Origin: Candidatus Omnitrophota bacterium | GTDB lineage: Bacteria; Omnitrophota; Gorgyraeia; DTHP01 | Direction: 5' to 3' | Assembly: GCA_023819145.1 (NCBI GenBank) | Contig: JAMWCW010000011.1 | Location: 1-48,791, forward strand | DNA length: 48,791 bases | Part shown: in pieces, positions 1 through 48,791 of the stretch | How positions within the stretch are numbered: the stretch's first letter is position 1 | How the letters are laid out: every line of letters begins with the position of its first letter | Notes under the pieces: generated by a model | Database searches by the model: none | What the model was told of the DNA's origin: nothing | The model's input: only the letters and a program-made list of their open reading frames with translations | Translations under genes and position numbers: made by a program

Positions 1-229
1 TAAACTCCCAGTTCCCTCAAGGTATCAAAGACACTGACAAAGAGCAGCTCTTTTTAATCTCTGATAACGGATGCCAACCGACTTCCCAGAGATTCATGAT
101 GAAACTGCGCTGTCTTGGGAATAAAAACGAGTTTTAAGAACCATCAAAGAGGACATTGTCTGGCCGTATGAGTGGGATAAACCGTTTGATTTTGAAATCG
201 CGCTTAACAAGTGGATAGCCGACTATTAA
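1..229 (+). pseudogene. IS3-family transposase (rve integrase core) remnant
   Basis: Reading from base 3, the sequence encodes a stretch containing SDNGCQPTS, the typical surroundings of the second catalytic Asp of IS3-type DDE transposases. It ends at a stop at 136-138. From base 140, in a different frame, the reading TIKEDIVWPYEW followed by an ALNKWIADY-like tail matches the region after the catalytic Glu, up to a stop at 227-229. The connecting piece that normally carries the NPKGNADTER-type segment with the catalytic Glu is missing. The element therefore has both an internal deletion and a frame change, and it is also cut by the window edge. It is dead, and it is the only clearly plus-strand coding trace in the window. 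Confidence 0.8.
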
Positions 230-233
230 TTAA

Positions 234-259
234 TCAAAAGGGGCCATCAAAAGGGGCCA
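234..259. repeat. 13-nt perfect tandem duplication
   Basis: A 13-nt unit (TCAAAAGGGGCCA) occurs twice head to tail at 234-246 and 247-259, just after the transposase remnant. It may be a remnant of the insertion-sequence end. The second copy forms the left arm of the hairpin at 249-270. Confidence 0.75.
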
Positions 260-270
260 GACCCTTTTTT
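249..270. terminator. Possible bidirectional rho-independent terminator
   Basis: AAAGGG at 250-255 pairs with CCCTTT at 262-267 around a six-base loop. A T-run follows on the plus strand and a TTTT stretch follows on the minus strand. It lies about 50 bases past the 3' end of tRNA-Gln, so it could end that transcript. It could equally be an end of the decayed insertion sequence. Confidence 0.45.
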
Positions 271-318
271 AAAATTTGTACTCTCTCATCTTTCAAGATC
301 CATTTTGAGAGATTAATT

Positions 319-393
319 TGGCTGCCCCGCCTGGACTCGAACCAGGACTACCAGATCCAGAGTCTGGCGTGCTACCAGTTGCACTACAGGGCA
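319..393 (-). tRNA. tRNA-Gln (anticodon CTG)
   Basis: The minus strand folds into a complete cloverleaf. A 7-bp acceptor stem starts TGCCCTG, the D arm is GTGC/GCAC, and the anticodon stem is CCAGA/TCTGG with a loop giving anticodon CTG. The T arm is CCTGG/CCAGG with loop TTCGAGT. The discriminator base is G, as expected for glutamine tRNA, and the 3' CCA is encoded at 319-321. A decayed duplicate lies at 1950-2021. Confidence 0.93.
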
Positions 394-423
394 AAATTGG
401 CACTGTTGTATTTATATCTATAG

Positions 424-458
424 AGCTATTGAGTTGTAGAGTTTATTGAGTTAAATAA
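424..458. repeat. Degenerate 8-nt tandem array in the tRNA-Gln leader
   Basis: GAG recurs every 8-9 bases across roughly 424-456 (for example TATAGAGC and TATTGAGT on the plus strand). The array lies between the predicted tRNA promoter and the tRNA. The homologous leader of the decayed tRNA copy is 30 nt from tRNA end to -10 element, against 65 nt here. The 35-nt difference coincides with this array. Confidence 0.55.
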
Positions 459-487
459 ATTTTATAACTTGGAGAGATTCTTTTCAA
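459..487 (-). promoter_or_regulatory. Predicted sigma70-type promoter for tRNA-Gln
   Basis: On the minus strand, TTGAAA (482-487) is followed after exactly 17 bases by TAAAAT (459-464), matching the -35 and -10 consensus at five of six positions each. The start would fall near 452, about 60 bases before the mature tRNA. The -10 element is conserved in the copy upstream of the tRNA pseudogene. Confidence 0.5.
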
Positions 488-495
488 GGAAATAA

Positions 496-690
496 TCAGA
501 GGGCATCAAATTCTTTTTTCTTCGCTATTATTTTTTCTAAGCACTCTCTATCGCGGGATATAAAAAGATAAACTTCGGAAACAAGCAATCCACCTCCGCC
601 AAAGAAATTGCATCCTTCATCTTCCCAGTCGGGTAGACGCACTTTCTCATCTGGCTTTTTAAGAAACTCAAAATTTGAAAAGAATCCCAA
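496..690 (-). CDS. Small hypothetical ORF or gene fragment
   Basis: This open frame of about 64 codons lies directly downstream of the first methyltransferase gene, in the same direction. It starts at a TTG with no ribosome-binding site, and a stop lies a few codons upstream in frame. The protein has an acidic middle and a Gly-rich patch (FFGGGG), then a hydrophobic strand and a charged Lys/Glu tail, so its composition is protein-like rather than random. I do not recognise a family. It may be the tail of a decayed gene. Confidence 0.3.
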   Translation of the reverse strand: MGFFSNFEFLKKPDEKVRLPDWEDEGCNFFGGGGLLVSEVYLFISRDRECLEKIIAKKKEFDAL

Positions 691-715
691 TTTAGCTTCG
701 GAGTTGGATTAAAAT

Positions 716-1843
716 TCAAGGCTTCTTACCATATATAACATAGGCATGAACGAATACTTGATTGCTTGTTCTTATAATTAAATTAAATCCAAGATTATGC
801 TCTGTTGTTATAAATCCGTTTTTTCCCATTAAATCCTTATATTTATACATTTCTAACCATGTATGACCATATGACCCATAAGTGTAAGAGGTTATCACTA
901 CTTCCTGACAAGATGGCCAAGAACCAGCAGAACTGATAATCTGCAAAGGAAGTTCTCTGTACATTGGACCAGTATTGGAAATAACTACCTCTATTCTATC
1001 AGTAATATCCTTGGGTAAGCCTAAACTTTCCCCATCTTCTGGTCTAATATAATGATTGAAGAAAATAATGTCTTTACCTGGCACATAACCATTAATGTAA
1101 GCTACTTCCTCCGCCTTTTCAATGCACTCTGGATCGCTTTCCAAAGCCACTATCTTCTTTGCGCCTAAGCGCAAGGCAACAATAGACAAAATACCATTTC
1201 CTGCACCAATATCCGCTACCACTTTACCTTCTACACCATTTTTAAGCATGTGCGCAATAACTACCAAGGTGGTGCGGTCTATAAAAGGAAGCGGAATATC
1301 AGGGTAATAAGTCTCATCAAGAACATCCGGTTGCCATTGGGTAGGATTCGTGTAGAAGATAATATTCTGTCCATACTCTCTTAAAAAATCTTCCCCTAAT
1401 TGCTTACGAATCTTCTCTAAAGAGGTCCCTTCTGCTTCATAATTTATAAATATCAATGGACCTAAACGGAGATACCTAAAATTCCTTTTCTGAAATAGGG
1501 GATCAGATCCTCTATAGGAATCATACTCAAGTTCGGCGTCTGCGAAATCGTAATCAAAATAGACAAAACCTTTTGAACTATCCCCCTCCGCACATAGGAG
1601 TCTTGTTCTTACGATATCCTTCTCTTCTATGCCTAATCTTTTAATCACCTCCTCTCCTAATCTTCTACTTTCCTTAGGCAAAAGCATAATTGCCTGCTTT
1701 AATTCTCCATAAGGTCTTATGCGTCGGGCATAAACCAAATTTGCAGAAATAAGTATATCTACCATGAGTAATAAACAGAATAATTTTAAGATATTTAAAA
1801 GTTTTGTTTCCTTCATCTTTGTTAATTTAAATAAGTTAACCAA
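716..1843 (-). CDS. Exported class I SAM-dependent methyltransferase-like protein (paralogue A)
   Basis: The catalytic domain carries a clear SAM motif I (DIGAGNG, residues 211-217), followed by an acidic residue at the end of strand 2 (LESDPE, about 234-239). This is the PrmA-like Rossmann arrangement. The usual post-motif II NPP-type signature is replaced by SNTGPMY (about 289-295), so the methyl acceptor cannot be guessed. The N-terminus is a signal peptide: a basic start, a hydrophobic core at about 15-37, and a VYA/RR cleavage-like site near residue 39. A TTG start at 1841-1843 is chosen because GGGAGG (1853-1858) lies nine bases upstream; the in-frame ATG at 1816 has no such site. It is paralogous to 4164-5270 and shares an almost identical DNA tract with it. 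SAM is not known in the periplasm, so an exported active enzyme would be odd; a binding or sensing role is possible. Confidence 0.75.
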   Translation of the reverse strand: MVNLFKLTKMKETKLLNILKLFCLLLMVDILISANLVYARRIRPYGELKQAIMLLPKESRRLGEEVIKRLGIEEKDIVRTRLLCAEGDSSKGFVYFDYDFADAELEYDSYRGSDPLFQKRNFRYLRLGPLIFINYEAEGTSLEKIRKQLGEDFLREYGQNIIFYTNPTQWQPDVLDETYYPDIPLPFIDRTTLVVIAHMLKNGVEGKVVADIGAGNGILSIVALRLGAKKIVALESDPECIEKAEEVAYINGYVPGKDIIFFNHYIRPEDGESLGLPKDITDRIEVVISNTGPMYRELPLQIISSAGSWPSCQEVVITSYTYGSYGHTWLEMYKYKDLMGKNGFITTEHNLGFNLIIRTSNQVFVHAYVIYGKKP

Positions 1844-1866
1844 TTATAATAACCTCCCATAATAAA

Positions 1867-1895
1867 AGTATGGCTAATAAACATACATTTGTCAA
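1867..1895 (-). promoter_or_regulatory. Predicted promoter of methyltransferase paralogue A
   Basis: A perfect TTGACA (1890-1895) is followed after 17 bases by CATACT (1867-1872). Transcription would start near 1860, leaving only the GGGAGG site and a short spacer before the TTG codon. The paralogous gene has the same layout, TTGACA-17-CATATT, which suggests the promoter was duplicated with the gene. Confidence 0.6.
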
Positions 1896-1949
1896 GGGGT
1901 AAGCAGGTTCATATCCAAAAGAGACAGCCACTTGTATATCTGCCGTTTC

Positions 1950-2021
1950 CTGCCCCGCTTGGACATGAACCAGGACTACGAGATCCATGGTCTGGCGTGC
2001 TACCAGTTGCACTACAGGGCA
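1950..2021 (-). pseudogene. Decayed tRNA-Gln copy
   Basis: The sequence is a full-length relative of the tRNA at 319-393. The acceptor stem and D arm are intact. The anticodon loop reads CCATGGA instead of CTCTGGA, losing the universal T33. The anticodon stem has a C-C mismatch (CCAGA/TCTCG), the T loop reads TTCATGT, and the T stem is broken. The encoded CCA is replaced by GAA. Similarity extends upstream through the leader to an identical ATTTTATAAC stretch at the -10 region. The whole transcription unit was therefore copied, not just the tRNA 3' end as in phage integration. Confidence 0.8.
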
Positions 2022-2125
2022 AAATTAGCTCTTAGTTGTTATTTTATGTAGATTTTATAACTTCGGGTGAGATTTTGTAAGGTAATAATAAAACTTAATA
2101 ACTTAAGCCTTTAACAATTATGAAC

Positions 2126-2890
2126 TTAGAAATCAACTCTTGCCCTTACATTCACAAGACTAAAAGAAACTATTTCTCCGATGAACCTATCTTTATAATA
2201 CAGTAACCAAGTTTTGGGTTCACTATTTCTGATAATGTGAAAATCTTCGGAAAAATGTCTTACTCCCTCTAATGTGGTTATGTTTTCTATGCTATAAGGA
2301 AAAAAAATACCGTAACTACCTTCTATATTAAATTCACAGCCATTATTTCGCAAAGTTAAAGCAAAAGAACCACCTTTTGCAATATTTCTAAATAAAGCAT
2401 CCAGTTCCTCGTATGCATAAACTTTCCCCTCTACTTCTATCTCTCTGTTCTCCGCAAAATTAAAAAACAACTCAAGTAAAGCGGGATTAAAGGTATCAGC
2501 CCCTATTAATTGTAAATTAGGATAACAATGTTCCTTAAAATATCTAAATAATGAACTTATAACTCTACTTCCAATTCCTTGACTTCTGAAATCGCGATTT
2601 ATATGTATATTATTAATAAAAACCTCATTACGTTCTTCATCTAAAGTTACAGTTATCCAACCAACATCCACTCCTTGATATTTAATGCGCCATTCTGATT
2701 TATGAGGATACTCCAGATAAATATTTAGTAAAAGCTCTATACCCTCCCCAACAACTATTACTTGTCTAAAATTCTCCCCTCTTACCCTTCGCGATGAATG
2801 TAGTTGGTGAGAAAAATAATAAGGTTGTTCTACTAAGAATCTTATACTTAAAACCACTAGTATAATAATCTTAATTTTTAAGTATCTCAT
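2126..2890 (-). CDS. Membrane-anchored GNAT-family N-acetyltransferase
   Basis: The GNAT core is visible at about residues 65-150. Its motif A includes the acetyl-CoA pyrophosphate loop RSQGIG (102-107), followed by a helix and the FNPALLELFFNF segment typical of motif B. Residues 4-20 form a hydrophobic stretch behind a basic start, predicting an N-terminal anchor or signal. The roughly 100-residue C-terminal part is not recognised. The start is ATG, with only a weak GGGG about 12 bases upstream. It is flanked by two exported methyltransferases and an anchored cupin. The substrate is unknown, and the anchor would put an acetyl-CoA enzyme on the periplasmic side if topology follows the positive-inside rule. 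Confidence 0.7.
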   Translation of the reverse strand: MRYLKIKIIILVVLSIRFLVEQPYYFSHQLHSSRRVRGENFRQVIVVGEGIELLLNIYLEYPHKSEWRIKYQGVDVGWITVTLDEERNEVFINNIHINRDFRSQGIGSRVISSLFRYFKEHCYPNLQLIGADTFNPALLELFFNFAENREIEVEGKVYAYEELDALFRNIAKGGSFALTLRNNGCEFNIEGSYGIFFPYSIENITTLEGVRHFSEDFHIIRNSEPKTWLLYYKDRFIGEIVSFSLVNVRARVDF

Positions 2891-2954
2891 AAACTTAATA
2901 ACCCCATAAACTTCTAATAAACAGAAAGATAGAAACTGTCCCTACAAAAGGAAT

Positions 2955-4067
2955 TTAACGCATGGTAAAAACTCCACCAATAGAGGTAGAAGACTTAAGA
3001 ATCTCAGCGATTTTCTCAGAAAGAGCATTTCTTTCTAAAAACTCAGGGATGCCCATAATAGTTTGTTTAAATTGAAATCCTAAATGGAACGAACCAGGAA
3101 TCTGAATAGCAATGTGTTTATATTCGTCTTCACTGCTTATCCTAATTATCGCATGAGCTAAACCTTCTTTAGCGATGAACAGATCTCGCGGGCCAAGAAC
3201 AGCTAACTTTATGGATTCGGCATCTTGATAAAGAATAGCCGCCTTACCACTTACAATATAATATACCTCGGTAACTACTTCGTTGTGGCGATGAAAATTC
3301 TCTTGCGTACGTAGTAAACTAAAATCTTCAAAACCATCTGTTTTTCCTTCAAAAATAAACATCGAAACAGAACTCATGGGTGCAGAAAGCACCATATTGT
3401 CAATGAGCCACTCCGGCTCAAGTTTACCGGTAAAGAGATTTCTACGGTTTTCACGCTCAATAACCACTATTCCCTCATCTTCCTTATCATTTACCCACGC
3501 TCTTGGAGAAATAATCCCGCTCTCATTCCAGCCAAGTTGCGGAAAACTGGGGAAATTTCTACTATAGGCCATAAAACGTTCATTCAATCCTTCTTTCTTC
3601 TTCATCACATAAACCAAAATCTCACCCTCTGTCTCCTCAAAACGCGCTTCTCTGCCTCCACTAATATAAACGATACCCTTCTTATTTAAAGTGCAAACTT
3701 CTCCTTCTGCGCTGATCACCATCTTTTTATCCTCAATATTTATTACCAATGTATCGTATTCAAAGAATTCTCTTCCTGAAAGAAATGCCTTGGCTTCTTT
3801 CCCGGAATAGATTGAGGTATCGGTTCTTGCATCGATGATAAAACCCTGCCAATCTTTTCCTTGAAAAGGTATAAAAGGTCCCTGCTTTTCTCTTATACGC
3901 CGAACTGTATCATTAGGGTAAAGAAAATAATTTTTAGTTTTTTCATAAACTAATTTTGGGTTGTGTCTTTGGAAATAAAAGCTCCTCTCCACACCTAAAT
4001 AAATCAAGCAGGATACAACGAGCAAAAATATACTGCTCAGTTTTTTTATCAATCTGTAGTTAATCAT
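2955..4067 (-). CDS. Membrane-anchored cupin-domain protein
   Basis: The C-terminal third is a single cupin barrel. Motif 1 contains HRH (residues 259-261) with E267 and G274, and motif 2 includes H305, giving a plausible metal site. The N-terminus has one hydrophobic segment (about 12-26) after KK, predicting an anchor. The middle part (about 70-250) is beta-rich and may hold a second, degenerate cupin-like half, but I cannot assign it. The barrel could be enzymatic, sugar-binding or regulatory. It lies between the GNAT and the second methyltransferase, with gaps of 64 and 96 bases, all in the same direction. Confidence 0.65.
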   Translation of the reverse strand: MINYRLIKKLSSIFLLVVSCLIYLGVERSFYFQRHNPKLVYEKTKNYFLYPNDTVRRIREKQGPFIPFQGKDWQGFIIDARTDTSIYSGKEAKAFLSGREFFEYDTLVINIEDKKMVISAEGEVCTLNKKGIVYISGGREARFEETEGEILVYVMKKKEGLNERFMAYSRNFPSFPQLGWNESGIISPRAWVNDKEDEGIVVIERENRRNLFTGKLEPEWLIDNMVLSAPMSSVSMFIFEGKTDGFEDFSLLRTQENFHRHNEVVTEVYYIVSGKAAILYQDAESIKLAVLGPRDLFIAKEGLAHAIIRISSEDEYKHIAIQIPGSFHLGFQFKQTIMGIPEFLERNALSEKIAEILKSSTSIGGVFTMR

Positions 4068-4163
4068 TTAAGTGCCTGGATTGGTTTTATTTCTTTTATA
4101 TATAACCTATAAATATCTCCCCTGAAACACAAAAAATCTTCGTTTTAATAAATAAGTTCTCCA

Positions 4164-5270
4164 CTAAGGCGCTCTACCGCACAACAAATAAGCATCTACA
4201 AAATATTCTCTTTCATCATGACCATTCACAACAAACTCAAGTTTAAATCCCAGCTGAGCAATGTCCGCATTAATAAATCCAACTTCTTTCATTAATTGTA
4301 TGTAGGTCTGTTCTGAAACAACTTCGCGCTCAATCACAGGTATATATCTGTAAGAAGTCAAGGCTATCTCACGACATGCTGGCCAACTCCCTGCAGCTTT
4401 GATAATCTGCAGAGGAAGATGGCGATACATTGGACCGGTGTTAGAAACAACTACTTCTATGCTCTCAGTGATACTTTTAGGTAAACCTAAATTCCTGTCG
4501 TCTTTTGAATCGATATAATGGCTGATGAAAATAATATCCTTGCCCGCAACATAACCATTAATGTAAGCTACTTCCTCCGCCTTTTCAATGCACTCTGGAT
4601 CGCTTTCCAAAGCCACTATCTTCTTTGCGCCTAAGCGCAGGGCAACAATAGACAAAATACCATTTCCTGCACCAATATCTGCTACTACTTTACCTTCTAC
4701 CCCATTTTTAAGCAGATGCGCAACCACTACCAGCGTAGTGCGGTCAATAAAAGGAAGGGGTAGGGGATAGAATTCACTTAACTCTCTTGGCTGCCAAGGA
4801 GCAGGTTTTGTGTAGAAAATAATATTTTGCCCATACTGTTTTAAAAAATCTTCTCCCAATTTTTCGCGAATCTTCTCTAAAGACGTCCCTTTTGCTTCAT
4901 AGTTTATAAATACAAGCGGACCGAACCGCAGATATCTAAAATTTTTATAAGGAATTTCATCATCCGAGCCATCATAGCAATCAAATTCGATTTCTGCATA
5001 AGGAGCATCATATTCAACCATTACCGTTTCCTGAAATTTTTCACCCGCTTCATCTGTAGCTTCTTGCCATTCTTTACGCATAAACATTGTTCTTTTAATA
5101 TCACTCTTTTCTATACCCAATCTTCTGATTACCTCTTCTCCTAATCTTCTGCTCTCTGCATGCGAAAGCATAATCGCCTGTTTCGCTTCCCTGGTGTAAG
5201 ACCTTAACCTGCGGGCAAATGCAGAGTCTGTAGAAATAAGGGTTTCTACTATTAAAAAGAAACATAACAA
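4164..5270 (-). CDS. Exported class I SAM-dependent methyltransferase-like protein (paralogue B)
   Basis: It is a homologue of 716-1843 over its full length, with SAM motif I at residues 198-204, LESDPE near 221-226 and the same SNTGPMY signature. The signal peptide is hydrophobic with an AFA/RR cleavage-like site near residue 19. The given start is a TTG with no ribosome-binding site. An ATG at 5297-5299, matching the internal ATG of paralogue A, is out of frame with the rest. Alignment to A shows a net four-base shortening between that ATG and codon 1, so the natural start may have been lost by an indel. It has its own predicted promoter at 5345-5373. Confidence 0.72.
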   Translation of the reverse strand: MLCFFLIVETLISTDSAFARRLRSYTREAKQAIMLSHAESRRLGEEVIRRLGIEKSDIKRTMFMRKEWQEATDEAGEKFQETVMVEYDAPYAEIEFDCYDGSDDEIPYKNFRYLRFGPLVFINYEAKGTSLEKIREKLGEDFLKQYGQNIIFYTKPAPWQPRELSEFYPLPLPFIDRTTLVVVAHLLKNGVEGKVVADIGAGNGILSIVALRLGAKKIVALESDPECIEKAEEVAYINGYVAGKDIIFISHYIDSKDDRNLGLPKSITESIEVVVSNTGPMYRHLPLQIIKAAGSWPACREIALTSYRYIPVIEREVVSEQTYIQLMKEVGFINADIAQLGFKLEFVVNGHDEREYFVDAYLLCGRAP

Positions 5271-5344
5271 CTTACAGATATTAAACTATTTTTATTCATC
5301 TTTATCATAAAATTAAATTAAAAAATATAGAACTTTATATAATA

Positions 5345-5373
5345 AATATGACTGATAAAGAGAAAATTGTCAA
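5345..5373 (-). promoter_or_regulatory. Predicted promoter of methyltransferase paralogue B
   Basis: A perfect TTGACA (5368-5373) and CATATT (5345-5350) are separated by 17 bases. The predicted start is near 5338, about 40 bases before the ATG at 5299. It mirrors the promoter of paralogue A. Confidence 0.6.
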
Positions 5374-5413
5374 GAGATGATAAAATTAATTAACCACAAA
5401 ATAACTCCGTAAC

Positions 5414-8257
5414 TCATCGACAGAGGTAGGTGAAGGAACAATTCTTACACTGATATGGGTCTTCGGCATCCGCTTGAAAGGGAGTATTGGGGTCTAAGAT
5501 ATCTTTCAAAATGCTCTCCAATGCCCGATGATAGACTTTGATAATCTTTTCTCTATTTACTAACTCCTTCTCTTTAATTAAAAGAGAAATCCCCTGATTC
5601 TTGGATAATTCCTTAATAAAATATAAGCCAGCATTGATTTCTTCTCGTCTATAATTTTTCTTATTGCTCACCAGATAGAGATAGAGGGGAAGCTGAAAAG
5701 ACCTCAACGTCTCCTTCAAAAACTTCCTTTCAAATCCCTCCGTTTCTATCCTTTCTATACCTTGAGGCATAATTTTCTTATCCGCACCAGTTTTATAATC
5801 CAAAATCAAAAGACTATTATCAGAGAGCCTATCGATACGGTCAACAATCGCCTGGAATTTAAATTTAATTCCATTAAATTCTATTCTACCTCTAAACTTT
5901 TCTTCTAAACAGATTACCTCCTTCACCTGGCGTTTCATTTCATTCTCCAAGAAATTAGCCATCCGGAATTTAAGAACTTCTTCTATAAGAAAGGCCTCAG
6001 ATTGCATACGATTAGCAAAAATTTCCGAAAACTTTTTTTCTAATACAGAAAAGAAATATTCCTTAAATCTTTTGTCTATAAAGAAGCTTTTCCCCAAAAA
6101 AAAGGAAAAAGTCTCTTTTAGCAATTCATGGATAAATCTTCCAATGTCTTTACCCTCTGGCTCATCAAATATATCCTCTTTCTCTTCAAGTCTAAGAACA
6201 TACTGGTAATAGAATCTGAGCGGACAGTTAAGGTAGGTATTTAGACTCGAAGAAGAGTATTCAATATTTTTCAGAAACTCTATAACCTCATCATTCTTTT
6301 TAACCTCTACCTTCTCGGGAATGATAGACAAGTTAAATCTTGCCTGCGGTATAGGTAATATCTCCTTATCCTTAAACATCCGCTGTTTTTCCCAGATAAG
6401 CTTTTCTATAAATCTACTCTTTTCTTTGTCCTCCCGTTTCTGATAAACAAGAAATACATTTTTTGCGGAAGAAATGATTCTTTCAAAATAATAACGCTGA
6501 ATTTCTTCTTCTCTCTCTAAACGATTTATCCCCAAACCAATCATTATCTCGCGGGGAATTAGAGGTTCGTAAATCTTTAAATCTGGTAAAACTGCCTCAT
6601 TCATATCCATCACAATGACGTTTTCGAAACTGAGTGCGCGAGTTTCCAGTAGTCCCAAAATTTGCAATCCTTTAAGAGGCGAACCAGAAAAGGAAATGAA
6701 TTCGCTTTCTAACCTCTGCTGAAAAATTCTAAAAATTTCTTCCCGAGGAAAACTGATTTTTTTAAATCTTGCATTCTTAAACTCCTCGATGATTTCAAAA
6801 ATTCGCTCTGCCATTTTTAAATTAAGGGGATAATGCTCTACCAAACTATTCTTTAGAATAAAATCCATAAATACTTCAAGATTTAGAGAAAAATCTTCAA
6901 AATTACCAAGCTCTTCCCATAAAGCAAAAAAAACCTCGTGAATTTTCTTAAGAATTTTTCTCAACTCATACCAGTCTATTAACAAATCCATTTCCTTTAA
7001 TGTTTCAAGTGCATTTTTAAAGATTTGGGAACAATTTTCTAAAGCTGACAGTTCTATAAATAAACTTCCACCCAAAGGGCTAAATTGCTCTCCACGCAAT
7101 ACCTCTTCCACTTTATGAATAAGGATACGCGTAAAAGCGGGGCTTCTTTCTAAAGAAAGGCTCTTGACTAAAGGATGGCTAATAAGCGAAAGATAATCAG
7201 GAGTATAATATAAATTTCCTTTCCGCGTCTCCTGAGTCTTAAATATTTTCTGAAATAAAACATAGAGAGCACTGCGTTTAAGTGGATACCCCAAGGAAAC
7301 GTTGTAAGCGTTAACAAAAGCGGTTATCTCAGAAATTAACGGTATAAGACTGCGCGGTTCAGGTAAAATAATAGCGGTCTTATCTAAATTATCTAAACTT
7401 TTCAAAATCTCCCTTACTAAACATACTTCGGAATGGGTATCAAATCCCGCTTGAACCGAAAGGTTGAAAGAGGGATTTCCCTTTCTTTCTGGCTTTATGG
7501 TAATAGAAAGTTCTTCGGCAATCTTTTTTAAACTTATCCAATCTTCCATAGCCCCCTGGAAGAAAAGCATTGCTTTATTACGTTGGTAGAGGTTTTTTAT
7601 AATTTCCATTTCTGTCCGCTGCAAATGGAACAAACTACAGAAAAATATCTTCTCAAACTCAGAAATTTCTATCATCTTAATATACTCTGCAGTAAGAAAA
7701 TAGATTCTTCCCCGTGTATAGAGATTATCTCTCTCCAGATGTTCTATATAAATCTTTTTTAGGCTGAGAATATTTTCAAGAAGTTCATTTACCTCCCCAG
7801 GCACATCAAAACCTAAACTTGCTTTCAGTTCTATATTTCTCAAAGGAATGTCTGTCATCTTTTCTAAATCCAACTGTTCAAAGAAAAAGATTATCTCCTT
7901 AGCCCAAGGTAAGAATTGGGAAAAATCCTCTCGTCTTTTTAAGATTTCTGGAAATTCCTTTTTTGCCAGTTCGTAGATAATAAAGGCGCTATCCATAAGA
8001 GATAATTTTCTAAAATTTATCTTCTTAGAAAAAACATATTCTACAAAATCATCCATAGAAAAAAACTTTGGCGAGATAAATCCTTTTTTAATCCTCCTTG
8101 CTAATTCTCTCTTCAAAAAGAGCCCCGGTCTTTTACCTCCAAAAACAAAGGCAAGTTTACTTAAGTCCTTGCCATTTTTTAGATAATTCTCTTCAATAAA
8201 GTCACTAAGACATAAAATAAAATCATCTTCAAGACCAAAAGTAATTATTTCTTCCAT
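5414..8257 (-). CDS. AddB-like PD-(D/E)XK nuclease subunit with Fe-S cysteines
   Basis: This large protein (947 aa) is the likely partner of the adjacent helicase in double-strand-end resection. The C-terminal 270 residues form a RecB-type nuclease: GRFIHELL near residue 705, then ILDYKTG near 820 with the catalytic D and K. One cysteine precedes the nuclease (YLNCPLRFYY, about 678) and three follow at the end (CKNCSFTYLC, about 936-945). This is the four-cysteine pattern of the AddB iron-sulphur cluster. No Walker A motif is visible; the equivalent N-terminal segment reads FVFGGKRPGLFLK, so the helicase half is probably structural. It starts a few bases after the stop of the upstream helicase gene, consistent with co-translation. 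Confidence 0.8.
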   Translation of the reverse strand: MEEIITFGLEDDFILCLSDFIEENYLKNGKDLSKLAFVFGGKRPGLFLKRELARRIKKGFISPKFFSMDDFVEYVFSKKINFRKLSLMDSAFIIYELAKKEFPEILKRREDFSQFLPWAKEIIFFFEQLDLEKMTDIPLRNIELKASLGFDVPGEVNELLENILSLKKIYIEHLERDNLYTRGRIYFLTAEYIKMIEISEFEKIFFCSLFHLQRTEMEIIKNLYQRNKAMLFFQGAMEDWISLKKIAEELSITIKPERKGNPSFNLSVQAGFDTHSEVCLVREILKSLDNLDKTAIILPEPRSLIPLISEITAFVNAYNVSLGYPLKRSALYVLFQKIFKTQETRKGNLYYTPDYLSLISHPLVKSLSLERSPAFTRILIHKVEEVLRGEQFSPLGGSLFIELSALENCSQIFKNALETLKEMDLLIDWYELRKILKKIHEVFFALWEELGNFEDFSLNLEVFMDFILKNSLVEHYPLNLKMAERIFEIIEEFKNARFKKISFPREEIFRIFQQRLESEFISFSGSPLKGLQILGLLETRALSFENVIVMDMNEAVLPDLKIYEPLIPREIMIGLGINRLEREEEIQRYYFERIISSAKNVFLVYQKREDKEKSRFIEKLIWEKQRMFKDKEILPIPQARFNLSIIPEKVEVKKNDEVIEFLKNIEYSSSSLNTYLNCPLRFYYQYVLRLEEKEDIFDEPEGKDIGRFIHELLKETFSFFLGKSFFIDKRFKEYFFSVLEKKFSEIFANRMQSEAFLIEEVLKFRMANFLENEMKRQVKEVICLEEKFRGRIEFNGIKFKFQAIVDRIDRLSDNSLLILDYKTGADKKIMPQGIERIETEGFERKFLKETLRSFQLPLYLYLVSNKKNYRREEINAGLYFIKELSKNQGISLLIKEKELVNREKIIKVYHRALESILKDILDPNTPFQADAEDPYQCKNCSFTYLCR

Positions 8258-8262
8258 CTGCC

Positions 8263-11200
8263 TTAGACCTTTTTTAAAGAAAAATCATCTAAATAGATTA
8301 AGAAACCGTTAATCTCTTTATGGGGATAGACCTCATGCAATAAAGAGATGTATTCCTTAACCTGTTTAAAATCTTCATCCTCTCGGTCGTGACTCGTCTT
8401 AAAATCAAGAAGGAAAACTTCTTTATCTTTCACAATAAGACGGTCGAGCCGATAGGTTTTGCCTAAAGAATTTACCAGTTCTAACTCCTGGAATACAGAA
8501 CCCTCTTCTATCATAAATAATTTATAAAACTCTTTATGCTCTAAAAGATTTAAGACGGTTTCCTTGATTTTGTCATATCTTTCAAAATAAGGAAAAGCAA
8601 GCCTTGTCTTCTCTATTGCCTCCTGCACCAATATTTCTTTTTTCTTATGGTATAGATTACCAATAAGGGAAAGAACCCAATGCATAACTTCTCCATAAAC
8701 TATCCCTTTCCTATCTATTATTGCTGATTTTTCTACAAACTCATCCTTTAAGATGACTATCCAGTCTCTATAGCGTGACCCAGAAATCTCAATAGATTGA
8801 GAAATGGCTTCTTCTTCCCTTTTAGAAACCCTCGGTTCGCCATATTCAAATCGCTCCTTAGGAAGAAGTAAATGAGCAAAATTTTTCTTTCCGCCGACAG
8901 TGGGAGAGGAAAATATATAAAGCTCCTCTTCTGCCCGTGTAAAAGCAACATAGAGAGCATTCAATTCGTCAATAAAAGAATATAGATATTCTCTCTTATA
9001 TAATTCTGATAAGCGGGGGGAATAATCGTTATAGACCTTTTTAAAATACAACAGGCGTAGATTGTCTCCATCGCCTACAATAAATTGTGAGAATGGCTCT
9101 AATACCATCTCCAGAAATGGAATTATCACTACCGGAAATCCCAATCCTTTTGCCTTATGGATAGTCAATATCTTAACAGCATCGGTGCTGGCAACATCTA
9201 CATAGAGCTCTTCGGGAGGGGCATTTTCAAAGAATTCCAGAAAAGAAAGAATATCAGGGCAATTCTCTTCTCTCTCTTTAACTAACTCCAAAAGCTTCAT
9301 AAAAAAACCCTGATGTTGAGGAAAATTTACGAAGAGGGAGAATTTTTCAAAAAGCGTGATTAATAGCTCGTATAAAGGAACAAAACCTACGCTCTTAAAG
9401 AACTCCTCTATAAAATTTTCCCAAAAAGAAGGAAATTCTTCACGGAAATCACGATAGAGGTAAGAGGTCTTGCCACTAAGTGCTCTTTTGAAGATAAAAT
9501 CATGCATTGTCTCTTTATTTACCTCTGCCCTTTTACAGAAAATATCCCCCAAGATAAATGCAGCAAAAGATAGATTGTCAACGGGATGGGACAAGAATTT
9601 AAGAAAAGAAACAATTTCCTTTATGTAGGAATTATCTCTTACATTAAGGGTCTTTTCTGACTCTACAGGAATTGACTCCTTTAATAACCAGGCAGTAAGA
9701 ATCTCTACTTCGCTATTTTTCCTCGTCAATAAAGCAATATCTTTAAGGAGATAAATTTTATTTAATTCTTTTATAAGCGAAATTAATCTTTCTTGTAACC
9801 ATTCATCGTGTTCTTCTTTATCTCCGTAAGAAAACAATCCTAATTTTACATATCCCCCATTTTTAAGATAATTCTGTTTTGCATCTTTAAATACCTCGCT
9901 TATCATTTTTATCTCAGGTTCGCTAAAGCTTATCTTTTCTTTATCAATATCTTCTTTCTCCTTAAGAAAACGCCTTAAGTTTTCTTCAGAAAAAACAAGG
10001 TTATTAAATTCAACTATTTCCTTTCTACTGCGATAATTTATCTTAAGTAATTCTTTCTCCGCCTTGAACCCTCGAAAAAAGTATTTTGCTTCTTCAAAAA
10101 GAGAAACCTCGCCTCCACGAAAACGAAAAATTGCCTGTTTTTTATCACCCACGTAGAAAAGAGAGCCTCCTCTCGCTAAAGCATCCCTAATCATATCCAC
10201 GAGATTATTCCATTGGAGTATACTGGTATCTTGAAACTCATCGATAAGAAAATATCTTAGACGCAGAGAAAGACGATAATATAACTCAGGAAGCCCCAAA
10301 CCTGTCTCCTTAAACAGCGAGTTTGCCTCTTTATTCAACGACTCCAGAAACAAGATGTTCTCTTTGCGACTGTATTTATCTGTATGGTTAATAACTTTAT
10401 TAAATATCTTAATATAGGAATTAAACAATATTACCGATTCCAATTCGCAAATTTCTTTTAAACCTTTCCTTATCTTCTGCCAAAGCTGGATAACTGGGGA
10501 AGGGGTATCACTCCCTTTTTTAATCGGAACAACCTCTTGTTTAAAATATTCGGAGATTTCTGAAACATCAAAATTATCGCGGGAGGTCTCTAAGAAGGAT
10601 TCAAGGTTTTTAACAAATCGCTGGTAGGTTGAGGAAGGAAGCTTTTCATAAAGAATTTTTATATCTTTAAGGAGTATTTTTTTTCTCATAAATAATTCTT
10701 TGCTCTTCGGTTCATTAGGAATAAATTTACCTGCATATTTATTGTAAAGAGAAAAAAAAGAAACAATAATTTCTAGAATATTTTTCTTAGGGAACCAGCC
10801 TGTTTTGTGTTCAATGGTAAGATACTGAATGATAAATTCACGGAAAAGTTCTAAAATTTCTTTTTCGGAACTGGCTTTATCAATGAGCCTATCCAAACTA
10901 TAGGTAAGATACGGTAAATAGTATCTTTCGGTTTTAAAACTTGCAGACAACCCTAATCTGAATGCACAACCATAAAGAATGGAATTAATAAAACTATCAA
11001 TGGTCTGGACTTGGAAAAAATTATAATTTCTTATCAAATATTCCATAATCTGAAATGCCCGTCGACGCGCATAATTTTCATCTACGCCCAGAGAAAAAAG
11101 CAAATCATTTTTTTCTTCCTTACTCTTAAAGCTGTCCAGTGCAATTTTCTTTAAGAAATCCAAGATTCTTTCCTTCATCTCCAAAGAAGCCTTATTAGTA

Positions 11201-11394
11201 AAGGTTATTGCAAGTATGGAGTTTAAAGGAATTTCTCCTTCGCTAAGCGAAGGATTAAAGAGAAGATAAAGATATTTTTTAGCGAGGTAATAAGTTTTGC
11301 CTGAACCTGCAGATGCTTCTACATTTAGAATCTGTGGTAACCCCGAAGCCACAATATTTTTACCGGACATATCTCGCTTACCAATAGAATGCAT
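8263..11394 (-). CDS. AddA/RecB-like UvrD-family helicase-nuclease
   Basis: A superfamily 1A helicase of 1043 aa. Walker A is ASAGSGKT (27-34), Walker B is FLIDEFQDTS (about 384), motif V is TIHKAKGLGFP (about 744) and motif VI is YVAFTRAEEELYIF (about 818). A C-terminal nuclease motif, LLDFKTS (about 995), is followed by an alpha/beta tail. Together with the downstream AddB-like protein it would form a RecBCD/AddAB-type enzyme that degrades DNA ends and loads recombinase. The ATG lies only five bases after the stop of the upstream amidohydrolase gene. A second ATG at codon 9 is possible. The AddAB name is by analogy; the pair could belong to a divergent bacterial branch. Confidence 0.85.
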   Translation of the reverse strand: MHSIGKRDMSGKNIVASGLPQILNVEASAGSGKTYYLAKKYLYLLFNPSLSEGEIPLNSILAITFTNKASLEMKERILDFLKKIALDSFKSKEEKNDLLFSLGVDENYARRRAFQIMEYLIRNYNFFQVQTIDSFINSILYGCAFRLGLSASFKTERYYLPYLTYSLDRLIDKASSEKEILELFREFIIQYLTIEHKTGWFPKKNILEIIVSFFSLYNKYAGKFIPNEPKSKELFMRKKILLKDIKILYEKLPSSTYQRFVKNLESFLETSRDNFDVSEISEYFKQEVVPIKKGSDTPSPVIQLWQKIRKGLKEICELESVILFNSYIKIFNKVINHTDKYSRKENILFLESLNKEANSLFKETGLGLPELYYRLSLRLRYFLIDEFQDTSILQWNNLVDMIRDALARGGSLFYVGDKKQAIFRFRGGEVSLFEEAKYFFRGFKAEKELLKINYRSRKEIVEFNNLVFSEENLRRFLKEKEDIDKEKISFSEPEIKMISEVFKDAKQNYLKNGGYVKLGLFSYGDKEEHDEWLQERLISLIKELNKIYLLKDIALLTRKNSEVEILTAWLLKESIPVESEKTLNVRDNSYIKEIVSFLKFLSHPVDNLSFAAFILGDIFCKRAEVNKETMHDFIFKRALSGKTSYLYRDFREEFPSFWENFIEEFFKSVGFVPLYELLITLFEKFSLFVNFPQHQGFFMKLLELVKEREENCPDILSFLEFFENAPPEELYVDVASTDAVKILTIHKAKGLGFPVVIIPFLEMVLEPFSQFIVGDGDNLRLLYFKKVYNDYSPRLSELYKREYLYSFIDELNALYVAFTRAEEELYIFSSPTVGGKKNFAHLLLPKERFEYGEPRVSKREEEAISQSIEISGSRYRDWIVILKDEFVEKSAIIDRKGIVYGEVMHWVLSLIGNLYHKKKEILVQEAIEKTRLAFPYFERYDKIKETVLNLLEHKEFYKLFMIEEGSVFQELELVNSLGKTYRLDRLIVKDKEVFLLDFKTSHDREDEDFKQVKEYISLLHEVYPHKEINGFLIYLDDFSLKKV

Positions 11395-11399
11395 TTGGT

Positions 11400-12185
11400 C
11401 TATAGCACAAGAATCTGGCGGGCGTTCAGAGACAGTATACGCTCCTTCAACTCTTTAGGTATTTCTAGGCTTTTCAAGAAATCGAGGTCTTGTTTTTGGT
11501 CGATTAAAGGAAAATCTGTACCAAAAACTATTCTCTCAGGAAGATGTGAGAGTATCATCGCCTTAACTTCCTCCCGAGGCAAGTAACTGAAAAAGAAAGA
11601 AGTATCAAGGTAGATGTCTTTTCCTAAAAGATGTTTCTTTACTTCCTCCCACAATCTAAACCCGCCAAAATGGGCTGCTATGATACGCAATTTGGGAAAT
11701 TTTTCTTTGACATTCAGTAAACGCCGAGGCGATGACCGCACCATCTTTGTTCCCGAAAGCTCCTCACCACAATGGAATAAAACCGGAATGTCTAATGACT
11801 CCGCGAAACTGTACATCGGAAAAGCAATCTCATCATCAATATAGAAATCCTGAAATTCTGGCTGCAACTTTATCCCGTCTCCATGCTCCTTTACCCTCTT
11901 TATCTCTTCCTTAAGCTGAGGATATTGGGGATGAAGGGAGCAAAAAACCTTAATTCTTTCACTCCTTATTCCGAAGAGCCAGTCGTTTATGGAAGGAACC
12001 TGCTCAACACGCGTAGCCACAGCACACACAACACTTACTTCGATATTGTTCCTATCCATAAATCTAAGCAGGGTATCTAAGGTGGGTTCAGCCACTAATT
12101 TAACTCTGAAAGAAGATTCTAAATGCTCTTGGGCTTTACGCGATACTTTGTTGGGCCAAGCATGAGTATGGATATCTATAATCAT
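11400..12185 (-). CDS. Amidohydrolase-2 family metal-dependent hydrolase or decarboxylase
   Basis: The TIM-barrel metal-site residues are visible in order: HTH (H6 and H8), H138 in LFHCGEE, H172 in AAHFGG and D224 in FGTDFPL. This is the layout of the amidohydrolase_2 family, which contains hydrolases and 2-amino-3-carboxymuconate-semialdehyde- or gamma-resorcylate-type decarboxylases. Its start codon abuts the stop of the ACT-domain gene. It shares the operon with aryl-acid enzymes, so an aromatic or aliphatic acid substrate is plausible but unproven. Confidence 0.75.
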   Translation of the reverse strand: MIIDIHTHAWPNKVSRKAQEHLESSFRVKLVAEPTLDTLLRFMDRNNIEVSVVCAVATRVEQVPSINDWLFGIRSERIKVFCSLHPQYPQLKEEIKRVKEHGDGIKLQPEFQDFYIDDEIAFPMYSFAESLDIPVLFHCGEELSGTKMVRSSPRRLLNVKEKFPKLRIIAAHFGGFRLWEEVKKHLLGKDIYLDTSFFFSYLPREEVKAMILSHLPERIVFGTDFPLIDQKQDLDFLKSLEIPKELKERILSLNARQILVL

Positions 12186-12614
12186 CTACAACTCATAGAG
12201 CTCTTCTTCGCTCACAATACTGAAACCACTTTGGGAAAGAATCTTTTCCAAACCTAACCCTAAATCCTCTATTTCTAGACAGCAGATTCCCTTCTTGTTA
12301 GGCCCAATAAATCCGTGGGCGTCAATAATGTTTACTTTATGCTCAAGTAAAATCTTAGTCAGTTTATAGAGATTCCCTACCTTATCTTCAATAGATACAA
12401 CGCAGATATCTTTTAGCGCAACAGCAAAACCTGCCTCCGCGAGAATCAATTGTGCCTGTTCGGGTTTATCTACCAAAAGTTTAACCATGCCAAAATCCCC
12501 TCTGTCCTGAATGGTAAAAATAATAATATTAATGTTGTTCTCCGACAATACTTTGGCAATAGAATTAACCCTCCCCGGCCGATTTTCTACAAAAATATTT
12601 ATTTGTTTAAACAT
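12186..12614 (-). CDS. Tandem ACT-domain protein (copy 1)
   Basis: About 142 residues form two ACT domains, the first opening with FVENRPGRVNSIAKVLSENN and the second with VEDKVG-like residues near 77. These are the usual Gly and Leu positions of small-molecule-binding ACT regulators. The ATG at 12614 is preferred over a GTG six bases earlier, because that GTG lies inside the GGGGGTGG ribosome-binding site; the paralogue at 13955 has the same arrangement. ACT pairs of this kind commonly accompany phenylacetate-CoA-ligase-like genes and probably bind an amino acid. It sits between one such ligase and the amidohydrolase. Confidence 0.82.
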   Translation of the reverse strand: MFKQINIFVENRPGRVNSIAKVLSENNINIIIFTIQDRGDFGMVKLLVDKPEQAQLILAEAGFAVALKDICVVSIEDKVGNLYKLTKILLEHKVNIIDAHGFIGPNKKGICCLEIEDLGLGLEKILSQSGFSIVSEEELYEL

Positions 12615-12623
12615 TGCCACCCC

Positions 12624-13934
12624 CTATAATTTTACGCGAGAATCCACTACGCGTTTTGCTTTGCCTTCGGAAACAGGTAAACTACCAGGCTCGTGTAATT
12701 CAACTATAGGATTTACAATAATTGCTGACCGTAGATTGTCCTTAATCTTCTCCTTTAAATAATCCAGTTGACGCACATCGCCTTGGAATAATTTGGAATA
12801 AATCTCTACCTTAACCGTAAGTCTGTCCAAGGTTCCTTCTTTATCGAGAAAAATCTGGTAGTTAGCCCCTACTTCAGGAATACGCATAATTACCTCTTCT
12901 ATCTGAGAAGGGTATAAATTTACTCCATTGACAATGAGCATATCATCGGTTCGACCGGTAATACGCGATATGCGACGGTGGGTGCGTTTGCAAGGGCATT
13001 CCCCTTTGTAGATAAAGGCAAGATCCCGTGACCGATAACGCAAAAGCGGAGTGCCCTTTCTCTTTAAGGTAGTAAAAACCAGCTCTCCTTCTTTTTCCTC
13101 TCCTAAAGGTTCCATTCCCTTAGGGTCAATAACTTCCAAAATATAAGCATCTTCCCAGGTATGCATTCCGCATTTGTAAACGCATTCAAAACTGACTCCC
13201 GGACCGTTCATTTCACTCAAACCGTAAGAATTGTATACATCGATGTTAAAAAATTCTTCTATTTTCTTGCGCGTATTCTCTGAATAAGGTTCTGCTCCAA
13301 GATATGCTTTTTTGAGAAAGAGGTCTTTCAGAGAAAAACCGTATTCTTCTATCTTAGTGCCAATATGAAGCATATAACTGGGAGTAACATGAACCACTGT
13401 GGTTTTAAAATCTTTCATAAGTTGTAACTGGCGTTTTGTATTTCCTGCACCCGAGGGAATAACTGTCATTCCCACGCGTTCTGCACCATAATGTAAACCC
13501 AAACCTCCGGTAAACAAACCATAACTCATCATATTCTGAAAAACATCATTTTTGGTAGCTCCAGTAGCAGTTATGCAACGCGCTACCAAATCTGTCCAAC
13601 TTTCCAGGTCTTCTCTGGTATGGTATATTACAGTCGGTATGCCTGTTGTTCCACTGGAGGTATGTAGTCTTACTATCTCTGACAATCCTACAGCCAGAAT
13701 ACTATCGGGATAGCACTCTCTTAAATCATCCTTGGTAGTAAAGGGAATTCTTTTTAAATCATTGAGGTCATTTATATCCTCTTCCGAGTTAATACCTGCT
13801 TTTCTCAAACGGTTTTTATAAAATTTGGTCTTTAGTGCAGAAGCAACGGTTTCCTTGAGTAATTTAAGCTGCAATGCCTTTAAAGAATCGCGGTCAAGCG
13901 TTTCCAAATCTTTGTTCCAGTATAGAATGTCCAT
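12624..13934 (-). CDS. paaK: Phenylacetate-CoA ligase-like enzyme (PaaK family, copy 1)
   Basis: A 436-aa adenylate-forming ligase of the short PaaK type. It has the phosphate-binding loop HTSSGTTGIPT (91-101), the YGLSEMNGPG adenine/acyl region, and the C-terminal hinge GRTDDMLIVNG followed by a YPSQIE lysine-domain start. It should activate an aryl-acetate or similar carboxylate to its CoA thioester with ATP. It forms a repeated ligase-ACT unit with the next pair at 13955-15702. AGAGG lies upstream of the ATG. The exact acid cannot be read from sequence. Confidence 0.87.
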   Translation of the reverse strand: MDILYWNKDLETLDRDSLKALQLKLLKETVASALKTKFYKNRLRKAGINSEEDINDLNDLKRIPFTTKDDLRECYPDSILAVGLSEIVRLHTSSGTTGIPTVIYHTREDLESWTDLVARCITATGATKNDVFQNMMSYGLFTGGLGLHYGAERVGMTVIPSGAGNTKRQLQLMKDFKTTVVHVTPSYMLHIGTKIEEYGFSLKDLFLKKAYLGAEPYSENTRKKIEEFFNIDVYNSYGLSEMNGPGVSFECVYKCGMHTWEDAYILEVIDPKGMEPLGEEKEGELVFTTLKRKGTPLLRYRSRDLAFIYKGECPCKRTHRRISRITGRTDDMLIVNGVNLYPSQIEEVIMRIPEVGANYQIFLDKEGTLDRLTVKVEIYSKLFQGDVRQLDYLKEKIKDNLRSAIIVNPIVELHEPGSLPVSEGKAKRVVDSRVKL

Positions 13935-13954
13935 ATGCTAATCTTTAACCTCTA

Positions 13955-14386
13955 TTAAAAATTAATAATGTCTGCTTTACCGATAACCTTTATTTTATTC
14001 TTCTTCAGTATCTCTATCGCCTTGTCCGGGTCATCAAAGCGAAAAACCAAAAGGGCGTTGTCAGAAAATTTTTCCGTGAAGCCATACATATATTCCACAT
14101 TAATATCATGTTCGTATAAAACTTTCAACACCTCTGCTAATCCTCCGGGCTTATCGGCAACTTCCACCGCTACGATATCGGTAAACTTGGCTACAAAACC
14201 ATTTTCTTTAAAAATGCGTAACGCCATCTCTGGATTATCAACTACAAGGCGCAAAACTCCAAATTCCTCACTTTCAGCAATAGACAGAGCACGAATGTTT
14301 ATCTTGTGTTTTCCTAACAAAGCACATGCTTCATATAGTCTGCCTTTTCGATTCTCTAAAAATACCGAAATTTGAACAAGTTTCAT
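13955..14386 (-). CDS. Tandem ACT-domain protein (copy 2)
   Basis: A 143-aa protein with two ACT domains (FLENRKGRLYEA near residue 10; VADKPGGLAEVLKVLYEHD near 79), paralogous to 12186-12614. A strong GGGGGTGG site precedes the ATG at 14384-14386. Its place directly after the second PaaK-like gene shows that the ligase and regulator were duplicated as a unit. It likely senses an aromatic or branched amino acid linked to the pathway; this is inference. Confidence 0.83.
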   Translation of the reverse strand: MKLVQISVFLENRKGRLYEACALLGKHKINIRALSIAESEEFGVLRLVVDNPEMALRIFKENGFVAKFTDIVAVEVADKPGGLAEVLKVLYEHDINVEYMYGFTEKFSDNALLVFRFDDPDKAIEILKKNKIKVIGKADIINF

Positions 14387-14400
14387 ACACCACCCCCTTT

Positions 14401-15702
14401 TTAAATAACCCTCTTGTCTATAACCCGTTTAGCTTTACCTTCGCTTCGCTCGATGGTCTTAGGTTCTACCAATTTCACTTTAACAAAGATACCTAAAACT
14501 GATTCTATCTCCTTCTTTATTTTTTCTTCTAATGCCTGAAGTTTCTTAATTTCGTCAGAAAATATTTTATCTTCTACCTCAACCAAAACCTCCAACTCAT
14601 CAAGTTCCCTTGTTTTTCTATCTACAATAAGCTGATAGTGCGGTTTGGTGCCTTCTATCCCCAAAAGAACATGCTCTATCTGGGAAGGGAATACGTTTAT
14701 TCCCCGTACAATAATCATATCGTCCGTTCTCCCGGTAATCTTGCTAATACGTGGGGAGGTTCTTCCGCAACGACATTTTTCATAACGGATACTTACTATA
14801 TCGCGAGTGCGGTAACGTAAAAGAGGAATTCCTCTTTTGGTAAGTGTAGTAATTACCAATTCTCCCTCCTCGCCCTCTGGAAGAGGTTCACCGCTTTTAG
14901 GGTCAATTACTTCCGGATAAAAAACATCCCAGAATAAATGCAAACCGTCTTTATAACTACATTCCTGGGCTACACCTGGACCGATAATCTCAGATAACCC
15001 ATAAACATCTGTGGCAAGCATATTCCAAACAGACTCTATTTCTTCCCGCATCGACTCACTCCAAGGTTCTGCACCAAAAATACCTATCTTCCAGCTGCTT
15101 TCTCGGGGGTCAAGACCCATCTCCTTTGCTTCTTCAGCCATATACAAACAATAACTGGGGGTGCAGGCAAGTATACGAGGTCTAAAATCATTCATAATTT
15201 TCAACTGGCGCTTAGTCTGTCCCGACGACGTAGGGATAATTGTCAATCCCATTTTTAAAGCCCCGTAGTGGAAACCCAGGCCGCCAGTAAAAAGCCCATA
15301 ACCATATGCAATTTGAATCTTATCCTCGGGTTCGGCACCCGCACAACAAAGAACACGTGCCATTACCTCTGACCAGAGTTCTAAATCTTCCTGGGTATAA
15401 CCCACTACCGTAGGATTTCCAGTGGTACCACTGGAAACATGAATCTCGCGAATATCTTTAAGAGGCGCAGAAAACATTTTAAAAGGATAGCCCAAACGCA
15501 TGTCGTCTTTGGTAGTAAAGGGAATTTTCTTAATATCCTCTATCCGCTTTATGCTTAGAGGATTAACGCCATGTTGCTGGAGCTTATCCTTATATAATGG
15601 ACAATGCTCATAGATATATTGCACCACTTCTTTCAGACGCTCAGACTGGATGTTCTTTAAATCCTCCGGGGACATACATTCCATTTGTTCATTCCAAATC
15701 AT
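14401..15702 (-). CDS. paaK: Phenylacetate-CoA ligase-like enzyme (PaaK family, copy 2)
   Basis: A 433-aa PaaK-type ligase with the loop HVSSGTTGNPT (88-98), YGLSEIIGPG, and GRTDDMIIVRGINVFPSQIE-type hinge motifs. Four of its cysteines lie in or near the CGRTSPR region, as is common in anaerobic members. Its ATG overlaps the IorB stop as ATGA, with GGAGGG upstream inside iorB, so the two are probably translationally coupled. It is clearly diverged from copy 1 at 12624-13934, so the two may prefer different acids. Confidence 0.87.
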   Translation of the reverse strand: MIWNEQMECMSPEDLKNIQSERLKEVVQYIYEHCPLYKDKLQQHGVNPLSIKRIEDIKKIPFTTKDDMRLGYPFKMFSAPLKDIREIHVSSGTTGNPTVVGYTQEDLELWSEVMARVLCCAGAEPEDKIQIAYGYGLFTGGLGFHYGALKMGLTIIPTSSGQTKRQLKIMNDFRPRILACTPSYCLYMAEEAKEMGLDPRESSWKIGIFGAEPWSESMREEIESVWNMLATDVYGLSEIIGPGVAQECSYKDGLHLFWDVFYPEVIDPKSGEPLPEGEEGELVITTLTKRGIPLLRYRTRDIVSIRYEKCRCGRTSPRISKITGRTDDMIIVRGINVFPSQIEHVLLGIEGTKPHYQLIVDRKTRELDELEVLVEVEDKIFSDEIKKLQALEEKIKKEIESVLGIFVKVKLVEPKTIERSEGKAKRVIDKRVI

Positions 15703-16196
15703 CTTTCTACCCTCCTTGCCTTTAAAAAAATTTCTAAATTCTCTGCAAACAATCTCTTAGATAATACCATTTTTATTGCCTTAACCCAATTATTTTCTCT
15801 AAAGGGTAAAGAGCGGGAAAGAACACCTAAGACAAAAACATTCAAGTACCTAGGGTTAATGAGTAAGCGTCTTGCTTCATCAAGGGCGGGAAGCAAATCA
15901 GTCCCTCCCTTTTTTAGGAAAGGTTTGAGGCGGTCGTGTTCCTCAGAATGAAAACATACAAGATAATCTGCTTTACCAGTAGGAACAAGAGGAGACCAGA
16001 CTAACTTACCAAATCTTAAATGCGATTCCACTGAGCCACCGCGCTGCGCCATGCCATGGACTTCTGATTTTTTCACATGATATCCTTCATATATCGCTGC
16101 CCAAGCACAAACCTCGGAAGCTAAAAGCACCCCTTGGCCACCTATCCCGCCAAAAACTATATTCAGAGTATCATTTTTTTGCTGAGTAGTTTTCAT
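15699..16196 (-). CDS. iorB: Indolepyruvate:ferredoxin oxidoreductase beta subunit
   Basis: A 165-aa protein of the pyruvate/ketoisovalerate oxidoreductase gamma-domain family. It shows the FGGIGGQGVLLASEV loop (15-29) and the EVHGMAQRGGSV segment characteristic of IorB. With IorA it oxidatively decarboxylates aryl-2-oxoacids to aryl-acetyl-CoA using ferredoxin, or runs the reverse carboxylation. The start overlaps the iorA stop (ATGA), and its own stop overlaps the start of the PaaK-like gene, so the three genes are tightly coupled. Confidence 0.9.
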   Translation of the reverse strand: MKTTQQKNDTLNIVFGGIGGQGVLLASEVCAWAAIYEGYHVKKSEVHGMAQRGGSVESHLRFGKLVWSPLVPTGKADYLVCFHSEEHDRLKPFLKKGGTDLLPALDEARRLLINPRYLNVFVLGVLSRSLPFRENNWVKAIKMVLSKRLFAENLEIFLKARRVER

Positions 16197-17926
16197 GATT
16201 TAACCAATGCCCCAAATTTACAAAATTCTACACAGAGATTACAACCGACACATAAATTGGTATCCAATATAATAAAGCCATCTTCATTCTTATTCAATGC
16301 CGGACAACCAAGCTCCAGACAAACAAAACATTTCTTACACTTGTCTTTAAGGTAAATGGGCGGGTTATTTTTTTCTCGTTTTATTGCCCGACAGGGTGCA
16401 CGGGCAATAATCACCGAAAGCGCCTCGGCATCCAAACGCCTCTCTAGGATTTCTCTAAATAATTTTACCTCGTGAGGGTTAACAACGTCAACATTATCTG
16501 CGCCGCAAGCCTTACAGATTTCTTCCAAGATAAGCTTCCAGGCAAGCTCTCCTTTAATGTTAACGCCGGTGGCAGGATGAGGTTGACCACCAGTCATAGC
16601 AGTAGTATTGTTGTCTAAAATAATCACCACACCATTTGTTTTATTGTAACTTAAATTTATTAACGCCGGTATACCGGAATGAACAAAAGTAGAATCTCCT
16701 ATAACTCCCACAACATTTTTCCCCAGGACTTTACGAAAACCTTCAAAGAAAGTGATACCACTACCCATACATAAACAACTATGTAGACTTGTAAGCGGAG
16801 GTAATGCCCCTAAAGTATAACAACCAATATCACCCGTAACGATAAGCCGTAATTTTTTAAGCACCGAAAATACTGCCCGATGTCCGCAACCCGCACACAT
16901 CACTGGTCTGCGCGTAGGAGCAACAACTTCTTTCTTCTTCTTTCCTTTAACAATCTGGGGAATGTCCTCTGGCCTTAATTCTCCGATGCGGTAAGAAGAA
17001 TGTTTTGCTTTACATTTTATTCCTGCAATCCTCAACTCTTCCTCTAAAAAAGGCTCTAATTCCTCAATAACATAGACTTCTTTTACCTGGCTAGCAAACA
17101 TCCGCGCTTTCTGCTGAGGGAAAGGAAAGCTAAATCCTAATTTTAAAAAAGATGCTTCAGGATAGGCCTCTTTGGCATAGAGATAAGAAACTCCACTGGT
17201 AATAAAACCTATCCTTTTATCTTGATACTCTACTCTATTTAAAGAAGTCTTTTCTGAAAAACTCTTAAGACGTTCCATTCGCTCCAAGAGATTTATATGC
17301 CTGCGATAGGCATTACGCGGAACCATTACATATTTTTCTATAACATTAGAAAACTCTTTTATGACTGGCTCCTTTCTTTTTCCGATAGACATATTTTCTT
17401 TGGTATGGGCAACTCTTGTAGTCATCCGTAACATTACGGGTGTATCAAAAGATTCACTCACCTTAAAAGCTTCTCCTACAAAGTCTCGTGCCTCTTTTGG
17501 ACTAGCAGGCTCAATCAAGGGAATTTGGGCAAATTTTGCTAATAAGCGATTATCCTGCTCGTTCTGCGAAGAGTGAATTCCCGGATCATCACAGGAAACT
17601 ACCAGAAAACCCGCATTTATCCCCATATATGCAGAAGTCATCAAAGGATCCATCGCCACATTTAACCCCACATGTTTTGAAGCATAAAGTGACCGCCTAC
17701 CGGCAATGGCTGAAGCAAGGGCTACCTCAAACGCAACCTTTTCATTCACCGACCATTGACTATTCACTTCGGGAAATCGGGAAAGGTATTCTAAAATCTC
17801 TGAGGCGGGTGTGCCAGGATAGGAGGCGGCAAAGCAGAGTCCTTCTTCATATGCTCCCTGCGCTACCGCCTCATTTCCAGAAAGGAAAGATATCTTTGAA
17901 TTTTTATTATCGCCCACAACAGACAA
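16193..17926 (-). CDS. iorA: Indolepyruvate:ferredoxin oxidoreductase alpha subunit
   Basis: A 577-aa protein with the IorA domain order: an N-terminal pyrimidine-binding domain (GNEAVAQGAYEEG, ASYPGTPASEI), a TPP-binding domain beginning MCAGCGHRAVF with the GDIGCYTLG and GDSTFVHSG segments, and a C-terminal two-cluster ferredoxin domain with CKKCFVC and CVGCNLCVEFC. It forms the indolepyruvate oxidoreductase with IorB. The start is uncertain: TTG at 17926 or GTG at 17917, both without a clear ribosome-binding site. The porin gene lies 54 bases upstream. Confidence 0.9.
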   Translation of the reverse strand: MSVVGDNKNSKISFLSGNEAVAQGAYEEGLCFAASYPGTPASEILEYLSRFPEVNSQWSVNEKVAFEVALASAIAGRRSLYASKHVGLNVAMDPLMTSAYMGINAGFLVVSCDDPGIHSSQNEQDNRLLAKFAQIPLIEPASPKEARDFVGEAFKVSESFDTPVMLRMTTRVAHTKENMSIGKRKEPVIKEFSNVIEKYVMVPRNAYRRHINLLERMERLKSFSEKTSLNRVEYQDKRIGFITSGVSYLYAKEAYPEASFLKLGFSFPFPQQKARMFASQVKEVYVIEELEPFLEEELRIAGIKCKAKHSSYRIGELRPEDIPQIVKGKKKKEVVAPTRRPVMCAGCGHRAVFSVLKKLRLIVTGDIGCYTLGALPPLTSLHSCLCMGSGITFFEGFRKVLGKNVVGVIGDSTFVHSGIPALINLSYNKTNGVVIILDNNTTAMTGGQPHPATGVNIKGELAWKLILEEICKACGADNVDVVNPHEVKLFREILERRLDAEALSVIIARAPCRAIKREKNNPPIYLKDKCKKCFVCLELGCPALNKNEDGFIILDTNLCVGCNLCVEFCKFGALVKS

Positions 17927-17980
17927 AAATAAATATGCCTAAAGATATATTTCAAAAAACCTAAGGAACAAAAATCCTCT

Positions 17981-19360
17981 TTAAAATTTAATGGAAACCT
18001 CTAACCGTGTAAAAAGAGCCGGGTCGTCATCGGCATAGAAATTACCGGGAATAAGGTATTCGGCTAATAAATAGGTAGAGATATTTTTATTGATAGTATA
18101 ATCTAATCTAAGCTGGGGTAAATGGCCTCTGTTTTTACCCTCGCCGGAGAAAATTGAACTGGCAGCAACCTGGGCATTGGCTCTCAAGAAGTGATACCAT
18201 AAACTTAATTTAGTTTTTTGGGTGGGGGTTAAAAATAACGAAGCACTATAGGCTTGCAAGTTTGTCCAATAACCCGGAATGCGCGTTTCCGCAGCCATGC
18301 TCAACACATATAACTCGGATAACCATGGCCAGCGAGAAAACAGCGGATCCCAACCTTGGTTTTTGTTATCACCTCGTTTATCTCCTGAAAGATAAGCAAA
18401 ACCGATGCTTGCCTTGGGATTCCAAGTAAGGTCTTTAAATTCATGGTCAATGTAGCCATAACCACCAAATCCCCGACGGTCATCATCTCCGTCTTCTCCA
18501 AATTGGTAGGCAAATTGTCCACGTAAAGTAAACGGAGAAAGGTTGTATTTGGCAAAGGTTCCCAAAGTATTAATCTCTGATTCTTTTGCTTGGGCCCCTA
18601 CACCACCTTCATCGTCTTCTTTTTTAAAAATATAGTAGTTTTCTAATGCTAAATTTTCGATGTCTTTATTTTTCCAATATAAAACAAAACCTTCCTCATC
18701 AGTGGTATTCAAGTTTACAGGCATCTTGTCTTTGTAGGGATAAAGAGCACTAGGTAATTTATTTTCATTTATAATCGGCAAGAATTCTTCATCGCGCGGA
18801 TTATTTATATAAATAAAATCGAGGATATTCTTCTCATTTATCTTCCACGAAGCCTTAGCCGCATTGAAATAAAAGGTCCGCGAACCATCTTGAGGAGTTC
18901 CATCCATAATCAGAAATCCTTCACCATAGGTTCCTAGAAAGTCCTGTCTTCCGATCCTCAAATCCAAAGGCAGGTCAAGGAAATTTTTCATATCCATATA
19001 CAGGTTATCAAAAACCACTTCATCAATGTTGAAGCGATACCCCTTTTTGCTAGCAGTCTTATCCGGATAGGTTGGTGAGGTTCCTTCAAAAAAAGTATGC
19101 GCCCTGAATTCATTAGTAAGTTTGACATAGAAAGTAAGGTCTTCTTCAATATCCATCTGTCCCCAGAGAGAACTCTTAATACGGAAAAAATTACGGGTAT
19201 CTAACTGAGAGTTACTCATATCTTTCCAGTTCTTCCAGTATTCGTGTCTGATGCGTTCGGTAAGACCATATTTAAATTTTGTCTCAGCGTAAGAAATGTT
19301 TATAACCATTGCCACTGACAGCACTAGCAAAATAATCGCCCCAAAAATCCTTATCCTCAT
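17981..19360 (-). CDS. Outer-membrane beta-barrel porin (alginate-export-like)
   Basis: A signal peptide with cleavage after SYA (about residue 25) precedes a 430-residue alternating, aromatic-rich beta domain ending in a terminal Phe (EVSIKF), the classic outer-membrane barrel signature. The FRIKSSLWG, DLRIGRQDF and YGEGFLIMDGTP segments fit the alginate-export/porin superfamily. The ATG has a strong GGGGAGGGAGAAG leader. It is placed between an SSS symporter and the IorA-PaaK genes, so it probably passes a small organic acid through the outer membrane. Substrate assignment is inference. Confidence 0.78.
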   Translation of the reverse strand: MRIRIFGAIILLVLSVAMVINISYAETKFKYGLTERIRHEYWKNWKDMSNSQLDTRNFFRIKSSLWGQMDIEEDLTFYVKLTNEFRAHTFFEGTSPTYPDKTASKKGYRFNIDEVVFDNLYMDMKNFLDLPLDLRIGRQDFLGTYGEGFLIMDGTPQDGSRTFYFNAAKASWKINEKNILDFIYINNPRDEEFLPIINENKLPSALYPYKDKMPVNLNTTDEEGFVLYWKNKDIENLALENYYIFKKEDDEGGVGAQAKESEINTLGTFAKYNLSPFTLRGQFAYQFGEDGDDDRRGFGGYGYIDHEFKDLTWNPKASIGFAYLSGDKRGDNKNQGWDPLFSRWPWLSELYVLSMAAETRIPGYWTNLQAYSASLFLTPTQKTKLSLWYHFLRANAQVAASSIFSGEGKNRGHLPQLRLDYTINKNISTYLLAEYLIPGNFYADDDPALFTRLEVSIKF

Positions 19361-19412
19361 CTTCTCCCTCCCCGTAGAAAGGTTAGTATAAAATAAAACT
19401 CTCTACCATCGC

Positions 19413-21011
19413 TTATATATGTTTAAAGCAGCTATCAAGATGAGCTTTGGGGACTTTTTTCGTAAATAAACTCACCAGAATAGCCACTATAAAAGAGATA
19501 GGTAAAGCAACCACTATCGGGTCAACTACTGTCCAAGGGAATTTTGCGAGTGTGGGTTTGTTAAATAACAATTTACACAAACCCAATGGTTCTGATTCTT
19601 TCTGATGGATAAACAACAACCAGAAAGCAGTTACCGAAAACCCTATCAGCATACTGGAAATCGCTCCTGCCTTCGTCATTCCCTTCCAGAAAAGCGCTCC
19701 AAAATAGGCAGGTAAGAAAGTGCTTGCACAGAGACCAAAAAATATCGCGGTGGCAATAGCAATGATACTCCCTGGCAAGCGATAACCCAAAGCTACAGTC
19801 GCCACCACTCCTATTAATATCCCGATACGGGTTGCTAAAACCGTATATTTAAATTTCTTTTTGTGGAAAAGAACCCGTTCAAAAACATCTCTTCCGAAGG
19901 CTGTGCCCAAAGCATGAAACTGAGAACTGGTCGTAGACATCGCCGCCGATAAAAGCGTAAGCATAAACAGATATACAAACCAGACAGGCATAGCTGCATT
20001 AATATAGGTAGGAATGATTTTATCAATATTACCCTCTGCTACCGCAAGCGATATTTTACCAAACTGTGGATTATTTACAAAATAGACATTGGAGAGTGCT
20101 CCCACTACAAAGGCTACCCCGGTCATGGCAAGAATAAACAATCCTCCTACACCTACCGCACGATTAAGTTCTTTATTACTTTTGACGGTCATAAACCGCA
20201 CTGCCAACTGTGGCTGAGTCAATACCCCAATTCCCACTCCCATAACAATGGTAGAAACCAGTGACCACCACAAAGCCGAGCCAAACTTTGGCATGTGTGT
20301 CCATCCCAAATGCCCACTGGCTACCAGTTTCTCAGGCACCTTTGTTGCTAAATTACTCAATGCCTGATGAGCATTAACCACTCCCCCCAAGTGAGTGTAG
20401 GTAAATATTAGAAGTGTAACCATCCCCAAAAACATAATTGCCCCTTGAAGGGCATCGGTATACATCACTCCCTTAAGCCCACCAGCCATAACATAGGCGC
20501 AAATAATCAGCGTATAAATCAAGACGGCGGTATGATAGTTTATCTGGGGAAAAGTCGATTCGATGAAACGCGCTGCTCCGATTAAAACCGCCGCAGAGTA
20601 GATAGGCATAAACAAAAAAATGATTAATCCGCTAAAACCCTGGATAAAAGTTGATTGATATCTTTTGCCTAAAAGTTCGGGGAAGGTATGGGCATCCAAA
20701 TTGTGCCCCATTCTTCTGGTGCGTTTTCCAAAAATTATAAAAGCGATAACTATTCCCACGAAAATATTTAAGAAGGTTAACCAGAGAAGTCCCATACCAA
20801 ACATTGCTGCTGCCCCTCCAAATCCTACAATTGCGGAAGTACTGATAAAGGTAGCACCATAAGAAAGTGCCATGACAAAGGGATGAATACTTCTTCCTGC
20901 CACCAGATAATCCAAGGCATTTTTTGTCCGACGATAACCGTGGTAACCCAAATAACCAATCATAAAAAGATAAACCACAACGATAATGGTAAGGACAAGT
21001 AGATTATTCAT
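19413..21011 (-). CDS. Sodium:solute symporter (SSS family)
   Basis: A 532-aa polytopic protein with about 13 hydrophobic segments and SSS-family hallmarks: GRSIHPFVMALSYGATFIS at the first helices, GGLKGVMYTDALQGAIMF in the middle, and LLSAAMSTTSSQFHALGTAF around the sodium site. It resembles the pantothenate/acetate/phenylacetate branch. AAGGAGG precedes the ATG. A 58-residue accessory membrane protein is encoded just upstream and a porin just downstream. Known phenylacetate permeases (PaaL/PhaJ) are SSS proteins, which fits the neighbouring PaaK genes; the real substrate is not shown by the sequence. Confidence 0.88.
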   Translation of the reverse strand: MNNLLVLTIIVVVYLFMIGYLGYHGYRRTKNALDYLVAGRSIHPFVMALSYGATFISTSAIVGFGGAAAMFGMGLLWLTFLNIFVGIVIAFIIFGKRTRRMGHNLDAHTFPELLGKRYQSTFIQGFSGLIIFLFMPIYSAAVLIGAARFIESTFPQINYHTAVLIYTLIICAYVMAGGLKGVMYTDALQGAIMFLGMVTLLIFTYTHLGGVVNAHQALSNLATKVPEKLVASGHLGWTHMPKFGSALWWSLVSTIVMGVGIGVLTQPQLAVRFMTVKSNKELNRAVGVGGLFILAMTGVAFVVGALSNVYFVNNPQFGKISLAVAEGNIDKIIPTYINAAMPVWFVYLFMLTLLSAAMSTTSSQFHALGTAFGRDVFERVLFHKKKFKYTVLATRIGILIGVVATVALGYRLPGSIIAIATAIFFGLCASTFLPAYFGALFWKGMTKAGAISSMLIGFSVTAFWLLFIHQKESEPLGLCKLLFNKPTLAKFPWTVVDPIVVALPISFIVAILVSLFTKKVPKAHLDSCFKHI

Positions 21012-21030
21012 CTTACCTCCTTAATGGACA

Positions 21031-21207
21031 TTACAATTCTTCTTCAATTTTATACTCATCATCTACCCATTGCTTATCTTCGGGATATATTGCCTCGTCT
21101 CCTTTATTCCAGTTACACAAACCATAAATCACTGCAAACAAAGAACTCGCAATACACAGTAAGTAAGCAGACCATATCTGGGGATCATCTATCCCTAACA
21201 CTCTCAT
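21031..21207 (-). CDS. Symporter small accessory membrane protein
   Basis: A 58-aa protein with one transmembrane segment (about residues 8-32) preceded by GIDDPQIWSAYLLC and followed by LCNWNKGD and an acidic tail. This is the pattern of the tiny proteins encoded immediately before SSS symporters in many anaerobes. The ATG at 21205-21207 is chosen because AAAGGAGGTG (21214-21223) lies just upstream; the longer reading would start within that ribosome-binding site. It ends 20 bases before the symporter start. Confidence 0.8.
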   Translation of the reverse strand: MRVLGIDDPQIWSAYLLCIASSLFAVIYGLCNWNKGDEAIYPEDKQWVDDEYKIEEEL

Positions 21208-21305
21208 AGTCTTCACCTCCTTTCTTAGAAAAAGCTAATTTGAAAAATTTTATCATCTTCTCTTACATTTAAGCAAGGAAAATATTAATTGTTAAGTAAA
21301 TCTCT

Positions 21306-22601
21306 CTAATGCAAAAACTTACGCAAGGCATATTCCAACTTTTTAATAACCTTCTCCTTCCCCAGAAAGTAGATAGATTCAAATAAAGGCGGGGAAACAC
21401 TTTTACCTGTAATAGCGACACGCACCGGCAGAATAAAATCTTTTGCAGATATTTTCAATTCTTCAGCAATCGAACGCAAAAGCGTCTCAATATTCTTAAC
21501 ATCAAAAACAGGCATTTCTTCTATCCTCCGAATGAGCTCGTTTATCCCCTGGGAGAGGTAGGGTTTATTAGTGAGAAACTGCGCAACTGCCACAGAATCG
21601 TATTCAATCTCGTCCTCAAAAATAAAACGGGTCTGTTCAATAAAATCACCAAGCGTCTTTATTCTTTTATGCAATAAAGAGACTAACCCCTTAAACCACT
21701 GGTCATTAAATCCTTCCTTAATCCAGCCCTCCTCTTCCAGGCGCTTCTTAAGCAAAACAGAAAGTTTATCTATATCCAACATCCGAATATATTGGCTATT
21801 TATCCAATCAAGTTTCTCATCGCTAAAGGCAGCGGCAGTTTTATTAACCTTATCCAGAGAAAACTTCTCAATCATTTTCTTAAGAGAAATTATCTCTTGG
21901 TTCTCTCCCGGAGACCAACCTAAGAGCGCAAGATAATTAACTAAGGCTTCGGGAAGATAACCCGCTTTACGATAATCAGAAATCGCCACTGCGCCTTTAC
22001 GTTTTGACATGCGCGAGCGGTCTTCATCAAGAATCAAAGGAATATGCGCAAACTGAGGAGCCTTAAAACCTAAAGCATTGTATAAAAGAATCTGTTTGGG
22101 AGTGTTGGAAATATGGTCATCTCCCCGTATAACATGGGTTATACCCATAAGAGCATCGTCAACTACACAAGCAAAATTATAGGTAGGCAGTCCGTCTCTT
22201 TTAATTAAAACCTGGTCTTTTATCTGCTGGGTGTCAAAAACAATCTTCCCATGAATCAAATCTTCGATAGCAACGGTTTCCGGCAAAACTCTAAAAATAA
22301 TCGCTCCCTCCTCCTCATAAGCTAAATTACGCTTAAGAATATCTTGAGCATATCTATGATATAACTCTATGCGCTCCGATTGAAAATAAGGACCTTCGTC
22401 CCATTCAAGGCCCAACCATTTTAAACTATCTAATATTTCCTTTAGATATTCTTCTTTAGAACGTGCTTTATCGGTATCCTCAATACGCAGAATGAATTTA
22501 CCCTGATGATGCCGAGCAAAAAGCCAGTTAAAAAGACAGGTTCTTGCCCCGCCAATATGTAAATTTCCTGTAGGACTGGGAGCAAAACGTACTTTTATCA
22601 T
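21306..22601 (-). CDS. gltX: Glutamyl-tRNA synthetase, shortened
   Basis: A class I synthetase with PSPTGNLHIGG (9-19), IEDTD (40-44), GDDHISNTP (160-168) and the KMSKS-type loop SRMSKRKG (196-203). It charges tRNA-Glu, and possibly tRNA-Gln if an amidotransferase is present elsewhere. At 431 aa it is short for the family. The missing part is localised: after the helix ending NLAYEEEGA (about 92-100) the chain goes straight to IIFRVLPET. It skips about 35-40 residues that in most homologues carry the CxC/YDGRCR zinc or acceptor-binding element. It begins directly after the korC stop. Confidence 0.93.
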   Translation of the reverse strand: MIKVRFAPSPTGNLHIGGARTCLFNWLFARHHQGKFILRIEDTDKARSKEEYLKEILDSLKWLGLEWDEGPYFQSERIELYHRYAQDILKRNLAYEEEGAIIFRVLPETVAIEDLIHGKIVFDTQQIKDQVLIKRDGLPTYNFACVVDDALMGITHVIRGDDHISNTPKQILLYNALGFKAPQFAHIPLILDEDRSRMSKRKGAVAISDYRKAGYLPEALVNYLALLGWSPGENQEIISLKKMIEKFSLDKVNKTAAAFSDEKLDWINSQYIRMLDIDKLSVLLKKRLEEEGWIKEGFNDQWFKGLVSLLHKRIKTLGDFIEQTRFIFEDEIEYDSVAVAQFLTNKPYLSQGINELIRRIEEMPVFDVKNIETLLRSIAEELKISAKDFILPVRVAITGKSVSPPLFESIYFLGKEKVIKKLEYALRKFLH

Positions 22602-22602
22602 C

Positions 22603-23124
22603 TTATCTAAAAGAAAAACCTAAGTTCAAAGCTCTTTCGTTTAACTTAAGCACTTCTCCCGAGAATAATTCCCTAAAAACTTCGGCGATTGTGCTTAAAA
22701 GAGCAACCTTTTTTTTCTTCAAATATGCACCTAAAACGATAGTATTTGCTACACGTACATCACCTAAATCAGTAGCCATTTCTGTAGCAGGAATTTCTAA
22801 GATTTCTAAATTGCCGGGAATTTCACGGCAAACTGCCAAAGTCGAGTTGGAAATTATCAAATCTTTTGTCTTGGGTAAAAATTTATCCAGAGACGGCTGA
22901 TTCATCACAATCGCAGTGGTGGGATGAGTTACCAACGGTGAGGCAATTTCCTTATCGGAAATGACTACCATGGAATGGGCAGTCCCTCCACGCACTTCTG
23001 CACCATAAGAAGGCATCCAGGTTACAAAAAATTTTCCTTCTTTCATTATTGCCTGAGCGAGAAATTTGCCCAAAACCATTATACCCTGGCCACCAAATCC
23101 CGCACAGATAAGCTCTTCTTTCAT
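22603..23124 (-). CDS. korC: 2-oxoacid:ferredoxin oxidoreductase, gamma subunit
   Basis: A 173-aa gamma subunit with GFGGQGIMVLGKFLAQ (9-24) and the WMPSYGAEVRGGTAH signature of the Kor/Vor type. It joins KorA, KorB and the ferredoxin subunit to convert a 2-oxoacid (2-oxoglutarate or branched) and CoA into an acyl-CoA. The start lies within a few bases of a 4x7-nt array that also covers the korB stop. No clear ribosome-binding site is visible. Confidence 0.88.
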   Translation of the reverse strand: MKEELICAGFGGQGIMVLGKFLAQAIMKEGKFFVTWMPSYGAEVRGGTAHSMVVISDKEIASPLVTHPTTAIVMNQPSLDKFLPKTKDLIISNSTLAVCREIPGNLEILEIPATEMATDLGDVRVANTIVLGAYLKKKKVALLSTIAEVFRELFSGEVLKLNERALNLGFSFR

Positions 23125-23125
23125 T

Positions 23126-23153
23126 TTAACAATTTAGCAATTACTTTTAATTA
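23126..23153. repeat. 4 x 7-nt degenerate array at the korB/korC junction
   Basis: Four heptamers on the minus strand (such as TAATTAA and TTGTTAA) share T at position 4 and A at position 6. The array runs through the last korB codons and stop into the korC leader. It is AT-rich, so chance is harder to exclude here than at other loci. Confidence 0.45.
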
Positions 23154-23919
23154 TTCCCAGAGGATAGTGCTTTACCATCTCCGCATCTATCCATTGCCCT
23201 GCTTCCAGGGGAGACATATGCCAGTAAGTCGGACAGGGAGAAAGAATCTCAATTAAGGAAAACCCTTTATTCTCTATCTGATTTTGAAATGCCCTCTTAA
23301 TTGCTCCTTTAGTTATTAAAATATTTTTTGCCTTATTTACAGTTGTTCTCTCGATGTAAACCACCGCTGGTAACAAAGAAAGTAGTTCGGAAATTTTTAA
23401 AGGAAATCCATCTCTACTTACCTCTCTGCCCCAAGGAGTGGTAGCAGTCTTCTGTCCCAATAGAGTGGTGGGAGCCATCTGCCCACCGGTCATTCCATAG
23501 ACACCGTTGTTTACAAAAATGACGGTGATATTTTCTCCCCGGTTAGCCGCATGAATGATTTCCGCGGTTCCAATTGCAGCCAAATCTCCATCCCCTTGAT
23601 AGGTAAATACAATTCTATCGGGAAGCAGGCGTTTTATTCCCGTAGCTACCGCCGGAGCCCGTCCGTGCGCAGCTTCAGTAGTGTCAAAATCCCAGTAGTC
23701 GTAGGCAAGCACCGCGCAACCTACAGGAGCAACCCCAATGGTTCTTTCTCTAATTCCCAATTCATCTATCACCTCACAAATCAAACGGTGCACAATACCG
23801 TGACCGCAACCAGAGCAATAGTGCATCGCCACATCCCGCATACTCTCAGGACGACTAAAAACCTTTTTTAAGGTTCCATCCGTTTGGGCTGGAGAATTTG
23901 TTTTACTCTTTATCTTCAT
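23134..23919 (-). CDS. korB: 2-oxoacid:ferredoxin oxidoreductase, beta subunit (TPP-binding)
   Basis: A 261-aa beta subunit: [16 protein letters not shown] (about 34-49), the [12 protein letters not shown] segment, and the TPP motif [22 protein letters not shown] with [16 protein letters not shown], all typical of 2-oxoglutarate or 2-oxoisovalerate ferredoxin oxidoreductases. It lies 18 bases after korA. The two genes are separated by an 8-nt repeat array. Confidence 0.9.
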
Positions 23920-23927
23920 TTAACTAA

Positions 23928-23959
23928 ACTAACCCGATTAAACCGCTAAACTAATCAAC
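23928..23959. repeat. 4 x 8-nt degenerate array at the korA/korB junction
   Basis: Four octamers on the minus strand (for example GTTTAGCG and GTTTAATC) span the last korA codons and stop and the short gap before korB. It has the same four-copy habit as the heptamer arrays. Confidence 0.45.
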
Positions 23960-25002
23960 TTATGCTCGATTTCCTCTTCTGTAGGAACTCCTCCTCCCAT
24001 TCTCCCATAAAAGAAAACAGGACAATTCCCTTCCACTACTAATCTTACATCTTCAAACATCTGACCCGCATTCATTTCTACTACAAGGATTCCCTTTAAT
24101 CTTTTTGCTGTTTCTTTAATAATCTCTTCGGGAAACGGCCAGAGGGTAATCGGACGAATAAGCCCCACTTTCTTGCCCGAATCACGAAGCTTACTCACCG
24201 CTGCTTTACATATCCGACTCACCGTACCAAAGGCAACTAAAATAAATTCTGCATCTTCTAAATAAAATGTTTCAAAGCGCCCTTCTCGATTTTTTATTCT
24301 ATTAAATTTCTCCTGGAGTTTTAGGTTATGCTCTTCCAATTCTCCTTCGCCTAAAAATAGAGAACGAATCATACGCGGCTTTCTTCCCTTACACCCCGTC
24401 AATATCCAATCCTTAGAATAATTTCGCACCTTGCACTTTACACTTTGTACTTTTGTTATTGGCTCCATCATCTGCCCCAAGAATCCATCTCCCAAGACTA
24501 TAACGGGATTGCGATATGAATCCGCTAAGTCAAAAGCTAACATTGTTAAATCAAAAGCCTCTTGCACCGACGAAGGAGCAAGCACTATGGTTTTATAATC
24601 GCCGTGTCCACCTCCTCTGGTCGCTTGAAAATAATCTGCTTGGCTAGGAGCAATATTCCCCAGTCCTGGACCTCCACGCATAATGTTTACAATTACTGCG
24701 GGTAGTTCGCATCCTACCAGATAGGAAATGCCCTCCTGTTTTAAACTAATTCCGGGGCTTGAAGAAGTAGTCATAGCTCTTGCTCCTACAAGAGATGCTC
24801 CAAAAACCATATTTATGGCTGAGAGTTCACTTTCAGACTGAATAAATATTCTTTTCTCTTCATACATTCGCTTAGCCATATAAGCAGTCAACTCATTTTG
24901 AGGCGTAATGGGATACCCAGCATAAAACTGACAACCCGCCTGGACTGCACCTTCTCCAATTGCCTCATTCCCGCACATCAGAATTTTATCTTTATTGTCC
25001 AT
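23938..25002 (-). CDS. korA: 2-oxoacid:ferredoxin oxidoreductase, alpha subunit
   Basis: A 354-aa alpha subunit with GNEAIGEGAVQAGC (11-24), GYPITPQNEL, SPGISLKQEG and the RGGGHGDY segment. The domain II part (VAFGTVSRICKAAV, LIRPITLWPFPEE) lies at the C-terminus. A lysine/valine-rich patch (about residues 184-195) after QMMEPIT is encoded by a 4x7-nt tandem array, apparently inserted in a linker. The neighbours fit a four-subunit KorDABC enzyme. Confidence 0.9.
   Translation of the reverse strand: MDNKDKILMCGNEAIGEGAVQAGCQFYAGYPITPQNELTAYMAKRMYEEKRIFIQSESELSAINMVFGASLVGARAMTTSSSPGISLKQEGISYLVGCELPAVIVNIMRGGPGLGNIAPSQADYFQATRGGGHGDYKTIVLAPSSVQEAFDLTMLAFDLADSYRNPVIVLGDGFLGQMMEPITKVQSVKCKVRNYSKDWILTGCKGRKPRMIRSLFLGEGELEEHNLKLQEKFNRIKNREGRFETFYLEDAEFILVAFGTVSRICKAAVSKLRDSGKKVGLIRPITLWPFPEEIIKETAKRLKGILVVEMNAGQMFEDVRLVVEGNCPVFFYGRMGGGVPTEEEIEHKLISLAV
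24423..24450. repeat. 4 x 7-nt array inside korA
   Basis: Four head-to-tail heptamers on the minus strand, beginning GTACAAA and GTGTAAA, then two GTGC-initial variants. GT is constant at positions 1-2 of each unit. It is translated as part of KorA between the two domains without breaking the frame. Confidence 0.75.
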
Positions 25003-25097
25003 AGAAAGACTCTCAATATCACAACCTTAACCAAATTCGCATTGGGTTGGCTATTTTGTTATCAGATTTTTTGAATCTCGTGCTTTTAATTCAGATT

Positions 25098-25304
25098 TTA
25101 TTTGTATACTTCAATACAGACATCCGGACAAACAAGGGCACAAAAAGCGCATCCCCTGCATTCTTTATTCTTATCTCTAAAACTCACTACCCGCACCCCA
25201 CGTAAATTCAAATCCTTATCCTGAACAATCAACTTTTTAGGACAATTAAATGAACAAAGCAAACAACCTTTACATCTTTCTTTATTTATCCTGATATATG
25301 CCAT
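25098..25304 (-). CDS. korD: 4Fe-4S ferredoxin subunit of the 2-oxoacid oxidoreductase
   Basis: A protein of about 68 aa with two complete cluster motifs, CKGCLLCSFNCP and CRGCAFCALVCP, typical of the delta subunit that carries electrons to free ferredoxin. The first codons lie inside the end of dxs; ATG at 25304 (MAYIRINKE) or at 25313 is possible, neither with a good ribosome-binding site. It is followed by a 95-base gap before korA, in which I see no gene. Confidence 0.85.
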   Translation of the reverse strand: MAYIRINKERCKGCLLCSFNCPKKLIVQDKDLNLRGVRVVSFRDKNKECRGCAFCALVCPDVCIEVYK

Positions 25305-27201
25305 TTTTCTCATTTATATATAAACGATTAATTCCTCTTAGCCAGGAAAGAACTGTTTCCTTAATCCTCTTTGGAGAAAGCCCATAAATTTCTAAAATTT
25401 CTTCTCGCCTCCCGTGGGTAATAAATCTGTCGGGCAAACCAAGGGTAAGAGTCTTATTGCCCGAAATACCTATCTCTTCAAAAAAGGATAAAACTTGCGC
25501 CCCAAAACCTCCTACCAAAGAATTTTCCTCCACCGTCACAAAATGATTGATTTTTTTGGTTAAACTCCTTAACAAATCTTTATCCAACGGCTTGATAAAA
25601 CGCATATTAACCACTTCTGCCTCCACCCCTTCTTCTAAAAGCATCCTTGCTGCTTCCCAAGCAGGATAAACCATGCTGCCAACAGCAAGAATCGCCAAAT
25701 CTCTTCCTTCTTTCAAAATTTCTGCCTTGCCCAGCGTTATTTCCTGGTTACCCGCTAAGTGCTCCCGAGAAAAAATTATTCCTCCTTTGGGATATCTAAT
25801 TGCCATCGTTCTCTTACTCCCCACAGCAAGTTCTAGCATCTCAGAAAGTTCTTTAAAATCCTTGGGCGCCATGACCACCATATTGGGTATGTGCAGCAAA
25901 TAGGAAAGATCAAATACACCGTGGTGAGTAGGTCCATCTTCTCCTACTATACCTGCGCGGTCAAGACAAAAAACCACGGGAAGTTTCTGTAGACAAACGT
26001 CGTGAATTATCTGGTCATAAGCACGCTGAAGAAAGGTTGAATAAATCGCAACTACCGGAATAAATCCTCCTTTTGCTAACCCTCCCGCAAAAGTTACCGC
26101 ATGTTGCTCTGCCATTCCTACATCAAAAAATCTTGAAGGAAATCTTTGCGCAAAACCGCTTAAACCGGTTCCATCAGTCATGGCAGCAGTAATTGCTACC
26201 ACTCTGGGATTCTTTTCTGCCAATTCTAATATTTTCTCTCCAAAAGTCGTGGTAAAGTTTTTTTCTTTCTCAATGAGGGCCACTCCTGTCTTGACATCAA
26301 AAGGAGGAGCACTATGAAAATAAGCAGGATTTTCTTCAGCGTACCTAAATCCCTTACCTTTTTTTGTTACCACATGGACAATACGCGGACCTTTCATTTC
26401 CAGAATACTCTTTAAGGTAGGAATGAGTGCCTGAAAGTTATGCCCATCCAGAGGCCCAAAATAACGAAATCCTAATTCTTCAAAGATGATTCCTGGGACA
26501 AGAAGATTTTTTAAACTCTTCTCTAATTTTCTTGCCGATAAATAAGCACGGAAACCAAAACGGGGAACCTTTCTCATTAAATTCTCTACATCTTTATGAA
26601 TACGATTGTAAATAGGGTTGGTTAAAATACGATTGAGATACTTGCTCATCGCTCCAATACCCGGGGAAATAAACCATTCATTATCGTTAAGAATTACCAG
26701 AATGTCTTTTTGAAGATGTCCTGCTTGATTTAATGCTTCAAAAGCCATCCCTCCCTGGAGCGAGCCATCACCTATTACCGCAACAATTTTCTCATTGGTT
26801 CCGCGCAAATCTCTGGCACAAACCATGCCGAGCGCTTGAGAAATGGCGGTAGAACCGTGTCCTACCGTAAACATATCGTAGGAACTTTCCTCAACGTTAG
26901 GAAAACCACTCAATCCTCCAAATTTCCTTAGGGTGTCAAAAGAAAAGAGGCGTCCAGTAATAAGTTTGTGCGCATAGGCTTGGTGTCCTACATCCCAAAC
27001 AATTTTATCTTCCGGAGTATTCAGAATATAATGGAGGGTAATAATCAATTCCACTGTTCCTAAACTTGAAGAAAGATGCCCCCCTCTGAGCGAAACAACC
27101 TCTATAATTTTCTCTCTTATTTCTTGAGCAAGAATTACCAATTCTTTGAAGGAAAGTTTCTTAAGGTCTTGAGGATTTTTAATGTTCTGAAGAAAACCCA
27201 C
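25282..27201 (-). CDS. dxs: 1-deoxy-D-xylulose-5-phosphate synthase
   Basis: A 639-aa enzyme with the DXS order: an N-terminal TPP domain (GHQAYAHKLITGR, the TPP motif GDGSLQGGMAFEALNQAG, NDNEWFISPGIGAMS), then the pyrimidine domain with DVGMAEQHAVTFAGG and DRAGIVGEDGPTHHG, and a transketolase C-terminal domain. It makes DXP from pyruvate and glyceraldehyde-3-phosphate, the first step of the MEP isoprenoid route. It uses a GTG start preceded by AGAGGTAG, eight bases after the ymdB-like gene, and its tail overlaps korD. Confidence 0.95.
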   Translation of the reverse strand: MGFLQNIKNPQDLKKLSFKELVILAQEIREKIIEVVSLRGGHLSSSLGTVELIITLHYILNTPEDKIVWDVGHQAYAHKLITGRLFSFDTLRKFGGLSGFPNVEESSYDMFTVGHGSTAISQALGMVCARDLRGTNEKIVAVIGDGSLQGGMAFEALNQAGHLQKDILVILNDNEWFISPGIGAMSKYLNRILTNPIYNRIHKDVENLMRKVPRFGFRAYLSARKLEKSLKNLLVPGIIFEELGFRYFGPLDGHNFQALIPTLKSILEMKGPRIVHVVTKKGKGFRYAEENPAYFHSAPPFDVKTGVALIEKEKNFTTTFGEKILELAEKNPRVVAITAAMTDGTGLSGFAQRFPSRFFDVGMAEQHAVTFAGGLAKGGFIPVVAIYSTFLQRAYDQIIHDVCLQKLPVVFCLDRAGIVGEDGPTHHGVFDLSYLLHIPNMVVMAPKDFKELSEMLELAVGSKRTMAIRYPKGGIIFSREHLAGNQEITLGKAEILKEGRDLAILAVGSMVYPAWEAARMLLEEGVEAEVVNMRFIKPLDKDLLRSLTKKINHFVTVEENSLVGGFGAQVLSFFEEIGISGNKTLTLGLPDRFITHGRREEILEIYGLSPKRIKETVLSWLRGINRLYINEKNGIYQDK

Positions 27202-27209
27202 TTCTTGCT

Positions 27210-28013
27210 CTACCTCTTTTCTAAATCTAAAAAATTTATACTTCGGCTTATCCTTTTTATGGAATTGGCTTTACCGTTATGTTCATCTATATCAACCACA
27301 ACCCCCTGCAATTCTACCTCCCCATCTGCAATATCAAAACGTGTAGGCATCTGGGTAATGAACCTCTCTATAATCTGTGCAGGGTTCCTTCCTAAAATAG
27401 AATACCTTGGACCAACCATCCCCACATCGGAAATATAGGCAGTTCCTTTTGGTAAGATTTTATCGTCCGCTGTAGGAACATGGGTGTGGGTACCAATCAC
27501 TGCTGAAACTGTTCCATCAAGGTACCATCCCATTGCTTCCTTTTCCGAAGTTGCCTCGGCATGAAAATCTACAACAATAAGTGGTGTTTCTTTAAGCAGT
27601 TTTTCTATCTCTCGCATAGCCGAACGAAAAGGACAATCCAAAGCTTCCATAAAAACCCTTCCTTGGAGATTAAGCACACCAATTTTAATACCGCTCTCAC
27701 TGAGAAAAATACCGCTTCCTTTACCAGGGGTTATCTCGGGGTAATTAGCAGGTTTAAGTAAACGCGGTTGGTTATTGATTACTTTATAGACCTCCTTCTT
27801 CCTCCAGATATGGTCGCCTGAGGTAAGACAGTCTAAACCCGTACCAAGAAGCTGATTTATAATCTCTTCGGTTACTCCCGAACCACCTGCAGAATTCTCG
27901 GCATTAGCAATGCTAAAATCAATATCCTCTTCTTCTTTTATCCGAGGTAGCAACTGCCTAATTGCCTCTCTACCCGGTCTTCCCACAATGTCACCAAGAA
28001 ATAATATCTTCAT
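27210..28013 (-). CDS. YmdB-like metallophosphoesterase
   Basis: About 267 residues with the dinuclear metal-site motifs of the YmdB/TIGR00282 family: FLGDIVGRPGR (about 4-14), NAENSAGGSG, GDHIWRKKE, DFHAEATSEKEA and GTHTHVPTAD. Relatives hydrolyse cyclic nucleotides such as 2',3'-cNMP and are commonly encoded next to RNase Y, as here. The ATG at 28013 fits the family N-terminus; a TTG five codons upstream would be read from a repeat array and has no ribosome-binding site. Confidence 0.88.
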   Translation of the reverse strand: MKILFLGDIVGRPGREAIRQLLPRIKEEEDIDFSIANAENSAGGSGVTEEIINQLLGTGLDCLTSGDHIWRKKEVYKVINNQPRLLKPANYPEITPGKGSGIFLSESGIKIGVLNLQGRVFMEALDCPFRSAMREIEKLLKETPLIVVDFHAEATSEKEAMGWYLDGTVSAVIGTHTHVPTADDKILPKGTAYISDVGMVGPRYSILGRNPAQIIERFITQMPTRFDIADGEVELQGVVVDIDEHNGKANSIKRISRSINFLDLEKR

Positions 28014-28017
28014 CTCC

Positions 28018-28045
28018 GCATGTAGCAAGTAGTAGTTAGGTATTA
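28018..28045. repeat. 4 x 7-nt array upstream of the ymdB-like gene
   Basis: Four heptamers on the minus strand, each beginning TA and ending C (TAATACC, TAACTAC and two further variants), end five bases before the ATG. A second, weaker 7-nt periodic stretch rich in TAG/GTA lies at about 28056-28080. The two stretches are roughly complementary, so together they might form an imperfect hairpin between rny and the ymdB-like gene. Confidence 0.65.
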
Positions 28046-28086
28046 ACTTTTTTAGAAAATTTTTCTCTACCTACTTAGCTACTAAA

Positions 28087-29661
28087 TTATTTTGCATATT
28101 CAACTGCTCGTGTTTCACGAATAATCACTATTTTTATCTGCCCGGGATAATCTAAGCTTTCCTCTATCTTCTTTTTAATCTCCCGTGCAAGAGCAATCGT
28201 CTCCGAATCCGATATCTTGTCTGGATAAACCATCACCCGTATCTCTCTACCCGCCTGAATAGCAAAAGCTTTCTCTACTCCTGGGAAAGAATCGGCAATT
28301 GCTTCTAATTTATCTAAACGCTTTATATAAGCCTCCAAAGTTTCTCTTCTTGCTCCCGGCCGAGAACTGCTCACTGCATCCGCCGCCTGAGCAAGAACGG
28401 CATAAATACTCCTCTGTTCTATATCTTCATGATGCGCACCAATAGCCTGCACTACCACATCCTGTTCCCCGTATTTCTTTGCCAAATCCATTCCAATTTG
28501 GGGATGAGTTCCTTCCACTTCATGGTCTACTGCTTTCCCAATGTCGTGCAGAAGCCCAATACGCCTTGCAAGATGAAAATCAAGGCCGAGTTGCGATGCC
28601 ATTACTCCCATTAGATAAGCTACTTCTTTGGAATGTTGTAAAACATTTTGCCCATAACTGGAGCGATACTTCAACCTACCCAGCAGTTTAACCAATTCGG
28701 GATGAAGGTTATGAATTCCTAAATCCATGGCAACATTTTTACCTTCTTCTTGAATAGATTCCTCCATCTCCTTCCTAACTTTCGCTACTACCTCCTCAAT
28801 TCTTGCCGGATGAATTCGTCCATCTTCAATAAGTCTCTCCAACGTTACACGGGCTATCTCTCTCCTAACGGGGTCAAATCCGGAAAGGGTAACCGCTTCC
28901 GGAGTGTCGTCAATAATTACATCCACTCCCGTGGCAGTTTCAAAAGCATGAATATTCCTTCCTTCCCTTCCAATAATCCTTCCCTTCATCTCGTCGGAAG
29001 GAAGACTCACGACAGAAATCGTAGTCTCCACGGTATGTTCCGCAGCGCAACGTTGGATAGCCATAGTGATAATTTCTTTTGCTTTCTTCTCCGCTTCTTC
29101 ACGCGCTTCATCCTCAATCTTTTTAATCATAAGTGAAGCTTCTTTTCTCACTTCCTGTTCTATGCGCTGTAAAAGGAGTTCTTTGGCCTGTTCAGGTGTA
29201 AGGTTGGAAATTCTCTGTAACTGCTCTTTCTCTTGAGCAATCAAACGTTCCAACTCTTCATCTTTTTCTTTCAGACGCGCCTCTTTCTGAGCAACTGCCT
29301 GTTCTTTCTGACTAAGTTCTTTCTCTTTCCGGTCAAGAAGGTCTACTTTTTTATCAAGATTCTCTTCTCTCTGAAGCATTCTCTTTTCTAAATTCTGCAA
29401 TTCTTGTCGGCGCTCACGGGTCTCACGCTCAAACTCCTGACGCATTTTATGAAGCAATTCTTTGGCTTCAACTTCTGATTCTTTCCGTTTTGCTTCTATC
29501 TGTTTTTTGGCCTCTTCAACAATATTATGCGCTATCTCCTCCGCTTTCTTAACCTTTCTCTCCGCCATAAATTTACGGATTAAATAACCCAAATAAAATG
29601 ACAATCCCATAGCCAAAATAACCACAAGTATCGCCTCTAACTTAAGTGAGAAGATATTCAT
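28087..29661 (-). CDS. rny: Ribonuclease Y
   Basis: A 524-aa membrane-anchored endoribonuclease. It has an N-terminal transmembrane segment (about 10-30), a long charged coiled coil (about 35-180), a KH domain containing [15 protein letters not shown], and an HD domain with [18 protein letters not shown] and HHEDIE. It initiates mRNA decay at the membrane. The ATG at 29661 is preferred: the alternative GTG four codons earlier is part of the AAAGGGGGTGA ribosome-binding site. It lies upstream of the ymdB-like gene, the usual pairing. Confidence 0.95.
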
Positions 29662-29715
29662 ATAAGAAGTCACCCCCTTTAACTAAAAAGATTGAATAGA
29701 TTTTATGCTTTTTTT

Positions 29716-30267
29716 CTATGCAGAGAGCACCTTTGAGACGGGAACATCATGGGGCAGAAGTGGAAGGTTATCAACAATCTGAAAATCGAATGCCAGTCCG
29801 ATGGTTACGGTATGCTCGGGAAGTGTGCTTAAAAAACGGTCATAATAACCGGCACCGTGACCAATCCTTTTTCCCTTCTTATCAAAAGCTATCCCCGGAA
29901 CCAAAACTAATTCCAGAGATTCCTTAGGGATTATACGCACAAATTCTTTCTTCGGCTCGCGTATCCCAAAATTTGCAGGAACTAATTCTTCTTCAAAATT
30001 TAGAATCTTTGAAGGTAGAATTGTCTTATCTTTCTTAACAGTAACTGGCACTGCCACCACTTTACCCATCCTCAGTGCTTCTTTGATTATGTTTTCTGTA
30101 TCTACTTCGTAATCAAGGTTAATATACGACATTAAATTTTTTGATCTTTTGAATTCTTCCAGACTAAAGAGCTTTTCTTTTATAATCAGGCTTTTCCTCC
30201 TTCTTTCTTCTTTAGTTTGATTTCTTAACTTTTCTAACATTATCTTGCGTATTCCTGTCTTTTCCAT
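29716..30267 (-). CDS. 5-formyltetrahydrofolate cyclo-ligase
   Basis: A protein of about 183 aa with the family C-terminal signature GHGAGYYDRFL, an N-terminal KEERRRKSL segment with the nucleotide-contacting basic residues, and VLVPGIAFDKKGKRIG between them. It converts 5-formyl-THF to 5,10-methenyl-THF with ATP, feeding the one-carbon pool used by PurH and MnmE encoded nearby. The ATG at 30267 is preferred over an adjacent TTG. Confidence 0.92.
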   Translation of the reverse strand: MEKTGIRKIMLEKLRNQTKEERRRKSLIIKEKLFSLEEFKRSKNLMSYINLDYEVDTENIIKEALRMGKVVAVPVTVKKDKTILPSKILNFEEELVPANFGIREPKKEFVRIIPKESLELVLVPGIAFDKKGKRIGHGAGYYDRFLSTLPEHTVTIGLAFDFQIVDNLPLLPHDVPVSKVLSA

Positions 30268-30314
30268 CAAATCTTTTTAAGATTATATTATAACTTTATC
30301 CTTGCGTCAAGTTT

Positions 30315-31754
30315 TTATTTTCCAATACAGAATTGAGAGAATATCTTTTCCAGAACATCGGAAGAGAAAACCTCGCCCAGAACTATTTGAAAATTAACTA
30401 AAACATCTTTTAAATCCAAAGCAACCAATTCGGGAGAAATTCCCTGTTCTAAACCCCTACAAGCTCTTTCCAGAAAATCTTTTGCCTTTAAAATTGCTTC
30501 TTTGTGGCGAAGGTTGGTTACTAAATAACCTTCTGGTTTGACAACCTCGCCTTCTAAAACAGAATCTTTAATTTCCTCGTACAACTTATCCAAACCTTCT
30601 CCGCTAACACAGGAAATCTTTATAATCTTACCGGGAAATACTTTCCTTACATCCGCCAAATTAAATTTTTGAGGCAAGTCGATCTTATTGATTAAAATTA
30701 TTTTGGGATTATCTCTTATCATCTGAAAAACGGCTTTGTCTTCTTTGGTAATTTTTCTACTCCCATCAAGCATAAATAAAACTAATTCCGCAATTCTAAA
30801 ACAATCCTGGCTTATTTTTATCGCCTCTTCATCAACTACATTATTTGTTTCAGTTATTCCTGCAGTATCTATCAATCTTAAAGGAATCCCTTCTATGTTT
30901 ACCCATTCTTCAATAATATCGCGAGTCGTCCCCGGGAAAGGACTCACCAGACAACGTTTTCTTTTAAGTAAGAGATTCATTAAACTTGATTTCCCCACAT
31001 TCGGTTTTCCGCAGATAACCACAGAAATCCCTTCTCTGAAAATTATACCTTTATCAGCATCTTTTAATAAATCTACAATATCTCCTTTAACCTTCTTAAG
31101 CTTTGTTAACAAAAAAATCCTACTATGTAAATCCAAGTCTTCTTCGGGAAAGTCAATACTTGCTTCTATCTCTGCATAGATATTTAAGATTTTATCCTTT
31201 AATGCCCTGATTTTATCAGAAAATTTACCTTCCAGTTGTTGGCAAGCAATCTCTAAGGATTTTTCTGTTTTTGCTTTAATTATATCCAAAACTGCTTCAG
31301 CTTGCGCAAGGTCAATTCTCCCTTTTAAGAATGCCCTCAGCGTAAATTCACCGGGTTGAGCAAGCCGTGCTCCTTGTCTTAAAACTAACTCTAAAACTTT
31401 TCTCAGCGGAACAATCCCTCCGTGGCAATTGATTTCTACAATGTCCTCGCGCGTATAGGTACGGGGCGCCCGCATTACTGTCAATAATACCTCATCAATT
31501 ATATTCTTCTTGAATTTTGAGTCTTGAATTTTGGGCTTTGTATGGCGTATTGCGTATTGCGTATTTTTTACGATATGTCCATAATGAAGCGTGAACGAAC
31601 GATATTTGGATGGCTTGCTTCCGTTTTTAGAAAGAAAAATGCTATCCGCAATCTCTAAAGCCCTCTTACCGCTGATACGCACAATGCCAATTCCACTTTC
31701 TCCCAGAGGCGTGGAAATGGCGGCAATCGTATCTTCAAGATTATATCTATACAT
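30315..31754 (-). CDS. mnmE: tRNA uridine-34 modification GTPase MnmE
   Basis: A 479-aa protein with the N-terminal folate-binding domain (STPLGESGIGIVRISG), a helical domain, an inserted G domain (GKPNVGKSS, PGTTRD, DTAG, NKID) and the C-terminal CIGK with the catalytic cysteine. It works with MnmG on tRNA wobble uridines. Between YGHIV and IIDEVLLTVM (about residues 63-86) there is an insertion of about 18 residues. It is encoded by two tandem heptamer arrays, in a loop that is short in most homologues. The gene overlaps folC by eight bases. Confidence 0.95.
   Translation of the reverse strand: MYRYNLEDTIAAISTPLGESGIGIVRISGKRALEIADSIFLSKNGSKPSKYRSFTLHYGHIVKNTQYAIRHTKPKIQDSKFKKNIIDEVLLTVMRAPRTYTREDIVEINCHGGIVPLRKVLELVLRQGARLAQPGEFTLRAFLKGRIDLAQAEAVLDIIKAKTEKSLEIACQQLEGKFSDKIRALKDKILNIYAEIEASIDFPEEDLDLHSRIFLLTKLKKVKGDIVDLLKDADKGIIFREGISVVICGKPNVGKSSLMNLLLKRKRCLVSPFPGTTRDIIEEWVNIEGIPLRLIDTAGITETNNVVDEEAIKISQDCFRIAELVLFMLDGSRKITKEDKAVFQMIRDNPKIILINKIDLPQKFNLADVRKVFPGKIIKISCVSGEGLDKLYEEIKDSVLEGEVVKPEGYLVTNLRHKEAILKAKDFLERACRGLEQGISPELVALDLKDVLVNFQIVLGEVFSSDVLEKIFSQFCIGK
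31506..31533. repeat. 4 x 7-nt array (first of two) inside mnmE
   Basis: On the minus strand the units CAAAATT and CAAGACT alternate, then repeat with a small change, giving 28 nt and translated as KIQDSKFKK-like sequence. It is separated by only four bases from the second array at 31538-31565, whose unit is unrelated. Confidence 0.8.
31538..31565. repeat. 4 x 7-nt array (second of two) inside mnmE
   Basis: Three perfect AATACGC heptamers on the minus strand are followed by CATACAA, 28 nt in all. It is translated as NTQYAIRHT within MnmE. This is the least degenerate array in the window, and therefore probably the youngest. Confidence 0.85.
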
Positions 31755-33114
31755 ATTGATAAGAACAAATAATCTTTCTTGCTTCTCCTACTACAAACAA
31801 TGAACCTGTAACTAAAACCAAATCTTCGCTACTTGCTTTTTCTTTTGCTAAATCAACTGCCTCTATTACATTGTTTGTCAAATAAACTTCAGGCCTTAAA
31901 TCTCGGCTTGCCGTGCTATTTTGCAAGGTCGATAATTCTTGTAGCGGAATTTTTGATTTTATGTTCTCCGGCTCTTCTGCCCGCGGATTATTTGCTTTAG
32001 TAAGCACAATTTCATCGGCAATTTCGGTTAACTCTTCAAAGATTCCTTTTATATCCTTATCCTTTGACACCCCTATAACCAAAATTAGCCTTTTATAGAA
32101 AAAATATTTCCTAATTGCCTTTTTCAAAGCATAAGCGCTTGCTCTATTCTGCGCTCCATCCAGAACTATTAACGGTTTATCTCCTACCATCTCCATCCTC
32201 CCCGGCCAAAAAACATGTTTAAAGCCATCGCGGACTGCCTCCAGAGGAGTATAAATTTCGTATCTTCGCAAAGACTCAATAATCCCCAAAGCAACACTGG
32301 CGTTGATTAATTGGTGCTGTCCTAAAAGAGGCATCTCTAAATGCGAATATTCTTCAAAAATTCCTCTTATCCGAAAAATCTCCCTTTTACTATCAAACGC
32401 AATCTCTTCAAAGAGTATATTTTTACCCACTTCGTATAAAGGCGCATTCTTTCTCCGACAGGTTTGATAAATCACCTCTTTAACCTCTTTTTCTTGAGGA
32501 GCGGTAACCACTGTTTTACCCTCTTTGATAATTCCACACTTTTCTTGCGCAATTGACTTAAGGGTATACCCCAATTTATCTGTATGCTCAAAACTTATCG
32601 ATGTAATTCCGCATACAAGGGGAGTTAAAACATTAGTTGCGTCTAACCTCCCTCCCAAGCCTACCTCTACAACCGCAAAATCTAAATTATTCTTTGCAAA
32701 AAATAAGAAAGCTAAAATCGTATACAACTCAAAAAATGAAGGTTTATCTTTTAGGGCATCAACTTTTGGCCTTAATTCCTCTACTAAATCTACAACCTCT
32801 GCTTCAGAGATAAATCTCCAGGATTTATCCCGAGCGATTCTTATTCTTTCCCGAAAATCAACAAGATGTGGCGAAGTATAAAGCCCTACGGAAAACCCCG
32901 CTTCATTCAAAATAGAAAAAACCATGGCTGAAGTTGAACCTTTGCCTTTAGTTCCTGTAATATGGATGGAATTGAACTTTTCTTGGGGAGAGCCAAAGAG
33001 GGAAAGTATACTAATCATCCTCTCAAGTCTAAAAACAGAGCGGTATGAATACGTAGAAATTCGCTCATAGTTAATAAACGATTCCAAATAATTAATTGCC
33101 TCTTGATAAGTCAT
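31747..33114 (-). CDS. folC: Folylpolyglutamate synthase/dihydrofolate synthase
   Basis: A Mur-ligase-type ATPase with the P-loop TGTKGKGST, the YTSPHLVDFRERI segment, EVGLGGRLDATN and a C-terminal domain with VLDGAQNRASAY. It adds glutamate to dihydropteroate or reduced folates. The open frame extends 20 codons further upstream to a TTG, but that stretch is a 9-nt tandem array read as repeated Asn-Glu. The ATG at 33114 (MTYQEAINYL) is the family-like start, giving 455 aa. Its tail overlaps the mnmE start. Confidence 0.92.
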   Translation of the reverse strand: MTYQEAINYLESFINYERISTYSYRSVFRLERMISILSLFGSPQEKFNSIHITGTKGKGSTSAMVFSILNEAGFSVGLYTSPHLVDFRERIRIARDKSWRFISEAEVVDLVEELRPKVDALKDKPSFFELYTILAFLFFAKNNLDFAVVEVGLGGRLDATNVLTPLVCGITSISFEHTDKLGYTLKSIAQEKCGIIKEGKTVVTAPQEKEVKEVIYQTCRRKNAPLYEVGKNILFEEIAFDSKREIFRIRGIFEEYSHLEMPLLGQHQLINASVALGIIESLRRYEIYTPLEAVRDGFKHVFWPGRMEMVGDKPLIVLDGAQNRASAYALKKAIRKYFFYKRLILVIGVSKDKDIKGIFEELTEIADEIVLTKANNPRAEEPENIKSKIPLQELSTLQNSTASRDLRPEVYLTNNVIEAVDLAKEKASSEDLVLVTGSLFVVGEARKIICSYQYV

Positions 33115-33117
33115 ATT

Positions 33118-33162
33118 ATAATTGTTTGACTTGTTAAACTCGTTCGGTTCGTTAACTTCGTT
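33118..33162. repeat. 5 x 9-nt array upstream of folC
   Basis: Five nonamers on the minus strand, each beginning AAC (AACGAAGTT, AACGAACCG and decaying variants), lie directly before the folC ATG. Because 9 is a multiple of 3 the array is an open frame encoding NEVNEPNEF-like protein, which misleadingly lengthens folC. Confidence 0.85.
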
Positions 33163-33199
33163 ATAACAAACCAATGTAACCAGTAAAGCAAAAAAATCT

Positions 33200-34780
33200 T
33201 TAATGTTTGAAGTGCCTTATGCCGGTGAAAACCATGCTCAGGCCTTTTCTATCTGCTACTTCAATTACTTCTGCATCAGAAATTGAACCTCCGGGTTGAA
33301 TTATGGCCACTATCCCTCCTTTAACCGCCTCTTCTACCCCATCAGGTTTTGGAAAAAAAGCATCTGAAGCAAGACAAGCTCCTTTGGCTCTTTCCCCTGC
33401 CTTTCTCAAAGCAATTACTACTGCATCTACTCTGCTCGTCTGCCCCATCCCTATTCCTACAGTCTTTGTTCCCTGGGCTAACACAATGGCATTAGATTTT
33501 ACATGTTTAGCCACTCTATCTGCAAAGAGGAGAGATTCAATCTCTTGGGGCGTGGGTTTATTTTTAGTCACTACCTTGAGTTCTTTTTCAGTAACGTTTA
33601 AAATATCCCTTTCCTGTACTAAAATTCCTCCGGAAATTTTTTTAAAATCAAAATCGCCAACTGGCAACTGGCGAATGTTAGCTGGTAATTCGATAATCCT
33701 TAAGTTCTTCTTTCTCTTAAGTATCTCCAATGCTTCTTCTTCGTAACCTGGAGCAATAATACATTCTGTAAATCCAAAATTATAGATTTCTTCCGCAGTC
33801 TTTCTATCTACAGTTTTATTTAACCCAACAATCCCTCCAAAAGCAGACACGGGGTCAGATGCTAAAGCATCTAAATAAGCCTGAAATAGGGTCCCGCTCT
33901 CAGCAACTCCGCACGGATTATTATGTTTTATGATGCAAACCGCAGGGGGAGAAAACTCCGTTACCAAATTCCATGCAGATTCCAAATCCATTATATTATT
34001 AAAAGACAATTCTTTCCCATGCAACTGCTTTGCTTCTGCAATGTTTCGGATCGCAGATTCTGGATTTCGGATTTTATATAACGCTGCTTTTTGATGGGGG
34101 TTCTCCCCATAACGCAAATCTTGCGTTTTTTCAAACTGCATCTCCAAGATTTGCGGAAAAACGCCCGCTTCTTGCTCAACGGTTTTCGGTAAACGCGAGT
34201 TTAAAAACATGGCAATCGTTTTATCATACTCAGCAGTCCTTTGAAAAACCTCTACCGCAAGTTTAAATTTTGTTTCTTCACAAAGATTCCCTCCATTTTT
34301 TCTTAACTCTGCCAAAATCTCAGTATATCTTTCAGGATTGCATATTACCCCCACATATTTATGATTCTTCGCTGCAGAACGCAACATCGATGGTCCGCCA
34401 ATATCGATATTCTCAATGGCCTCCTCTAAAACAACTTCTTCCTGAGCAATGACTTTTTCAAAAGGATAAAGATTTATCACCACCAAATCAATCGTTTCAA
34501 ATCCTTGCTTCTTTATCTCTTCCATATGCTTCTTATTGTCCCTAATTGCCAAAATCCCGCCGTGAATTTTGGGATGCAAAGTCTTGACTCTCCCATCTAA
34601 CATTTCAGGAAAGCCTGTATACTCTGAAACTTCCTTGACTTTTATCCCCTTTTCTTTCAAAAGTTTTGCAGTTCCTCCGGTAGAGAGAATCTCAATTCCC
34701 AATTCTTCCAATCCTCTGGCAAACTCCACAATACCTCTCTTATCCGAAACACTTATCAACGCCCTTCTCATATTAATCAT
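33200..34780 (-). CDS. purH: Bifunctional AICAR transformylase/IMP cyclohydrolase
   Basis: A 526-aa enzyme for the last two steps of IMP synthesis. The N-terminal MGS-like cyclohydrolase domain has STGGTAKLL, GFPEMLDGRVKTLHPKIHGG and NLYPFEK. The transformylase domain contains the catalytic KHNNPCG and ends MVFTGIRHFKH. Two short stretches coincide with 4x7-nt arrays: YKIRNPESAIRN (about residues 236-247) and LPANIRQLPVG (about 364-374). Both lie in loops and keep the frame. GAGGAGG precedes the ATG; the start overlaps the pabC stop. Confidence 0.95.
   Translation of the reverse strand: MINMRRALISVSDKRGIVEFARGLEELGIEILSTGGTAKLLKEKGIKVKEVSEYTGFPEMLDGRVKTLHPKIHGGILAIRDNKKHMEEIKKQGFETIDLVVINLYPFEKVIAQEEVVLEEAIENIDIGGPSMLRSAAKNHKYVGVICNPERYTEILAELRKNGGNLCEETKFKLAVEVFQRTAEYDKTIAMFLNSRLPKTVEQEAGVFPQILEMQFEKTQDLRYGENPHQKAALYKIRNPESAIRNIAEAKQLHGKELSFNNIMDLESAWNLVTEFSPPAVCIIKHNNPCGVAESGTLFQAYLDALASDPVSAFGGIVGLNKTVDRKTAEEIYNFGFTECIIAPGYEEEALEILKRKKNLRIIELPANIRQLPVGDFDFKKISGGILVQERDILNVTEKELKVVTKNKPTPQEIESLLFADRVAKHVKSNAIVLAQGTKTVGIGMGQTSRVDAVVIALRKAGERAKGACLASDAFFPKPDGVEEAVKGGIVAIIQPGGSISDAEVIEVADRKGLSMVFTGIRHFKH
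33661..33688. repeat. 4 x 7-nt array inside purH (C-terminal half)
   Basis: Heptamers on the minus strand include TTACCAG, TCGCCAG and TTGCCAG, with one diverged unit, 28 nt in all. It is translated as LPANIRQLPVG in a linker preceding the conserved SGGILVQ segment. Confidence 0.7.
34047..34074. repeat. 4 x 7-nt array inside purH (domain junction)
   Basis: Four heptamers on the minus strand (AAATCCG, AAATCCA, then two variants), 28 nt. It is translated as KIRNPESAIRN between QKAALY and the conserved AKQLHGK segment of the transformylase domain. Confidence 0.75.
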
Positions 34781-35549
34781 TTCGCCTCCTCTCTATAAAT
34801 CTTTTTCTTAAATTATTTGTATTTCTAAAAAGCCCACTACCGATTTTCCTTTTATCCACATATCTCACCGGCATAATTTCTATCGAAGTATTGGTTAAAA
34901 AAACTTCATCCGCATTATAAAGCTCGTGCCTTGTAAAGATAGCTTCCTTTAATCCTAAACCTACATCTTTAGCTAACTCCATAACAACTTTACGCGTAAT
35001 TCCAGGTAAAATTCCTAAAAATATAGGTGGAGTAAATAAAACATTATTCTTTATCATAAAAATATTACTTACCGTTCCTTCAGTGATAAAACCTTCGCGA
35101 TTTATAAGTATTGCCTCAAAGAAATTTCCTGCTTCCATTCTTGCTAAAATTCCATTTAAAAAATTCCCCGTTTTTGCTTCAGAAAAGAGAGCAGAAACCA
35201 AATCTTTTTTCATCGTTATTGTAACTATCTCAACTCCTTTTTGATATAGCTTCGGTGAATAACTCTTAGCAGGTTTTACAATGACATTAAGCTTATGCTT
35301 AGAATCAATACTTATACGAACATATGCGTTTTCTATTCCGCTTTTCTTAAATTCTCTTAAAACTATTGTTTTTAATTCTTTTTTTGAATAAGGTAAATCA
35401 ATTTTTAATGTTTTAGCCGATTCCTCAAGACGCTTGAAATGTTCTTTTAAACAAAAAATCTTTCCCTCATAAACTCGCATACTCTCAAAAACATTGTATC
35501 CAAAATCAAGGAGTATATTATTTTGTAAATTGTAATCTGTAACTTGCAT
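34773..35549 (-). CDS. pabC: Aminotransferase class IV, probable aminodeoxychorismate lyase
   Basis: A fold-type IV PLP enzyme of about 258 aa. The PLP lysine lies in EAKTGNFLNGILAR, with the EGTVSNIF and LPGITRKVVMELA segments typical of PabC/IlvE/Dat proteins. Position directly after pabB makes 4-amino-4-deoxychorismate lyase (p-aminobenzoate for folate) the best guess, but a D-amino-acid or branched-chain aminotransferase cannot be excluded. The N-terminal residues MQVTDYNLQNN are encoded by a 4x7-nt array that also holds the pabB stop. The true start is therefore uncertain (ATG 35549 or upstream TTG 35561). Confidence 0.8.
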   Translation of the reverse strand: MQVTDYNLQNNILLDFGYNVFESMRVYEGKIFCLKEHFKRLEESAKTLKIDLPYSKKELKTIVLREFKKSGIENAYVRISIDSKHKLNVIVKPAKSYSPKLYQKGVEIVTITMKKDLVSALFSEAKTGNFLNGILARMEAGNFFEAILINREGFITEGTVSNIFMIKNNVLFTPPIFLGILPGITRKVVMELAKDVGLGLKEAIFTRHELYNADEVFLTNTSIEIMPVRYVDKRKIGSGLFRNTNNLRKRFIERRRND

Positions 35550-37023
35550 TTTTTTCAGCAATCTTAATTGCCTTCAGCAATGCTTCTGCTTTGTAAAGGG
35601 TCTCATAATATTCCCGCAAAGGGTCAGAATCAGCAACTATTCCTGCCCCAGCCTGAATATACGCCTTGCCTTTCGTAAGCACAAGGGTGCGAATAACAAT
35701 ATTAAGGTCCATGTTTCCATTGAAACCAATATAACCCAGAGAACCACAATAGATACCTCTTCTTACGGGCTCAAGCTCTTCAATAATCTCCATACAGCGT
35801 ATTTTAGGGCACCCGGTAATCGTCCCGCCGGGAAAAGCAGAGCGAATAAGGTCAAATCTATCTCTACCCTCATTAAGCCTCCCACAGACATTAGAGACGA
35901 TGTGCATCACATGGGAATACTCTTCCAAAGCCATAAATTCATCCACTTTTACCGAACCATATTTACAAACCCTCCCCAAGTCGTTCCTCTCCAAATCCAC
36001 AAGCATAAGATGTTCTGCCCGTTCTTTTTCATTCAAAATAAGCTCTGCTCTTAACTCAAGGTTATTCCAATAATCTTTTCCGCGCGGACGGGTTCCAGCA
36101 ATAGGTCGTGTTTCCACAAAACAATCTTCGACCTTCAATAACCTTTCGGGAGAGGAAGAAATAATCTTTACTTCAGGAAAATTTAGATAAGAAGCAAAAG
36201 GAGAGGGATTTATTTCTCTCAATATCCTATAGAGAAAAAATGGTTCAACATTTGTCTCTACGGAAAATCGCTGGGATAAGTTCGCTTGGTAAATATCTCC
36301 TTTTTTTATATATTCTTTAGCCCTTTTAACTATTTCTACAAATCCCTCTTTGCTAAAATTTGATTCTATCTTTAAAGCATTTTCTCCTCCATAAACAATA
36401 TCCAGTATAATCTCTGATGATTTCGAATGCATACTCTGTATTTTCTGGTGCAATTTCTCAATCCTCTCCTGTGCATCTTCGTATGCCTTACCAATATCTT
36501 TCTGTGCAAAAGCGTTAGCAATGAGAAAAATTTTACTTTCTAAATGGTCTAAAGCAATTATCGTATCGTAAAAACCTAAATACACTTCCGGTAATTCTAA
36601 ATCATCAATTGCCAAATTGGGCAAGCGCTCAAAAAGCCTTCCCGCATCATAAGCAATATAACCTACGGCTCCACCTGTAAATGGGGGGAAATCATCAAAT
36701 TTAGGCGAATTGAATGAAGAAAAAATCTCACGTAGTCTATGCAAAGGGTCATGGGTAATGATTTCCTTATCGCTTCCTTTAAAAAACTCGATACTCTCCC
36801 CTTTGCTCTTAAAGACCATAAAAGGGCTAAAACCAAGAAAAGAAAATCTTCCCGTCCGATGATGAAAACGCGCACTATCCAGAAAAAAAGAAAAATCTTC
36901 TCCCGCAATTGCCTCACATATTTGTAGAGGAGAAATCTCTAACGGAATAATTTTTGCCACAGGAATAATCGGAAATTGTTGAATTAGTCTTCTAAAATGC
37001 AGAAAACCGGGAATATTCATCAT
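35518..37023 (-). CDS. pabB: Aminodeoxychorismate synthase component I
   Basis: A 501-aa chorismate-utilising enzyme with the conserved core: YQANLSQRF, SSSPERLL, ETRPIAGTRPRG, MLVDLERNDLG, FPGGTITGCPKIRCMEIIEELEP and GAGIVADSDP. The TITG-x-PK pattern fits PabB rather than TrpE, and the folate neighbours agree. No glutamine amidotransferase partner (PabA) is in the window. The start overlaps the aroA stop as ATGA. The last residues (YRLQFTK) come from a 4x7-nt array, so the natural C-terminus was probably altered. Confidence 0.9.
   Translation of the reverse strand: MMNIPGFLHFRRLIQQFPIIPVAKIIPLEISPLQICEAIAGEDFSFFLDSARFHHRTGRFSFLGFSPFMVFKSKGESIEFFKGSDKEIITHDPLHRLREIFSSFNSPKFDDFPPFTGGAVGYIAYDAGRLFERLPNLAIDDLELPEVYLGFYDTIIALDHLESKIFLIANAFAQKDIGKAYEDAQERIEKLHQKIQSMHSKSSEIILDIVYGGENALKIESNFSKEGFVEIVKRAKEYIKKGDIYQANLSQRFSVETNVEPFFLYRILREINPSPFASYLNFPEVKIISSSPERLLKVEDCFVETRPIAGTRPRGKDYWNNLELRAELILNEKERAEHLMLVDLERNDLGRVCKYGSVKVDEFMALEEYSHVMHIVSNVCGRLNEGRDRFDLIRSAFPGGTITGCPKIRCMEIIEELEPVRRGIYCGSLGYIGFNGNMDLNIVIRTLVLTKGKAYIQAGAGIVADSDPLREYYETLYKAEALLKAIKIAEKNASYRLQFTK
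35519..35546. repeat. 4 x 7-nt array spanning the pabB stop and pabC start
   Basis: Four heptamers on the minus strand (CAAGTTA, CAGATTA, CAATTTA, CAAAATA), each CA-initial, exactly 28 nt. The same bases encode the pabB C-terminus in one frame and the proposed pabC N-terminus in another, producing the gene overlap. Confidence 0.85.
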
Positions 37024-38306
37024 CTTTTAACTATTTGCTTCAGTAGTTCAAAGAATTCGGGAAAGGATTTGTTAATGCAATTTGTTTCATTTAGAACGGT
37101 TTTTCCGGGGATAAGCGCACCTGCCACTACCATACTCATCGCAGTACGGTGATCTCCATAACTACTCACTTGGGCGCCTTTTAAGGGAGATCCGCCTTTA
37201 ATAATAATCGTATCTCCCTCCATTTCTATATTGGCTCCCATATTTTTCAAGTTTGTAACCATCGAATTTATTCTATCAGTTTCTTTTACCCTTAACTCCT
37301 GTGCTCCTTCAATATAGGTTATCCCTTCAGCAAAGCATCCTGCCACCATTAAAAGGGGTATTTCATCGATAAGAAGAGGAATCTCTTCTTTAGTAACTCT
37401 TACTCCTTTCAAAGAAGAATTCCTTACTTCTATATCACCAAAAGGTTCATAAGCTAAACTTTCTTCTTTTATCCTCAACTCTATCCTCGCTCCCATTTTT
37501 CTCAGCACATCAATTATTCCGGTGCGCGTAGGATTCAATCCTACTGAGGTAATGAGGAGATGAGCTTTTTTAACTAATGTAGCTAAAACAATAAAATTGG
37601 CTGCACTGGAAATGTCTCCCGGAATGTAAAATTTCATTCCCTTAAGTTTTGGCCAACCAGAAATAGTATTCACTAAGCCCTCTTTTTTAAACTCTGCACC
37701 AAACAATTTAAGAATGCGTTCGGTATGGTCACGAGAAATAAAAGGTTCAATCACTTTTGTCTCTCCTTTGGCATAGAGTCCCGCTAAAAGAATGGCGGAT
37801 TTAACCTGTGCGCTGGCAATGGGCATTTTGTAAACAATGGGTTTTAAATCTCCTCCTTCGATAGTCAAAGGAAGAAAATCGGCATCCTCCGGACCTTCTA
37901 TTTTTGCTCCCATCGCTCTCAAAGGAAAAGTCACCCTTTTCATTGGTCTTTTGGAAAGAGAATCATTTCCCAATAAAGTAGTTTTAAATTTTTGCCCTGC
38001 CAGTACCCCCAAAATAAGCCGCAAAGATGTCCCTGAACCTCCCATATAGAGTGCCTCTTGAGGAGCTTTTAAACCTCTCAATCCCTTCCCTGTAATTTTG
38101 ATATTCCTTCCTCCTATATTTATCTCTATCCCCATTCTTCTGAAAGCTTCCATCGTGCGTAGGGAATCATCGCTGATAAGGAAATTGTCTGCCAAAGCAT
38201 CGCCATCGGCAAGGGAAGATAAAATTATTAAGCGATGAGAAATGGACTTGTCTCCCGGCATAATCAGTTCTCCTTCAAGATGTTCTATAGGCATAATCTC
38301 AAACAT
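37020..38306 (-). CDS. aroA: 3-phosphoshikimate 1-carboxyvinyltransferase (EPSP synthase)
   Basis: A 428-aa enzyme with MPGDKSISHRLIILSSLADG (17-36), the MGGSGTSLRLILG phosphoenolpyruvate loop, LSKRPMKR, and a C-terminal SYGDHRTAMSMVVAG. It makes EPSP, the precursor of chorismate consumed by PabB encoded immediately downstream. The start is four bases after the stop of the coiled-coil gene. Confidence 0.95.
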   Translation of the reverse strand: MFEIMPIEHLEGELIMPGDKSISHRLIILSSLADGDALADNFLISDDSLRTMEAFRRMGIEINIGGRNIKITGKGLRGLKAPQEALYMGGSGTSLRLILGVLAGQKFKTTLLGNDSLSKRPMKRVTFPLRAMGAKIEGPEDADFLPLTIEGGDLKPIVYKMPIASAQVKSAILLAGLYAKGETKVIEPFISRDHTERILKLFGAEFKKEGLVNTISGWPKLKGMKFYIPGDISSAANFIVLATLVKKAHLLITSVGLNPTRTGIIDVLRKMGARIELRIKEESLAYEPFGDIEVRNSSLKGVRVTKEEIPLLIDEIPLLMVAGCFAEGITYIEGAQELRVKETDRINSMVTNLKNMGANIEMEGDTIIIKGGSPLKGAQVSSYGDHRTAMSMVVAGALIPGKTVLNETNCINKSFPEFFELLKQIVKR

Positions 38307-38310
38307 GACT

Positions 38311-39099
38311 TTACTCTTTATTCTCGGAAGAAATAAATTTTACAACATCCTCTTCCCGAATAATCCCCTTTGCAGTTTCAAAAACAATATCCGCTACCGA
38401 CATATTCTCGTAAACTTTCTCTATTCTTACTCTGGCAATGAGCTCTTTCCCGCGATAAATCCCCAAAATCATTCCTACCTCCATCCCTTGTTCCTTCCCT
38501 AGACTGATTACTACAAATTCATAAGGATTATTTACTGCCAGAATTCTTCCCACACCCAGAGAGGCCGGCTTTTTTACTACCACTTTCTCTAACTCTACCT
38601 CCAACCGTTTACTCATAATATTATCCAGTTTCCGTTCAAGTTCAGATTTAATTGTCTGTAATTGGACAAGCGAAACTTCCAACCCTTTTATCTTCTCTTC
38701 TGCATCCTTAATTTTTATCTCCATCAACTCTTTTTCCTTCCTTAAACTATTGAGCTCTGCTTTGAGCCTTTCTGCCTCCTTCTCCCTTTCTCTAAGTTTC
38801 TCTGAAAGCTCAAGCCCGGCATCTTTTTCTTTACTCAATTCGCTTGTCAAATTCTCAATTTTCTCCTTTAAACTACTCACGTTCTCTTCTAAGGCCATCT
38901 TTTCCGCATTCAATTTGTTCAATTCTTCTTCCTTGACTATCTTTTCGCTGGAAATGTTATTGAGTTTTTCCTGAAGGCCGATTCTCAATTTTCTTTCTTT
39001 TTCCTTTAGAGAAATAAAGTATACAAGCGTGGTAAGGAGTACTGCAATAATAAAGATACTCGAAATATTAACTTTTCTAAATAATCCTATCTTCGCCAT
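38311..39099 (-). CDS. Membrane-anchored coiled-coil protein of unknown function
   Basis: A 262-aa protein with three parts: an N-terminal transmembrane helix (about 12-30), a long Lys/Glu-rich coiled coil (about 31-165), and a C-terminal beta-rich domain (about 175-258). The beta domain carries GRILAVNNPYEFVVISLG followed by GMEVGMILGIYRG and ARVRIEKVYENMSVADI. The layout recalls MreC-like or flagellar-FlgT-like C-terminal beta domains, where a repeated strand-turn reads a value through a small barrel; this is only a resemblance. It overlaps the pseudouridine synthase gene by 23 bases. Confidence 0.65.
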   Translation of the reverse strand: MAKIGLFRKVNISSIFIIAVLLTTLVYFISLKEKERKLRIGLQEKLNNISSEKIVKEEELNKLNAEKMALEENVSSLKEKIENLTSELSKEKDAGLELSEKLREREKEAERLKAELNSLRKEKELMEIKIKDAEEKIKGLEVSLVQLQTIKSELERKLDNIMSKRLEVELEKVVVKKPASLGVGRILAVNNPYEFVVISLGKEQGMEVGMILGIYRGKELIARVRIEKVYENMSVADIVFETAKGIIREEDVVKFISSENKE

Positions 39100-40009
39100 T
39101 TTTTATATTATAATTGGGAACAAGTTTCTGCATATCTGTGGGTAAAGAAGAAGAAAATCTAAGATTTTCTTTTGTATAGGGGTGTTTAAACCCAATTTCC
39201 TTGGCATGAAGTGCCTGTCGGGTAATTAACTTTGAGTTCTTGCCATACACCGCGTCACCCAATACAGGATAACCTAAATAACTCAGATGCACCCTTATCT
39301 GATGGGTTCTGCCGGTAAGAGGATAAACTTCAAGCAAAGTATAATCAGTATATCGTCTTAACACACGATAGATAGTTTTTGCTTCTCTGCCATTACCAAA
39401 ATCTACTGCCATGAGTTGCCTATTCCGTGGATGCCTTCCCACAGGAACATCGATTTCTCCTTCGTCTAACTCAACAACTCCTCTTACAATAGCGATATAA
39501 CGACGATAGATGGAGTGTTCCTTGAACTGTTGAGCAAGCCCCAAATGAATGGAATCAGATTTTGCTACCACAAGAAGACCGGAAGTATCCTTATCTAAAC
39601 GATGGACTATGCCGGGTTTAAATTTCCCTCCCAAACGAGAAAGATTTTTCGCATGATAAAGTAAAGCATTAACCAAAGTCCCCGAAAATACTCCTCCCGC
39701 AGGGTGCACAAGCATTCCCGCAGGTTTATTAACGACCAGAAGATGTCCGTCTTCAAAAACAATATCTAAAACAATATCCTCGGCTTCAATGTCCGGTTCT
39801 TTAAACTCTGGAAGTTCTATATGAATTAAATCTCCCTTTTTTATCCTATAATGGCACTTCACGGGAATTTTATTTACTAAAACCATTTTTTCTCTAACCA
39901 TCATTTGAATTTTCTGTCGCGAAACCTGTGGAATAATTTTCTTATGGAGATAAATATCTATCCGCATCCCTTCCTCTGCCGGCTCTGGTCTAAAATCCTT
40001 TCCCATCAT
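39077..40009 (-). CDS. rluD: RluA/RluD-family 23S rRNA pseudouridine synthase
   Basis: A 310-aa protein with an N-terminal S4 RNA-binding domain (RIDIYLHKKI...VSRQKIQMMV) and a catalytic domain with GIVHRLDKDTSGLLVVAKS (catalytic Asp in RLDKDTSG), ALHAKEIGFKHP and TGRTHQIRVHLSYLGYPVLGD. The S4-plus-catalytic layout favours RluD-type 23S rRNA modification, but RluC-like specificity is possible. It overlaps lgt by 20 bases. Confidence 0.9.
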   Translation of the reverse strand: MMGKDFRPEPAEEGMRIDIYLHKKIIPQVSRQKIQMMVREKMVLVNKIPVKCHYRIKKGDLIHIELPEFKEPDIEAEDIVLDIVFEDGHLLVVNKPAGMLVHPAGGVFSGTLVNALLYHAKNLSRLGGKFKPGIVHRLDKDTSGLLVVAKSDSIHLGLAQQFKEHSIYRRYIAIVRGVVELDEGEIDVPVGRHPRNRQLMAVDFGNGREAKTIYRVLRRYTDYTLLEVYPLTGRTHQIRVHLSYLGYPVLGDAVYGKNSKLITRQALHAKEIGFKHPYTKENLRFSSSLPTDMQKLVPNYNIKNGEDRII

Positions 40010-40748
40010 CTTTCTGGAATCGCATTCTTCCTTTAAAATAAAGGATAATCGTCAGAACAAAAACAAAGATACTTATACTTTGAAATATGGTAAGGCCAAA
40101 ATATAGAGGTGGAAGGTCCCCTCTTAAAAAGTCAAGAAAGAATCTCTTTGCAGAATAGAGCATAAGATAAAGTAAAAAAATCTCTCCTCTGAATTTCCTC
40201 TTTTTATAGCGCTTACTTAAAACAAGAAAAATTAGAAAGTTTAACAACGCAGCATAGAGTTCGGTAGGATGTCGATAAATCAATTCTTCAGGAAATCTGA
40301 TGCGGATAAAAAAAGAGGTCTCTTTCCCATAGCAACAGCCCCGTAAAAAACAACCTATTCTTCCCACTGCTTGTCCGAGTGAGATATAAGGACTAATAAA
40401 ATCAGAAATTCTTGAGAAAGAAATCTTATATTTTTTTAGAAAAATTATTCCTCCAACCAACCCACCTAAAAGAGCACCATAGTAACATAATCCACCTCTC
40501 TGGAGCATAAAAACCTGTAGGGGATAATTTTTATACTCTTCTAAATTAAGCAATACATAAGCAATCCGCGCACCAATAAGCCCCCCAAGGAGGAGATAAC
40601 CAGAAAGGCTAATAATTAAATCGGGGCTAAAGCCTTCTTCCCTCGCCTTTTTTTTGGCAAGTGAGGTGGAGATGATAAAAGCGAGGGCAAGCATTAAGCC
40701 ATAGGAATATATGCTTAAAGGACCAATATGGAAAATTATAGGGTACAT
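39990..40748 (-). CDS. lgt: Prolipoprotein diacylglyceryl transferase
   Basis: A 252-aa inner-membrane enzyme with about seven transmembrane segments and the Lgt signature GRIGCFLRGCCYG, with HPTELYAALLNF later. It transfers diacylglycerol to the lipobox cysteine; LspA, encoded 38 bases upstream, then cuts the signal peptide. The ATG at 40748 (MYPIIFHIG) is preferred over an upstream TTG, as it matches family N-termini. Confidence 0.93.
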   Translation of the reverse strand: MYPIIFHIGPLSIYSYGLMLALAFIISTSLAKKKAREEGFSPDLIISLSGYLLLGGLIGARIAYVLLNLEEYKNYPLQVFMLQRGGLCYYGALLGGLVGGIIFLKKYKISFSRISDFISPYISLGQAVGRIGCFLRGCCYGKETSFFIRIRFPEELIYRHPTELYAALLNFLIFLVLSKRYKKRKFRGEIFLLYLMLYSAKRFFLDFLRGDLPPLYFGLTIFQSISIFVFVLTIILYFKGRMRFQKDDGKGF

Positions 40749-40786
40749 AATAAAGATAACCAACGAAACAGAACAGCCATTCTGCT

Positions 40787-41263
40787 TTATATTATCTCTT
40801 GTTCCTTATTAAATATTTTCCAAATGAACAAAACTATTCCCAAAGTGATTGAGGCGTCTGCAAGATTAAATACTGGCCAGATACGGAAATCAAGATAATC
40901 AACAACATAACCAAATCTTATGCGGTCTAAAAGATTACTTAACGTGCCTGCACTAATCAAAGAAATTGCCAATTTCTTTCCCCTTGTATAGGGCCTGTAT
41001 TTTAAAAAGGAAAATATGGATATTAATATAAGAATAATGAGAAAAAACAAAGGAATGTTCTGGAACATTCCGAAAGCAATGCCTTTATTAAAAACGAGAG
41101 TAATATGGAATATGTTTTTAATTACCGGAAACCCTTCTCCGGGCAAGAAAAATGAAGAAACACTTTTTTTAAGCAATTGGTCGACAAAAAAAACCCCTAG
41201 AAATAACAAAAAATAAAAGACCAATTGAGGAGTTACCTTTCTTTCTCCTTTTTGCTCTGACAT
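40787..41263 (-). CDS. lspA: Lipoprotein signal peptidase (signal peptidase II)
   Basis: A protein of about 158 aa with four hydrophobic segments and both catalytic aspartates in context: AGTLSNLLDRIRFGYVVDYL and FNLADASI. The ATG at 41263 (MSEQKGERK) lies inside the end of the zinc-finger gene; a longer frame upstream has an unlikely hydrophilic N-terminus. The pair with lgt indicates a lipoprotein pathway. Confidence 0.92.
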   Translation of the reverse strand: MSEQKGERKVTPQLVFYFLLFLGVFFVDQLLKKSVSSFFLPGEGFPVIKNIFHITLVFNKGIAFGMFQNIPLFFLIILILISIFSFLKYRPYTRGKKLAISLISAGTLSNLLDRIRFGYVVDYLDFRIWPVFNLADASITLGIVLFIWKIFNKEQEII

Positions 41264-41625
41264 TTTATGCAATACTGGGCATAGGGTATTGCCTTCAGCC
41301 TCTGTTTGGTAATCTTCTCCCCGCACATCAAACAGAATCCATATTCACGGGATTCGATACGTTTCAAGGCTTCTTCAATCTGATAGAGCAGTTTCTGTTC
41401 ATTAGCCGCCAGCCCTAAGGAGAATTCACGTTCAAAGGTATCGGAAGCCACATCCGCCATATGGTAGGAATATCCAGATAAATCTCCCGCCGCATCTTTC
41501 TGGGATTTATCTAAAGTATCTTTCGTAAGCGTGCGCATGTCACCCAAAATTTTTTCTCTCAACTTAAGTAATACCCGAGTATAATCTTTCAACTCTTTCT
41601 GAGTTAAAACCTTGCTCTTAGCCAT
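41233..41625 (-). CDS. TraR/DksA-family zinc-finger protein
   Basis: A 130-aa protein with an N-terminal helical hairpin (LREKILGDMRTL) and the C4 zinc finger CLMCGEKI...YCIKCQSKKE. It also has the YGFC and RLKAIPYAQYC segments typical of DksA/TraR and YocK/YteA-like proteins. These bind the RNA-polymerase secondary channel and modulate transcription. The ATG has a strong GGAGGTTAACAGC leader. Its place between ileS and lspA is common in related genomes; that is from memory, not tested. Confidence 0.88.
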   Translation of the reverse strand: MAKSKVLTQKELKDYTRVLLKLREKILGDMRTLTKDTLDKSQKDAAGDLSGYSYHMADVASDTFEREFSLGLAANEQKLLYQIEEALKRIESREYGFCLMCGEKITKQRLKAIPYAQYCIKCQSKKEKER

Positions 41626-41656
41626 GCTGTTAACCTCCTTCTTTAGAATATAGTTT

Positions 41657-44485
41657 TCATCTTTTATTCATTTCCATAGCTCTTACACAGCGAACGCAGA
41701 TATCAGGATATTCAGGATTATTGCCCACATCTATTCTATAATTCCAGCATCTCTGACATTTACTCCCACTTGCCTCTCTCACCTCTACTCCAAAATTTGG
41801 CAACAATTCTTCATCCCTAAAGCTCTCTGGAGGAATCTTATCTACCCTGTTTATCTTTACTTCAGAAACCAAAAAAATCTCCATTAATTCTGCAAGTTCT
41901 TTATTTTTTAAATAACGATACATTTTTTCTTCCGCTACATAGAATACAAGACTTGCCTCCAGAGAATCGCCAATAATTTTCTCCATCCTTTCTTTCTCTA
42001 TCGCCCGCATAACTACATCACGCATCTTCCAAATTGGACCCCAACTTTCCAACAGAGAATCATCGAGCCAAAGGTTATTCACTTCAGACATTGATAGCAT
42101 ATGTACAGAAACAAAATCCTTTAATTTATTTTCACGCGGAAAATACTTCCAAATTTCTTCAGCAGTAAAAGGCATAAGCGGAGCCCAGATTCTCAGTAAG
42201 ATATTGAGAATTTCGTATATAACCGTCTGGGCAGAACGTCGTTCTCGAGAATCTTTATAAAAAGTATAAAGACGGTCTTTGACTATATCCAGATAGATGC
42301 TTGACATTTCCATTACACAGAATTGATAAATCAATCTATATACTCTGTGAAAATCAAAATCCCGATATGCGGACAAAACATCTTTTAGTAACTCCTCCAC
42401 CTTCGCCAAAGCCCACTTATCAATGGGAAGCAGGAGATTGTAATCTAATTTATCTCTATCAGGGTCAAAGTCAAAAAGATTTCCTAAAATGAATTTTGCC
42501 GTATTGCGCCATTTGCGATAAACCCCCGAAACACGCTCTACAATCTCTTCTGATATCTTCATATCCTCGGTAAAATCAGAAGAAATTGCCCAGAGCCTTA
42601 GAATATCTGCTCCAAACTTATCGATAACCTCTTGGGGAGAAATAACATTGCCTAAGGACTTAGACATTTTTCTCCCTTCGCCATCAACCACAAACCCATG
42701 GGTAAGCACTGCTTTAAAAGGAAAAGTTTCAGCAATGCCCATTGAGGTAAGAAGCGAAGTTTGAAACCATCCCCGATGCTGGTCAGACCCTTCCAGATAC
42801 AAATCTGCAGGAAAAGACAATCCCCTCTCACTTTTTAAAACTGCCTGATGGCTAACCCCCGATTCAAACCACACATCTAAAATATCCGTTTCCTTCCTGA
42901 AACTCTCTCCTTTACATTTTGGGCATTTTGCTTGAGGAGGCAAAAGCTCTTTTACTTCCTTTCTAAACCAGACATCGGCACCCTCTTTCTCAAACAAATC
43001 GGCGATGCGCATAATTACTGCATATTCTAAAAGTGCCTCTCCGCAATCTCCACAATAAAAAACGGTAATCGGAACTCCCCAATACCTCTGACGAGAAAGA
43101 CACCAGTCAGGCCTTGTCTGTAGCATACCAACAATTCTATTCTCTCCCATCGCCGGAACCCAACGCACAGTCTTTACCTTTTCAATAGCCCGATTTCTTA
43201 AAGACGTATGGTCAACCTTCATAAACCATTGATTTGTGGCACGGAAAATCACTGGTTTCTTACAGCGCCAGCAATGAGGATAAGAGTGTTCAATCTTTTC
43301 TTCCCAGACTAATTTACCACTTTCCTTCAATTCTTCAATAATCTTGCGATTAGCAGAGTAAACATCTAAACCACAGAACTTACCCCCTTCTTTCGTAAAA
43401 ACGCCGTGTTCATCTAAAGGCATAATTACCGGAAAATTATAAATTTTACCTACCTGATAATCCTCTTCCCCATGCCCCGGTGCAATATGCACACAACCTG
43501 TCCCCTCCTCATGAGAAACAAAATCTGCTAAAATAACCTCCGCGTTTCTCTCAAAGAACGGATGTTTCAAAGACAATCTTTCTAATGAGGAACCTTTTAG
43601 TTCAGTAAGGACTTCAAATTTTTCAAAACCAATCTTTTCGCGAAGAAAATTAATCCTATTTTTTGCCATTAAAAGAATCCCTTTTTCGGTATCTACTAAA
43701 CAATAAACAAACTCAGGATTTAAGGCTACCGCAACATTAGAAACAAGTGTCCAGGGAGTGGTTGTCCAAACAAGAAAAGAGAATTTTGTATCCGGTAATC
43801 CGTAATTGGTAATTGGTTCTTTAGAACCTACTTCAAACTTTACATAGATTGAGGGAGAGGTATGATTTTCGTATTCTACCTCCGCCTCGGCCAAAGCGGT
43901 TTCACAATTTATACACCAGTTAACCGGTTTCACTCCTTTATAGATAAACCCCTTTTCCACCAATTTTGCAAAACTCCGGATAATCGCTGCCTCGTAGCAT
44001 GGTTCTAAAGTAAGATAGGGATGGAAAAAGTCTGCCAAAATCCCTAAACGTTTAAATTCTTCTTTCTGAATATTTACATACCGCAATGCGTACTGGTGCG
44101 CCTTTTTTCGAAATTCCACCTGAGAGATTTCGTGTTTGGTAATTCCCAATTCTTTAAATAACTGATGCTCAACGGGGAGCCCATGACAATCCCATCCCGG
44201 GATAAAGGGAACATCAAAACCCTTCATGGTATAAAATCTCACCACTATATCCTTCAGAGTTTTATTCAAAGCATGCCCTAAGTGAATATCGCCGTTGGCA
44301 TAGGGAGGACCGTCGTGAAGAATGTATCGGGGATTGGCTTTCCTCAACTCCCTTAACTTTTCATAAAGGTTAATCTCTTCCCAGAATTTCAGAATCTGCG
44401 GTTCCTTCTGCGGAAGACTCGCCTTCATGGGGAACTCGGTCTGGGGAAGATTTAGAGTCTGTTTGTAATCAATTTTATTTGACAT
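41657..44485 (-). CDS. ileS: Isoleucyl-tRNA synthetase
   Basis: A 942-aa class I synthetase with the HIGH motif in PPYANGDIHLGHALNK, an editing domain with WTTTPWTLVSNVA, the WFQTSLLTSMG segment, the KMSKS motif in GRKMSKSLGNV, and a C-terminal zinc finger (CQRCWNYRIDVGNNPEYPDICVRC, given in part). A 4x7-nt array (43789-43816) encodes PITNYGLPD just before the conserved editing-domain WTTTPW strand. The start overlaps the mtnP stop by eleven bases. Confidence 0.95.
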   Translation of the reverse strand: MSNKIDYKQTLNLPQTEFPMKASLPQKEPQILKFWEEINLYEKLRELRKANPRYILHDGPPYANGDIHLGHALNKTLKDIVVRFYTMKGFDVPFIPGWDCHGLPVEHQLFKELGITKHEISQVEFRKKAHQYALRYVNIQKEEFKRLGILADFFHPYLTLEPCYEAAIIRSFAKLVEKGFIYKGVKPVNWCINCETALAEAEVEYENHTSPSIYVKFEVGSKEPITNYGLPDTKFSFLVWTTTPWTLVSNVAVALNPEFVYCLVDTEKGILLMAKNRINFLREKIGFEKFEVLTELKGSSLERLSLKHPFFERNAEVILADFVSHEEGTGCVHIAPGHGEEDYQVGKIYNFPVIMPLDEHGVFTKEGGKFCGLDVYSANRKIIEELKESGKLVWEEKIEHSYPHCWRCKKPVIFRATNQWFMKVDHTSLRNRAIEKVKTVRWVPAMGENRIVGMLQTRPDWCLSRQRYWGVPITVFYCGDCGEALLEYAVIMRIADLFEKEGADVWFRKEVKELLPPQAKCPKCKGESFRKETDILDVWFESGVSHQAVLKSERGLSFPADLYLEGSDQHRGWFQTSLLTSMGIAETFPFKAVLTHGFVVDGEGRKMSKSLGNVISPQEVIDKFGADILRLWAISSDFTEDMKISEEIVERVSGVYRKWRNTAKFILGNLFDFDPDRDKLDYNLLLPIDKWALAKVEELLKDVLSAYRDFDFHRVYRLIYQFCVMEMSSIYLDIVKDRLYTFYKDSRERRSAQTVIYEILNILLRIWAPLMPFTAEEIWKYFPRENKLKDFVSVHMLSMSEVNNLWLDDSLLESWGPIWKMRDVVMRAIEKERMEKIIGDSLEASLVFYVAEEKMYRYLKNKELAELMEIFLVSEVKINRVDKIPPESFRDEELLPNFGVEVREASGSKCQRCWNYRIDVGNNPEYPDICVRCVRAMEMNKR
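43789..43816. repeat. 4 x 7-nt array inside ileS
   Basis: Two perfect CCAATTA heptamers on the minus strand are followed by CGGATTA and CCGGATA, exactly 28 nt. It is translated in frame as part of the IleS editing-domain loop. Confidence 0.82.
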
Positions 44486-45341
44486 ATTTTCCGATAATAA
44501 TTTCCAAATCTTTTTTTACATTTTCAGGAATAAGTCTCTTGTCCGTTACAATCGCATCTTTCAAGGCATGTTTACAGGGACAATTTCTTTCTTCGGGAAT
44601 GTGCTTAATTAATAAAGAGATAATTTTTTTGGCATTTTCGATGTTTTTCTGCAGATTACTTAAGACCATTTCAATGGTAATCGTTTCGTATTCAGGATGC
44701 CAGCAATCAAAGTCGGTTACCGCTGCCAAGGTAGCATAACAGATCTCTGCTTCTCTTGCCAAACGTGCTTCTGCCATATTGGTCATCCCAATGACATCCA
44801 TTCCCCAACTCCGATAAAGTTTTGATTCGGCAAGGGTAGAAAAAGCAGGCCCTTCCATATTGATATAAGTTCCGCCTTGATGAATCTTTCTGCCTTCTTT
44901 ATCCAAAACTTCCTTCCCCACTGCAAACAACAAAGCAAACAATTCCTTGCATACCGGTTGAGCCAGACCCACATGCACCACAAATTGGTCAAAGAAAGTC
45001 ATCTCTCTTGCATGTAGTGTGCGGTCAACAAACTGGTCCACAACCACAAAATCCAAAGGCTTTATATTTTCTTTCAAACTTCCGCAAGCAGTAACGGAGA
45101 TAATCCTTTCCACTCCCAACTTCTTCATTCCATAGATATTTGCCCGATAATTTATTTCACTGGGAGGGATACGATGTCCTATGCCATGACGAGGCAAGAA
45201 AACAATCTCTTTTCCTTCTAACTCCCCAAGGACAAAGTTATCCGAAGGCTTACCAAAAGGAGTATCCAAGGAAACACGTTCCTTCTCCTTTAGCCCTTCA
45301 ATCCGATACAAACCACTTCCTCCAATTATTCCTACTCTCAT
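44475..45341 (-). CDS. mtnP: S-methyl-5'-thioadenosine phosphorylase
   Basis: A 288-aa nucleoside phosphorylase with GIIGGSGLY (4-12), FLPRHGIGHRIPPSEINYRANI, TACGSLKE, MEGPAFSTLAE and GMTNMAEARLAREAEICYA: the MtnP layout, including the substrate Met and Asp/Asn positions. It recycles methylthioadenosine to adenine and methylthioribose-1-phosphate. No other methionine-salvage gene is in the window. It also could act on inosine or adenosine. Confidence 0.9.
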   Translation of the reverse strand: MRVGIIGGSGLYRIEGLKEKERVSLDTPFGKPSDNFVLGELEGKEIVFLPRHGIGHRIPPSEINYRANIYGMKKLGVERIISVTACGSLKENIKPLDFVVVDQFVDRTLHAREMTFFDQFVVHVGLAQPVCKELFALLFAVGKEVLDKEGRKIHQGGTYINMEGPAFSTLAESKLYRSWGMDVIGMTNMAEARLAREAEICYATLAAVTDFDCWHPEYETITIEMVLSNLQKNIENAKKIISLLIKHIPEERNCPCKHALKDAIVTDKRLIPENVKKDLEIIIGKYVK

Positions 45342-45353
45342 CGCAGAAATAAA

Positions 45354-45388
45354 ATTCTAAACTCTAAAATGAATTTGCTATTTGAGTT
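45354..45388. repeat. 7-nt periodic array after proC
   Basis: Heptamers on the plus strand include ATTCTAA and ACTCTAA, then three more diverged units. It abuts the proC stop in the 46-base gap between proC and mtnP. Confidence 0.45.
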
Positions 45389-46212
45389 CATTTCATTGCC
45401 AATTCTTCTGCTCTTTTTACCGCCGCTTTTATTGCCTCTTCAAAGGTTCCGCCATCATACATTACTTTAAGACCTGCTTCTGTGGTACCTCCCTTGGAAG
45501 CTACTTTTATTCTCAAGTCACGGGGAAGGATCTTTGTCTTTTTCAAAAGTAAGAAACTTGAATCAACAGTTTCTTCTGCTAAAAATTTTGCCTCCTCCCT
45601 GTTAAAACCAACTTTCTCCGCTCCTTTTTTCAATTCCTTTATAAAAAATACTTTTACACTTCTTTTAAACTTGAGCGGAAAATTTGCTCTGTTCTCCAGA
45701 AAATAAAAAATAAACCCTGGCCCACTTCCAGAAACTGCAGTTACTTTATTCATTAGACTTTCATCAATTTCTTTTACTACCCCTAAATAAGAGAACAACT
45801 TCTTCGCAAAATCCAAATCTTTATCTTGACCACTTTTACCCTTAGAAACAGAGGTAACTGATTTTCTTATTTTTATTCCTAAATTGGGCATTACTCTAAC
45901 TACTCGTACACCAGGTAATTTTTTCTCTATATATTCTGTAGATATTCCAGCGGCGATAGAAAGAAACAATTTGCCTTGCGAAAAATTCTTTATGTTCTCC
46001 AGTAATTCTGGAAAATCCTGTGGCTTTACCGCTAAAATAATCACCTCACACTCTCTCACCAAAGCTTGAACATTCTCCGCCACAGAAATTCTTTTTAATT
46101 TTTGGGTTTTATTTAAATCCCTATCAAATATTATTAAGTTAAATCTTTTCTTTAACCCTTCGGCAATCGCCTCTCCCATATTCCCATAACCAATGATTCC
46201 CACCTTTTTCAT
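45388..46212 (-). CDS. proC: Pyrroline-5-carboxylate reductase with a loop insertion
   Basis: A 274-aa enzyme with the NAD(P)-binding start GIIGYGNMGEAIAEGL, the VMPNLG segment, the conserved AVSGSGPGFIFYFLE, and TKILPRDLRIKVASKGGTTEAGL near the end. It reduces pyrroline-5-carboxylate to proline. Between FYFLE and ELKKGAEKVGF there are about 19 extra residues (NRANFPLKFKRSVKVFFIK) compared with the family. They are encoded by AT-rich, partly repetitive DNA (two GTNTAAAA octamers). It overlaps yggS by four bases as ATGA. Confidence 0.88.
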   Translation of the reverse strand: MKKVGIIGYGNMGEAIAEGLKKRFNLIIFDRDLNKTQKLKRISVAENVQALVRECEVIILAVKPQDFPELLENIKNFSQGKLFLSIAAGISTEYIEKKLPGVRVVRVMPNLGIKIRKSVTSVSKGKSGQDKDLDFAKKLFSYLGVVKEIDESLMNKVTAVSGSGPGFIFYFLENRANFPLKFKRSVKVFFIKELKKGAEKVGFNREEAKFLAEETVDSSFLLLKKTKILPRDLRIKVASKGGTTEAGLKVMYDGGTFEEAIKAAVKRAEELAMK

Positions 46213-46925
46213 ATAAACTCTAAATCCGGGGGTTCACCTTTAAATATTGCTCTTCCAATTCTCAACACATTTGCCCCCTCTTCAATAGCAATTCCAAAAT
46301 CTTGAGACATTCCCATGGAAAGGATGGTTAATTGGTAATTAGTTAAATGGTTAAATTCATCAAAAAGTTCCCTTAGTTTTCTAAAATAGGGGCGTGTGTC
46401 TTCGGGATTTTCCACCTCAGGAGCGATGGTCATTAATCCTTTTAAATTTAAATGCTTGAACTTAAGTATTTCTTTTGCCAAAGAAAATAAATCTTCGGGA
46501 TTTACCCCAAATTTAGTTTTCTCTCCTGAGGTATTTACCTGAATAAGGATATTCTGAATCTTATTGATTTTCTCCGCCTCTTTATTTATTTCTTCTGCCA
46601 GTTTAAAGCTATCTACAGAATGAATCAAATCAAAGATGCGCACCGCGTATTTGGCCTTGTTTCTTTGAAGATGCCCTACCATGTGCCAACGAATGTTTAC
46701 CTGTGACCTATCATCTGCAGAATATAATTCATTAAATTTCTTAAGTGCATCTTGAACACGATTCTCTCCAATATCCGACATTCCTAATTTAACTACCTCT
46801 CTAATCTTTTCTAATCCTATTCCCTTGGTTACACACACAAGAGTTATTTCTTTAGAATCGCGTTTTACTCTTTTGCAAGATGCTTCAATTTTGGTAAAAA
46901 TCTCTCTTAAATTTTCTTCAAGCAT
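46209..46925 (-). CDS. yggS: YggS/PLPBP-family PLP homeostasis protein
   Basis: A protein of about 238 aa with the PLP-lysine segment TLVCVTKG (about 28-35), the HMVGHLQRNKAKY strand and LSMGMSQDFGIAIEEGANVLRIGRAIF near the end. It is thought to regulate free pyridoxal phosphate and amino-acid pools and is commonly upstream of proC, as here. The ATG at 46925 matches family N-termini. It lies only eight bases beyond the predicted -10 element, suggesting a leaderless message. A 7-8-nt periodic stretch encodes NHLTNYQLTI. Confidence 0.9.
   Translation of the reverse strand: MLEENLREIFTKIEASCKRVKRDSKEITLVCVTKGIGLEKIREVVKLGMSDIGENRVQDALKKFNELYSADDRSQVNIRWHMVGHLQRNKAKYAVRIFDLIHSVDSFKLAEEINKEAEKINKIQNILIQVNTSGEKTKFGVNPEDLFSLAKEILKFKHLNLKGLMTIAPEVENPEDTRPYFRKLRELFDEFNHLTNYQLTILSMGMSQDFGIAIEEGANVLRIGRAIFKGEPPDLEFI
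46327..46358. repeat. 7-8-nt periodic array inside yggS
   Basis: On the minus strand TAAC or TTAC recurs at steps of 8, 7 and 8 bases, with four units. It is translated as EFNHLTNYQLT before the conserved LSMGMS segment. Confidence 0.55.
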
Positions 46926-46933
46926 TCTGAATA

Positions 46934-46962
46934 ATTTAACACAATAACTCTCCAAATGTCAA
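46934..46962 (-). promoter_or_regulatory. Predicted promoter of the yggS operon
   Basis: A perfect TTGACA (46957-46962) is followed after 17 bases by TTAAAT (46934-46939). The predicted start falls at or next to the yggS ATG (46923-46925), so the transcript may have no leader. Confidence 0.55.
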
Positions 46963-47186
46963 ATAAATTAGAGGTAATAAAATGGGAGTAGCCCCTAAAT
47001 TTTATCTCTTAATAATCTGGGTAATAACACTAACCAATAACACAAAAAATGGACTGGCAGGAAAATATCTGTAACCAGATAAAAATACGCTTTGTCACGG
47101 AAGGATTGGGGGACAATGCCCTAAGCTAATAATCGTTTAGCAATTAAAAGCTAATTACAGATTTTTTTGGGATAAAAAAGATTCCT

Positions 47187-47220
47187 GAAAAACACCTTCT
47201 TTAATTTAGAGGAAAGAAGG
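47187..47220 (-). terminator. Rho-independent terminator
   Basis: On the minus strand CCTTCTTT (47213-47220) pairs perfectly with AAAGAAGG (47195-47202) over a ten-base loop, followed by TGTTTTTC. It lies three bases past the end of the membrane-protein gene. With the promoter at 46934-46962 it separates that gene from the yggS operon. The rest of 46956-47223 holds a short plus-strand frame (46982-47074, about 30 codons) that I do not accept as a gene. Confidence 0.8.
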
Positions 47221-47223
47221 GAA

Positions 47224-47637
47224 TTATTTCAAAGAAGAGCTTCTATCCGTGAGGGATACAATATCCTTCACCATAAACACGCATCCGATAATAAAAAACA
47301 GCGCAAGCATACAATTAATCTCTGCCAGCGGTATATTGCTCTTTGCCGTAGTTATATTGCCGATACTCTGGGGTATTTTATCATAGTAATAGTTAAGCAA
47401 GATAACGTTCCAGAAAATAAGCCAAGTAATCAAAATCCCGATAATTGAAAGTTTTCTCTCGGGGTTCATACTATAAAGCTTAGCCACACCAGTAACAGAA
47501 ACCAAGACAACTATGAGAGGTAAAATTATCAAAACAACCGACTTTATCAAAACTCCGAGAATCACTAACCACAACATCGTTCCTAAGGAAGAGCCCATTG
47601 CTCCGGCAATAATTCCTATCCTCTCGCCTCTCTGCAT
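47224..47637 (-). CDS. Small multi-pass membrane protein, unknown function
   Basis: A 137-aa protein with about four hydrophobic helices (roughly residues 17-35, 36-54, 64-84 and 107-128), small charged loops, and no recognisable catalytic motif. AAAGGAG lies just before the ATG (47635-47637), supporting real expression. It follows the ruined membrane-protein gene at 47639-48084 with a one-base gap, so the two were probably one operon. I do not recognise a family. Confidence 0.65.
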   Translation of the reverse strand: MQRGERIGIIAGAMGSSLGTMLWLVILGVLIKSVVLIILPLIVVLVSVTGVAKLYSMNPERKLSIIGILITWLIFWNVILLNYYYDKIPQSIGNITTAKSNIPLAEINCMLALFFIIGCVFMVKDIVSLTDRSSSLK

Positions 47638-47638
47638 A

Positions 47639-48084
47639 TTATCTCCTTTCTTTGAAGGAACATAACTTTTTCACAATCCCTACCAAAAAACCAACAAAAA
47701 ATATACCCCTGCTGAAGGAATATACAACATTCCAAAACTTCCCTCCGCATCTGCTCCAAAATAATCTAACTTGCCCTTTGCGTCTAAAAATAATGTTACC
47801 GTAAGGATGGTAATAATATTCACCGCGTAAATTAATCCCAGAAGCAAGTATTTCTTCCAATATTCCAGTTTAATCCATAAAGCATAACGCACGCCCGGTA
47901 AACTAAACAACGCGCTTACCACAGGGCTAATGATAAAGGCTATCAAAAACACGCTGTAGGATGTCCGGTATTTACAAAAAGGGTATCTTAAACTATAGAG
48001 GATAAAAAAGGGTACTATCTATCCCAGAGTAAGGAAGACGTTAAATATTGTAGGCACAAATTCCCTAAAAATATTTGTTTTCAT
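47639..48084 (-). pseudogene. Membrane-protein gene disrupted by a stop and a frameshift
   Basis: One continuous reading begins at ATG 48082-48084 (MKTNIFREFVPTIFNVFLTLG). It meets a TAG at 48019-48021 and continues in frame through several hydrophobic helices (IAFIISPVVSALFSLPGV, YLLLGLIYAVNIITILTV) to YIPSAGVYF. At two A6 runs on the plus strand (47685-47690 and 47696-47701) the frame is lost. Shifting it by one base restores VGFLVGIVKKLCSFKERR, ending at 47639. Two independent lesions argue for a pseudogene, although the homopolymer shift alone could be a sequencing error. Function unknown. Confidence 0.7.
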
Positions 48085-48584
48085 AAGAAATTTATTGTGG
48101 AATTTTTACTCATTAATCGCTTAATTTCCTCTTTTTCCTTAAACAAAAGAGTATCTTATTCTTTAACCTCTTACCCTTCGCTGAGGATGAAGGATTTTGC
48201 TTTTCCTCTTATTTTCTTTTCGCTAATTTCTCTGGGAGCCAATCCTTCGACCTTCCAGAGATATAATATTCCTTTAACAGTTTACAGTCAAGAATAAAAA
48301 GGAAGATTGCTTTAAGTAAATTTAAGAGTAGTTTTTGGTAGAAGAAAACTAATTCTTTATCAAAAACGGTGGATTATTTTTTCTGCTGTAAGCCGCTCAG
48401 GTAATTTGCCCAGTATTTCATTCTCCCTAAATTCTTATCCAATTCCTGTTCTAACTCTTTTATTCTCATATTCCGGGACCACTACTTTGGGATGCTGATA
48501 ACCTAATGCTCTAGTATTTGGTTGTTTGGGTACGCTATCCTTACGCTCTCGCATGGGAAAAGGCCACCTACGAGGTAGTGAGGG
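48085..48584. other. Gene-poor stretch
   Basis: I see no convincing gene in these 500 bases. On the minus strand a 31-codon frame (48374-48469) encodes a charged, helix-like peptide ending LSGLQQKK. An overlapping frame from an ATG at 48550-48552 includes NTRALGYQHPKVV, which is vaguely like a transposase C-terminus; both are too short and lack ribosome-binding sites. On the plus strand 48097-48297 is open but starts at GTG without support. The stretch looks like decayed DNA. Confidence 0.4.
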
Positions 48585-48791
48585 TTATTTGAGCCAATCT
48601 AAGAATACACTATCTCCGGCTTGATATAAGAAAGGTTCTGAAGGAATAATTTCTGCTTTAGGCAAGGCATAATATTGGGTAAATAAATCAAGAGCAATGT
48701 CTATCTGTTCTAATTTTGATTCATTTTTAATTAAATCTAACAATTTTCTCTTAGCAGTTTCCTTATCAACTTCTCGGGTTACCAACTGCCA
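48585..48791 (-). CDS. C-terminal part of an unrecognised protein (cut by window edge)
   Basis: The frame is open to the right edge and its in-frame reading continues upstream of the first TTG, so the gene starts outside the window. The visible 68 residues are charged and helical (TAKRKLLDLIKNESKLEQI), then a mixed segment (ALPKAEIIPSEPFLYQAGD) and the end SVFLDWLK. No family is recognised. Confidence 0.5.
   Translation of the reverse strand, partial: WQLVTREVDKETAKRKLLDLIKNESKLEQIDIALDLFTQYYALPKAEIIPSEPFLYQAGDSVFLDWLK

What the first reader, a model, noticed from the sequence alone, without database searches (positions are those of the whole stretch)
716..5270. Four neighbouring proteins with export or anchor signals on cytoplasmic enzyme folds
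Two methyltransferases, a GNAT acetyltransferase and a cupin all start with a signal peptide or transmembrane anchor. SAM and acetyl-CoA are not expected in the periplasm, so either cofactors are provided there, the domains face inward, or they have become binders. The grouping, with gene duplication inside it, looks like an undescribed envelope-associated system.
Basis: partly seen in the sequence, partly recalled or inferred. Interest (0 to 1): 0.75.

Follow-up and report, generated by a model that had tools for sequence, protein, structure and literature searches.

The report
Secreted-type metabolic enzymes sharing N-terminal tag
The four odd genes belong to a genome-wide set of ordinary metabolic enzymes, including a second, divergent glycolysis, that carry a membrane-export signal followed by an Arg-Arg tag, and related genomes fuse the same enzymes into long signal-peptide proteins, which suggests these bacteria run some central metabolism outside their own cytoplasm.

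Summary
The four minus-strand genes are real, and all start with a hydrophobic helix. The four-gene cluster itself does not recur in other genomes, but it opens onto something larger. In a 57% sample of the genome, 30 of 193 single-helix proteins carry RR-x-[KR] shortly after the helix: 38-fold over background (p about 1e-36). All four window proteins have it. The tagged set includes a ROK-like kinase, phosphoglucose isomerase, PFK, aldolase, GAPDH, PGK and a split PEP synthase, mostly on one ~42-kb stretch. Untagged PGK, PFK, GAPDH and TIM also exist. Elsewhere in the phylum, at least 20 genomes hold PGK, GAPDH or TIM inside long ORFs (about 800-14,650 aa). Wherever I could see their true N-termini, these begin with signal peptides. 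One of at least 2723 aa carries PEP synthase, PGK, phosphoglycerate mutase and enolase. Many catalytic residues are kept. Tagged proteins are cysteine-poor like exported proteins, and unusually lysine-poor. Best reading: an exported second set of metabolic enzymes. Destination (prey or host, periplasm, inner compartment) and function are unproven. I found no description of it in the open-access papers searched.

The parts
4164..5270 (-). MT2: PrmA-like SAM methyltransferase with N-terminal hydrophobic helix and tag ARRLR; TTG start, 5' end doubtful
5202..5213 (-). RRLR tag of MT2, directly after AFA (possible signal peptidase site)
   Evidence: position; tag statistics
4659..4679 (-). SAM-binding motif DIGAGNG of MT2
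   Evidence: sequence; alignment
2955..4067 (-). Double-cupin-like protein with N-terminal helix and tag RRIR; homologues lie inside ORFs of 852-7,981 aa elsewhere
3891..3902 (-). RRIR tag of the cupin protein (further from its helix than in the other three)
2126..2890 (-). GNAT acetyltransferase with N-terminal helix and tag RRVR; acetyl-CoA loop RSQGIGSR intact
2780..2791 (-). RRVR tag of the GNAT protein
716..1843 (-). MT1: paralogue of MT2 (64% identity) with N-terminal helix and tag ARRIR
1715..1726 (-). RRIR tag of MT1, directly after VYA (possible signal peptidase site)
1193..1213 (-). SAM-binding motif DIGAGNG of MT1
   Evidence: sequence

Best explanation
The four proteins are members of a genome-wide class of extracytoplasmic metabolic enzymes. 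Shown here: each carries an N-terminal hydrophobic helix followed by an RR-[ILV]-[KR] tag; the class includes a second, divergent set of glycolytic enzymes beside the normal untagged copies; and other genomes of the phylum carry such enzymes fused in long proteins behind cleavable-looking signal peptides. Inferred: the helix drives Sec translocation (n-regions are positive, so C-out). In the AxA-RR proteins signal peptidase cuts just before the tag; in the rest the helix stays as an anchor or is cut near the tag. The tag is then a sorting or second processing mark. Because catalytic residues are largely kept, the enzymes most likely work outside the producer's cytoplasm, where substrates, nucleotides and cofactors exist. 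I think the opened prey or host cell is the likeliest place, where they would turn its sugar phosphates, PEP and cofactors into products the bacterium can take up. The methyltransferases, GNAT and cupin would act on the same partner's molecules with its SAM and acetyl-CoA. My estimates: class and tag real 0.95; translocation 0.75; catalytic activity 0.65; prey or host side 0.35.
For: RRx[KR] 30 times after the helix against 7 in 56,930 background positions, 38-fold, p about 1e-36. Tagged glycolytic set by Pfam, with untagged PGK, PFK, GAPDH and TIM elsewhere in the genome. Signal-peptide enzyme fusions in other genomes: PGK+PPDK, TIM+enolase, GAPDH+PGK+TIM, PPDK+PGK+iPGM+enolase. The window cupin's homologue shares a 7,890-aa ORF with a PFK. 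Catalytic residues kept in GAPDH, PEP synthase, TIM, most PGK columns and the cupin. Composition classifier% of tagged bodies exported against 16% of cytosolic proteins; Cys 0.56% against 1.32%. N-flank more positive than C-flank in 27 against 8. Host-dependent or predatory traits of the phylum are reported (PMC10066038).
Against: No localisation or activity data. Basic residues just after a signal sequence are, from general knowledge, expected to slow Sec export. Many tagged helices lack a clear AxA site. Own tagged PGK has lost a substrate arginine and the GGGDS aspartate. Long-branch divergence of the PGKs also fits neofunctionalisation. No tagged TIM was found in this genome. ATP/ADP translocase was not found, though that search had no positive control. 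Nothing about these proteins directly places them in prey or host. Lysine depletion is unexplained.
Confidence: 0.6

Rival explanations
1. Membrane-tethered cytoplasmic metabolon or internal compartment: the N-terminal helix is an uncleaved anchor, the RR-K tag is a topogenic 'inside' signal, and the enzymes face the cytoplasm, or line an internal membrane-bound space, where SAM, ATP and acetyl-CoA are available.
For: Supplies cofactors without further assumptions. Positive residues after a helix can mark the cytoplasmic side. Tagged proteins have a higher C-flank charge over 30 residues than untagged ones (+2.05 against +0.45). Signal peptides on proteins linked to internal membranes are reported for the wider PVC group (PMC4452313).
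Against: N-flanks are still the more positive side in most (27 against 8). Long-ORF counterparts have textbook n-h-c signal peptides with AxA sites. Cysteine content and composition are exported-like.
Confidence: 0.2
2. Exported but non-catalytic: enzyme folds reused as adhesins, binding modules or structural bricks of the cell coat, like moonlighting surface GAPDH, enolase and PGK in other bacteria.
For: Rapid sequence divergence. Several tagged bodies have large parts without any Pfam domain. Own PGK has lost some ligand residues. Adhesive roles are proposed for giant ORFs (PMC10066038).
Against: Catalytic residues are kept while structural residues drift. Consecutive steps of one pathway are fused together, which a binder role does not predict.
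Confidence: 0.16
3. Artefact or decay: mis-called starts, frameshifts or assembly joins that put hydrophobic stretches in front of ordinary enzymes, or decaying gene copies.
For: MT2's 5' end looks broken. Contigs are from draft assemblies. One giant ORF (G037) starts with a partial, signal-free PGK next to a normal GAPDH and looks like a read-through.
Against: Same architecture in at least 20 other genomes from many families. Tag position and sequence are constrained genome-wide. Long uninterrupted frames keep active-site motifs. None of 68 PGK ORFs of other phyla is long: 391-480 aa.
Confidence: 0.04

Closest known systems
Giant ORFs of Omnitrophota (Seymour et al. 2023, PMC10066038; also PMC12057145)
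   Same: Same phylum as assumed here; other genomes in my sample carry homologues of the window cupin and of glycolytic enzymes inside very long ORFs.
   Different: The window genes are single-domain proteins of 254-375 aa, not >20 kb. Those papers describe giant ORFs as having few annotated domains, adhesion or carbohydrate domains; in the passages I read they do not mention glycolytic enzymes behind signal peptides or an N-terminal tag.
Moonlighting surface glycolytic enzymes of bacteria (general knowledge)
   Same: GAPDH, PGK, enolase, TIM and aldolase found outside the cytoplasm.
   Different: Those are the normal cytosolic copies and have no signal peptide; here separate, divergent copies carry dedicated N-terminal signals.
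Glycosomal or mitochondrion-targeted glycolysis of some protists (general knowledge)
   Same: Glycolysis relocated by targeting signals; the targeted copy coexists with a cytosolic one; enzyme fusions occur.
   Different: Eukaryotic organelles and import machinery; no homology of signals claimed.
PEXEL export motif of Plasmodium (general knowledge)
   Same: Works alike in layout: hydrophobic signal followed by a short Arg-containing motif on many unrelated exported proteins.
   Different: Motif RR-[ILV]-[KR], not RxLxE/Q/D; bacterial; no protease or translocon identified.
PrmA (ribosomal protein L11 methyltransferase)
   Same: SAM-binding core of MT1 and MT2 matches (E about 1e-10).
   Different: Other N-terminal domain, far below the NCBIfam equivalog cut-off (43.7 against 188 bits), and tagged.

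Membership tests
RR-K tagged class (defined here) | N-terminal hydrophobic helix, then RRx[KR] 14-46 residues after its start | tested here: met
   All four window proteins; 30 proteins in the sample, 38-fold enrichment.
Sec/SPI exported protein | Positive n-region, hydrophobic core, AxA-type cleavage site | tested here: inconclusive
   MT1 has all three (VYA before RR); MT2 has AFA but no n-region in its present start; GNAT and cupin have n- and h-regions without a clear AxA. No SignalP-type predictor was available.
Tat substrate | Twin-arginine motif before the hydrophobic core | tested here: not met
   RR lies after the hydrophobic core in all four.
PrmA (L11 methyltransferase) | Full-length match above the NCBIfam equivalog cut-off | tested here: not met
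   MT1 43.7 bits against 188; only the SAM core aligns.
Omnitrophota giant ORFs (>20 kb) | ORF longer than 20 kb | tested here: not met
   Window ORFs are 254-375 aa; only homologous domains occur in long ORFs elsewhere.
Omnitrophota phylum | Taxonomic placement of the genome | not tested
The presence of giant ORFs in the relatives fits.
Second glycolysis outside the cytoplasm | Tagged or signal-peptide copies besides untagged cytosolic ones | tested here: met
   PGK, PFK and GAPDH have both in this genome.
Second glycolysis outside the cytoplasm | Measured location and activity | not testable with these tools
   Needs fusions, proteomics and enzyme assays.

The most novel reading that the evidence does not exclude
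A bacterial phylum exports a working second glycolysis, plus accessory enzymes such as methyltransferases, GNATs and cupins, into prey or host cells or another extracytoplasmic space, using an N-terminal helix plus RR-K (or LRxP-like) tag that works like a bacterial PEXEL, either as single tagged proteins or as giant polyproteins.
Probability: 0.3. Interest if true: 0.96.

Novelty: categorically new. Interest (0 to 1): 0.86.

Why it matters
Central carbon metabolism is regarded as cytoplasmic in bacteria. A phylum that keeps a normal glycolysis and also encodes a divergent, signal-peptide-bearing copy would be a new kind of metabolic organisation. It would give a testable function to part of the otherwise unexplained giant proteins of these small, partly predatory or host-dependent bacteria. 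The tag gives a simple genome-wide handle to list the whole exported enzyme set and to look for the machinery that recognises it.

Tried and rejected
Four-gene system: rejected, no recurrence. Tat route: RR is on the wrong side of the helix. Base composition or foreign origin as the cause of lysine depletion: GC and GC3 of tagged genes equal the rest. PGK tree to decide one or several origins: unresolved because of very long branches. AlphaFold models of MT (two-sequence alignment) and cupin (single sequence) were too poor to use (mean pLDDT 48 and 35), so no fold search was run. The one genome-contig scan, with tagged PGK, returned only PGKs of other phyla, which served as controls. ATP/ADP translocase search in the own genome: negative, without a ringing control. 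The search thresholds for RR positions were chosen after seeing the first examples; the enrichment was then measured on a larger sample that includes those examples. LRxP and LAP motifs in other families are post hoc patterns on few sequences and only suggestive. Literature searches found no report of the phenomenon; only open-access papers were searchable.
Full report
OBSERVATION. Four minus-strand ORFs stand at the reported coordinates: MT2 (4164-5270), cupin (2955-4067), GNAT (2126-2890) and MT1 (716-1843). Each has a hydrophobic segment at its N-terminus. MT1 and MT2 are 64% identical. A third paralogue lies at G000:C3, about 121,950-122,990, with the same kind of N-terminus. Pfam supports a PrmA-like SAM core and a GNAT fold; the cupin is below Pfam cut-offs, but its HxH..E..H ligands are invariant in seven homologues. 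The SAM motif DIGAGNG is intact in both MTs, and the acetyl-CoA loop RSQGIGSR in the GNAT (sequence). The MT2 5' end is doubtful: its start is a TTG without an n-region, and the profile match continues upstream through two stops. The rest of the 48.8-kb contig looks mostly like ordinary housekeeping genes.

THE FOUR GENES AS A CLUSTER. The MT family is confined to this genome among 285, and its N-terminal domain among 193. GNAT homologues occur in two genomes of another family, and the one whose start is complete also has a hydrophobic N-terminus followed by RRVR. Cupin homologues occur in six genomes, inside ORFs of 852-7,981 aa. The cluster as such does not recur.

A GENOME-WIDE TAG. In 0.85 Mb of the 1.51-Mb genome, 193 proteins have an N-terminal hydrophobic segment and at most one further one. 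RR is enriched 17-35 residues after the start of that segment (3.7-fold, p 8e-11), with I/V/L next and K/R after that. RRx[KR] occurs 30 times in the zone after the helix against 7 times in 56,930 positions elsewhere in the same proteins (38-fold, p about 1e-36). All four window proteins carry it (RRLR, RRIR, RRVR, RRIR). The same tag is on four proteins of G023, a genome of another family. It is not a Tat motif, because it follows the helix.

WHAT THE TAGGED PROTEINS ARE. Pfam finds CofD, ROK (just under its cut-off), PGI, glucosamine-6-phosphate isomerase, PRPP synthase N-domain, PPDK_N, PEP-utiliser domains, asparaginase and an aminotransferase. It also finds a methyltransferase, PGK, GAPDH, class II aldolase, PFK, a second aminotransferase and a uridine-kinase-like protein, and SNase and FeoA. 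PPDK_N and PEP-utiliser are two adjacent genes, each with its own helix and RR, and the second resembles the C-terminal part of PEP synthase. Most glycolytic members lie in one stretch, C1 about 43-85 kb. Untagged copies of PGK, PFK, GAPDH and TIM are present elsewhere, so this is a second set.

THE SAME THING ACROSS THE PHYLUM. Beside a canonical PGK in nearly every genome, 14 other genomes carry a PGK or part of one in ORFs of 822-14,650 aa. TIM occurs in long ORFs in about 15 of 78 genomes, and divergent GAPDH in ORFs of 2,002-8,448 aa; together at least 20 other genomes. Where the 5' end was in hand, these ORFs begin with signal-peptide-like N-termini. The exception is G037, whose partial PGK opens a giant frame without a signal and looks like a read-through. 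Domain runs: G038 has three adjacent signal-peptide ORFs (PGK+PPDK; TIM+enolase; an aldolase-like domain); G059 has GAPDH+PGK+TIM; G071 TIM+GAPDH+PGK; G010 PGK+GPI; G013 PPDK+PGK+phosphoglycerate mutase+enolase; G032 PGK+GAPDH+GPI; G066 GAPDH+aldolase+GPI+PGK (the N-termini of G032 and G066 were not in the fetched stretch). The window cupin's homologue shares a 7,890-aa ORF with a PFK in G038. None of 68 PGK ORFs from other phyla is long (391-480 aa), and only one has a weak N-terminal hydrophobic stretch.

ACTIVE OR DEAD. In PGK, catalytic and ligand-binding columns are mostly kept in the long-ORF copies while structural columns drift. The own tagged GAPDH keeps SCTTN, the active-site histidine and WYDNE at low identity. 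PEP synthase keeps its catalytic histidine and GICGQ. TIM of G038 has GHSERR and AYEPVWAIG. The own tagged PFK has GGDD and KTIDGD, which from general knowledge resembles the PPi-dependent type. The own tagged PGK, however, has lost a conserved substrate arginine and the GGGDS aspartate. Activity is therefore likely for several but not shown for any.

INSIDE OR OUTSIDE. N-flanks are more positive than C-flanks in most tagged proteins (27 against 8), favouring C-out. A composition classifier trained on this genome (AUC 0.88)% of tagged bodies exported, and 16% of cytosolic proteins. Cys is 0.56% against 1.32% in cytosolic proteins. Lysine is 5.7% against 9.6% (cytosolic) and 9.2% (other exported), at equal GC (p 3e-14). 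Export explains the cysteine but not the lysine depletion, which sets the class apart and is unexplained. Long ORFs of other genomes show a weaker lysine drop (7.8 against 9.0%) and the same cysteine drop.

MECHANISM. Shown: tag, class, second enzyme set, signal-peptide fusions, retained active sites. Inferred: Sec translocation; cutting near the tag; action outside the cytoplasm; supply of nucleotides, SAM and acetyl-CoA by an opened prey or host cell. The last step rests on the reported host-dependent and predatory traits of the phylum and on higher levels of a giant protein in attached cells (PMC10066038), not on data about these proteins. Rivals: a membrane metabolon facing the cytoplasm or an inner compartment; exported non-catalytic modules; artefact.

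KNOWN OR NEW. Giant ORFs of the phylum are known, but are reported as having few annotated domains (PMC10066038, PMC12057145). I found no report of signal-peptide glycolytic enzymes or of the tag.

Noticed in passing
G000 sample, 31 tagged ORFs: Tagged proteins have 5.7% lysine against 9.2-9.6% in all other proteins at the same GC, and a net charge of -2.8 per 100 residues. Cause unknown.
   Followed up: partly
L030:1276-4870 (G000:C1 about 81.3-84.9 kb): PEP synthase split into two adjacent genes, each with its own hydrophobic N-terminus and RR motif.
   Followed up: partly
L060:15268-16806: Tagged PFK has GGDD and KTIDGD, a pattern that resembles PPi-dependent PFKs (type assignment from general knowledge).
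   Followed up: no
L017:1227-5955 (G000:C3 about 119.7-124.5 kb): Another tagged neighbourhood: a nuclease-like 689-aa ORF, the third MT paralogue, and a FeoA domain behind an N-terminal helix.
   Followed up: partly
window 319-393 and 1949-2022: tRNA-Gln sits beyond MT1, and a tRNA-His call lies between MT1 and GNAT with nearly the same sequence around it; one may be a degenerate duplicate.
   Followed up: no
window 1-230: Possible remnant of an IS3-type transposase at the contig end, read by eye from the sequence.
   Followed up: no
L199:1-10555 (G037): A 24,209-aa frame opens with only the first half of a PGK beside a normal GAPDH gene; probably a read-through or assembly join.
   Followed up: no
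L059:2879-14290: 3,803-aa ORF with a signal-like N-terminus and a glucoamylase domain, in a row of further large signal-bearing ORFs.
   Followed up: no
L051, L227, L192, L191, L193, L195: Other families show LRxP or LAP-like motifs shortly after the signal, perhaps the counterpart of RRxK (post hoc).
   Followed up: partly
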